A stretch of 41,954 nt of DNA from assembly GCA_017475235.1 (NCBI GenBank), contig JAFVGA010000009.1:1-41954 (forward strand), in the 5' to 3' direction. The stretch is from Eubacterium sp. Lineage in GTDB: Bacteria; Bacillota; Clostridia; Lachnospirales; Lachnospiraceae. This document shows positions 1-41,954 of this stretch, one piece after another (position 1 is the stretch's first letter; each line of letters opens with the position of its first letter). The translations under genes and the position numbers were made by a program. The notes beneath the pieces were generated by a model. It did not search any database and was not told where the DNA came from. It saw nothing but the letters and a program-made list of their open reading frames with translations.

Positions 1-93
1 CGAGCCCCTGGAGGCGGACGCGGGTACCGTTTTGGACAATTAGTGTTTGGGATGGTACTCTTTTTGGTTCACAACGAGGATTATAGGAAATAA
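1..93. other. Window edge: possible gene tail, unassigned
   Basis: The first roughly 30 bases are much more GC-rich than the DNA that follows. Plus-strand frames are open from base 1 to stops at 43, 84 and 93, so a gene entering from the left could end here, which would suit the bidirectional terminator that follows and the converging gtrA gene. One minus frame is also open. None of the short translations resembles a family I recognise. I assign no product. Confidence 0.2.
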
Positions 94-135
94 AAAAGAA
101 GCAGAAATAAGTTTATTTATTTCTGCTTCTTTTTT
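92..135. terminator. Bidirectional intrinsic terminator
   Basis: A perfect 19-bp stem (92-110 pairs with 117-135) closes a 6-nt loop. An A-run on the left and a T-run on the right let it stop transcripts in both directions. It lies 61 bases beyond the stop codon of the minus-strand gtrA gene and would also terminate any gene arriving from the left. Confidence 0.9.
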
Positions 136-144
136 ATTGAGTAT

Positions 145-181
145 GAGACGACTGTCTCCACGAAAGAGACCGTAGGTCTCT
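145..181. repeat. Alternating GAGAC/GTCTC hairpins
   Basis: Four blocks occur in order: GAGAC (145-149), GTCTC (154-158), AGAGACC (165-171) and GGTCTCT (175-181). They can form two tandem hairpins with 4-nt and 3-nt loops, or one long hairpin in which block 1 pairs with block 4 and block 2 with block 3. The element sits in the 3' untranslated region of gtrA, before the terminator. Function unknown. Confidence 0.6.
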
Positions 182-195
182 GAGTGTCCTCGTTG

Positions 196-663
196 TTAAT
201 CTTTCTTATTCTTAAATATTACCAACTTGCTAAATACATAATTAAATATAATTACGAATACACTTACAATAATTACTGCCCACATGCCTTCGACGCCGAA
301 CAGCGTTTGGTCGAGTCCGATGCTGACAAGGAATGGTGTACCAAATACTTCCAAGAGGCCAGTTAGAGCACGAGCTCCAACGAAACTAATTAGTTCTCTC
401 CAAAATACCTTTGGTGCCCACGATTTGCTTTCGAAAACCCAAACTTTGTTTGTGAAGAAAGCAAATAGTACGGCTACAACCCAGGCAATCAGCTTGGCTA
501 CGCCAATATAAATTGTCTTGTCCGAGATGAAAGCAGCTAATGGTTTAACACATATTGCATAAACAACTAAGTTTACTAGTGTGGTTAATACACCCATTAT
601 GATGTATAGAATTACCTCTTTATTGAAGATGTATTTTTTAAGCAAGTCGATAAACTTTTTCAT
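196..663 (-). CDS. GtrA family membrane protein
   Basis: A 155-residue protein with four hydrophobic stretches (about 17-38, 53-70, 91-115, 127-148), the usual size and topology of GtrA proteins. Family hallmarks are visible: TNKVWVF at 71-77 and NYVFSKLVIFK at 141-151. GtrA-like proteins are thought to help move polyprenyl-phosphate-linked sugars across the membrane for extracytoplasmic glycosylation of O-antigen or teichoic acids. The start codon overlaps the stop of the upstream gene by one base (TAATG), so the two are probably translationally coupled. Family assignment is firm; the sugar carried is unknown. A second GtrA gene lies at 27518-28054. Confidence 0.85.
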   Translation of the reverse strand: MKKFIDLLKKYIFNKEVILYIIMGVLTTLVNLVVYAICVKPLAAFISDKTIYIGVAKLIAWVVAVLFAFFTNKVWVFESKSWAPKVFWRELISFVGARALTGLLEVFGTPFLVSIGLDQTLFGVEGMWAVIIVSVFVIIFNYVFSKLVIFKNKKD

Positions 664-1361
664 TATTTCTTACCAAAATCCCTACCAACTGATTCGTAGC
701 TAACAATTAGTCCGCTGTTTGGACTATAGTTTAGACTAAGGATAGTCTGCTTGTCAGGATTCTTGTTATCTGTTCTCCAACGCTCAATCCATGAATCATT
801 AGAGTACTTAACATAGCTAGTTGGCTTTCCGTATTTATTATTTAAATAATCTCTAACTTTCTTCTGATCCTTTTTACTGATGTCTCCAAGTTGTATGCGC
901 ATGTCAAACAATCTCTTCTTTTTGAAAACATATTGTAGTAAAGAACCTTTGCTTGTATCTGCTGGCTTAACGCTGAAGAACTTTGCTTTAGGTGAGAAAG
1001 TATAAGTTAAGTAAGTATAGCCATCTTTAGTTGATGCTTCTGATGGGTTGTCCAAAGTATCTTCCTGCTTCTTTTCGAAAGCCTTAACTGCCTTCAATTT
1101 GTCGCCGAAATCTACGTCACGAACTTTAATCTTAATTTTTTTAGTAGCAGAATCAGATCCCTTTGTCTCTACCATGTTAATAGTAGCAGGGATTTGTCCG
1201 CTGTTTTTCTTTTCAGCAGTCTTGTTTCCAAACCATCCCAAAGACAAGCCAACAATTACAAATGCAGCAACTAGCGCCACAATAACAACTGTTGAAATGA
1301 TAATAATTTTTTTGTTACTTTCTTTTGGCTCAGGAGCCTGTGTGTTGTTAACGTTATCCAT
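663..1361 (-). CDS. Membrane-anchored protein, unknown function
   Basis: A 232-residue protein beginning MDNVNN. An upstream in-frame ATG at 1397 exists, but the ATG at 1361 has a strong GGGAGG site 5 bases away, so I use it. Residues 1-17 are polar, 18-41 form one transmembrane helix, and the rest is a Lys-rich, presumably extracytoplasmic domain with mixed alpha/beta character. No cysteines, lipobox or catalytic motif stand out, and I do not recognise the family. It is the first gene of a two-gene operon with gtrA (TAATG overlap), which hints at a role at the envelope. That link is inference from position only. Confidence 0.7.
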   Translation of the reverse strand: MDNVNNTQAPEPKESNKKIIIISTVVIVALVAAFVIVGLSLGWFGNKTAEKKNSGQIPATINMVETKGSDSATKKIKIKVRDVDFGDKLKAVKAFEKKQEDTLDNPSEASTKDGYTYLTYTFSPKAKFFSVKPADTSKGSLLQYVFKKKRLFDMRIQLGDISKKDQKKVRDYLNNKYGKPTSYVKYSNDSWIERWRTDNKNPDKQTILSLNYSPNSGLIVSYESVGRDFGKK

Positions 1362-1396
1362 AATTACCTCCCGTAACTTATAATTTACTATCGACA

Positions 1397-1402
1397 ATTA
1401 TA
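1397..1402 (-). promoter_or_regulatory. Likely -10 box of minus operon
   Basis: TATAAT on the minus strand, ending 35 bases before the ATG at 1361. No good -35 hexamer is seen at 16-18 bases, so only the -10 element is called. Confidence 0.4.
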
Positions 1403-1446
1403 TCATTTTAGACTCCAAATATAAAGGAACAAAATGTGAAAAAAGT

Positions 1447-1474
1447 TTGAATTCTAAAATGGATTTGATAGAAT
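1447..1474 (+). promoter_or_regulatory. Putative sigma-A promoter for ATP-grasp operon
   Basis: TTGAAT (1447-1452), 16-base spacer, TAGAAT (1469-1474). It is followed by an AAAGAGGT ribosome binding site and the ATG at 1505. Each box differs by one base from consensus. Confidence 0.45.
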
Positions 1475-1504
1475 TAAAAGCAAAGAAAAACGAAAGAGGT
1501 ACGA

Positions 1505-2380
1505 ATGAAACAAGGCTGGTTAATCGTAAATGGCTTTCTAGAAAGCCCTAAATTCGGGGAAATTTACAAATGGATATTAGAGAAGTCCGCGTCGAAGAAC
1601 GTGACTCTTCGCAAACTCACAAACGATCAAGCAACATCAATCTTGCCAATCAGTACGGGAGAGACCGACTGGAAGGCAAAACCAGATTTTGTATTGTTCT
1701 GGGACAAAGATGTGAAACTTGCTCGCATGTTAGAAGCAGAGGGCTTCAAAGTGTTCAACAGCGCAGATGCGATAGAGGCGTGCGACGATAAATCTTTGAC
1801 GTTTATCAAGTTGAAAGACACTGACATTCCAATGCCAGTTACTTTCAATGCGCCATTATGTTTTGAATCAAAATATCCAGACTACACATTCCTACTTCAA
1901 ATGGAAAACAAAATTGGATATCCAATGATTATAAAGAAAAACGAAGGATCTTTTGGCAATGAAGTTTTCTTGGCCAAGGACTTTAACGAGGCCGCAGGAA
2001 TTGTGGAATCGTTAGGACCAAATTCGTTTATCATTCAAGAATATATCGAGGCATCAAAAGGAAAGAGCGCGAGACTTCAGGTGGTTGGAGATGAAGTGAT
2101 AACCGCCATGAAACTTACAAACGAAGAAGATTTCAAGTCAAACGTGACGGGCGGTGGAAGTATGGAAAAATATGAGCCAACCGACCAAGAAAAAGAGATT
2201 GCACTTAAGGCTTGCAAAAAACTTGGACTTGATTTTGCGGGCGTAGATATTATATGGAAGGAAAATGGCGAACCACTTCTATGTGAGATTAATTCGAATG
2301 CGCATTTCAAAAATATTTTTGATTGCACGGGAGTGGATGCGGCAGAAGCGATAATAGATTATATTTTAGAGAAGATTTAA
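1505..2380 (+). CDS. RimK-like ATP-grasp ligase 1
   Basis: A 291-residue ATP-grasp enzyme of the RimK/LysX/D-Ala-D-Ala ligase type, which joins a carboxylate (activated as acyl phosphate) to an amine. Residues 1-100 look like the N-terminal substrate domain. The ATP-grasp fold follows, with a lysine/glycine-rich nucleotide loop at 144-152 (KKNEGSFGN), IIQEYIE at 176-182, ARLQVVGDEV at 189-198, a Gly-rich turn at 214-218, FAGVDII at 244-250 and the metal-binding CEINSN at 260-265. The closest named families add amino acids to proteins, carrier proteins or small molecules; the substrate cannot be read here. A paralogue starts two bases after its stop codon, so the pair is certainly co-transcribed and may act in sequence. 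Confidence 0.8.
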   Translation: MKQGWLIVNGFLESPKFGEIYKWILEKSASKNVTLRKLTNDQATSILPISTGETDWKAKPDFVLFWDKDVKLARMLEAEGFKVFNSADAIEACDDKSLTFIKLKDTDIPMPVTFNAPLCFESKYPDYTFLLQMENKIGYPMIIKKNEGSFGNEVFLAKDFNEAAGIVESLGPNSFIIQEYIEASKGKSARLQVVGDEVITAMKLTNEEDFKSNVTGGGSMEKYEPTDQEKEIALKACKKLGLDFAGVDIIWKENGEPLLCEINSNAHFKNIFDCTGVDAAEAIIDYILEKI

Positions 2381-2381
2381 G

Positions 2382-3140
2382 ATGAAGGGCTGGATTATTT
2401 ACGAGAAAAAAGATGCGGAGAAGAACATCGCATTTATAAGTAGGTTGTCGGCGGAGCTAGCGAAGTACGATATCGAGGCAAAGCTAGTTTTTTTGGATAG
2501 CGAGCCTAAAAAAGAAACCCCTTCGTTTGCAATTAACAGAAGTAGAGACCATAAGATTGCGGAGAGGCTAGAGCACAAGGGAGTCAAGGTCTTTAACGAG
2601 AGCGCGTTAACTAAACTTGCCAACGACAAACGAAAAATGTGGGAGTTCTTCGAAGGCAAAGTCCCTCAAATGAAATTGGTAAGCGACTATCCATTCGTAA
2701 TTAAGAGTCTGGATGGCCACGGAGGCGGCGAAGTTTTCATGGTTAACTCGCGAGAGGAAGAAGACAAGGCGGTACTTGCCCTTGGAACAAAAGATTACAT
2801 CAAGCAAGAGGTCTGCTCAGACTTAGGAAAAGACAAAAGAGTTTATGTGGTTGGAAATGAAGTGATAGCAGCAGTCTTAAGAGAGTCAGAAGACTTTAGA
2901 AGTAACTATTCACTTGGTGGAAAAGCAACAGCCACAGAATTAACAGAAAAAGAGTTGGAGATTGTTGAAAAGATTACAAGAATCATCAACATTGATTATG
3001 CAGGGATAGATTTGATTTATCATAATGGTGAGCCTGTATTCAATGAGATAGAAGACCCTGTTGGAGCAAGAATGCTTTACGAAAACACAGACATTGATAT
3101 AGTAGAAATTTTTGTAAAATATATTATAGATAATTTATAA
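2382..3140 (+). CDS. RimK-like ATP-grasp ligase 2 (divergent)
   Basis: A 252-residue paralogue of the preceding gene, starting one base after its stop. It keeps the MKGWIIY-type opening, a glycine loop GHGGGEVF (112-119), the KQEVCSD segment (141-147), KRVYVVGNEV (152-161), DYAGIDLIYH (205-214) and a C-terminal metal site. The metal-site motif reads NEIED (221-225): the Asn of the usual E-x-N is replaced by Glu, unlike CEINSN in the neighbour. The N-terminal domain is also about 30 residues shorter. It could have altered metal use or a different substrate, or act as a partner of ligase 1. ATP-grasp membership is firm; activity is inference. Confidence 0.75.
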   Translation: MKGWIIYEKKDAEKNIAFISRLSAELAKYDIEAKLVFLDSEPKKETPSFAINRSRDHKIAERLEHKGVKVFNESALTKLANDKRKMWEFFEGKVPQMKLVSDYPFVIKSLDGHGGGEVFMVNSREEEDKAVLALGTKDYIKQEVCSDLGKDKRVYVVGNEVIAAVLRESEDFRSNYSLGGKATATELTEKELEIVEKITRIINIDYAGIDLIYHNGEPVFNEIEDPVGARMLYENTDIDIVEIFVKYIIDNL

Positions 3141-3148
3141 GGAAGAAA

Positions 3149-3703
3149 ATGAACACATTTAAGAAACTGTTTGGACATATTCATACAATTATACGCCATA
3201 GGCACAAGGTTATTCGCAATTGTGCGAGGGCTGGAATTCTTGGACAAGGCTTGAAGCATGATTTGTCGAAGTTTTCGCCCACAGAGTTTGTACCAGGCGT
3301 AAAATACTACACGGGAGATCGAAGCCCGAACGAGGGCGAGAGAAGAGACATTGGTTGCTCGAAAGCTTGGATTCATCACAAGGGAAGAAACAAGCATCAC
3401 TATGAGTACTGGCAAGACATAAATACCACAACACACGAGTACGATTTTATGCCAATGCCATATAGATATTTGGCGGAGATGTTTTGTGATAGAGTGGCGG
3501 CTAGCAAAGTCTACCGCGGCAAAGACTACAAAGACAACGACCCTCTTGTATATTTTAACGGAGGCCACGCCAAAGAAATGATGGCGCCAGAGACTGCTAG
3601 AGATTTGGAAGAGCTGTTAACGATGCTAGCAGAAAAAGGCGAGAAAGAAACATTTAAATATTTAAAAACGGAAATAAAAAGGAGAAAGAAAAATGAAAGA
3701 TGA
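3149..3703 (+). CDS. DUF5662 family protein
   Basis: A 184-residue soluble protein that I recognise as DUF5662, found in many Firmicutes and their phages. Conserved stretches include HRHKV near residue 17, QGLKHDLSKFSP (33-44), KYYTGDRSPNEGE (52-64), the His-rich WIHHKGRNKHHYEYW (74-88) and FCDRVAASK (112-120). The KHDLSK and HHKGRNKHH segments give several closely spaced His/Asp residues that could bind a metal, as in HD-type hydrolases, but no activity is established to my knowledge. It starts 8 bases after ligase 2 with a GGAAGAAA site, and its last codons overlap the HIT gene by 11 bases, so it belongs to the same operon. Confidence 0.75.
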   Translation: MNTFKKLFGHIHTIIRHRHKVIRNCARAGILGQGLKHDLSKFSPTEFVPGVKYYTGDRSPNEGERRDIGCSKAWIHHKGRNKHHYEYWQDINTTTHEYDFMPMPYRYLAEMFCDRVAASKVYRGKDYKDNDPLVYFNGGHAKEMMAPETARDLEELLTMLAEKGEKETFKYLKTEIKRRKKNER

Positions 3704-4103
3704 TTGTATTTTTTGTAAATTAGCAAACGGAGTATTTGAGACAAACACATTATATGAAGATGACCAGTTCAGAGTAATCTTCGACGCATCACCTGCCACA
3801 AAGGGACATGTTTTGGTAATCCCAAAAGAGCACTATGCAAATGTATTTGAGATTCCAGAAGATTTATTGGCAGACGGATATAAAGTTGCAAAGAAAGTTG
3901 CCACAGCTCTAAAAGAAGTAACGGGATGCGACGGGATAAACATCTTACAGAATAACGGCGAAGTAGCAGGACAGACAGTCTTCCACTTACACATCCATAT
4001 CATCCCACACTACGAAAAAGGCGAAATGATACAGTGGACTCCAGGCGAGCTGGACGAAGCAGCCGTTCAAGACATCATTGCCCGCGCAAGTGGATTAATT
4101 TGA
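3693..4103 (+). CDS. HIT family nucleotide-binding hydrolase
   Basis: A 136-residue histidine-triad protein of the HinT branch, which hydrolyses nucleoside phosphoramidates and aminoacyl-adenylates. The catalytic triad reads HLHIHIIPH (98-106), with the central His100 as nucleophile. CIFCK (5-9) gives two cysteines of the structural zinc site often present in bacterial HIT proteins. The conserved GHVLVIPKEHY (38-48) is also present. The full family length is kept. The start lies inside the preceding gene (11-base overlap) behind an AAAGGAGAAAG site. Co-transcription with two ATP-grasp ligases is suggestive, since HinT enzymes can clear adenylated by-products; that link is inference. Confidence 0.9.
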   Translation: MKDDCIFCKLANGVFETNTLYEDDQFRVIFDASPATKGHVLVIPKEHYANVFEIPEDLLADGYKVAKKVATALKEVTGCDGINILQNNGEVAGQTVFHLHIHIIPHYEKGEMIQWTPGELDEAAVQDIIARASGLI

Positions 4104-4220
4104 AATAGTAATTGATAAAAATATAAACAAAAAGAAGGTGGGGTAGAACGATTGTTAGTGAAATCCCACCTTCTTTTTGTTTATGATAATTATTTGTAAA
4201 ACTATTTCAAATTAATCCAC
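4090..4220. repeat. 20-bp inverted repeat in gene tails around copy A
   Basis: Bases 4090-4109 are the exact reverse complement of 4201-4220. The left arm contains the last codons and stop of the HIT gene; the right arm contains the last codons and stop of the converging DUF6273 gene. Unpaired segments of 13 and 16 bases separate these arms from the terminator stem. Confidence 0.9.
4123..4184. terminator. Bidirectional terminator with conserved loop (copy A)
   Basis: Arms 4123-4143 and 4164-4184 form a 21-bp stem (one G.U pair at the loop end) with A- and T-runs on the two sides, between converging genes. The 20-nt loop contains AACGATTGTTAGTG at 4147-4160, exactly the same 14 bases as in the terminator at 12527-12584, although the stems differ. 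Confidence 0.9.
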
Positions 4221-5281
4221 ATACATGGTCGCATGCTGATGTACTGATCCGCAACTGGATATCCAGCTTCTTTAACTTGTCCATGAGAAACAAATTGCGC
4301 TTCTCTCTGTGTTTCGCCAGGACCTATTAACCAATAGTCCCAACTAAACTCGCCCAAGTCTTCCTCGTATTTATAGACTTGTTTGCCGTTAAGCATGAAC
4401 AATTTATCGTTAGTAGTAGCACCTTTTGTTCCAAACTTCTTGTTATCTTTAACCACAACCTTAGTTGTAAGAATCTTATCCTTCATTCCGTCTGTGAACG
4501 TATCATCCATAAAATCAGAATTCAAATAATCTCTTATTGAGCTAGTTTTCCATGTGACATTAGTGTCCTTCTCATTGTAAGGAATCTCATCCACTGGCTT
4601 AACCTTAATGAGGAATGCTTTGTTGCCATATTTTTCGGCCACAACCCAGTGGGCTTCGCCAAATAACACATCGCCATGTTTTTTAGTCTTCTTTAAAATT
4701 TGGATTTCTGCTTTAGCTAGCTTTTCGCCGCTGTCTTTGTAGTCACGAATATCTCTAAACGCTTTCTTCGCAGCTTCAAAATCTTTTTCTTTAAGCTTTT
4801 CGCAAGCATGCTTGTATCTGTTATCTAAGTATCTCTTCTCACTATCCTTGTAATCCTTTAAATGAAGAAACATCTTGTAAGCTTTCTCGTGGTTTCCAAT
4901 GCTCTCGTAGAAAGTTGACCTTAGGTATGCGCCGTGATCAAACATTCTAGTATAGAAGAAACCTAAAATACCAATAATAACTAAAACGGCAACAACTCTT
5001 ATAATCCATACAGATGCCTTGCCTGATTTCTTTGAATCCAAAGGATTCTTTGGAGCAGGCGGAAGGTTGTCCTCCATCTTAGAATACTTCTCAGCTTCTT
5101 CCTTACATTTAGTCGCCATAGCAGAAGAGTCGGAGAAATCTCCCAACGCTTCAAATCTTTTGGCTGCTCTCTTAAGAGTTTTTGCCTTGTCAGAATTCTT
5201 CTTTAAACAATCTAGAGAATTCACCAAGACTTTCGCCTTATCATATTGTTGCTGTAATTCAGTTTCGTTTAATTCAGCCAT
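4202..5281 (-). CDS. DUF6273-type membrane protein with helical repeats
   Basis: A 359-residue protein with a cytoplasmic N-terminus, one transmembrane helix (about 91-110) and a large outer domain. Short helical repeats with a D(F/Y)xDS core occur before and after the helix: near 48-53, 142-147 and 179-184 (GDFSDS, KDYKDS, RDYKDS), the style of Sel1/TPR-like repeats seen in Clostridia proteins. Residues from about 205 carry the W-K-T-S-x-I-R-x-(Y/W)-L-N pattern of DUF6273, a domain of unknown role that resembles lectin/FGE-type folds. The start has a GGGAGGATG site and lies 15 bases after murG, in the LCP-murG operon. A cell-envelope role is inferred from that position. Confidence 0.7.
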   Translation of the reverse strand: MAELNETELQQQYDKAKVLVNSLDCLKKNSDKAKTLKRAAKRFEALGDFSDSSAMATKCKEEAEKYSKMEDNLPPAPKNPLDSKKSGKASVWIIRVVAVLVIIGILGFFYTRMFDHGAYLRSTFYESIGNHEKAYKMFLHLKDYKDSEKRYLDNRYKHACEKLKEKDFEAAKKAFRDIRDYKDSGEKLAKAEIQILKKTKKHGDVLFGEAHWVVAEKYGNKAFLIKVKPVDEIPYNEKDTNVTWKTSSIRDYLNSDFMDDTFTDGMKDKILTTKVVVKDNKKFGTKGATTNDKLFMLNGKQVYKYEEDLGEFSWDYWLIGPGETQREAQFVSHGQVKEAGYPVADQYISMRPCMWINLK

Positions 5282-5296
5282 AACATCCTCCCTAAA

Positions 5297-6358
5297 TTAC
5301 TTAGCCAATTCTTTTATAGTATCAACAATTGCATCTACGCCGCCTCTAAAATTAGAAGTTTTCATAGTTTCTATGTATTTATCCTTGTTTGCGTAGAGTT
5401 CGTTCACTTTATTTACTAAATCTTCGCCAGTGGCGCCGTCCTCTTCCAAGACCACACTAAATCGCTGCTTTTCGAAAGACTTAGCGTTAAGAATTTGATC
5501 GCCCCTGCTAGCAGCCGCCGACAAAGGAATCAAAATATTAGGCTTCGCCAAAGCAACTATCTCAAAGATTGAGTTGGCGCCAGCTCTTGAAATAATCAAG
5601 TCGGCCATAGCAAAGAAATCTTTCATTTCTTCTTTAATATATTCAAACTGTGCATAACCTGGTGTGTTTTTCAAAGTCTCGTCTAATTTGCCTTCTCCAC
5701 ATAGGTGCGCAACATTATAATTCTTAAGTAGTTCAGGAAGAGCATCTCTAACAAGTTTGTTAACATTTTCGGCACCAAGACTTCCGCCAGTAACCATAAT
5801 GATTGGTTTGTCGTCTGTGAAACCACACATCTTCTTGGCAACTTCTGGATTTCCCTCAAATAATTCTGCTCTGAGAGGAGAGCCAGTGTATTTGCCTTTT
5901 GAACCCAAGTGTTTTGCAGTCTCTGGGAAAGAGTAGCAAACCACACTAGTTTTCTTTAGAGACAACTTGTTAGCTAAACCTGGTGTGATATCTGATTCAT
6001 GACTAATCACAGGGATTCCATACTTTGCTGCAGCATACACTACAGGAACAGTTACGAAACCACCTTTGGAGAAGACCACGTCAGGTTTGAACTTTTTGAT
6101 AACTCTCTTTGCCTGAAAATAACCTTTCACAATCTTGAAAGGATCTATAAAGTTTTGAAGACTGAAATATCTTCTCAACTTACCAGAAGAGATGCCAGCA
6201 TAATCTAAGCCAGCATCCTCTACTAATTGTTTTTCCATGCCCTTTTTAGAGCCAATATATTTAATTTCGAAATCGGCAGCCTTTAACTCTGGAACTAGCG
6301 CAATGTTTGGTGTAACGTGCCCAGCGGTTCCGCCGCCTGTCAAAATGATTTTCTTCAT
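5297..6358 (-). CDS. murG: MurG, lipid II-forming GlcNAc transferase
   Basis: A 353-residue GT28-family enzyme that transfers GlcNAc from UDP-GlcNAc to lipid I at the inner membrane face, making lipid II. The N-terminal GGGTAGHVTPN loop (8-18), the HESDITPGLANK segment (120-131, matching the HE-x-N region of MurG), the GGSLGAENVN turn (191-200) and the C-terminal donor-site motif SRAGANSIFE (near 263-272) are all present. Length is normal. It sits outside a division-cell-wall cluster, between an LCP ligase and a DUF6273 membrane protein, with only one base between the upstream stop and its ATG, so translation is coupled. A second dcw-located MurG could exist elsewhere in the genome. Confidence 0.92.
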   Translation of the reverse strand: MKKIILTGGGTAGHVTPNIALVPELKAADFEIKYIGSKKGMEKQLVEDAGLDYAGISSGKLRRYFSLQNFIDPFKIVKGYFQAKRVIKKFKPDVVFSKGGFVTVPVVYAAAKYGIPVISHESDITPGLANKLSLKKTSVVCYSFPETAKHLGSKGKYTGSPLRAELFEGNPEVAKKMCGFTDDKPIIMVTGGSLGAENVNKLVRDALPELLKNYNVAHLCGEGKLDETLKNTPGYAQFEYIKEEMKDFFAMADLIISRAGANSIFEIVALAKPNILIPLSAAASRGDQILNAKSFEKQRFSVVLEEDGATGEDLVNKVNELYANKDKYIETMKTSNFRGGVDAIVDTIKELAK

Positions 6359-6359
6359 A

Positions 6360-7811
6360 TTATTGTTGTCCTTGCTCGTTTGTATATTGCTTTGACAATC
6401 TCTTAAGTGTCTTGTAGTCAGTTCCCTTCAATGTCTTGTTTAGAAGCTTGCGTCCGTAGCTGACTGATGTAGGGTTTTCCAATACTACTGATAGTGCCTG
6501 TCCGTTCCAAAGAACTCGCTGACGAGATGACTCGCCAATAACTCCAAATGAGACGATGTTCCAACCATCATATCCTTTGTGTCCAGAAACTTTTGTCTGA
6601 AGTAGAGCCATTGATGAAGCGTCGATATCTGTTTCCAAACAATCGTTAACCGCATTCAACACGCCGTTATATCTGAGTAGCATAGTAGGAGACAATGCCT
6701 TGTTGGCCACGCCCTTAAGCACTACAGTTTGGTTTCTATTTCTCTGCAAGTCGCCATCGGCGAAGGCCTTACGAGTTCTAGCGAATGTTAGAGCCTCGTT
6801 ACCATCCATATGCATTTCACCCTTCTTGAATTTATATCTCTTTCTCTTGCCGTTGTCTTCGCCGTAGTCTTCGTAAGTTGTGTAAGAGAAACTCTTTTCA
6901 ACGTCCACGTCCACGCCGCCTAATTCATCAATAAGTTTTCCAAAACCAGTGAAGTTAAGCTGTGCGTAGTGGTAGTGGTCTTTATCTACATTAAATTTAA
7001 ACTTCTTCTTCAAAGAATCCATAAGAGCATTTTTGCCGTGATCCCAGTGAACTTCGCAGGCGTAGTTCCATCCAGCGGCTCCAACCTTTTCGCCGTTGTT
7101 GTTTCTAGCCTGACCGTTTCCGTAAAGACCAATGTGAGTAAGTTTATCTGAGTTAAGAGCCGTGTCAATTGAAACGCTCTTTGCTATTACTGGAATATAG
7201 TAATCACGAGGAACAGAAACCATAGTTACTGTGCTAGTCTTTGGATTGACTGCAGCAAGAATGTTTGTGTCTGATCTCTCGTTTCCTTCTTTATTTAAAT
7301 CACCAAAAGTATCAGTAGCTGATACAAATACAACAAAAGGATTTTCATCAACCTTGCTCTTTCCGCCTAGTGAAAGGAATGGAAGAACAAAGATGCAAAC
7401 TAACAATGCAATGCTGACAAGTATTGATATAACTTTACCAACGCGTTTAGTCGAACGCTTCTTTCCGTTCGCCAAAATAAACGCGATAATTAGGAATACA
7501 ACTAGAGCAGCGCAAATGCCGATAAACCAAGCGTCAGGAACGTTTGGCATGTACGACCATTTGTGAGCCATCATTAGGTACACAAAGTATCCTGAAAGAG
7601 CCAACTGAATAACAACCAAAATCATACTTAGAATCGTACTGTTTTTAAGTTTCTTGGCGTCGTTCTTAGTTACCCTGCCAGAGTTTCTAGGCTGCTTTGG
7701 TGCTTTGCCTGAAGATTGTCTATCTCTACGAGAAGATGCCTTCGACAAACCCTCTGAGCTGTAGCCATAATCTCCTTTTTTAATACTGTCAGGACCATTT
7801 AAATTGTTCAT
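6360..7811 (-). CDS. LCP family (LytR-CpsA-Psr) glycopolymer ligase
   Basis: A 483-residue LCP protein. Members transfer lipid-linked glycopolymers, such as wall teichoic acid or capsule, to peptidoglycan on the outer membrane face. The N-terminal 55 residues are polar and basic; three transmembrane helices follow (about 59-80, 94-114, 125-147), then the LCP domain. Diagnostic residues are visible: ERSDTN (178-183), SVPRDYY (199-205) with the conserved Arg-Asp, and FARTRKAFADGDLQRNRNQ in the second half, the Arg-rich region that binds the polyprenyl pyrophosphate. The first gene of the LCP-murG-DUF6273 operon, it is transcribed away from the polymer cluster it probably serves. The ribosome binding site is AGGAGG. 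Confidence 0.92.
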   Translation of the reverse strand: MNNLNGPDSIKKGDYGYSSEGLSKASSRRDRQSSGKAPKQPRNSGRVTKNDAKKLKNSTILSMILVVIQLALSGYFVYLMMAHKWSYMPNVPDAWFIGICAALVVFLIIAFILANGKKRSTKRVGKVISILVSIALLVCIFVLPFLSLGGKSKVDENPFVVFVSATDTFGDLNKEGNERSDTNILAAVNPKTSTVTMVSVPRDYYIPVIAKSVSIDTALNSDKLTHIGLYGNGQARNNNGEKVGAAGWNYACEVHWDHGKNALMDSLKKKFKFNVDKDHYHYAQLNFTGFGKLIDELGGVDVDVEKSFSYTTYEDYGEDNGKRKRYKFKKGEMHMDGNEALTFARTRKAFADGDLQRNRNQTVVLKGVANKALSPTMLLRYNGVLNAVNDCLETDIDASSMALLQTKVSGHKGYDGWNIVSFGVIGESSRQRVLWNGQALSVVLENPTSVSYGRKLLNKTLKGTDYKTLKRLSKQYTNEQGQQ

Positions 7812-7859
7812 AAAATCCTCCTATTAATAGGTAAGTATTTTCTATAAAAAGTCGCTAGT

Positions 7860-7888
7860 ATTATAGCATTATTGCGTTTGATTGACAA
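7860..7888 (-). promoter_or_regulatory. Promoter of LCP-murG operon
   Basis: On the minus strand: TTGTCA (7888-7883), 17-base spacer, TATAAT (7865-7860). The -35 box overlaps the -35 box of the divergent plus-strand promoter by five bases. Confidence 0.65.
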
Positions 7889-7910
7889 ACAATATGCCCT
7901 TTGATAAAAT
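7882..7910 (+). promoter_or_regulatory. Promoter of polymer cluster
   Basis: A near-consensus sigma-A promoter: TTGACA (7882-7887), 17-base spacer, TAAAAT (7905-7910), 28 bases before the ATG at 7939. Its -35 box overlaps that of the divergent LCP promoter. Confidence 0.8.
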
Positions 7911-7938
7911 TTAGTTGATTTAATAAGAGGTTGTTTTT

Positions 7939-9360
7939 ATGAGAAAATCAAGAACATTTAGAAGGATAGTTGTCTTGTTTTTGCTTGCAATTGTTGTTGC
8001 GGCGCAGACTGCTATCTTTATCTATTATTGGAATAACTATTATGCCGGCGGCACAGAATTGTTCTTCAAGGGACATATCGTGCTATTCTTTTTATACGGC
8101 TTAATGTTCTTGGTGTTCTGTAACGTATATGGCGCATTTAAACTGGGAACTCTCCAGTATGCCAACCTCGTTTTCTCGCAGATTCTTGCGATACTTTTCA
8201 CAAACTTATTTATATATCTACAAGCATCGTTGCTTTCTTTGAAACTGGTTAATGTAGCACCACTTATTGGAATGTCATTCATCAACTTGCTTTGTTGTTT
8301 GATTTGGTGTTTGCTTGCTCTCGGTGTTTACCGATGGCTATATCCGCCTCGAAAGCTTCTTTTAATATACAGTGATAGAGATCCAGATAACCTAGTTAAG
8401 AAAATTGAAACTAGAGAAGACAAGTACTTGATTGATGATAGAATCCACTGTGATTCACCTGCTGAGGAAATTAGAAATGCGATTAGAAGACACAAGGCAG
8501 TTCTTCTTTGTGATATTCCTAGCGGACGAAGAAACAAAATTATCAAGTATTGTTACATGCACGATAAGAGAGCGTATGTAACTCCAAAACTCTCTGACTT
8601 AATCATTCTTGGTGCAGGACAAAACACATTGTTTGACTCACCGCTTTTGGTTACAAAAATCAAGGGACTTAAATGGGAGCAGGCAGCGCTTAAGAGATTA
8701 GTTGATATAATCATTTCTTTGATTTTGTGTATTCCTACTATATTTATAACTATTCTTGTTGCAATTGGTGATTTGATTTGGGATAGAGGGCCAATCTTTT
8801 ATCTTCAACCAAGAATCACACAAAACGGCAAGAAGTTTAAGATTATTAAATTTAGAAGTATGAAGGTAGACTCTGAAAATGAGGGCGCTCAGCTTGCAAA
8901 GAAAGATGACGATCGAATCACAAAAGTTGGTCGTGTCTTGAGAGCAACTCATTTGGACGAACTACCTCAGGTTTTCAATATACTTATCGGTCAGATGTCT
9001 GTTGTAGGACCTCGTCCTGAAAGACCAGAGATCGCCGAAGAATACTTAGCAGACATTCCAGAGTTTAAGTTTAGACTTAAAGTAAAAGCTGGACTAACTG
9101 GATACGCTCAAGTTTATGGTAAGTACAACACAACACCATATGACAAACTAAAACTAGACTTATTCTACATTCAAAACTATTCATTCTGGAGAGACATTCA
9201 GCTTCTTCTAATGACATTTAAGATTCTCTTTATCAAGGAGAACAGAGAGGGTGTAGACCAAGATCAAAAGACAGCAAGTGTTGAGAACCCAAAGAAAAAA
9301 CAAGAATATGACCTAGGTGAAGTTGAACCACCTATGGAGGAATTATATAAAGGTGAGTAA
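7939..9360 (+). CDS. Polyprenyl glycosylphosphotransferase (WcaJ/WbaP-like)
   Basis: A 473-residue initiating sugar-phosphate transferase that loads the first sugar phosphate from a nucleotide sugar onto undecaprenyl phosphate. The N-terminal part has four transmembrane segments (about 10-30, 44-65, 75-100, 108-132), then a nucleotide-binding-like central region with a degenerate Rossmann pattern. The catalytic bacterial-sugar-transferase domain begins near 250 with the re-entrant helix KRLVDIIIS (252-260), followed by KIIKFRSMKVDSE (301-313), the Asp-Glu dyad in LDELPQVFNILIGQMS (339-354) and VVGPRPERPE (355-364). The C-terminal 35 residues are charged. First gene of the cluster; it apparently takes the place of a TagO-type polytopic enzyme, which is not seen in this window. 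The donor sugar cannot be read. Confidence 0.9.
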   Translation: MRKSRTFRRIVVLFLLAIVVAAQTAIFIYYWNNYYAGGTELFFKGHIVLFFLYGLMFLVFCNVYGAFKLGTLQYANLVFSQILAILFTNLFIYLQASLLSLKLVNVAPLIGMSFINLLCCLIWCLLALGVYRWLYPPRKLLLIYSDRDPDNLVKKIETREDKYLIDDRIHCDSPAEEIRNAIRRHKAVLLCDIPSGRRNKIIKYCYMHDKRAYVTPKLSDLIILGAGQNTLFDSPLLVTKIKGLKWEQAALKRLVDIIISLILCIPTIFITILVAIGDLIWDRGPIFYLQPRITQNGKKFKIIKFRSMKVDSENEGAQLAKKDDDRITKVGRVLRATHLDELPQVFNILIGQMSVVGPRPERPEIAEEYLADIPEFKFRLKVKAGLTGYAQVYGKYNTTPYDKLKLDLFYIQNYSFWRDIQLLLMTFKILFIKENREGVDQDQKTASVENPKKKQEYDLGEVEPPMEELYKGE

Positions 9361-9361
9361 A

Positions 9362-10177
9362 ATGGCAGACTATTCAGTATTGATGTCGGTTTACAAAAAA
9401 GAAAACCCAGAGTATTTAAAGACTGCCATTGAAAGCATGCTTGACCAAAGTGTTGCTACAAATGACTTTGTATTAGTGTGCGATGGACCACTAACTGATA
9501 GCTTGGATGAAGTGATTTCGAATTTCGAGAGAACTAATCCGGGCTTATTTAATGTTGTGAGACTCCCAGAAAATATGGGGCTTGCCATGGCGTTGAACGA
9601 GGGCATCAAGCATTGCAAAAATGAAATTGTTGCCAGAATGGATTCGGACGATTTCAGCAAACCTGATCGAATTGAAAAAGAATTGAAGGCCATGGATGAG
9701 ACTGGCGCAGATATTGTCGGTACAAACATCTTTGAATTTAACGGCGACATCACTCGATTAACTGGTGAACGTAGCCTTCCCGAAACCGACGAAGAAATAA
9801 GAGAGTTTGCAAAATCAAGAAGTCCATTCAACCACCCATCAGTCGTTTACAAAAAATCAAAAGTAGAACTTGTGGGCGGATACGGAAAGTTCGATTACTT
9901 TGAAGACTACTATCTTTGGATTACACTTCTTCAAAACGGATGCAAAGGCTACAATGTACAAGAATCGCTCGTTTTAATGAGGGCTGGAGATGATTTGTAT
10001 CTTCGTCGCGGAGGCAAGGACTACGCAAAATGTATTATCGCATTTAAAAAGCATATGCTTAAAATAGGATATATTTCGAGATTTAATTATTTGACTCAAG
10101 TTGGAGCGAGAGTAGCAGTTGCAATCGCGCCAAATAAATTTAGAGAAAAAGTTTATAAGAAAAAACTCAGAGGTTAG
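9362..10177 (+). CDS. GT2 family glycosyltransferase
   Basis: A 271-residue GT-A fold glycosyltransferase of family 2. I start it at the ATG at 9362, which follows an AAAGGTGAG site; a longer in-frame start at 9317 lies inside the previous gene. The nucleotide-binding opening is SVLMSVYKKENPEYL (5-19), the metal-binding DxD motif reads MDSDD (93-97), and the acceptor-side region contains FNHPSVVYKK and YGKFDYFEDYYLW, typical of AmsE/WcaA-like capsule enzymes. No transmembrane helices are visible, so it would act on the cytoplasmic face. It lies one base after the initiating transferase and probably adds the second sugar. Confidence 0.88.
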   Translation: MADYSVLMSVYKKENPEYLKTAIESMLDQSVATNDFVLVCDGPLTDSLDEVISNFERTNPGLFNVVRLPENMGLAMALNEGIKHCKNEIVARMDSDDFSKPDRIEKELKAMDETGADIVGTNIFEFNGDITRLTGERSLPETDEEIREFAKSRSPFNHPSVVYKKSKVELVGGYGKFDYFEDYYLWITLLQNGCKGYNVQESLVLMRAGDDLYLRRGGKDYAKCIIAFKKHMLKIGYISRFNYLTQVGARVAVAIAPNKFREKVYKKKLRG

Positions 10178-10179
10178 CA

Positions 10180-11322
10180 ATGGACAAGGCGGAAATGAAA
10201 AAATCGATGTTGAAGATTGCGTTCAAGCCACTTACTCTTCTCAATATGATAAAGAAGAAAGACAAGAGGCTTATTTTCTTTTACTCAAATCTTGGGTTCA
10301 GAGACAATGTAAAGGCATTCTACGACTATTTGATTGAGAATAATTACAATGAAAAATATTACATAGTTGTCAGCATAAATGATTTTGAAGATTATGTTCA
10401 TAAATCGCCAAAACATGTTAAGTTTGTCGACAACAAAGAAGGCATCAAGTATTTTATGAAAGCAAAGTACGCATTCTACTGCTTTGGAAAATACCCAATC
10501 AAGCCAGCTAAGAGCCAGATGGTTGTTAACCTTTGGCACGGAACACCTCTAAAGAAAATTGGAAATTTAGAAGAGGGAAAAGAGCAGATTGATTACAACT
10601 TCTTCACAAAGGTTGTGGCTTCATCGCCAATGTACCAACCAATTATGGCGGATATATTCGGCTGCAGCGAAGAAGATGTGGACGTTTTAGGAAACCCAAG
10701 AAACGACGAGATGTTTAAAGTAAATCAAATCTTAGATACAGCAATCCTTCGCGGCGCTAGACGCCTTATCGTTTGGCTTCCAACATATCGCGAGTACAAG
10801 GACGATATGCTCGTGCCACTTCTAAGTAGAAGTGATCTCGAGGACTTGAACAAGTTCTTAAAAATGAAAAACTGGAGAATGATTATCAAACTTCATCCAC
10901 TTCAAGAGGCAAGCCTCAATGAGATGAAGTATTCCCATATAGACATTTACAACGAAAAGCAACTTCGCGAAAATGACATGAGCGTCTACACAATTCTAAG
11001 AAACGCAGATGCGCTCATTACCGACTATTCATCGGTATTCTTCGACTACTTGATGCTCGATCGCCCAATCGCTTTCGTGACCGAGGACTTCGACGAATAC
11101 AAGAAGAAAAGAGGTTTCATTTTCGACAAGCCAGAGGACTTTATGCCAGGGCCAAGACTTAAGGACCTAGATCAGATGAAAAATTTCCTTAGCTCGGTGG
11201 ACTATGGAATCGATACTTACAGAGACGACCGCCACGAAGTAAACGCGATGGTGAACACATACAACGATGGAAGAAGTGCGATGAGAATCGCCGCAAACTA
11301 TTTGGATAATGAAGATAATTAA
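10180..11322 (+). CDS. CDP-glycerol:glycerophosphotransferase 1
   Basis: A 380-residue member of the TagB/TagF family (Glyphos_transf), which transfers glycerol phosphate from CDP-glycerol to a lipid-linked acceptor. Key motifs: LWHGTPLKKIG (118-128) with the conserved His, LGNPRNDEMF near 170, WLPTYREYKDD near 205, KLHPLQ in the middle, and ITDYSSVFFDY (about 278-288). It lacks an extra glycosyltransferase domain. Only two bases separate it from the GT2 gene and its end overlaps the next paralogue by 14 bases. It could be the primase (TagB role), adding the first glycerol phosphate, or a polymerase; sequence alone does not decide. Confidence 0.88.
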   Translation: MDKAEMKKSMLKIAFKPLTLLNMIKKKDKRLIFFYSNLGFRDNVKAFYDYLIENNYNEKYYIVVSINDFEDYVHKSPKHVKFVDNKEGIKYFMKAKYAFYCFGKYPIKPAKSQMVVNLWHGTPLKKIGNLEEGKEQIDYNFFTKVVASSPMYQPIMADIFGCSEEDVDVLGNPRNDEMFKVNQILDTAILRGARRLIVWLPTYREYKDDMLVPLLSRSDLEDLNKFLKMKNWRMIIKLHPLQEASLNEMKYSHIDIYNEKQLRENDMSVYTILRNADALITDYSSVFFDYLMLDRPIAFVTEDFDEYKKKRGFIFDKPEDFMPGPRLKDLDQMKNFLSSVDYGIDTYRDDRHEVNAMVNTYNDGRSAMRIAANYLDNEDN

Positions 11323-12508
11323 AGATATATTGAGAGCACTAATGCTCGTGTACAAAAGAATACTTTACAAGATTGCCTGTGCCAGAACAAAAGTGGATGA
11401 CAAGACAATCTTTTTCGAGAGCTTCCAAGGAAGAAGTTTTAGTTGTAGTCCAAAAGCCATCTTCGAAGAAATGAGAGACTCAGGTGAATACGCAGACTAC
11501 GAGTTTGTATGGGGCTTGAGAGATGCCAAAGTGCATAACTTCAGAAAGATTATGAAGAAGTTGAGTGCCCCAGATGGTTCTACGGGCGGAGCAACTATCA
11601 CGATTCACAAATATGAGACTTATCGTTACTACAAGACTCTTGCAAAGGCTAAGTATTGGATTATGAATTCAAATGTTCGTCCGTTCCTCAAGCCAAGAAA
11701 AAATCAAGTATATATTCAGACATGGCACGGAACTCCTTTGAAGAGAATAGGATTGGATGTGCCAGGAAGCGACCTGGACTACGCCAAAGAGGGAAAGAAA
11801 TTCTCATATATGATTTCGCCTTCAAAGTATTGTACTGATAAATATATTTCTGCATTTGGATTGCAGGGTAGAGAAGATATTATTTTAGAAACTGGCTATC
11901 CTAGAAACGATGCGTTGTTTACTTTTGATCAGGCAAAGGTAAATTCTATTTTAAGAGAACTTGATGTTCCAAGAGGAAAGAAAATAATTTTATACGCACC
12001 AACGTTCAGAGATAATAAGCACTCACAAGTTAGTGGATATGAGAATGCATCGGGAATAGACTTTGACAAACTAAGAGAACAACTTGGAAATGAATATATA
12101 ATCCTATTTAGAGCACACTACTTTGTTGCTAAGAATATGGATTTCGCAAAATACAAAGACTTTATTATAGATGTTTCAGATTACGAAGACGTGAACGATT
12201 TGTATATCATAAGCGATATGCTTATCACAGATTATTCATCAGTATTTTTCGACTATGCAAACCTCAAACGCCCAATCATCTTCTATATGTATGATTACGA
12301 GGACTACAAAGAAAATGCTAGAGACTTCTATTTAGATGAGACTGAGCTCCCAGGACCAATAACAAAGACACAAAAAGAACTAGTTCAGGAAATAAACAAC
12401 ACGCTTTACTTTATACCAGGCGCAAGATATTCAATGTTCAATCAAAAATTTAATCATCTCGACGGAATCAATTGCGGACTTAATGTTGCTAGAAAGATAA
12501 TTAAATAA
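11309..12508 (+). CDS. CDP-glycerol:glycerophosphotransferase 2
   Basis: A 399-residue TagB/TagF-family enzyme. Motifs: FFESFQGRSFSCSPKAIF (35-52), the family opening, TWHGTPLKRIGLD (138-150), TGYPRNDALF near 196, LYAPTFRDN near 225, LFRAHYF near 268 and ITDYSSVFFDYANL (about 308-321). The basic, amphipathic N-terminus (residues 1-25) could attach it to the membrane, as in TagF. It overlaps the previous gene by 14 bases with no strong ribosome binding site, so translation is probably coupled. Closer in sequence to the minus-strand paralogue and the fusion proteins than to paralogue 1, judging by the shared FESF and YAPT motifs. Confidence 0.88.
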   Translation: MKIIKDILRALMLVYKRILYKIACARTKVDDKTIFFESFQGRSFSCSPKAIFEEMRDSGEYADYEFVWGLRDAKVHNFRKIMKKLSAPDGSTGGATITIHKYETYRYYKTLAKAKYWIMNSNVRPFLKPRKNQVYIQTWHGTPLKRIGLDVPGSDLDYAKEGKKFSYMISPSKYCTDKYISAFGLQGREDIILETGYPRNDALFTFDQAKVNSILRELDVPRGKKIILYAPTFRDNKHSQVSGYENASGIDFDKLREQLGNEYIILFRAHYFVAKNMDFAKYKDFIIDVSDYEDVNDLYIISDMLITDYSSVFFDYANLKRPIIFYMYDYEDYKENARDFYLDETELPGPITKTQKELVQEINNTLYFIPGARYSMFNQKFNHLDGINCGLNVARKIIK

Positions 12509-12614
12509 TATAGATAAATATTTAAACAGAGAAAAAGAGGTGGGGTCAAACGATTGTTAGTGCGACCTCACCTCTTTTTCTCTGCCTAAAAATCTATTCT
12601 TCTATATTATCTAA
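12501..12614. repeat. Imperfect inverted repeat in gene tails around copy B
   Basis: Bases 12501-12520 match the reverse complement of 12595-12614 at 17 of 20 positions, with a 10-base exact core. The left arm includes the final codons and stop of the plus-strand gene; the right arm includes the final codons of the minus-strand gene. The layout matches the 20-bp arms around copy A. Confidence 0.7.
12527..12584. terminator. Bidirectional terminator with conserved loop (copy B)
   Basis: Arms 12527-12547 and 12564-12584 form a 21-bp stem with one G.U pair, flanked by A- and T-runs, between converging glycerophosphotransferase genes. The 16-nt loop carries AACGATTGTTAGTG at 12549-12562, identical to copy A at 4147-4160. 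Confidence 0.9.
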
Positions 12615-13787
12615 ATAACTTTGCTCTGTAATCAAGTCCACAATTGCTTTTGATGCTGTTCCTTCGTCACAGTGATTATATTTTTTGTGGAAAGCATCAT
12701 ATTTTTCTTCCCAGTCTTCTTTGTTGTAGTTCTTGATTGATTCAATTAATTCATCATTGTCATAAACTAGTGGGCCGGGAGCTTCTTCTTTGAAGTCGAA
12801 GTAGAAGCCACGAAGGTCATTCATGTATTCGTCGTAGTCGTAAGTGAAGAATACGATTGGACGATTCAAAACGCTGTAGTCAAACATTACCGAAGAGTAG
12901 TCCGTGATCAACATGTCTGAAACCAAGTAAAGATCGGCAATATCGCAGCCCTCGTCAAACTGATAAACAAATCCCTCGTACTTGCTCCAGTCCACAGAAT
13001 CTTTTATTAAGTAGTGATACTTAACAATCATCACGTACTCATCTGACAACTCATCGCGCAATGCGTCGAAGTCCATTTGGTTTGCAAATTTGTATTTGCC
13101 CAAGTCGTAATATTGATTATCTCTCCATGTTGGAGCGTACAAAATTACTTTTTTATTAAGTGGAAGACCCAGTTTACGTTTCAACTCAAAAATCTGACTA
13201 GCAGTTGTGTTCAAAAGCTTGTCGTTTCTTGGGTATCCAACTTCCAAAATTGTTTTATCAAAATCAAAGCACTGTCTGAAAATCTTTGTCGAGTACGAGT
13301 TCTGAGATAATAGATAATCCCACGCTGCAATACTCTTTCTGAAGTGCTTGTGATATCTATCTACATTAGTGTTTCCTGCCATATCGATTGCTTCCATATC
13401 TAGCGCAAGCTTCTTCAAAGGAGTTCCATGCCAAGTTTGGATGTACTGACCTTTTCTGTTCTTGTGAAGATATCGCGGAAGTCTAGAATCAGACACGATA
13501 AAAGCAGCAGAAGAATAAACCTTAAAGAAAGGCATAGTTTTGTAAGTGATTGTCTTGAATTTACCAGGAATCATGCTAAGATCCACATCTTTTACGTTTT
13601 TGAAGGCCCAATAAACGTCAAACTTCTCATCAAGCCCCTGTTTTACGAATTCTTCGTAGATGTAGCGAGGGTTTCCTGTGTAATTTCTAAACATACTACT
13701 CTCAAAGACTATTACGTTCTCTTTAAACTTAATAGTCATTGCGAATAACTTATAAAAATTTGTCAAAAACTGCTTAATATACTTCAT
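12594..13787 (-). CDS. CDP-glycerol:glycerophosphotransferase 3 (inverted)
   Basis: A 397-residue TagB/TagF-family enzyme encoded against the direction of the cluster. Motifs: VFESSMFRNYTGNPRYIY (27-44), TWHGTPLKKLALD (118-130), VGYPRNDKLL near 187, LYAPTWRDN near 215, KYHYL near 260 and ITDYSSVMFDYSVLNRP near 298. The N-terminal 24 residues are basic and hydrophobic, a likely membrane anchor. The nearest GGAGG lies 14 bases from the ATG, a rather long gap. It converges on paralogue 2 and diverges from tagD, so it has its own promoter; a TAAAAT-like -10 lies near 13830 on the minus strand. Independent expression may let the cell alter polymer length or branching (inference). Confidence 0.88.
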   Translation of the reverse strand: MKYIKQFLTNFYKLFAMTIKFKENVIVFESSMFRNYTGNPRYIYEEFVKQGLDEKFDVYWAFKNVKDVDLSMIPGKFKTITYKTMPFFKVYSSAAFIVSDSRLPRYLHKNRKGQYIQTWHGTPLKKLALDMEAIDMAGNTNVDRYHKHFRKSIAAWDYLLSQNSYSTKIFRQCFDFDKTILEVGYPRNDKLLNTTASQIFELKRKLGLPLNKKVILYAPTWRDNQYYDLGKYKFANQMDFDALRDELSDEYVMIVKYHYLIKDSVDWSKYEGFVYQFDEGCDIADLYLVSDMLITDYSSVMFDYSVLNRPIVFFTYDYDEYMNDLRGFYFDFKEEAPGPLVYDNDELIESIKNYNKEDWEEKYDAFHKKYNHCDEGTASKAIVDLITEQSYLDNIEE

Positions 13788-13908
13788 AAAAAAGTAAAAA
13801 TCCTCCAGTAGTTTTTTGCACAGGTGTTATTTTATCATATATGAGAAAATTTACCACATTTTAGGGAATTTACACCCGAAAAGATGTTCGACGAAAGCCC
13901 CATATTTA

Positions 13909-13937
13909 TTGATAATTATGGGTGCATAAGTTATAAT
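13909..13937 (+). promoter_or_regulatory. Promoter of tagD operon
   Basis: TTGATA (13909-13914), 17-base spacer, TATAAT (13932-13937). The predicted transcript would start near 13944 and carry a 60-70 base leader before tagD. Confidence 0.7.
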
Positions 13938-13963
13938 ATTATGAGACTTTATGAAAGGAGATA

Positions 13964-14005
13964 ATGCCTTTTTATTTTTTAGTGTGCAAAAAGGTATTGT
14001 TCTGA
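13964..14005 (+). CDS. Possible 13-codon leader peptide before tagD
   Basis: An ATG at 13964 follows an AAAGGAG site (13954-13960) and opens a 13-residue hydrophobic peptide, MPFYFLVCKKVLF, that stops at 14005, five bases before the tagD ATG. The tagD start itself has only a weak, distant AAAAAGG. The arrangement would suit translational coupling or leader-peptide control. The gap between the site and ATG is short (three bases), and the ORF could be chance. Confidence 0.35.
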   Translation: MPFYFLVCKKVLF

Positions 14006-14010
14006 TTATT

Positions 14011-14403
14011 ATGAAAAAAGTTATCACATACGGCACTTTTGATATGCTTCACTATGGACATATTAACTTGCTTAGAAGAGCAAAAGAATTGGGTGATTAC
14101 CTAGTAGTTGTCCTATCAACTGATGAGTTCAACTGGAACATGAAACAGAAGAAGTGCTACTTTACATATGAAGAGAGAAAAATGGTGCTTGAAGCCATTA
14201 AATATGTGGACGAGGTTCTTCCAGAGAACAACTGGGAGCAGAAGATTGACGATGTTAAGGATAATGATATCGACGTTTTCGTAATGGGCAACGACTGGGA
14301 AGGTAAATTTGACTTCCTAAAGGACTACTGCGAAGTAGTTTACTTGCCAAGAACTGAGGGAATTTCAACAACACAGATTAAGGATGACTTAAACAAGAAA
14401 TAA
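14011..14403 (+). CDS. tagD: Glycerol-3-phosphate cytidylyltransferase
   Basis: A 130-residue nucleotidyltransferase that makes CDP-glycerol from CTP and glycerol 3-phosphate, the donor for all glycerophosphotransferases in the cluster. The class signature is complete: YGTFDMLHYGH (7-17) with the HxGH motif, and PRTEGISTTQI (113-123), which contacts CTP. Length equals the TagD/GCT family norm. I start at 14011, because the longer in-frame start at 13951 has no ribosome binding site and adds residues absent from the family. The gene shares a promoter with the fusion enzyme 18 bases downstream. Confidence 0.95.
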   Translation: MKKVITYGTFDMLHYGHINLLRRAKELGDYLVVVLSTDEFNWNMKQKKCYFTYEERKMVLEAIKYVDEVLPENNWEQKIDDVKDNDIDVFVMGNDWEGKFDFLKDYCEVVYLPRTEGISTTQIKDDLNKK

Positions 14404-14421
14404 TTTAAGTCTGGAGGATAT

Positions 14422-16614
14422 ATGCTTAGCATTATTGTCACACACAAAACAAATATAGGTTACCTGACTGACTGCCTGGAGAGTATTTCAGAGCAGGATT
14501 ATAAAGACTTCGAAACTATACTTGTTTTGGATCATACAGCAGATGATTTAGACAATTTAATAGAGGAATACACTAATTCCATCAACCTAAAGGTCTTCAA
14601 GCTAGAAGACAAAGAAGGTGTTTCGGCAGCTAGAAACCTTGGTATGGCTAAGGCTTCTGGCGATTTTATTACATTTGTAGATAACGACGATTATCTAATG
14701 CCAGAGACTCTATCGGGGATGATGGAATTATTTGATGATGAGACAGATATGGCATATTGCGAGTTCAAGACTACTTGGTTCCAGAAGAAAGCCTTCAACG
14801 AGGCCCAGGCCGAGGAAGGTGAAGACGAGGATGACGAAGTAATCGAAGTAGATTTTGAAGATGTGTTTGACTACAAGGTTGAGTACTTTAAGAAACTAGA
14901 GAAGGAATCAATACTTGGCGCAATCTATAGAAAGTCTTTGTGGACTGACAATAATATTTCGTTTAACGAGGAACAAAAGTACTTTGCAGATGCCAAAGTA
15001 TTGATGGGATTATTAGATAACGCAAGAAATATCAAGACGTCTCACAAGGGAATGTATGTAAAGCGTTCACACAATGACAAACTTAACAACCCATCATTAA
15101 ATCAGATTGAAAAAGAAATTACTATGCCATTTTATTTTGTGGCATATGACAATGCGATAAAAGCTACAGAAAATAACAAGAGACTTAGAAATCATGTCTA
15201 CGTGATTTTGGCTAAGTTCATCACCAAACCATACCTTCGCAAACTCCGCGATAAAAAAGAGGAGTGGGGCGATGTTTGGGAGAAGGAATTCTTTGAAGAA
15301 CTCTCTAAGAGAGCAAAGGATGTTGATCTAAAAGCGCTAAAGAGAAAAGACTTTACTAGAGCTGAGAAGAAACTCGTCAGAGTGATGGGCGAAGGCAATT
15401 TCGATAAAGCCTACAAACAAGGACTAAAGGTTCTTGCAAGAAGAAAGCTAGTTAAGATGCTTATCGACAAGAGAATACGAAACAAGACAATCGCGCTTTA
15501 TGTGTTCAGTCGAATGAAATTTAAAAAAGATTGGATTGTGTTCGAGAGTTTCATGGGAAGAAACTGCTCAGGCCAACCAAAGTACATATATCAATATTTG
15601 CAGAAACATTATCCAGGCAAATACAAATGCATTTGGGTAGTGGATAGACGTGGAGTGAAGATTCCTGGCAAATATAAAAAGTGTAAGAGATTTGGACTCA
15701 AGTATTTCTACTATATGAACAGAAGTAAATACTGGGTAATCAATATGAGACAGCCGCTAAGTGTTCCAAAGAGAGACGACACAATCATTCTTTCAACATG
15801 GCACGGCACACCTCTAAAGAGACTTGTTTTCGATATGGACGATGTGCATTCAGCTACACCTCAGTACAAGAACATCGTTTATAGACAGACTAGAGAGTGG
15901 GATTACTTGTTATCTGACAATCCATTCTCTACTGAGAAGTTCCAGAGTTGTTTCCTATTTGATAAAGAAAAGATTTTGGAAGCGGGCTATCCTGCCAACG
16001 ATCCACTCTACGCAGAGGACAAGGAGGAGCACGCAAACAGAATCAAAGAGAAGCTTGGAATTCCAAAAGACAAGAAAGTTATTCTATATGCGCCAACTTG
16101 GAGAGACGACAACTTCTTTGAAGCGGGCCAATATGGATTTGATTTAGATTTAGACTTAAACCGTTTGCAAAAAGAGTTCGGCGAAGACTACGTAGTACTA
16201 CTAAGACTTCATTACTTCGTTGTAGAGAAGATGGATTTGTCAAAGTATGGTGACTTTACGATTAATGGTTGCGATTATGATGACATCACAGATCTTTACT
16301 TGGTATCAGACATACTTATGACGGACTACTCATCTGTATTCTTCGACTATGCAAACCTTGAGAGACCGATATTGTTCTTTACATATGATATTGATAAGTA
16401 CAGAGATGTTTTGAGAGGCTTCTATTTAGATATGGAAGAGGATTTGCCAGGACCATTGCTTTTAACAAATGATGACGTGGTAGATGCTATTAAAAACATC
16501 GATAAGATTAGGGAACAGTACAAAGATAGATACAAAGAATTCTATGAAAGATTCTGTTGTATAGATGATGGAAATGCTGCGAAACGAGTAGTGGAAACAG
16601 TGTTTGAAAAGTAG
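14422..16614 (+). CDS. GT2 / glycerophosphotransferase fusion 1
   Basis: A 730-residue bifunctional protein. Residues 1 to about 230 are a GT2 glycosyltransferase (SIIVTHKTNIGYL opening, FVDNDDY metal motif near 92-98, with an unusual acidic insert after residue 130). A charged helical linker (about 250-360) leads to a full TagB/TagF domain: FESFMGRNCSGQPKYIY near 375, TWHGTPLKRLVFD near 459, LEAGYPANDPLY, LYAPTWRDDNFF, LLRLHYF and MTDYSSVFFDYANLERP near 632. The fusion would add a sugar and a glycerol phosphate to the same chain, perhaps building a repeating unit. The GGAGG site is close to the ATG. The next gene has its own promoter. Confidence 0.9.
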   Translation: MLSIIVTHKTNIGYLTDCLESISEQDYKDFETILVLDHTADDLDNLIEEYTNSINLKVFKLEDKEGVSAARNLGMAKASGDFITFVDNDDYLMPETLSGMMELFDDETDMAYCEFKTTWFQKKAFNEAQAEEGEDEDDEVIEVDFEDVFDYKVEYFKKLEKESILGAIYRKSLWTDNNISFNEEQKYFADAKVLMGLLDNARNIKTSHKGMYVKRSHNDKLNNPSLNQIEKEITMPFYFVAYDNAIKATENNKRLRNHVYVILAKFITKPYLRKLRDKKEEWGDVWEKEFFEELSKRAKDVDLKALKRKDFTRAEKKLVRVMGEGNFDKAYKQGLKVLARRKLVKMLIDKRIRNKTIALYVFSRMKFKKDWIVFESFMGRNCSGQPKYIYQYLQKHYPGKYKCIWVVDRRGVKIPGKYKKCKRFGLKYFYYMNRSKYWVINMRQPLSVPKRDDTIILSTWHGTPLKRLVFDMDDVHSATPQYKNIVYRQTREWDYLLSDNPFSTEKFQSCFLFDKEKILEAGYPANDPLYAEDKEEHANRIKEKLGIPKDKKVILYAPTWRDDNFFEAGQYGFDLDLDLNRLQKEFGEDYVVLLRLHYFVVEKMDLSKYGDFTINGCDYDDITDLYLVSDILMTDYSSVFFDYANLERPILFFTYDIDKYRDVLRGFYLDMEEDLPGPLLLTNDDVVDAIKNIDKIREQYKDRYKEFYERFCCIDDGNAAKRVVETVFEK

Positions 16615-16658
16615 AAAAATGGGGTTCAAAATACCCAATTTATGTAAACTAAATTTTG

Positions 16659-16686
16659 TTGACATTAGAGCATTTTGCTTTATAAT
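16659..16686 (+). promoter_or_regulatory. Promoter of exporter operon
   Basis: TTGACA (16659-16664), 16-base spacer, TATAAT (16681-16686): both boxes are exact consensus. A direct repeat GGCTAGT and a GGAGG site follow before the tagG-like ATG at 16724. It could drive a long operon. Confidence 0.82.
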
Positions 16687-16723
16687 TTAATGGCTAGTCA
16701 AAAAGGGCTAGTTTGGAGGTAAT

Positions 16724-17527
16724 ATGAAGAAGTATTGGGACAGTTTTATGCGATATCGCTACCTTCTCAATGAGCTGGTTCGAAAAGGTATAAAACTAAA
16801 ATACAGAAGATCATATTTAGGCTTGGTATGGACATTGCTAGAGCCTCTATTAACCACACTCGTTTTGTGGTTCGTATTTGGTAAATTACTGGGACGTGGA
16901 AACGCACTTTATCCTGTATACATTCTATCAGGTCGTTTGATTTATAGCTGTTTCTCAAGTTCAAGTAAGATTGCGATGAGATCAATCAGATCTAACCAAG
17001 CAATGATTAAGAAGGTATATGTACCTAAGTATTTGTATCCGCTATCAAGTGTGCTTTACAATTACATTTTGTTCTTGCTATCACTTATCATTCTGGCGCT
17101 TACATCTATTGTACTTAGAGTACCATTTACATGGCACATAATAGAGGCAGTAATTCCATTGCTTGTTCTATTTACAATGAGTATTGCGGCGGGATTAATA
17201 CTATCTACAGTCTGCGTATTCTTTAGAGACTTAGAATATTTGTGGGATGTATTATTGATGCTTATCATGTACTGTTCAGCTATCTTCTATTATATAGATG
17301 GAAGAATAGGATCTGCAGCAGCATTTATCAGATGGAATCCACTTTACTGCATTATCAGTAACTTCCGTTGTGTATTGATGGAGAAGGGTTCAATCTTTAC
17401 ATCAGCAAGCTATGGCGTTTCTAACTTGCAAATGTGTATTTACTCAGCATTGTTTAGTATAGCTGCATTGATATTTGGTATTTGGATATTCAAGAAGAAC
17501 CAAGATAAATTTATCTTGCATATTTAG
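16724..17527 (+). CDS. tagG: TagG-like ABC-2 polymer export permease
   Basis: A 267-residue ABC-2 type permease with six predicted transmembrane helices and the amphipathic N-terminal segment (YLLNELVRKGIKLKYRRS) typical of TagG/Wzm proteins. The conserved YLGLVWTLLEPLL (31-43) and the VFFRDLEYLWDVLL cytoplasmic-helix region in the second half are present. With the ATPase encoded nine bases downstream it would export the completed lipid-linked polymer to the outer face, where the LCP enzyme acts. Co-localisation with TagD and glycerophosphotransferases points to a teichoic-acid-like substrate; related permeases move O-antigen. Confidence 0.88.
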   Translation: MKKYWDSFMRYRYLLNELVRKGIKLKYRRSYLGLVWTLLEPLLTTLVLWFVFGKLLGRGNALYPVYILSGRLIYSCFSSSSKIAMRSIRSNQAMIKKVYVPKYLYPLSSVLYNYILFLLSLIILALTSIVLRVPFTWHIIEAVIPLLVLFTMSIAAGLILSTVCVFFRDLEYLWDVLLMLIMYCSAIFYYIDGRIGSAAAFIRWNPLYCIISNFRCVLMEKGSIFTSASYGVSNLQMCIYSALFSIAALIFGIWIFKKNQDKFILHI

Positions 17528-17536
17528 GAGGGAATT

Positions 17537-18280
17537 ATGGCAAAGAAAGCTTTAAAAGTTGAAAACGTCAGCATTCTCTTCAACCTTAGCAAAGAGAATG
17601 TAGACAACTTAAAAGAATTATTGATTAAGAAAATCAAGGGCGAAAAGATTCGCTTCAACGAGTTTTGGGCTCTAAAAAATATTAACTTCGAGCTAGAGAA
17701 GGGAGACAGACTTGGAATACTTGGGCTTAATGGCGCAGGTAAGTCTACTCTTCTTAAAATCATAGCTGGAGTTTATAAACCAACTACTGGTAAGGTTACA
17801 AGACACGGACACATTGCTCCTATGATTGAGCTTGGTGCTGGTTTTGATCCTAACTACACAGGAAGAGAAAACATTTTCCTTTACGGTTCAGTGCTTGGTT
17901 TCTCAAGAGAGTTCTTGGAGTCAAAGTATGAGGAGATTTTAGAATTCTCAGAATTAGGAGACTTCATCGATGTCCCAATCAAGAACTACTCATCAGGTAT
18001 GAGAGCTAGACTTGGTTTCTCAATTGCCACAGTAGTAGAACCAGAGATTCTAATCTTGGATGAGGTTTTATCTGTAGGTGATGCTAAGTTTAGAAAGAAG
18101 TGTGAGAAAAAGATGCAGGGCATGTTTGATCACGGCGTTACAGTTCTTTTCGTATCACACAGTTTGGAACAGGTTAAGAGACTTTGTAATAAAGCAATTT
18201 TATTAGAGCACGGCGAATTGGTTGCAGAGGGCGGCATTCAAGAAGTGGCTGCCATCTACGATTCAATGCTAAACGATTAG
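17537..18280 (+). CDS. tagH: TagH-like polymer export ATPase
   Basis: A 247-residue ABC ATPase of the TagH/Wzt class. Motifs: Walker A GLNGAGKST (63-71), the family-specific HIAPMIELGAGFDPNYTGREN region (about 95-115), signature YSSGMRARL near 152, Walker B ILILDEVLSVGD near 170 and the switch-His VSHS near 213. It ends soon after the nucleotide-binding domain, without the C-terminal extension of B. subtilis TagH or the sugar-binding domain of some Wzt proteins, so chain-end recognition must lie elsewhere. It is paired with the permease nine bases upstream and has an AGGAGG site. Confidence 0.9.
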   Translation: MAKKALKVENVSILFNLSKENVDNLKELLIKKIKGEKIRFNEFWALKNINFELEKGDRLGILGLNGAGKSTLLKIIAGVYKPTTGKVTRHGHIAPMIELGAGFDPNYTGRENIFLYGSVLGFSREFLESKYEEILEFSELGDFIDVPIKNYSSGMRARLGFSIATVVEPEILILDEVLSVGDAKFRKKCEKKMQGMFDHGVTVLFVSHSLEQVKRLCNKAILLEHGELVAEGGIQEVAAIYDSMLND

Positions 18281-18292
18281 GAGGTCATCACT

Positions 18293-18556
18293 ATGACAAA
18301 AGAAGGAATTATTCATAAGAATGTAGGAACTTGCTCACAGGCAGTTAAGTTCGATATAGTTGATGATAAAGTAAGAAATGTTCAGTTTGTTGGTGGATGC
18401 CACGGAAACACTCAAGGTGTTGCAGCACTTATTGAGGGAATGGATGTGGATGAAGCTATCTCAAAAATAAAAGGGATCGACTGCCAAGGTAGAGGCACAT
18501 CTTGCCCAGACCAGTTGGCAGAAGGTTTAGAACAAGCCAAGGAAGGTATTCTATAA
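18293..18556 (+). CDS. TSCPD domain protein
   Basis: An 87-residue protein of the small TSCPD family (TIGR03905 type). Four cysteines (14, 36, 64, 71) and the name-giving GTSCPDQL (68-75) suggest a metal or iron-sulfur site, though function is not known. The related domain occurs at the C-terminus of some class II ribonucleotide reductases. It starts 12 bases after tagH with an AGGAGG site and stops directly before the nucleosidase ATG, so it is part of a run of housekeeping genes inside the polymer locus. Confidence 0.8.
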   Translation: MTKEGIIHKNVGTCSQAVKFDIVDDKVRNVQFVGGCHGNTQGVAALIEGMDVDEAISKIKGIDCQGRGTSCPDQLAEGLEQAKEGIL

Positions 18557-19252
18557 ATGATAGGAATTATTGGAGCTAGATTTGATGAAGTCCAGGGATT
18601 AAAGGACATAATGAAAAAAGTCAAAGTGGAAGAGAAAGCTGGCATGCAGTTTTACTCAGGAGATCTCTGCGGCAAAGATGCTGTAGTTGTTCGTTGTGGA
18701 ATTGGAAAAGTTAATGCTAGTATTTGCGCACAGATTTTGGTGGATGATTTCCACATTGACTATTTGATAAATACGGGAGTGGCTGGTTCACTAAATAACG
18801 ATATGGATATTTGCGATATTGTTATTTCAAGAAAAGCTATCCAACATGATTTTAATACAGGAGCTTTGGATGATTGCGACCCAGGTGAAATACCTAACAT
18901 AGGAACTAAGTTCTTTGACGCGGACGATAGAATGATTGAAAAGGCAACAAGAAGTGCTCAGCGTTTGAACCTAGGTGTTAAAGTGATTGAGGGTATTATT
19001 GCTACAGGAGATCAGTTCATTAGCGATAAAGATGTGAAAGATTATTTGGTAGAAGAGTTTGATGCAGACTGTTGCGAGATGGAGGGAGCATCTATAGCAC
19101 AAGTTGCTTATCTAAATGATGTGCCTTTTGTAATCTTAAGAGCAATCTCAGATAAGGCGGATGGATCTGCCAGAATGTCTTTTGATGATTTTGTAAGTAA
19201 AGCGGCAGAACATTCAATGCAATTAGTTAAAGAAATGGTTGTATCACTATAG
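18557..19252 (+). CDS. mtnN: MTA/SAH nucleosidase
   Basis: A 231-residue enzyme that cleaves 5'-methylthioadenosine and S-adenosylhomocysteine, recycling by-products of methyl and polyamine metabolism. Visible hallmarks: an IGIIGARFDEV start, RCGIGKVNA near 55, NTGVAGSLN near 76, CEMEGASIAQVAY near 174 (substrate-binding Met-Glu), and the catalytic Asp in RAISDKAD near 196. Length is standard. The ATG follows the previous stop with no gap; the ribosome binding site AAGGAAGG is inside the TSCPD gene. No direct link to polymer synthesis is apparent. Confidence 0.92.
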   Translation: MIGIIGARFDEVQGLKDIMKKVKVEEKAGMQFYSGDLCGKDAVVVRCGIGKVNASICAQILVDDFHIDYLINTGVAGSLNNDMDICDIVISRKAIQHDFNTGALDDCDPGEIPNIGTKFFDADDRMIEKATRSAQRLNLGVKVIEGIIATGDQFISDKDVKDYLVEEFDADCCEMEGASIAQVAYLNDVPFVILRAISDKADGSARMSFDDFVSKAAEHSMQLVKEMVVSL

Positions 19253-19277
19253 ATAGATTTTATTTGGAGGAGAAGAA

Positions 19278-20624
19278 ATGAGTAAAGTAACATTTGATTA
19301 TTCTAAGGCAGCACAGTTTGTATCAGAAGATGATATAAAAGAAATTATGCCTAAAGCAGAAGAGGCTAAAAAGACATTGGTAGAAAAGACAGGCGAGGGA
19401 AATGATTTCCTTGGTTGGATTGATTTGCCAGTAGATTATGATAAGGAAGAGTTTGCAAGAATTAAAGCAGCAGCTGATAAGATTAAGAGTGATTCAGAAG
19501 TTCTTATTGTTATTGGTATTGGTGGTTCATATCTTGGTGCTAGAGCGGCTATCGAATTTTTAAGACATCCATTCTATAACAACGCACCAAAGGAAGTTAG
19601 GAAGACACCTGAGATTTACTATGCAGGAAACAATATCAGTTCAACATATCTAAATGGTTTGTTGGATGTTGTTGGAGATAGAGATTTCTCAGTAAATATT
19701 ATTTCTAAGTCAGGAACTACTACAGAGCCTGCTATCGCATTTAGAGTATTCAAAGAAAAACTTGAAAAGAAATATGGTAAAGAAGAAGCAGCTAAGAGAA
19801 TCTATGCAACTACAGATGCCAACAAAGGCGCACTTAAAGATTTAGCGACCGCCGAAGGTTACGAAAGCTTCGTAGTACCTGATGATGTTGGTGGAAGATT
19901 CTCAGTTCTTACTGCAGTAGGTCTACTTCCTATCGCAGTTAGTGGTGCTGATATCGATAAACTTATGGAAGGTGCAGCAAACGGAAGAGAGCTTGCGCTT
20001 AACAATCCATCAATGGAAAACGATGCTATGCTTTATGCAGCAGCAAGAAATATAATGCTTGGCAAAGGTAAATCAGTTGAGATTACTGCAAACTACGAGC
20101 CAAGTCTTCACTATGTTGCAGAGTGGTGGAAACAGCTTTACGGCGAGAGTGAAGGAAAAGATAGAAAAGGAATCTTTCCTGCAGCAGTTGATCTTACAAC
20201 AGATCTTCATTCACTTGGACAGTTCATTCAGGATGGTTCAAGAATTATGTTTGAGACAGTTATCAATGTGGAAGAGCCAGTGAGCAGTGTAACTATCAAC
20301 GAAGACCCAGAGGATATTGACGGTCTAAACTACTTGGCAGGAAAAGAAATGGATTTCGTAAACAAGTCTGCGATGAATGGAACAATTCTTGCACACACTG
20401 ACGGTGAAGTTGCAAACTTTATGATAAATGTTCCAAAGCAAGATGAGTACAGTCTAGGACAGTTGTTCTACATGTATGAATTTGCTTGTGGTGTCAGTGG
20501 ATATATGCTTGGTGTTAATCCATTTAACCAACCAGGTGTAGAGAGCTACAAAGCAAACATGTTTGCTCTACTTGGAAAACCGGGATTTGAGGATAAGACT
20601 GAAGAACTTCTAAAAAGACTATAA
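19278..20624 (+). CDS. pgi: Glucose-6-phosphate isomerase
   Basis: A 448-residue phosphoglucose isomerase of the shorter Gram-positive type, converting glucose 6-phosphate and fructose 6-phosphate. Characteristic segments: [14 protein letters not shown] (near 75-88), [15 protein letters not shown] (near 142-156), the signature [25 protein letters not shown] and the C-terminal lysine motif [16 protein letters not shown] site lies 9 bases upstream. It stands between the exporter genes and a glycosyltransferase fusion, where it could supply hexose phosphate for nucleotide sugars, but the placement may be incidental. Confidence 0.95.
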
Positions 20625-20640
20625 AGAAGGATTTTAATAA

Positions 20641-23202
20641 ATGGCAAAAGTAAGCATAATAGTTCCAGTATATAATGTTGAAGATTATTTAGAGAGATGT
20701 TTAGACTCTCTAGTTAATCAAACCCTGGAAGACATAGAAATCATAGTTGTAAACGATGGTAGCCCAGACAATAGTCAGGCTATCATTGAACGTTATGAAA
20801 AGAATTATCCAAATAAGGTTAAAGGTTATATAAAGGAAAACGGTGGCTTATCTGACGCCAGAAACTTTGGAATGCCTTATGCAAAGGGTGAGTATGTGGC
20901 CTTTGTCGATAGCGATGATTACGTAGAATTAACTATGTACGAAAAGCTATACAACGAGGCTAAGGAAAAGGATGCCGAGGTTGTCGTCTGTGGCTACTTT
21001 AAAGTGGACGAGAAAGAAAAGACTATGCAGAGTGCGCAGATGGGTAACATGGAATTCTATGATCAAAACCCTCGAGAGCGTAAGGAGATTTTGGAAATCA
21101 ATGCTCCATATGCATGGAACAAACTAGTTAAGAGAGACTTACTAGAGAGAACAAAAATCCAATTCCCTAAGGGGCTATTATTTGAGGACATTTGTACAAT
21201 GTATCCTCTACTTGCTAGTGCAAAAAAAGTGTCTAAAGTTAATGAGGAACTCTACTATTATATAGTAGAAAGAGAAGGATCTATCACAGCACAGTTTGAC
21301 GCAAGTAAAACTAAAATCCTAGATTCTATCGAACTTCTAAATGAGAGATTTGAAGATATGGGATTGATGGAAGAGTACAGAGATGAGATTGTTGTAATCA
21401 ACTTAAGACACATCTACTTTAGATTTAAAGAGTTTGATAAATACAAAGACAGAAAAGAACAAGTCAAGTTTGTAAACAAGGCCTTTAAGATCTTGAAGAG
21501 ACACTTCCCTGATTGGAGAACTAACTCAGGAAACTATACAAAGTTTACTTTGCAGGAGAGAAGAAAGAAAAAGATTTGGCTATATAAGAGAAAATGGTAC
21601 TGGCTATTTATTGCTATTATCCCACTAAGCTGGGTTCAAAGAATATCTGAGTATGACGACTATCACTTCGTTAGAAGTAATGCACTTCTAAAGAGATATT
21701 ATGTTGGTCAGCTAGACAAAACAAAAGTTAGCAAGAACAAAGTATTAATAGAGTCATTCCACGGAAAAGATATTTCTGATTCTCCTTACAGCATTATGAT
21801 GGAGCTACTTAAGAGAAAGAAATATAAAATCTATGTGGCTTCTGACGAACTTTGCAAAGATAAAAACAAAGAGTTTATAAAGAAGAATAAATTAAAAGTT
21901 AAGCTTGTAGTAATCAGATCTAAGAAGTATTACAAGTTGCTTGCTACCGCTAAGTATTTGGTAAACAATGTTTCATTCCCTAAGTGCTTGATTACAAGAG
22001 ACGAACAAGTTCACTTAAATACATGGCACGGAACACCACTTAAGACTTTGGGCAAGAATATGAAAAAAGGCATCGAGTCTATGTCTAATATTCAGCACAA
22101 CTTCTTGCAGTGTAACTACTTATTGTTTCCAAATAGATATACAAAAGATTGCATGATGGAAGACTACAACTTAAATCAGTTGTACACAAACAAGACTATC
22201 GTCAGTGGATATCCAAGAAACACAATCTTCTGCGACGAAGAAAAAGGAAAAGAGACAAAGAAACTTCTCGGTTTAGAGGACAAGGAAGTATTCATTTATA
22301 TGCCTACTTGGAGAGGCAAGAACAGCTATGGTGCAATGAAGACTACAGCTGTCAGAGAGATACTTGAAGAGTTTGATAGGAACTTAAGTGACAACCAGTG
22401 CATGTTTGTTAATTTGCATCCAAACGTGGGTGAGGATATCGACTATTCAGAGTTCAAACATATCGATAGTTTCCCAGTCGATGTTGCGAAGTACGAGTTT
22501 ATCAACTGCTCAGATGCATTGATTACAGACTACTCAAGTATATTCTTTGATTATTCAATTACTAAGAAACCAATCGTTCTATTTATGTATGACTATGATG
22601 AATACATGGAAGACAGAGGTATGTATATCGATGTTAAGGGTCTTCCATTTAAGCAGATATATAATATAGAAGAAATGTGCGACTCATTTAAGGACAGCAA
22701 GATCCTTACATATAGATATGATGATGCTAAAGACTACTTTGACAAGTACACTTCATACGATTCAACTGATGCTACAGAGAAGTTAGTTGACTATGTATTC
22801 GACGGCAAAGACGTTGGATTGGAAGTGGAAGATTACAGTCGCAACAAAGAAAAAGGTTGGAATCTAGAAGCGCTTCCAGCAAGACCACTTGAGAAGGAAG
22901 AACTAGATGAGATTCTTTCAAAGTGTGATTTGGAAAACACAGTATTTGCAGTTAGAGATAAATATTTCCACGCATTGATGAATCAGTGGTTCTACGAAGA
23001 ATACAATGATAAGTTGACATATATTGTTTTTGCATATTGTCGAATGGTTAAGGAAAAGGAAGAGGCTATTTTCTTAACAGAGGACAAAAAGCATAAACCA
23101 CAGAGAAAGAAGATTAAAGAGAGAGCTAGGGAGTTGGGTTATGCTAGATCTTTACCTAACATAAAGATTGTAAATAAAAAAGATAATAAGAGACTCATAT
23201 AA
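20641..23202 (+). CDS. GT2 / glycerophosphotransferase fusion 2, extended
   Basis: An 853-residue protein with the same architecture as fusion 1 plus a C-terminal extension. Residues 1-230 form a GT2 domain (SIIVPVYNVEDYLERCL opening, FVDSDDYVE near 86-94). A basic helical linker follows, then the TagB/TagF domain from about 365: IESFHGKDISDSPYSIM, TWHGTPLKTLGKN near 459, VSGYPRNTIF, IYMPTWRGKNSYG and ITDYSSIFFDYS near 628. The last 110 residues (after about 740) are charged and match nothing I recognise. It may add an alternative repeat unit or a side branch. It starts 16 bases after pgi with a modest AAGGA site. Confidence 0.88.
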   Translation: MAKVSIIVPVYNVEDYLERCLDSLVNQTLEDIEIIVVNDGSPDNSQAIIERYEKNYPNKVKGYIKENGGLSDARNFGMPYAKGEYVAFVDSDDYVELTMYEKLYNEAKEKDAEVVVCGYFKVDEKEKTMQSAQMGNMEFYDQNPRERKEILEINAPYAWNKLVKRDLLERTKIQFPKGLLFEDICTMYPLLASAKKVSKVNEELYYYIVEREGSITAQFDASKTKILDSIELLNERFEDMGLMEEYRDEIVVINLRHIYFRFKEFDKYKDRKEQVKFVNKAFKILKRHFPDWRTNSGNYTKFTLQERRKKKIWLYKRKWYWLFIAIIPLSWVQRISEYDDYHFVRSNALLKRYYVGQLDKTKVSKNKVLIESFHGKDISDSPYSIMMELLKRKKYKIYVASDELCKDKNKEFIKKNKLKVKLVVIRSKKYYKLLATAKYLVNNVSFPKCLITRDEQVHLNTWHGTPLKTLGKNMKKGIESMSNIQHNFLQCNYLLFPNRYTKDCMMEDYNLNQLYTNKTIVSGYPRNTIFCDEEKGKETKKLLGLEDKEVFIYMPTWRGKNSYGAMKTTAVREILEEFDRNLSDNQCMFVNLHPNVGEDIDYSEFKHIDSFPVDVAKYEFINCSDALITDYSSIFFDYSITKKPIVLFMYDYDEYMEDRGMYIDVKGLPFKQIYNIEEMCDSFKDSKILTYRYDDAKDYFDKYTSYDSTDATEKLVDYVFDGKDVGLEVEDYSRNKEKGWNLEALPARPLEKEELDEILSKCDLENTVFAVRDKYFHALMNQWFYEEYNDKLTYIVFAYCRMVKEKEEAIFLTEDKKHKPQRKKIKERARELGYARSLPNIKIVNKKDNKRLI

Positions 23203-23220
23203 AAACTATAGTAGATAAGT

Positions 23221-23239
23221 GAGGAGGCTATTTTAGTTG
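23221..23239 (+). promoter_or_regulatory. Ribosome binding site deciding a TTG start
   Basis: GAGGAGG (23221-23227) lies nine bases before TTG at 23237. No in-frame ATG is near; the next Met codon would remove the first transmembrane segment. This supports TTG initiation of the YfhO gene. Confidence 0.75.
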
Positions 23240-25996
23240 AACTTTTTCAAAAGAAAAAATAATATTGGCATCCAATATTCAATTTTATTTGCTATAGTTT
23301 TAATGTTTTTTGGATTACAGTTTTTAATTCTTGGCAAATCAATGATTTGGTCAGTGGATGGATACTTACAGTGGTATCCTGTATTTGCCAAATTTAAAAT
23401 GCTAATAGGAGACTTGTTCTCGCATGGAATTGCTATGTGGCAATGGGATACAGGACTGGGAGGAGATTTGATCGCGAACTACTCTATGGTTTTGTTTGAC
23501 CCATTTAGTTACATAGCCTTATTATTCTCAAAAGCAAATCAGGATATTGCATACTCAATCATTATTGTTTTAAAACTATACACAGCAGGTTTTATAGTTT
23601 TAAAGTATTTACAACACAAAGGAAAAAGTTTCAATCTATGTTTAATAGGAGCAATCAGCTATGCATTTTGTTCATGGGCCCTTATTTCTATTAGGCACGA
23701 TTTTTTTATTACTCAGTTAATAATATTCCCACTAATTATTTGGGGAATAGATAAAATATGGGAAAAGAAAAATCCAGCACTCTTTATAGTGTCTATATTT
23801 TTCTCTTGCGCAATTAGTATTTACTTTACGTATATGACAGCAGGCATTGCTGCTATCTATGTGATTATTAAATACTTTGCTGAGGTTAAAGAGAAAAGTT
23901 TCAAAGATTTTTTTGGCAAAATTCTTTCTATATTAAAATACGCTGTTTTGGGGGCTTTGATAGCGATTCCTATTATTGCTTCTCAATTGTACGCGTTGAT
24001 TAATACAAGTACAGAGTCAGGAGAGGGGCTAACAATTCTTCCTAGTCTCTCAAAAGTTTTACAGTTTGTTCCTGGCTTAGCTGGAAATATTGATATCAAT
24101 GACAACTATTCCAATATTGCTTTAAATGCAATTTTAATAATAACAGTTGCAGTAGTGATTCTATATAGAAAGAAAACTACGGCAATGTGGATGAGCATCA
24201 TTATGGGAATCTTTTTGTTGATTCCTCTTTTCCAATCCATACTAAATGGACTCAGCTACCCATCGGGCAGATGGTGTTATACAGTGGCATTCTTTTTTGT
24301 ATTAGCCAGTGTGGAATCTCTGGAAATAGTGAAAGAGAATATTGGGAAATATAAAATACCGATTATTGTACTTGCTGGAGCTGCTGGAATACTAGCAGTT
24401 GTGTTAAAGGCAAGAGACATTATTCAGACAGCTGAATTAATATATGTAATTATAAATATTGTATTTGCAGTAGCAATTCTATGTCTGTTGATAAAAAAAC
24501 AAGGCGATGAAAAGAATGAGAATCGAATCAAGATAATCGTCATCGCCAATGTGGCTGTGATATGTTTTGCTTTCTTTATTCCATACATAGGAGATGGAGT
24601 GAGCATTTATATGGATCGTAAAGTAAGCTTTAACAGTTATGAGAGTTCAAGTTTGAGTCACGCATCTAAAATAAAAGACCATGATTTCTATAGAGTTGGA
24701 ACTTTCTGGAATCCAGGAATTGATGAAAATGGGCCAGTAGCTCATACTGCTGTAAATTCTAATATTTATTGGAATGTTCCTTCCACATTTGAATATCTTT
24801 CAACACTAGATAGCGACTGGATTGAATATAATAAGGAACTAAGCAATAGTGGCGGAAACTATTTGAGAATGACTTCTTTACACAATGATAGTAGAAGTCG
24901 AATCAACTTTTTACAAAATGTTAAATACTATATTTCGAAGAATACAGATTATAGAGCGAAAAATATAAGAAAAGACTCTCTTGCGTATGACTTATATTCA
25001 GGAGTTGGATATAAGCAAATAAAAATACCAAACACTAAAACACATGTTTTCATATCAAACATAGATACAAGTATTGGATATGTTTTTGATAAGGCAATTT
25101 CTAAGAGTGATTATCTAAAGTACGACTCTGTAAAAAGAGAACAAATACTAATGAATAGTATTGTTCTCGAAGACAAAGACATGAATGACTTTGCCAAGTT
25201 AAAGAATAATGATGTGAGCAAGTCCTTTGAAAAGACCACTCAAATTCCATATGAGTTAGTGAAGGATAGCAAAGATGTTAAAATCAAGAACAATAAAATC
25301 ATTATAAAAAAACCAAGTAAACATGTTATTCTTAAGCCAAAGGCCGCAGCCAGTAATCAAGAATTATATTTAGTGATTAAAGGTTATAAAAGAAAAGATA
25401 TATATGGCACAGATATAAAGGATAGCGACAAGAACTACGTATCTAGAAATATAGGGGATAAACATATATTAAAAGGTTTTAGTAATGCTGAGAGAGTAAA
25501 CCAAGGACTTCAAGGAGTTGAAAACTATATAATTAATCTAGGGTTAGATGAAAATCCAAGCAGTGATATTTATCTTACATTTAAAACACCTGGTAAGTAC
25601 AGTTACGATAGTATGGAGCTAGTGACAGTTCCAAATGACAAGTTTTCAAAAGAGGCACAAAAACTATCGGATCAAAGACTTGTAACAAAAACTGTTGAGA
25701 ATGACTTAATAGAAGGAACAGTAGATGCCAAGAAAGGTGGAATACTATACCTAAGTATCATCAAAAATGATGGATGGAAGATATATGTCGATGGTAAGAA
25801 GGTTGATAAAGTATATCAAGTTGACACGGCCTTCACCGGAGTCAAAGTTAAAAAAGGACACCACAACATTAAATTGGTTTATAATATAGTAGGGTGGCCG
25901 TATACTATAATTGTGGCATTGATTGGATTGGTGTTATTTATTGCAATTGCGATAGTTAATGCTAAGCGCAAGAAAAAAGATAGGAGTTTAAGATGA
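23237..25996 (+). CDS. YfhO family membrane glycosyltransferase
   Basis: A 919-residue polytopic protein of the YfhO family, with about 12 transmembrane helices in the first half (residues 15-470), a large outer domain (about 480-880) and a final helix near 890-912 followed by KRKKKD. The early outer loop WSVDGYLQWYPVF (33-45) holds the acidic residue region characteristic of GT-C fold enzymes. In Listeria and Bacillus, YfhO-type proteins act with a CsbB-like GT2 and a GtrA-type protein to put sugars on teichoic acids outside the membrane. The two genes next to it encode such partners. It uses a TTG start, and its end overlaps the GT2 gene by four bases (ATGA). Confidence 0.88.
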   Translation: MNFFKRKNNIGIQYSILFAIVLMFFGLQFLILGKSMIWSVDGYLQWYPVFAKFKMLIGDLFSHGIAMWQWDTGLGGDLIANYSMVLFDPFSYIALLFSKANQDIAYSIIIVLKLYTAGFIVLKYLQHKGKSFNLCLIGAISYAFCSWALISIRHDFFITQLIIFPLIIWGIDKIWEKKNPALFIVSIFFSCAISIYFTYMTAGIAAIYVIIKYFAEVKEKSFKDFFGKILSILKYAVLGALIAIPIIASQLYALINTSTESGEGLTILPSLSKVLQFVPGLAGNIDINDNYSNIALNAILIITVAVVILYRKKTTAMWMSIIMGIFLLIPLFQSILNGLSYPSGRWCYTVAFFFVLASVESLEIVKENIGKYKIPIIVLAGAAGILAVVLKARDIIQTAELIYVIINIVFAVAILCLLIKKQGDEKNENRIKIIVIANVAVICFAFFIPYIGDGVSIYMDRKVSFNSYESSSLSHASKIKDHDFYRVGTFWNPGIDENGPVAHTAVNSNIYWNVPSTFEYLSTLDSDWIEYNKELSNSGGNYLRMTSLHNDSRSRINFLQNVKYYISKNTDYRAKNIRKDSLAYDLYSGVGYKQIKIPNTKTHVFISNIDTSIGYVFDKAISKSDYLKYDSVKREQILMNSIVLEDKDMNDFAKLKNNDVSKSFEKTTQIPYELVKDSKDVKIKNNKIIIKKPSKHVILKPKAAASNQELYLVIKGYKRKDIYGTDIKDSDKNYVSRNIGDKHILKGFSNAERVNQGLQGVENYIINLGLDENPSSDIYLTFKTPGKYSYDSMELVTVPNDKFSKEAQKLSDQRLVTKTVENDLIEGTVDAKKGGILYLSIIKNDGWKIYVDGKKVDKVYQVDTAFTGVKVKKGHHNIKLVYNIVGWPYTIIVALIGLVLFIAIAIVNAKRKKKDRSLR

Positions 25997-26955
25997 AAAA
26001 AGTATCAGTTGTAATAGGCTTATACAATTCTGAAAAAACAATTGGAGCTGTTATTGAAGAGCTTAGAGAAGCTTTTGCGGCATCCAATAAATATGAAATG
26101 GAAATGGTTTTGGTAAATGACCATAGTCCTGATAATGTTTACGAACTAGTAAAGGGCTACGCCAAAGAGGATAAAAATATTAAAGTTCTTAACTTGGCGA
26201 AGAATTCTGGTCAGACTAATGCTGTGGTAGAAGGATATCGTTATGCTACGGGTGAATACATTATCGAGATGGATGATGATCTTCAAATGCCAGCAGCTGA
26301 AGCCATTAGAATGGTTGAACACTTAGAAGAAAATGACTACGACGTAGTCTTTGCAAAATACGAAGATCAAAAAGAGAGTTTTGGCAGAAGACTTGGAAGT
26401 AAGATCAATAACAAGATGACTCAGATTATGCTTAAGAAGCCAAAGGAAATACGAGTAAATAGTTTCTTTGTAATGAGAAAGTTTGTTAAGGACGATATGA
26501 TTAAATATTCAAATCATTACCCATATGTTTACGGAATGATTTTTGGAATAACAAACAATGTTGGAAACCTTATAGTAGAGCATAGAGAAAGAGCATACGG
26601 TAAATCAAACTACACATTCAAAAAACTTGTTGGCCTTTGGACAAATGGATTCCTAAACTTCTCAGTTGAACCATTAAGAGTGGCAACTAAGTTAGGAACA
26701 TTGATAGCTACTATCAGTTTTATTGTAGCAATAGTTTTGATTATAATTAGAATCCTACATCCAACTAAGGCAATGGGTTGGTCATCGCTCATGGTTACAA
26801 TTATATTCTTCTCAGGAGTACAACTTCTAGGAATGGGAATACTTGGAGAATACCTTGGAAGACAGTATATTTCAGATAGCGGAATGCCAAGAGTATCCAT
26901 CAAAGAAAAAATAAACTGTGACGACGAAGACGAAGAAGAGAAAGAAGAGGAATAA
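25993..26955 (+). CDS. CsbB/GtrB-like membrane GT2
   Basis: A 320-residue enzyme of the DPM1-like group that makes polyprenyl-phosphate sugars. The GT2 domain shows VVIGLYNSEKTIGAVI (6-21), VNDHSPDN (41-48), NSGQTNAVVEGYRYATGEYI (71-90) and EMDDDLQMP (92-100). Two C-terminal transmembrane helices (about 233-255 and 262-285) are the CsbB/GtrB layout, and GEYLGRQYISD follows them. The final 14 residues are almost all acidic. The four-base overlap with yfhO and the GtrA gene two genes downstream indicate a three-component extracytoplasmic glycosylation system: this enzyme charges the lipid, GtrA flips it, YfhO transfers the sugar. Confidence 0.9.
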   Translation: MKKVSVVIGLYNSEKTIGAVIEELREAFAASNKYEMEMVLVNDHSPDNVYELVKGYAKEDKNIKVLNLAKNSGQTNAVVEGYRYATGEYIIEMDDDLQMPAAEAIRMVEHLEENDYDVVFAKYEDQKESFGRRLGSKINNKMTQIMLKKPKEIRVNSFFVMRKFVKDDMIKYSNHYPYVYGMIFGITNNVGNLIVEHRERAYGKSNYTFKKLVGLWTNGFLNFSVEPLRVATKLGTLIATISFIVAIVLIIIRILHPTKAMGWSSLMVTIIFFSGVQLLGMGILGEYLGRQYISDSGMPRVSIKEKINCDDEDEEEKEEE

Positions 26956-26957
26956 AT

Positions 26958-27518
26958 ATGTCTAGCTTTTATTCAGAACAAGAATTAAAAGAGATTGGTT
27001 TTAAATCACTCGGCGAGAATGTCTTGATAAGTAAAAAGACTAGCATTTATGGCGCTAGTAATATGAGCATTGGAAACAATGTTAGAATTGATGACTTTTC
27101 ACTTCTAAGTGGAAATATCACTATTGGAAATAATGTTCATATAGCTGCTTATGTTAGTTTATTTGCCGGAGACGCGGGCATTGAATTAGGTAATTATGTG
27201 GGTGTTTCATCAAGAAGTGTGATTTATGCAACTACGGACGATTACTCTGGTGAGTATTTGACTAATCCTACTGTGCCAGATAAATATAAAAATGTTATTA
27301 ATGGCAAAGTGACGATGGGAGAGCATTCTCTTATTGGAACAGGATGTACAGTTTTACCTGGAGTTACTGTGGGAGATGGTGTTTCGGTTGGAGCGATGTC
27401 TCTAATAAACAAAGACCTAGATGAATGGTCTATTTATGTGGGAATCCCATGTAAAAGAATTAAAGATAGAAGCAAAAGAGTATTAGAACTTGCTGAAGAA
27501 TACGAGAAGGAACAATAA
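26958..27518 (+). CDS. Hexapeptide-repeat acyltransferase
   Basis: A 186-residue left-handed beta-helix acyltransferase. Repeating hexapeptides are visible throughout, for example ISIGNN-like turns near 36-41 and 55-60, and a C-terminal block GTGCTVLPGVTVGDGVSVGAMSLI-like around 130-155. The active-site region near 80-100 (SSRSVIYATTDDYSGEYL) resembles sugar O- or N-acetyltransferases such as those modifying 3-amino-dideoxyhexoses. Two bases after the GT2 gene and one-base overlap (TAATG) with gtrA. With the DegT aminotransferase downstream it could acylate an amino sugar before transfer; that pairing is inference. Confidence 0.85.
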   Translation: MSSFYSEQELKEIGFKSLGENVLISKKTSIYGASNMSIGNNVRIDDFSLLSGNITIGNNVHIAAYVSLFAGDAGIELGNYVGVSSRSVIYATTDDYSGEYLTNPTVPDKYKNVINGKVTMGEHSLIGTGCTVLPGVTVGDGVSVGAMSLINKDLDEWSIYVGIPCKRIKDRSKRVLELAEEYEKEQ

Positions 27519-28054
27519 TGAAGAAAATAAAAAACTTTATTGCTAATATTTATATTTCAATTGTAAAGTTTATTTATAAAATACTTCACAAAGAATTTAC
27601 AGCTGATGATAGACATGTTTGGTTACAGTTTTTAGGGTTTGCTATTATTGGCTGTTCTAATTTTATTGTTCAATACATTGTTTTTACCGGATGCTATTAT
27701 TTGATAGATTTTAATGAACAAATTTCTAATATTTGTGGATTCTTTATTAGTGTATTTAATGCATTTTTTTGGAATAATAAACTAGTGTTTAAGGGAAAGA
27801 AAACCTTTAAAGAGTTAGTGTTTAGTTTGCTAAAAACTTATGTGTCATATGGTGTAACAGGACTTATACTTACGGCAGCTTTGTTATTTGTGGAAGTTCA
27901 AATTATACATATCCCAGCATTTATAGCACCATTTATTAATTTAGCTATAACAACACCTATTAACTTCTTCCTCAACAAACTTTGGGCATTTAACGACAAA
28001 AGTGGAATGAAGGATATGTTTGACGAAGACGAAAACAACAGTAGCACAGAATAA
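27518..28054 (+). CDS. GtrA family flippase-like protein 2
   Basis: A 178-residue GtrA protein with an amphipathic N-terminal extension, then four transmembrane helices (about 38-60, 66-84, 104-126, 134-155). Conserved elements: FLGFAIIGCSNFIVQYIVF, FFWNNKLVFKG near 82-92 and the C-terminal NFFLNKLWAFND near 149-160. It probably moves the polyprenyl-phosphate sugar made by the CsbB-like enzyme. Translation is coupled to the acyltransferase by the TAATG overlap. It differs from the GtrA at 196-663 in its N-terminus and acidic tail. Confidence 0.87.
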   Translation: MKKIKNFIANIYISIVKFIYKILHKEFTADDRHVWLQFLGFAIIGCSNFIVQYIVFTGCYYLIDFNEQISNICGFFISVFNAFFWNNKLVFKGKKTFKELVFSLLKTYVSYGVTGLILTAALLFVEVQIIHIPAFIAPFINLAITTPINFFLNKLWAFNDKSGMKDMFDEDENNSSTE

Positions 28055-28107
28055 TTATAAATGATAGAATATAGAATACATTTCGAAAAGAAATAGAGAG
28101 GTTAAAT

Positions 28108-29196
28108 ATGTCTAAAATATTTGTGACAAAACCGAATATTCCTAGTTACGAAGAGTACGCTGAAGAGATAAAAAACATTTGGGAGACTCAGTATATAACT
28201 AACTTTGGTCCACAGTATCAGAAGTTTATTAAGACTATCAAGGATCGATATGGTTATGAGTTTGTTGATTGCCAATGCAATGGGCATATGTCTTTGCAGA
28301 ATATGCTCTCATGCATCGAGCCCGGCGAAGTAATCACAACTCCATTTACATTTATCTCAACAACTTTGGCTATCAACAATGCAGGACATACTCCTGTTTT
28401 TTGTGATATTAAAAAAGACGATTACAATATTGATCCAGACAAGATCGAGGAGTTAATTACAGATAAAACGGTAGCAATAGTTCCTGTTCATGTTTACGGA
28501 TCACCTTGCGATACAGAAAAGATTCAAGAGATTGCAGACAAATATAATTTGAAAGTAATATATGATGCAGCGCATGCCCTAAACGTTAAGTACAAAGGCA
28601 AAGAAATTGGAACTTACGGTGATGGAGCAATGTTTAGCCTTCATGCTACAAAGGTTATGAACTCGATAGAAGGTGGAATTTGCGTTGTTAAAACTAAAGA
28701 GATGTTAGATGAACTTATTTCTCGTTCAAACTTTGGAATCAGCGATGCTAGAACAGTTTATGACGGAGTGAATTCAAAGATGAATGAATTCCAAGCATCT
28801 ATGGGTATTGTTAATTTTAGACATTTAGATGATGCGATTGCTAGAAGAAAAGAATTAACAAAGATGTATGATGAGAGATTAAAAGACATAGATGGTTTAA
28901 AAATCTTTGAAAGAAAAGATGATGTTGAATACAACTACGCATACTACCCAGTCCTAATAGAGAAGGATGGAGTAGATGGCGGAGATCTAGTTTCTTATAT
29001 GGAACAATTCGATGTATATGGAAGAAGATATTTCTACCCAGCGTCAAATGAAATGCCATACTTCAAGGGAATGGGCGATACACCAATTGCTCACGAGGTT
29101 TCACAAAACATTGTGTGCTTACCAATTTATCCAGACTTGAAAGATGAAGAAGTAGAAAAGATTGCAGGTCTAGTTATAGATTTCATGACAAAATAA
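28108..29196 (+). CDS. DegT/DnrJ/EryC1 sugar aminotransferase
   Basis: A 362-residue PLP-dependent aminotransferase that makes amino sugars from keto-deoxy nucleotide sugars. The opening YITNFGPQYQKF (29-40) and active-site region are typical of the VioA/FdtB group: PFTFISTTLAI (79-89), IYDAAHAL (151-158) with the PLP-binding Asp153, and SLHATKVMNSIEGG (177-190) with the Schiff-base Lys182. The usual NGT-A of the substrate loop is NGHMSLQN (58-65), a mild variation. No nucleotide-sugar dehydratase or isomerase is in the window, so the substrate must come from elsewhere. The acyltransferase upstream is a likely next step. Confidence 0.88.
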   Translation: MSKIFVTKPNIPSYEEYAEEIKNIWETQYITNFGPQYQKFIKTIKDRYGYEFVDCQCNGHMSLQNMLSCIEPGEVITTPFTFISTTLAINNAGHTPVFCDIKKDDYNIDPDKIEELITDKTVAIVPVHVYGSPCDTEKIQEIADKYNLKVIYDAAHALNVKYKGKEIGTYGDGAMFSLHATKVMNSIEGGICVVKTKEMLDELISRSNFGISDARTVYDGVNSKMNEFQASMGIVNFRHLDDAIARRKELTKMYDERLKDIDGLKIFERKDDVEYNYAYYPVLIEKDGVDGGDLVSYMEQFDVYGRRYFYPASNEMPYFKGMGDTPIAHEVSQNIVCLPIYPDLKDEEVEKIAGLVIDFMTK

Positions 29197-29254
29197 AATT
29201 CACTACATAGTTTTTACTTAATCAAATATTTGATATTTGAAAAGAGGAGAAAAT

Positions 29255-31291
29255 ATGAGCGAACAAGAAAAGATTACTGTTAATGGAAAAATTAAAAACT
29301 ACATATATTTACCATTTTATTTTCTAGCACTTTGGATTATCTTAATTCCAATATGCTTCTACTTTGATGTACGTGCTGGCATTATTATGTCGGTGGCTGC
29401 TATCATTTACTTTGTGGCAGCATTTGTGTTCTGCATCAAGTTTAAACCTAAGTTTACAAAAAGGTTGGTAGAGTTTGGCGCAGACTATAGTCAAATTCAA
29501 AAGCAGATGCTAGATGATTTGGATGTTCCATTTGGACTACTTGATGAAACTGGACGCATTCTTTGGGCAAATGAGATGCTTAGTGAAGTGGTTCAGGGTG
29601 AAACTATCAAAAACAAAAATGTCATCTCAGTTTTCGATAAGTTTGACGGATCAAACATTAAGCTTGACGAGAGCGGACGAAATGAATTTATGATGACATA
29701 TAACGATAGAGAATACAAAGTTGTTCTCAAGGAATTTTCTCTAGATCCAGAGTGGAAAGAGGACGAGAATGCGAAAGCAGATATGATTGCTTTCTACCTA
29801 TTTGATTACTCATACATTAGCGAGCTCGAAAAAGAAAACGCTGATGAGAAATTGATTGTGGGTCACATCTACCTAGACAACTACGATGAATTAATGCAAG
29901 AAGTAGAGCCAGCCAGAAGAACTCTAACACTTGCACTTATTGATAGAAAGATTGCCAAGTACTTTGGCGAGTACGATGGAATCGTTAGAAAAGTTGAGAC
30001 TGACAAATACTTTGTCTTCTTCAAGGCTAAGTATCTAAACCAGATGCAGAGTGATAGATTCTCTGTTTTGGATGAGGTAAAAGAGATTAGCACTGGTGAC
30101 AATATCGATGCGACATTAAGTATTGGTCTTGGACGTGGAAATGAAAATCTAATTGATAACTACGAACTAGCTGCATCAGCTATCGACCTAGCTCTTGGCC
30201 GTGGTGGTGACCAGGCGGTTCTTAAAGATGGTAACAAGGTTTACTACTACGGAGGTAAGTCTAAGTCAGTTGAGAAGAATACGAAGGTTAAGTCTCGTGT
30301 TAAGGCTACAGCGTTTAGAGAAATGCTTATGGATCACGAGGATGTTTACATTATGGGACACCACTTGGCTGATAACGATGCCTTTGGCGCAGCCATCGGT
30401 TTCTATCGTATCGCACAAACATTAGGTAAAGAGGCTCATATAGTTTTGGGCGAGTACACAAGTACGGTTGCTCCGCTAGTGGAAGACTACAAGGCCGACG
30501 AAGAATACCCAGAAGATATGTTTATGACTGGCTCAGAGGCACTCGATGAAATAACAAAGAACGACGTTTTGATTATTGTCGACTGCCACAGTGCAGACTA
30601 CGCCGAAGAACCTCAATTGGTGAATAGAGCACAGACTAAGGTTGTGGTAGATCACCACAGACAAAAAGAAGACGCTATAGAGAACGTTCAACTTTCATAT
30701 ATTGAACTTACAGCGTCATCATCATGTGAGTTGGTTGTTGAGATTATGCAATACACTAACGAGACAGTGCGTTTAACAACTAAAGAAGCTAACACAATGT
30801 ACAGCGGCATTATGGTTGACACAAACAACTTCACTAGACGTGTTGGTGTTAGAACTTTTGAAGCAGCAGCTTACCTACGTAAGAAGGGTGCTGATATTGC
30901 GACAGTCAACAAAATGTTCAGAAACAAACTGGAAGATTACAAGGCAAAGGCTGACACTATCAGCAACGCAGAAATATATAAAGATGTTTACGCTATCTCA
31001 GTGTGTACGGCGAAGGATGTAGAATCGCCAACCACTGTAGGAGCGCAGGCAGCTAATGAACTTTTAACAGTAAAAGATATCAAAGCATCTTTCGTTCTTA
31101 CACCATATAATGATCAAGTTTATATTAGTGCTAGAGCTATCGATAAGAACGTTCAGCTTCTTATGGAAGAGTTTGGTGGCGGAGGTCACATGACTTTGGC
31201 GGGGGCGCAGGTCAAAGGTGAAAAAGTGGAAGATGTAGTGAAGCAGTTGAAGAAGTTGATAACTGCTAAGATGAAGGAGGGAGAACTATAA
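29255..31291 (+). CDS. gdpP: GdpP-type c-di-AMP phosphodiesterase
   Basis: A 678-residue membrane phosphodiesterase that hydrolyses cyclic di-AMP to pApA and so affects wall and potassium homeostasis. I start at the ATG at 29255 behind AAGAGGAG; an upstream in-frame TTG has no such site. Two transmembrane helices (about 14-55) are followed by a PAS-like domain (about 75-175), a degenerate GGDEF domain (about 180-300), then DHH and DHHA1 domains. Catalytic elements: MGHHLADNDAFG near 343, VDCHSAD near 443, VDHHRQ near 465, MVDTNNF near 518 and GGGGHMTLAGAQ near 640. The gene order gdpP-rplI-dnaB is conserved in Firmicutes, and stop and start overlap by one base with rplI. Confidence 0.94.
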   Translation: MSEQEKITVNGKIKNYIYLPFYFLALWIILIPICFYFDVRAGIIMSVAAIIYFVAAFVFCIKFKPKFTKRLVEFGADYSQIQKQMLDDLDVPFGLLDETGRILWANEMLSEVVQGETIKNKNVISVFDKFDGSNIKLDESGRNEFMMTYNDREYKVVLKEFSLDPEWKEDENAKADMIAFYLFDYSYISELEKENADEKLIVGHIYLDNYDELMQEVEPARRTLTLALIDRKIAKYFGEYDGIVRKVETDKYFVFFKAKYLNQMQSDRFSVLDEVKEISTGDNIDATLSIGLGRGNENLIDNYELAASAIDLALGRGGDQAVLKDGNKVYYYGGKSKSVEKNTKVKSRVKATAFREMLMDHEDVYIMGHHLADNDAFGAAIGFYRIAQTLGKEAHIVLGEYTSTVAPLVEDYKADEEYPEDMFMTGSEALDEITKNDVLIIVDCHSADYAEEPQLVNRAQTKVVVDHHRQKEDAIENVQLSYIELTASSSCELVVEIMQYTNETVRLTTKEANTMYSGIMVDTNNFTRRVGVRTFEAAAYLRKKGADIATVNKMFRNKLEDYKAKADTISNAEIYKDVYAISVCTAKDVESPTTVGAQAANELLTVKDIKASFVLTPYNDQVYISARAIDKNVQLLMEEFGGGGHMTLAGAQVKGEKVEDVVKQLKKLITAKMKEGEL

Positions 31292-31737
31292 TGAAAGTTA
31301 TCCTATTAGAAGATGTGAAATCTCTCGGCAAAAAGGGAGAGATAGTAGAAGTAAATGACGGTTACGCTAGAAACTTTATCCTACCTAAGAAGAAGGGTGT
31401 GGAAGCAGACAGCAAAAACCTTAATGATTTAAAACTTCAGAAAAAGAATGATGAGAAGATGGCACAAGAAAGATTGGATGATGCAAAAGCACTGTCCGAT
31501 AAATTGGCCACTCAATCTATTACAATAAAAATGGATGCAGGAGTAGAAGGAAAGTTGTTTGGCTCTATTTCTACAAAGGACGTAGCAAACGAGGCAAAGA
31601 ATCAACTAGGCCTAGAGTTTGATAAGAAGAAAGTTGTTCTTCCAGAGAATATCAAGCAGCTTGGCACATATGATGTAAAAATCAAATTGCATCCAGAAGT
31701 ACAGGCTACACTTACAATAAAAGTGGTAGCAAAATAA
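31291..31737 (+). CDS. rplI: Ribosomal protein L9
   Basis: A 148-residue bL9 protein of the large ribosomal subunit. The N-terminal domain is classical: MKVILLEDVKSLGKKGEIVEVNDGYARNF-like, with the GYARN(F/Y)L(I/L)P signature at 24-33. A long connecting helix (about 40-75) leads to the C-terminal domain with GKLFGSI(S/T) at about 87-93. The start overlaps the gdpP stop codon (TAATG) with the AAGGAGGGAG site inside gdpP. Confidence 0.96.
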   Translation: MKVILLEDVKSLGKKGEIVEVNDGYARNFILPKKKGVEADSKNLNDLKLQKKNDEKMAQERLDDAKALSDKLATQSITIKMDAGVEGKLFGSISTKDVANEAKNQLGLEFDKKKVVLPENIKQLGTYDVKIKLHPEVQATLTIKVVAK

Positions 31738-31782
31738 TATATTTGTACTATAATAGATAACATCACGAGTTAAGGAAAAATT

Positions 31783-33132
31783 ATGGACGAAGTAGTAAAA
31801 AGAGTAATGCCACATAGCAACGAAGCGGAACAAGCAGTCATTGGATCTATGCTTATGGATTCAAAGGCTATTTCTGTTGCGGGTGAAATGATAACAGCAG
31901 AGGATTTCTATCAGAAAAACTATGCTGAGCTTTTTAAAGCAATGATGGCGTTGTCGTCAAAGGGCAAAGAGTGTGATTTAGTGACAGTTAAGACTCAGCT
32001 AGAGGAGCAAGGCGTTTCTTCTGAGATTGTTAGTCTTGAGTTTATTAAAAATATTCTAGACATGGTTACTACATCTGCAAATGTTAAGCAGTATGCTCAA
32101 ATTGTGCACGACAAATCAGTACTTAGAAAGCTAATTAAATCAACAGAAGATATAACAAATAAATGTTATGCAGGAAATGAAACTTCTGACGAATTGCTAG
32201 AGGAAGCAGAGAAAGAAGTATTTGAATTAGTTCAGAGAGGACACTCTAGTGAGATTAAGAGTATTAAAGATATCACACTAGACGTTATTGATAGAATTGA
32301 AAAAGCATCTAAGACTAGAGGATCTATTACAGGAATCAAAACTGGATTTACAAAACTGGATTACAAGTTGTCTGGCTTACAACCATCAGATTTGATTTTG
32401 ATTGCGGCTAGACCATCAGTAGGTAAAACTGCCCTTGCACTTAACATTGCAGAGTCGGTTGGTGTTAAACAAAACATTCCTATGGTTATATTCAGTGCCG
32501 AGATGTCAGATGAATCTCTAGTTCAGCGTTTGCTTTCACAACACTCAATGATTAGTGGTCAAAAAATCAGAAATGGTGAGTTGAGTGACAGAGAGTGGGA
32601 GAACTTAGTTGAAGCAGCAGGTGTGATTGGTAATTCTAACATTATCATTAACGACACATCAGGTATTGATGTAAGTGTTATGAGATCACAATGTAGAAAA
32701 CTAAAGCTTGAAAAAGATATTCAGCTTATAGTAGTTGACTACTTACAACTATTAACAACAAAATCAACTGGTTCACACGTAAAGATTGGTAACAGAGAGC
32801 AGGAGATTGCTGAAATTTCAAGAACTCTAAAGGCTATAGCCAAAGACTTGAAGGTTCCAGTTATCGCTCTATCACAGTTAAACCGTACTAGTGAATCAAG
32901 AGAAGATAAAAAACCTATCTTAGCAGACTTGCGTGAGTCAGGTTCTATTGAGCAGGATGCCGACGTAGTAATGCTAATGTCTAGATTTTATGATAAAGAA
33001 ACTAAGCAGGAAGACAAGAATAGAATTATCGTAAATGTAGCTAAACAGCGTAACGGCCCAACTGGAGAAGTTGAACTTGTATGGCTTGGTGATTACACGA
33101 AATTTGAGAATCCAGAAACAAGTCATTTATAA
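31783..33132 (+). CDS. dnaB: Replicative DNA helicase
   Basis: A 449-residue DnaB (DnaC of B. subtilis) helicase that unwinds DNA at the replication fork. N-terminal primase-interaction domain: PHSNEAEQAVIGSML (about 9-23). RecA-like domain: ARPSVGKTALALNIAE (Walker A, near 209), FSAEMSDESLVQRLL, VVDYLQLL (Walker B, near 323), REQEIAEISRTLKAIAKDL and IALSQLNR with the sensor residues. No intein is seen; length is normal. A TATAAT at about 31754 upstream may give a local start in addition to the gdpP operon. Confidence 0.96.
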   Translation: MDEVVKRVMPHSNEAEQAVIGSMLMDSKAISVAGEMITAEDFYQKNYAELFKAMMALSSKGKECDLVTVKTQLEEQGVSSEIVSLEFIKNILDMVTTSANVKQYAQIVHDKSVLRKLIKSTEDITNKCYAGNETSDELLEEAEKEVFELVQRGHSSEIKSIKDITLDVIDRIEKASKTRGSITGIKTGFTKLDYKLSGLQPSDLILIAARPSVGKTALALNIAESVGVKQNIPMVIFSAEMSDESLVQRLLSQHSMISGQKIRNGELSDREWENLVEAAGVIGNSNIIINDTSGIDVSVMRSQCRKLKLEKDIQLIVVDYLQLLTTKSTGSHVKIGNREQEIAEISRTLKAIAKDLKVPVIALSQLNRTSESREDKKPILADLRESGSIEQDADVVMLMSRFYDKETKQEDKNRIIVNVAKQRNGPTGEVELVWLGDYTKFENPETSHL

Positions 33133-33140
33133 ATACAATA

Positions 33141-33177
33141 AAAAAATAACTACCGCATTAGCGGTAGTTATTTTTTT
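33141..33177. terminator. Bidirectional terminator between dnaB and ferredoxin
   Basis: A 16-bp stem (33141-33156 with 33161-33176) closes an ATTA loop, with A- and T-runs on either side. It ends the dnaB operon and the minus-strand ferredoxin transcript. It lacks the conserved loop of the 4123 and 12527 elements. Confidence 0.93.
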
Positions 33178-33184
33178 GATGAGA

Positions 33185-33358
33185 TTAGTCATCTAACTTA
33201 ATTGAATCTGTTGGGCAAGAACCTGCACAAGCACCACACTCGATACATGCAGCAGCGTCGATTTCATAAACGTCGCCAGCATTCTTGATAGCGCCAACTG
33301 GGCAAGTACCTTCACATGCGCCACAACCGATACATCCATCTGTTATTTTGTATGCCAT
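33185..33358 (-). CDS. Clostridial-type 2[4Fe-4S] ferredoxin
   Basis: A 57-residue protein with two CxxCxxCxxxC motifs: Cys 9, 12, 15, 19 and Cys 38, 41, 44, 48, the first three of each set joined with the fourth of the other in two cubane clusters. Both fourth cysteines are followed by Pro, as in clostridial ferredoxins. It is a soluble low-potential electron carrier of anaerobic metabolism. An AAAGGAG site lies seven bases before the ATG. It stands alone behind the histidine-kinase gene (67-base gap) and faces dnaB across the terminator. Confidence 0.95.
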   Translation of the reverse strand: MAYKITDGCIGCGACEGTCPVGAIKNAGDVYEIDAAACIECGACAGSCPTDSIKLDD

Positions 33359-33425
33359 AACTATTCTCCTTTATATTCTTAAATAATACCCATTTATAGT
33401 AGTACAAATTGACTATTTTTTCAAC

Positions 33426-34457
33426 CTATTTCGCCTTACTTATCGAGAATACAAATTCACAACCAGCTCCTTCTGTGCTTATCACATCTATTGTCTCGTT
33501 GTGGGCCATTATGATCTCTTTTACAATTGATAGGCCGATACCATTTCCTGTTTTATCACGACCACGAGACGAGTCTGATTTGTAGAATCTTTGGAAGATT
33601 TTGTCTATTTTATCTGAAGAAATTCCAGGGCCAAAGTCCTTAACTGAACAGTACTGTTTATCTCCACGATTGTATAGCGAAATGATAACTTTCGAATTGT
33701 GATTGCTAAACTTAATAGCATTATCTAGCAAATTATATAAAACCTGCTCATATTTTCCCTTATCACCATTAACCAAGTAGTGTTTGCTAGGGAATTTCAT
33801 AATAATTTCTAAATTCTTCTTATTACATCTTCCCTCGAATGTCTCGACAGCCTCAGTGACTACTTGTTCCATATCGAAATCTTCATAAATTAATTCCAAA
33901 CCTTCAGTGCCATAGCCATCCATCTCCAATAAACCTTCGGTTAAATGCTCAAGTCTGTTTGCTTCAGAAAGGACAGTCTTTAAATAATGGTCGTATTCTT
34001 CTGGTGGAATAGTCCCATCCAACATAGCCTCCAGATAACCCCTAATAGAAGTGAGAGGAGATCTAAAGTCATGCGAGATGTTTGAGATAAAATCTCGCTG
34101 GTAGTCTCTGGTGTTACTCAATCTATCAGACATAATGGTTAAGGATGCCGAAATATCACTCATATCTCTGTCGGTGTCTACCCTAGGGGCTTTGTAATCA
34201 AAATTTCCCATTGCGTATTCCATTGCTGCAGTTCGAATTTTCTTAAGTGGCAAATAGATTAAAAAGCAGTAAATACCGAATGCAATAGCGGAAACGACAA
34301 GCATAGCAATATACATTATCATCATCCCGTGCATGATCAATTTGTCCTCATCCTCGAGAGATAACCATGTTTGTTGATAATAACCGATAAATGCATACCC
34401 CATTATTGCAAACAGAACATAAAATATTATAAATTTTGTTAAAATCGATACTTTCAT
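33426..34457 (-). CDS. Membrane sensor histidine kinase
   Basis: A 343-residue kinase partnering the OmpR-type regulator one base upstream. Two transmembrane helices (about 8-26 and 44-68) flank a very short outer loop of some 17 residues, so it likely senses within the membrane or through a partner. A HAMP-like linker (69-120) is followed by the dimerisation domain with the phospho-acceptor H129 in NISHDFRSPLTSIRG (126-140), then the ATPase: N box LLDNAIKFSNH, G1 VKDFGPGIS, F box IFQRFYKSDSSR and G2 GNGIGLSIVK. The architecture resembles BceS-like or intramembrane-sensing kinases in loop length, but no transporter is adjacent. Confidence 0.9.
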   Translation of the reverse strand: MKVSILTKFIIFYVLFAIMGYAFIGYYQQTWLSLEDEDKLIMHGMMIMYIAMLVVSAIAFGIYCFLIYLPLKKIRTAAMEYAMGNFDYKAPRVDTDRDMSDISASLTIMSDRLSNTRDYQRDFISNISHDFRSPLTSIRGYLEAMLDGTIPPEEYDHYLKTVLSEANRLEHLTEGLLEMDGYGTEGLELIYEDFDMEQVVTEAVETFEGRCNKKNLEIIMKFPSKHYLVNGDKGKYEQVLYNLLDNAIKFSNHNSKVIISLYNRGDKQYCSVKDFGPGISSDKIDKIFQRFYKSDSSRGRDKTGNGIGLSIVKEIIMAHNETIDVISTEGAGCEFVFSISKAK

Positions 34458-34458
34458 A

Positions 34459-35160
34459 TTATTTCTTCAATTCAAATTTGTATCCTACGCTCCAGACAGT
34501 GGTGATTGCCCACTCGTCAGTCTCTGGAAGTTTCTCACGAATACGCTTAATGTGAACGTCTACAGTTCTTGTGTCCCCTGCAAAGTCATAACCCCAAATC
34601 TGCTCTAGTAGCTGCTCGCGGTTAAACACTTGGTTAGGAGAAGATGCCAAGAAGTAGAGTAGCTCAATCTCTCTAGGAGTCATCTCGACAGGTTTTCCCT
34701 TATATATAACCTCGTAGTTTGAAAGATTGATAGTCAAATCTTTAAACTCTAAAACTTTGTCTTCCTTTTCTTCAGGCGCAGCAGTAGGCTCTTGGTAGCG
34801 TCTAAGAACTGACTTAACTCTAGCCACTAGCTCCTTAGAGTCGAATGGTTTAATCATATAGTCATCTGCACCCAACTCTAAACCTAAAACCTTATCAAAC
34901 ACTTCAGTCTTAGCAGAAAGCATAATGATTGGAACATTAGATTCTTTACGAATAGTTCTGCAAACATCGTAGCCGTCCATTCCAGGAAGCATAATATCAA
35001 GAAGAATCAAGTCAGGCTTAAAAGATTTCCACGCCTCAATAGCTGATTCTCCGTCGTGTTCTATATGAGTCTCAAAACATTCCTTCGTCAAATACAAAGA
35101 AATAAGATTTGCGATATTTTCATCGTCATCTACTATTAAAATTTTCTTTTTGTCTGCCAT
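34459..35160 (-). CDS. OmpR-family response regulator
   Basis: A 233-residue regulator. The receiver domain (1-120) has the acidic pair D11-D12, phospho-acceptor D55 in LILLDIMLPGMDGYD (51-65), and the conserved Lys in GADDYMIKPFD near 98-108. The winged-helix DNA-binding domain (about 140-230) shows MTPREIELLYFLA, NREQLLEQIWGYDF and RTVDVHIKRIREKL, the recognition-helix region. Sequence is close to VicR/PhoP-type regulators. An AGGAGG site precedes the ATG and the kinase gene follows after one base. Targets cannot be read from the window. Confidence 0.93.
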   Translation of the reverse strand: MADKKKILIVDDDENIANLISLYLTKECFETHIEHDGESAIEAWKSFKPDLILLDIMLPGMDGYDVCRTIRKESNVPIIMLSAKTEVFDKVLGLELGADDYMIKPFDSKELVARVKSVLRRYQEPTAAPEEKEDKVLEFKDLTINLSNYEVIYKGKPVEMTPREIELLYFLASSPNQVFNREQLLEQIWGYDFAGDTRTVDVHIKRIREKLPETDEWAITTVWSVGYKFELKK

Positions 35161-35222
35161 AAATTCCTCCTAGGTATATTGTCGTAAATAAATATTAAAA
35201 AGTTATGAATTATTTTTAAAAC

Positions 35223-37634
35223 TTATTTAAAAGTGACAATAGTGGCTCCGCTTCCTCCTTCGCCAAATGTTCCGTTTCTATATGTATCTACATAATTACA
35301 TTTCTTCAAATAACTCTGAATAGCAGAGCGCAACTTTCCGGTTCCTTTGCCGTGGATGATTGTTACCTGAGGTAGTTTTGCTATGTAAGCATCGTCCAAA
35401 TATTTTTCTAACTCGTTTATAGCCTCGTCCACAGTTTTTCCTATCACATTAATCTCCATAGAGACATCCTGTGCTTTTTGCATTTTGATTTTTCCGCTTG
35501 AGCCTTTCTTAAAGCCTGGAGCCTTAATCTCTGGCTCATCTATAATCTCAAGATCTTTTATGTTTATCTTTGAATTAAGAATGCCCATCTGAACATCCAT
35601 ATTTCCATCTTTGTCTGGAAGAGAAGTGACATGACCGTTTAAGTTAAGGCTTAGAACCTTAACGCCAGTTCCCAGCTTAAAGTCGGATGGCTTATGTTCC
35701 TTAGAACCAATCGAACGCTTGATAGAAGGAGTCTGCACATCCTTTAGCATTTCGCCTATACTTCCTCTGGCCTGTTCCATCTCTTTAGTGTTGGCAGCTT
35801 TCTTTCCCTTATTTATATCAGAGATTGCTTTGTCTGCAGTTTCTTTGGCGTCCTTTAAAATCTTGGCTGCCTCTTCCTTGGCCTCAGATACAATTCTGTC
35901 TCTCTGGGTTTCTAGACGCTTTCTCTTATTCTCGTATTCATTCTTTAGATGAGTGATTTGTGCCTTGTAAGCTGAGATAGTCTCTTGATCTTTTTCAATC
36001 CGCACGCGCTGTTTATCGATTCGCTCTAACACATCCTCAAATTGCTCATCGTCTGAATCTATACGCTCCTTTGCGCCCTCAATAATATCCTCCGAAAGTC
36101 CAAGCTTGCTAGAAATAGCAAAAGCATTACTCTTTCCAGGAAGACCAATCAAAAGTTTATATGTTGGCTGCAATGTCTCAACATTGAATTCGCAGCTCGC
36201 GTTTGAAACGCCCTTTGTCGATAGCGCGTAAAGTTTAAGTTCGCTGTAGTGAGTGGTAGCCATAATGCGAGCGCCCACGTCCTTTAGGAATGAGAGAATA
36301 GATATGGCAAGAGCAGCACCCTCCACGGGATCTGTACCAGCACCTATCTCGTCAAACAAAACAAGTGAGTTGGCATCTGCCTTCTTTAGAATATCCACGG
36401 TGTTTACCATGTGTGATGAGAAAGTACTTAGTGACTGCTCGATACTTTGCTCATCTCCTATATCTGCAAAGACTTCGTCAAAGACAGCGATTTCACTCTT
36501 GTCATCTGCTGGAATATGAAGCCCAGCTTGACCCATAAGAGTTAGAAGTCCGACGGTCTTAAGTGAAACTGTCTTACCACCAGTGTTAGGACCAGTCACA
36601 ACTAGAAGTGTGAAATCTTTTCCTAAATTAACATCGATAGGAACTACTTTTTCTACATCCAAAAGTGGATGACGTCCCTGCTTGATATTTATATATCCGT
36701 GGTCATTAAGAATTGGCATAGTGGCTTTCATTTGTTTAGCTAAAGCACCCTTAGCCAATATAAAATCTAATTTAGTAAGAACTTCCACGTTTGTATAAAT
36801 CTCGTCTATATGTTCAGCGCAGGAATTTGAGAGGTTAGCCAAAATAATTTGAATCTCTTCAGCTTCCTTTGCCGCAAGGTCTCTTAGTTTGTTATTTAAA
36901 TCAACTACAGCCTTAGGCTCTACAAAGACAGTAGAACCTGTGGCAGATTGATCGTGTACTATACCATCCACCTGAGCGCGGTGTTCAGACTTTACTGGCA
37001 CACAGTATCTGCCATCTCTCATAGTGATAAGAGTATCCTGCAAATAGTCTTTGCCGGCCTTTGAATTTACAAAAGAGTTCAACTGAGTGTGAACTCTGTC
37101 GGCTGCAATCTTCATTTGACGGCGGATGTTCTTTAGATTGTGAGAAGCATCGTCCGCTATCTCGTCTTCCGCCAATATACATTTGTCAATTTCAGCCTTT
37201 AGATATGTTAAAGGCTCAATCTGCTCAAAGAGAGGAGTCAAACTATCTGTGTATTCCTCATCAGAATTGTTACTGCCAGACTTTTCGTTAGCGCCAGTCT
37301 TATCCTTTACATCACGTCCATATGTTTTAGCCTCGTTTGAGATTCCAAGTACGGATTTTATCTGCAAAAGTTCGCCAGTTCCAAGAACTGAACCAATCTC
37401 AAGCCTCTTTAGAGGCTCATTGATATCAACTAGGCCCGTAAACCCGAGAGCACCTTTTTTCCAAATGCGAGAAAGTGCATCCTGAGTCTCAATTTGAGCC
37501 TTTTTTATCTCACTTAAATCAGACATAGGCTTAAGTTCTTTGCACATTTTCTTTGCCGCAGACGAACCAGCTATGTCCTCTAACATTTTCGCTATTTTAT
37601 TGAATTCTAAAGTCGATAAAACCTTGCTGTTCAT
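35223..37634 (-). CDS. mutS2: MutS2 endonuclease/ATPase
   Basis: An 803-residue MutS2, which in Gram-positive bacteria acts in recombination control and rescue of collided ribosomes rather than mismatch repair. It lacks the mismatch-recognition domains. Core and clamp helices occupy residues 1-320; the ATPase has Walker A GPNTGGKTVSLK near 347 and DEIGAGTDPVEGAALA in the Walker B region. A long coiled coil (about 515-640), a KOW-like segment, and a C-terminal Smr nuclease domain follow (about 725-803: INVIGKTVDEAI start, IIHGKGTGKLR, GEGGSGATIVTFK end). All are intact. An AAGGAA site precedes the ATG; the gene diverges from yhaM. Confidence 0.95.
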   Translation of the reverse strand: MNSKVLSTLEFNKIAKMLEDIAGSSAAKKMCKELKPMSDLSEIKKAQIETQDALSRIWKKGALGFTGLVDINEPLKRLEIGSVLGTGELLQIKSVLGISNEAKTYGRDVKDKTGANEKSGSNNSDEEYTDSLTPLFEQIEPLTYLKAEIDKCILAEDEIADDASHNLKNIRRQMKIAADRVHTQLNSFVNSKAGKDYLQDTLITMRDGRYCVPVKSEHRAQVDGIVHDQSATGSTVFVEPKAVVDLNNKLRDLAAKEAEEIQIILANLSNSCAEHIDEIYTNVEVLTKLDFILAKGALAKQMKATMPILNDHGYINIKQGRHPLLDVEKVVPIDVNLGKDFTLLVVTGPNTGGKTVSLKTVGLLTLMGQAGLHIPADDKSEIAVFDEVFADIGDEQSIEQSLSTFSSHMVNTVDILKKADANSLVLFDEIGAGTDPVEGAALAISILSFLKDVGARIMATTHYSELKLYALSTKGVSNASCEFNVETLQPTYKLLIGLPGKSNAFAISSKLGLSEDIIEGAKERIDSDDEQFEDVLERIDKQRVRIEKDQETISAYKAQITHLKNEYENKRKRLETQRDRIVSEAKEEAAKILKDAKETADKAISDINKGKKAANTKEMEQARGSIGEMLKDVQTPSIKRSIGSKEHKPSDFKLGTGVKVLSLNLNGHVTSLPDKDGNMDVQMGILNSKINIKDLEIIDEPEIKAPGFKKGSSGKIKMQKAQDVSMEINVIGKTVDEAINELEKYLDDAYIAKLPQVTIIHGKGTGKLRSAIQSYLKKCNYVDTYRNGTFGEGGSGATIVTFK

Positions 37635-37644
37635 AATAATTCCT

Positions 37645-37673
37645 TTGCTTATAATTCTGTAATCAATTATAAT
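37645..37673 (+). promoter_or_regulatory. Promoter of yhaM operon
   Basis: TTGCTT (37645-37650), 17-base spacer, TATAAT (37668-37673), 48 bases before the yhaM ATG. The -35 box is only 4 of 6. Confidence 0.55.
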
Positions 37674-37720
37674 AAAGAATGGATGTTAGGTAAACCCTAG
37701 CGCCTTAGAAAGAGGTATTT

Positions 37721-38668
37721 ATGAATTACATTAATACACTAGAAGAAGGAAATAATATTTCTACCATTTATATGGTAAAGCAAGTGAATCCTGCCACTAC
37801 AAAAGCGGGCAAGGATTACTTGAATGTGGTTTTGCAGGACAAAACAGGCATGCTAAACGCAAAGGTTTGGGAGCCAAACGATCCGGGCATTGATGACTTC
37901 GACAGCCTAGATTATGTTGAGGTGACTGGCGAGATCACATCATTTAACGGAGCGCTTCAAATGAACATTAGACGCGCTAGAAAAGTTGAGATGACAGAAG
38001 TAAACGAGGCAGATTATCTACCTTGCACAGACAAGGACATTAATCAGATGATGGATGAGGTTGTTTCTATAATAGGAACAATTCAAACTGATGATTATAA
38101 GAAACTTCTTGAGGCTTTCTTTGTTGAGGACGAGAAGTTTGCGGCTGCATTTAAGAAAAGCTCTGCCGCTAAGGCTATGCACCATGCTTTCGTGGGTGGT
38201 TTGCTAGAGCACACACTTAATGTTGCTAAGATTTGCGATGGATATTGTAAATTATATCCAGAAATCAATAGAGATTTGTTAATAACTTCCGCGCTTTGTC
38301 ATGACATTGGTAAAGTGGTAGAACTATCACCTTTCCCAAAGAATGACTATACAGACGCCGGACAGTTAATCGGTCATATTGTGATAGGAACAGAGATGGT
38401 GAAGGAAAAAGCTTCAAAGATTGAGGGCTTCTCACCAGTCAGATTAAAAGAACTTATGCACTGCATCTTGTCACACCACGGCGAACTAGAGTATGGCTCG
38501 CCAAAGGTTCCGTCATTAGTGGAGGCTATGGCTTTAAGCATGGCTGATAATACTGATGCCAGAATGGAAATGATGAAAGAGGGGCTAGAAGCCGACCTGG
38601 ACGAAGAAGGATGGACATTAAAATGGAACAACGCCCTAGATAGACGAATTAGAAAAACTAGTGAATAA
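37721..38668 (+). CDS. yhaM: 3'-5' exoribonuclease YhaM
   Basis: A 315-residue enzyme that trims single-stranded RNA, and DNA, from the 3' end, matching the family length. An N-terminal OB fold (about 15-95: AGKDYLNVVLQDKTGMLNAK) binds nucleic acid. The HD hydrolase domain holds the metal ligands in MHHAFVGGLLEHTLNVA (about 157-173), CHDIGKV near 192 and HHGELEYGSPK near 250. It has an AAAGAGG site and its own promoter. YhaM and MutS2 are divergent neighbours here. A terminator hairpin starts at its stop codon. Confidence 0.93.
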   Translation: MNYINTLEEGNNISTIYMVKQVNPATTKAGKDYLNVVLQDKTGMLNAKVWEPNDPGIDDFDSLDYVEVTGEITSFNGALQMNIRRARKVEMTEVNEADYLPCTDKDINQMMDEVVSIIGTIQTDDYKKLLEAFFVEDEKFAAAFKKSSAAKAMHHAFVGGLLEHTLNVAKICDGYCKLYPEINRDLLITSALCHDIGKVVELSPFPKNDYTDAGQLIGHIVIGTEMVKEKASKIEGFSPVRLKELMHCILSHHGELEYGSPKVPSLVEAMALSMADNTDARMEMMKEGLEADLDEEGWTLKWNNALDRRIRKTSE

Positions 38669-38697
38669 AAAAAGGGGCTCGTAATGAGTCCTTTTTG
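38667..38697 (+). terminator. Intrinsic terminator after yhaM
   Basis: A-run and GGGGCTC (left) pair with GAGTCC and a T-run (right) around a GTAAT loop, with G.U pairs. It overlaps the yhaM stop codon. Because the Lgt-like gene starts 13 bases later without a clear promoter, it may be leaky. Confidence 0.65.
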
Positions 38698-38709
38698 CTT
38701 GGAGGATAT

Positions 38710-39495
38710 ATGTGCGAACATTTAAATATTTTTGGATTAGAACTTCCAATGTACGGAATGATGATTCTTCTTGGAATCATTGTTTCTAATGCCGTGGCTC
38801 TTAGCCTTTGTAAAAAGTTTGGCAGGGATAAATTAGAACTTCTTACCATTGAGAGTTATGGAATTATTGGTGCGTTTTTAGGATCTAAAATATTATTTTT
38901 AATTATTAGCTTTAAAGATATTGATTGGTCAGCAGCGGCATCGCTAAAAGGTATAATTTCAATAATATCTAACGGCTTCGTTTTTTACGGCGGACTAGTG
39001 GGAGCAATTCTTTTTATGATGCTATGCGGCAAAGTCCACGACCTAGATGTTTGGGGATATATTAGAGACTTTATATTTATGATTCCAATTATGCATTGCT
39101 TCGGAAGAATAGGTTGCTTTTGTGCAGGGTGCTGCTATGGAATGCCATACCACGGACCTGGACATGTCGTTTTTCCTTACGGCTCACAGGCACCATCAGG
39201 TGAGGAACTATTCCCAGTGCAACTAGTAGAAGCGGCATTAGTTTTAATAATAGGAATTGTACTGTTAGTTTTAAAAATAAAAAAAGATTTCTTCTATACT
39301 ATAGAAACATATTTGCTTACATATAGTGTGGTGAGATTTATTCTAGAGTTCTTTAGATATGATGCTATAAGAGGAGCGGCATTTGGACTTTCCACATCAC
39401 AGTGGATTAGTATTGTTGTATTTATTGGAACGATTATTTCCATTATATATAGAAAAAAGAAAGTGGAGCAAGAAAAAGACGACAAAGAAGATTAA
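38710..39495 (+). CDS. Lgt-like membrane protein (atypical)
   Basis: A 261-residue polytopic protein of the prolipoprotein diacylglyceryl transferase (Lgt) family; canonical Lgt moves diacylglycerol from phosphatidylglycerol to the lipobox cysteine. I start at the ATG at 38710, which follows GGAGG. Seven helices and the RIG signature are visible, but two key positions differ: the HGG motif reads FYGGLVG (92-98), with Tyr for the conserved His, and GRIGN reads GRIGCF (132-137), with Cys for the essential Asn, followed by the Cys-rich CAGCCYG (138-144). It may be a paralogue with another substrate rather than the cell's true Lgt. Confidence 0.75.
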   Translation: MCEHLNIFGLELPMYGMMILLGIIVSNAVALSLCKKFGRDKLELLTIESYGIIGAFLGSKILFLIISFKDIDWSAAASLKGIISIISNGFVFYGGLVGAILFMMLCGKVHDLDVWGYIRDFIFMIPIMHCFGRIGCFCAGCCYGMPYHGPGHVVFPYGSQAPSGEELFPVQLVEAALVLIIGIVLLVLKIKKDFFYTIETYLLTYSVVRFILEFFRYDAIRGAAFGLSTSQWISIVVFIGTIISIIYRKKKVEQEKDDKED

Positions 39496-39501
39496 ATAAT
39501 T

Positions 39502-40986
39502 ATGTACCAGAAAAACGACGAATTAATTGTGACAATTGAAGATCAAGGTATAAACGGAGAAGGCATAGGCAAGGAAAATGGCTATGCCCTTTTCGTGAAA
39601 GATACTGTGATAGGAGACAAGTGCAAAGTAAAGATTATGAAGGCAAAGAAAAACTATGCCTTCGCAAAACTGCTTGAGATTATTGAATCATCCGAGCACC
39701 GCGTGGAAGAAAAATGTCCTGTGGCCAGACAGTGCGGTGGATGTCAACTTCAGTCGATGGACTATGAGACGCAACTTAAGTTTAAAGAAGAGAAAGTCTT
39801 TAACAACTTAAAGAGAATAGGCGGATTAGACACTTGTCAGATTCCGATGAAAGAAATAATCGGAATGGATGAGCCATACTATTATAGAAATAAGACACAA
39901 TTTCCTGTTGGAAGAAATAAAGACGGTGAGATAGCCTATGGTTTTTATGCAGGAAGAACTCACTCTATCATTGAAGCTCCAGGTTGTGTGCTTGGAATGA
40001 GAATAGATGGAAGAGATGTCTGTAAAGAGATTATGGACACAGTCATTTCATTTATGAAGGAAAATGATATTGACCCATACGATGAGCAGACACAGACAGG
40101 TTTCGTTAGACATGTGCTAATTAGAATTTCAGAATCAACAAAGCAGATAATGGTTTGCGTGGTAACTAATTCTAATGAGTTGCCTGAGGCTGACAAAATA
40201 GTTGAAAAACTAAAAACAATTCCAAACATGACAAGCATTTCCATAAACACAAATAAAGAATTTGGAAATGTCATTATGGGAAGCAAAACAGTTCATCTCT
40301 TTGGACCGGGTTATATAGAAGATTCTATTGGAGATAACAAGTTTAGAATTTCACCAGAGAGTTTCTTCCAAGTGAATTCAAAACAAGTTGAAAAATTATA
40401 TGAAAAAGCAATTGAATACGCCGGATTAACCGGCGAGGAGACAGTGTGGGATTTGTACTGCGGAATAGGAACCATAACCCTTTCTATGGCTAAGAATGCT
40501 AAGAAAGTATATGGTGTAGAAATAGTGAGAAATGCTGTCGAGGATGCGAGAAATAACGCTATAATAAACAATATAGATAATGCGGAATTTTTATTGGGCG
40601 CAGCAGAGGATGTTGTGCCTAAGTATTTTAGTGAAAACGATGGTGAGGAGTGCCATCCAGATGTGATAGTAGTTGATCCACCTAGAAAAGGCTGCGACCA
40701 TAATCTTTTACAGACAATGGTAGAGATGAGTCCTGATAGAATTGTTTATGTAAGCTGTGATAGTGCTACATTAGCTCGTGATGTGGCGTGGCTTAAAGAA
40801 AACGGATATAAATTAAATGAAGTGACACCAGTTGATATGTTTCCACAGACGGTACATGTGGAGACGGTAGTTCAGTTGGTCAACATCGGCGTAAAGCCTG
40901 ATTATACGGTGCGTTTGGAGGTTGATGTAGATGAATTCTACAAGACCGTAGGTGAAGAAAAAAGACACTTCGTTAAGCCTGACTAG
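39502..40986 (+). CDS. rlmD: 23S rRNA uracil-C5-methyltransferase (RlmD/RlmCD type)
   Basis: A 494-residue SAM-dependent enzyme of the RumA/TrmA family, which methylates uracils of 23S rRNA. An N-terminal TRAM domain (about 1-60) binds RNA. Cysteines 72, 78, 81 (CPVARQCGGCQ) and one near 162 (APGC) ligate a [4Fe-4S] cluster. The methyltransferase domain has FFQVNSKQVE, the SAM-binding VWDLYCGIGTITLSM and DPPRKGCD, and the catalytic Cys in YVSCDSATLARD near 435. The ribosome binding site is weak. The tail (about 465-494) is longer than in E. coli RlmD. A terminator follows 64 bases later. In Firmicutes a single enzyme often does both U747 and U1939, so the exact target is open. Confidence 0.9.
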   Translation: MYQKNDELIVTIEDQGINGEGIGKENGYALFVKDTVIGDKCKVKIMKAKKNYAFAKLLEIIESSEHRVEEKCPVARQCGGCQLQSMDYETQLKFKEEKVFNNLKRIGGLDTCQIPMKEIIGMDEPYYYRNKTQFPVGRNKDGEIAYGFYAGRTHSIIEAPGCVLGMRIDGRDVCKEIMDTVISFMKENDIDPYDEQTQTGFVRHVLIRISESTKQIMVCVVTNSNELPEADKIVEKLKTIPNMTSISINTNKEFGNVIMGSKTVHLFGPGYIEDSIGDNKFRISPESFFQVNSKQVEKLYEKAIEYAGLTGEETVWDLYCGIGTITLSMAKNAKKVYGVEIVRNAVEDARNNAIINNIDNAEFLLGAAEDVVPKYFSENDGEECHPDVIVVDPPRKGCDHNLLQTMVEMSPDRIVYVSCDSATLARDVAWLKENGYKLNEVTPVDMFPQTVHVETVVQLVNIGVKPDYTVRLEVDVDEFYKTVGEEKRHFVKPD

Positions 40987-41049
40987 AAGAATGAGAAAGA
41001 TAAGTAAAGCATTGATATTTAGGGCATTGGAGAATTGAATACGATTTTT

Positions 41050-41099
41050 AAAGACCTGATTATGATACCAAAAGGGTATTGTAGTCAGGTCTTTTTTGT
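41050..41099 (+). terminator. Intrinsic terminator after rlmD
   Basis: A 10-bp outer stem (41050-41059 with 41085-41094) plus an inner ATACC/GGTAT stem with an AAAAG-type loop, followed by a T-run. It marks the last position at which the sequence looks like the rest of the window. Confidence 0.9.
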
Positions 41100-41332
41100 T
41101 TTGGCAGAAAGGGGGAAAATCTTGAGATGAGAATCGTGTTTTGGGGATTAAGAGCACCACCGGCATATGGTGGGTATAGCCACCATTACAGTGTTGGACG
41201 ATTTTAAAACCTGTATGATATGATGTGTACAACAAACAAATCTGATGGTTATGTTCTTACATCGGCGGTCAGGTTTCATATCACCCACGAAGTTGGAAAG
41301 TTCCGGTGTGTTCAAGTCAGCAGTTGCACGAA

Positions 41333-41378
41333 AATGTAATTCGTTCAAATACTACTACCTGAAATATAAAATTACATT
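41333..41378. repeat. 9-bp inverted repeat upstream of Xre gene
   Basis: AATGTAATT (41333-41341) and AATTACATT (41370-41378) are exact reverse complements, 28 bases apart, the second ending five bases before the possible start at 41384. It could be an operator for the regulator it precedes. Confidence 0.5.
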
Positions 41379-41383
41379 GGGTG

Positions 41384-41725
41384 ATGTCTATGAAATTTGA
41401 ACGCGATGAGCGCAAATTTGATTTCCACGATATAGGGTGCGAGATAAAGCGCAAAAGAGAAACCAGCGGGATGACACAGGATCAACTGGCCTTTATCATT
41501 GACCGTGATCCCCGCACCATCATATATAACGAAAACGACGGTCAGCATCCGAGCTTGAACACTTTTTATCAGATGGTGACAATGTTCGATATATCGGTGG
41601 ATCAGTTCTTTTATCCAGACATGAGCGCAGATGACGCTTGCAAAAAGCGCATCAATACACTTGCTGCATTAACACTTGACCGATTCGGTTATTGGTGCTA
41701 TACTCTAAATAACCGAAACGGTTAA
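41384..41725 (+). CDS. Xre family HTH regulator, 3' end probably replaced
   Basis: A 113-residue protein with an Xre-type helix-turn-helix at about residues 15-72 (IGCEIKRKRETSGMTQDQLA, then DPRTIIYNENDGQHPSLN). Such regulators are common in conjugative elements of gut Firmicutes. GTG 41381, ATG 41384 and ATG 41390 are all possible starts; no good ribosome site separates them. Homologues I know of continue after a KKRIN segment with a helical tail; here, after residue 91, the reading frame runs straight through the promoter and operators of the next gene and ends inside operator 2. That suggests the original 3' end was lost by recombination. The helix-turn-helix is intact and may still work. 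Confidence 0.65.
   Translation: MSMKFERDERKFDFHDIGCEIKRKRETSGMTQDQLAFIIDRDPRTIIYNENDGQHPSLNTFYQMVTMFDISVDQFFYPDMSADDACKKRINTLAALTLDRFGYWCYTLNNRNG
41676..41704 (+). promoter_or_regulatory. Promoter of tetR gene
   Basis: TTGACC (41676-41681), 17-base spacer, TATACT (41699-41704), about 44 bases before the TTG start codon. It lies inside the end of the Xre reading frame. Confidence 0.75.
41679..41724. promoter_or_regulatory. Paired ACCG-N3-CGGT operators
   Basis: Two palindromes share the half-sites ACCG and CGGT with a 3-base centre: 41679-41689, overlapping the -35 box, and 41710-41724 (TAACCGAAACGGTTA, 15 bp perfect outside its centre), just downstream of the -10 box. Their centres are 33 bp apart, close to three helical turns. 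They are well placed for autorepression by the TetR protein encoded downstream. Confidence 0.7.
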
Positions 41726-41747
41726 TATGTAAAAAGGAGGAAATGAA

Positions 41748-41954
41748 TTGGACAAATTTTTGGCCCTGACCGAAGAAAAGAGATTGACCATTCTCAATGC
41801 GGCGTTCCAGTGCTTCGGCAAGTTTGGTTATGAAAAAGCCTCAATCAATGATATTGCGGTAGCCGCACACATTTCCAAAGCGTCTGTGTTTCAGTATTTC
41901 GGCAGTAAAAAGCAGCTCTACATTTACCTACTGGAATACTGCAAGAAAATCATA
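41748..41954 (+). CDS. TetR/AcrR family regulator (5' part)
   Basis: The first 69 residues of a TetR-type repressor, cut by the window end. I use TTG at 41748, seven bases after AAGGAGG (41734-41740); the ATG at 41743 is in another frame and stops after 8 codons. The DNA-binding domain is typical: RLTILNAAFQCFGKFGYEKA (12-31), INDIAVAAHISKASVFQYFG (33-52) with the recognition helix, then SKKQLYIYLLEYC. The operators directly upstream suggest it represses itself. Composition is more GC-rich than the rest of the window, consistent with acquisition. The genes it controls, often an exporter, lie beyond the window. Confidence 0.88.
   Translation, partial: MDKFLALTEEKRLTILNAAFQCFGKFGYEKASINDIAVAAHISKASVFQYFGSKKQLYIYLLEYCKKII

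Follow-up and report, generated by a model that had tools for sequence, protein, structure and literature searches.

A dispersed hairpin family with a conserved folded tip in one group of Lachnospira genomes

Several described systems resemble the hairpins reported here. Intrinsic bidirectional terminators stand at the ends of genes and have a long stem, one arm with an A-run and the other with a T-run, and stable hairpin caps are favoured in terminators. The small dispersed repeats (SDR) of cyanobacteria are very small repeats with compensatory changes. REP and REPIN sequences, associated with RAYT transposases, are described in PMC3116915 as dispersed extragenic imperfect palindromes in many copies. 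Template-switch mutations are relevant too. A yeast study describes template switching between inverted-repeat arms that homogenises the arms and inverts the spacers (PMC8604942), and another study describes loop inversions in bacterial rRNA, Firmicutes among them, that fit template switching (PMC8794818).

The present family shares the long stem and the A-run/T-run arms of bidirectional terminators, with 61 of 140 copies between convergent genes, but differs in having a conserved folded tip, a rule for 5' bulges, tip inversion, copies between divergent genes and outer inverted repeats. By general description it is also like the cyanobacterial SDR, in its very small size and compensatory changes. 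Like REP and REPIN it is dispersed, extragenic and palindromic, whereas its stem varies in concert, its tip is conserved and its carriers yielded no Y1 transposase. With template-switch mutations, as presented in PMC8794818 and PMC8604942, it shares arm homogenisation and spacer inversion; unlike them, the events here centre on a single conserved tip, recur at many sites and extend into neighbouring genes.

The window, by which we mean the whole 41,954-nucleotide stretch of DNA analysed, carries two of these hairpins:

4122..4185 (+), hairpin 1: inner stem 4122-4144 / 4163-4185 with the tip between; MFE -34.1 kcal/mol, z -8.85
4146..4161 (+), folded tip of hairpin 1: starts with a G.A mismatch, followed by AACGATTGTTAGTG, inside which AC pairs with GT
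4090..4109 (+), left outer arm of hairpin 1: GTGGATTAATTTGAAATAGT; overlaps the HIT gene at its end
4201..4220 (-), right outer arm of hairpin 1: repeats 4090-4109 exactly in inverted orientation; overlaps the DUF6273 gene at its end, where it is read in another frame
3693..4103 (+), HIT-domain gene, convergent left neighbour of hairpin 1
4202..5281 (-), DUF6273 gene, convergent right neighbour of hairpin 1
12527..12584 (+), hairpin 2: inner stem 12527-12547 / 12564-12584; MFE -39.8 kcal/mol, z -9.43
12548..12563 (+), folded tip of hairpin 2: an A.C mismatch, then AACGATTGTTAGTG; stem without a bulge
11309..12508 (+), Glyphos_transf gene, convergent left neighbour of hairpin 2
12594..13787 (-), Glyphos_transf gene, convergent right neighbour of hairpin 2 and a member of the same Pfam family as its left counterpart

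A sequence-only reading of this DNA had pointed out both hairpins, their converging neighbours and an identical 14-nucleotide loop preceded by the same letters. Sequence and folding bear all of this out: AACGATTGTTAGTG is exact at 4147-4160 and at 12549-12562, AGGTGGGGT lies directly 5' of it in both, and none of 200 shuffles folds as well as either hairpin when the + strand is folded as RNA. The stems, described there as 21 base pairs with one G.U, are so in hairpin 2, while hairpin 1 has 22 pairs with one G.U (4123-4144 with 4163-4184), to which its fold adds a terminal U4122.G4185 pair. Hairpin 1 scores 82.2 bits in covariance model R1, having been among the copies used to build it. The CDP-glycerol glycerophosphotransferase family is represented by three genes at 10180-13787 of the window, and the final two are those that converge on hairpin 2.

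The window alone is weak evidence for a repeated loop, since two matches with no more than two mismatches turn up in 6 of 100 shuffled versions. The genome it comes from (G000; 1.45 Mb, 76% complete) holds 16 exact copies, all of them tips of long hairpins, and no exact match to the reversed control pattern, which rules out a chance origin; at up to two mismatches the counts are 40 against 16. Only two copies genome-wide would have spoken against the earlier reading, and that outcome did not occur. The shared loop is confirmed, and the phenomenon is larger than the two window sites show.

Carriers of the loop are confined to one group. Eight of 60 genomes searched, the window genome included, contain the exact loop; all belong to one genus and are 59-96% complete. 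Model R1, built from 12 copies, gave 24-54 matches per genome at E<=0.01 in these eight carriers, against 0-2 in the remaining 15 of the 23 genus genomes, with 150 candidates scored per genome and both strands of one hairpin able to count. Among 299 genomes of the family, with 17 candidates scored in each, a second model matched only the window genome at E<=1e-7. An rpoB tree places five carriers on one side of a fully supported branch; it leaves out G000, G011 and G018, which had no rpoB match. Records with the extended tip are metagenome-assembled genomes labelled Lachnospira, Eubacterium or Lachnospiraceae, with sheep, yak and reindeer among the sources given, and the genus name Lachnospira used here follows those labels.

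Beyond these genomes the tip is rare. An 18-mer found 68 stretches in GTDB contigs, eight of them outside the carriers, and one of these eight, from Eubacterium ramulus, lies in a hairpin; its stem is unrelated, with a 17-bp run, and shows the same bulge, C-G and G.A arrangement. A 16-mer had no match in 19 other genomes of that species' genus, and its two single matches in 397 family genomes both lie away from a hairpin tip (one, L370, off-centre within a stem). A phage origin was considered and rejected. The 18-mer had no match in viral contigs, and the 16-mer gave 62 viral-contig stretches, in which 61 tips had flank enough to be scored; among the best ten of the 61, 13 of 16 arm positions are paired in L366 and at most 10 in the rest, none of them looking like a family hairpin by eye. 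The hairpins are a clade-specific dispersed family of one related Lachnospira group, plus one E. ramulus copy.

The collection took in hairpins whose stem has 12 or more pairs and whose long loop contains the intact motif; it comprises 140 distinct copies from eight related genomes. They occupy 60 sites matched on both flanks, 35 of them present in two or more genomes (48 and 37 under looser linking, which in G000, G011 and G018 fused two adjoining hairpins as a single site). Eight further copies, about 5% of 148, are degenerate (score >=11; lower scores were judged unrelated by eye).

The tip keeps its ends and changes its middle. Its ends, AACGA and AGTG, are nearly fixed across the 140 copies, and the middle varies in length (TTGTT in 71 copies, TTTTA in 45, CTTTTCT in 7, TTTTT in 6, TTCA in 4, others in 7). 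The inner pair is A-T in 135 copies, G-C in three, A-C in one and G-T in one. Just outside the A.G mismatch stands G.A (111 copies), A.C (27) or A.A (2), never a Watson-Crick pair, and the pair next to this position is C-G in 109 copies and T-A in 25. Because length varies only in the middle, the inner pair swaps between A-T and G-C and the mismatch persists, the conserved part is a folded motif with mismatches, and the tip appears to be read folded. Its predicted form is 5'-(C) G.A A.G A-T C-G G.A around a short T-rich loop, with A.C replacing the first G.A in about a fifth of tips. The interpretation offered earlier stands in part: the loop is conserved beyond chance or recent duplication, the stems covary and the copies make up a dispersed family, but AC pairs with GT inside the 14 nucleotides, and the conserved unit is folded.

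The state of the tip is coupled to the 5' arm, where the bulge is usually a single unpaired base at a varying distance below the tip. Copies with G.A on C-G have it in 88 of 89 cases (two of them with two bases), those with G.A on T-A in 9 of 17, and those with A.C in none of 27. A balance of stability as the cause of this rule is unsupported, median tip energies being -9.8 for G.A/C-G against -13.5 for A.C/C-G. The tip might be a fast-folding, stable cap that improves termination and has no partner. Such caps are indeed favoured in terminators, but we regard this as very unlikely here: a long, mismatch-rich tip is no obvious optimum, loops of 3-5 nucleotides, with many sequences, are the form in 91 of the 140 other strong hairpins between genes in the G000 and G020 stretches, and the tip is conserved even between divergent genes, where there is no upstream transcript to be ended.

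Stems differ between copies with both arms altered together, as had been noticed in the window pair. In an alignment of 121 matches (95 sources used, the copies lying in 114 loci, one match being the reverse strand of another), 98.0% of cells are paired against 52.5-54.9% in slid alignments, counts that lean towards structure because the alignment was fitted to the model; an ungapped set of 12 copies is 96.2% paired. Both sides are altered in 728 cells, against 180 +/- 12 in shuffles, and 21 of 22 stem pairs show changes on both sides. Between sites the stems share a loose consensus. Covariation alone would have passed as proof of RNA function.

Comparison of orthologous sites separates tip from stem. 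Across 160 pairs with both flanks matched, identity is 0.994 at the core nine positions, an upper bound since an intact core belongs to the copy selection rule, and 0.613 in the upper stem, with the whole middle identical in 0.569. A looser set of 192 pairs gives 0.992, 0.589 and 0.552, respectively, and four-fold sites of its flanking genes are 0.713 identical (of 39,774). Concerted copying would level the middle too, so selection on the core is the favoured reading, and the comparison suggests strong purifying selection on the tip by some function. That the tips merely share a recent common origin, with too little time to diverge, is extremely improbable: the five carriers in the tree are close by rpoB (protein identity at least 0.982), but in the same 192 pairs four-fold sites differ by 29% and upper stems by 41%. 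This divergence at orthologous sites also rules out recent duplication including the stem, which the sequence-only reading had named as its other possible refutation.

A mobile palindromic element without host function, whose tip is the site of a mobilising enzyme that spreads the copies, would account for a dispersed and clade-restricted distribution, the loose stem consensus, the few discrete tip variants and the single E. ramulus copy. It would also fit presence and absence at orthologous sites; the aroE 3' end, for example, carries a plain terminator-like hairpin in G001 and G011 and a family hairpin in G000, G003, G018, G020 and G021. Decay would be expected after insertion, however, and orthologous tips are 99% identical against 71% for four-fold sites. 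Candidate movers are scarce as well, with the Y1 transposase (PF01797) in none of the eight carriers, 59-96% complete as they are (6 of 23 genus genomes have it at E<=0.001), and reverse transcriptase in one of eight; both were rejected. We consider such an element unlikely. Tyrosine recombinases occur in 23 of 23 genus genomes and are uninformative. A 308-aa ORF beside several copies was rejected as an element gene, its translation, recognised by eye, reading as what we take to be shikimate dehydrogenase (aroE). The earlier reading had posed binding and the spread of a palindromic element as a choice; the two are not alternative explanations, because a dispersed family is found together with tip conservation that points to purifying selection.

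Tip direction is unbiased with respect to genes and replication, which argues against a role only in sense mRNA. Relative to the tip, flanking genes are arranged +- in 61 copies, ++ in 36, -- in 21, -+ in 12 and unknown in 10; the 28 codirectional sites divide into 13 ++, 10 -- and 5 with both. For replication, 26 of 49 hairpins in the stretches are leading and 23 lagging. An RNA element, in which a hairpin at the mRNA 3' end is bound through its folded tip by an RNA-binding protein or small RNA and affects stability or termination, gains from the 61 convergent copies, where one transcript always carries the forward tip, and from the 36 at ++. It gains too from wobbles on the loop-forward strand, where G.T exceeds A.C by 33 to 8 distinct contexts, with about half of the excess at ++ sites (16:2); at -- sites, two G.T and one A.C are too few to tell. 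We nevertheless find it rather unlikely. Ten of the codirectional sites present only the reverse tip in the transcript of the upstream gene, five carry both directions across genomes, five sites have a divergent copy, and inversions persist between genomes. None of the eight degenerate copies is in a -- or -+ context (five are +-, two ++, one unknown), a further point against it. Because the tip flips between genomes and shows no clear transcription or replication bias, binding on one given transcript is unlikely. At L183 3955-4073 and L160 ~13552, family hairpins of a cluster in seven genomes lie upstream of both members of a divergent pair of aroDK-like and aroE-like genes (named by eye), a position in which there would be no upstream transcript to end.

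Inversion of the tip is frequent. It is seen between genomes at 18 of 35 shared sites and in 58 of 160 pairs with both flanks matched (20 of 37 sites under looser clustering). In pairs with matched stems, 25 of 76 family pairs are inverted. Other hairpins, in 57 pairs from any context with family B (described below) included, give 18 same, 3 palindromic, 36 changed and none exactly inverted, a contrast partly confounded by their mostly shorter stems and loops; three of the 36 changed pairs, all of family B, look inverted by eye. Breakpoints vary. Between G020 L075 and G003 L223 only the inside is turned, the left flanks matching exactly as far as the stem, whereas between G000 L187 and G020 L104 the inner flanks are turned too, placing one breakpoint in the inner stem and the other in the outer arms. 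A site-specific invertible element was discarded, since breakpoints differ in these two clear pairs and arms are locus-specific.

Outer inverted repeats accompany the family. They flank 29 of 47 family hairpins against 5 of 98 plain ones (up to 140 nucleotides beyond the stem, score >=28, G000 and G020 stretches, pairs of similar-protein genes left out; Fisher p = 2e-13, with some G000 and G020 sites orthologous and copies not all independent), and 200 nucleotides further out they flank 0 of 47. The excess is present in each context (convergent 16/22 vs 2/27, codirectional 9/21 vs 3/69, divergent 4/4 vs 0/2) and at equal stem length (17-19 pairs 8/14 vs 0/14; at least 20 pairs 18/29 vs 2/9). 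The repeats reach towards or into neighbouring genes. The arms at hairpin 1 are 20 identical bases, which the two genes translate as SGLI-stop and WINLK-stop; being read in different frames, their likeness lies in the DNA and not in the protein. Two genes of different families thus share copied DNA at their ends. In G020 both sides of this site differ from G000 yet resemble each other. An outer repeat at hairpin 2 was dropped, its two genes belonging to one family. Four plain 14-pair hairpins (L167 16750, L178 8671, L181 1108, L193 6259), three with the loop ATCAA, sit inside inverted repeats of ~100 nucleotides per side with outer scores of 92-105; they occur in both G000 and G020 and are perhaps a separate small element.

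We read tip inversion and outer repeats as probable signatures of template switching during replication. Switching between the arms, as the comparison of genomes supports, would keep them complementary and turn the tip round, and the same process would copy stretches of DNA, sometimes a gene end, from one side to the other. Each hairpin is predicted most likely to end transcription from both sides. The stem is stable, most sites are at gene ends and a T-run lies within the 3' arm. Our terminator scanner takes loops of 3-8 nucleotides only, and the family falls outside its listing. The tip would most likely be where a putative factor, the reader, recognises the folded hairpin. Because conservation of the tip holds whichever way it points with respect to genes and replication, this reader would in our view act on DNA, single-stranded or extruded as a hairpin, and not on one sense transcript.

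To this explanation as a whole, a terminator-like family with template-switched arms and a selected tip read by a putative factor, we would commit about half of our confidence. The reader is hypothetical, direction indifference is also expected with frequent flips and weak selection, the 99.4% tip identity rests on copies chosen for an intact tip, and template switching accounts for inversion without needing the tip. The G.T excess, moreover, would be expected from selection on RNA pairing and speaks against a reading on DNA. The explanation separates stem complementarity, which comes with arm copying and tip inversion by template switching, from what is selected, the folded tip with its fixed mismatches. 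A bolder version, quite unlikely in our estimate, is that the tip triggers template switching by drawing a factor of replication or DNA processing to the folded hairpin, which would make the hairpins self-maintaining palindromes that edit convergent gene ends. Arms would then be re-perfected, the tip flipped and an inverted copy of one gene's end written into its neighbour. Dozens of natural sites in eight genomes open the process to tests in simple laboratory constructs, and the putative reader should be traceable from the tip.

The earlier remark that no named family has this loop agrees with Rfam release 15, which gave no match in the window. Three further loci searched at E<=5 gave five matches, all below the gathering score (E 0.03-4.4), three of them overlapping hairpins (rli51, 28.1 bits vs 48; Atu_C9, 20.4 vs 40; snoR135, 18 vs 45). 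Open-licence literature yielded no matching family of conserved-loop terminators, terminator-bearing palindromic elements, Lachnospiraceae palindromes or conserved-loop bidirectional terminators.

Other conserved-tip hairpins occur in the same genomes. Family B has the tip AAAT-TTCTGTY-ATTT, with an inner stem, on differing stems, and some pairs look inverted between genomes. It lies at L175 11535-11598, 15259-15324 and 15338-15408, L162 801-941, L164 19075-19140, L195 and L205. Of 60 genomes, 11 contain the 15-mer of family B, and the main family is absent from five of these 11 (for these five, 15-mer matches only). A third type has an inner GAAAG/CTTTC stem within different outer stems and appears in opposite directions in the fetched loci (L124 5741-5802, L168 12939-13001, L117 6872-6935). 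It occupies one site, matched on one flank, where G000 has the main family.
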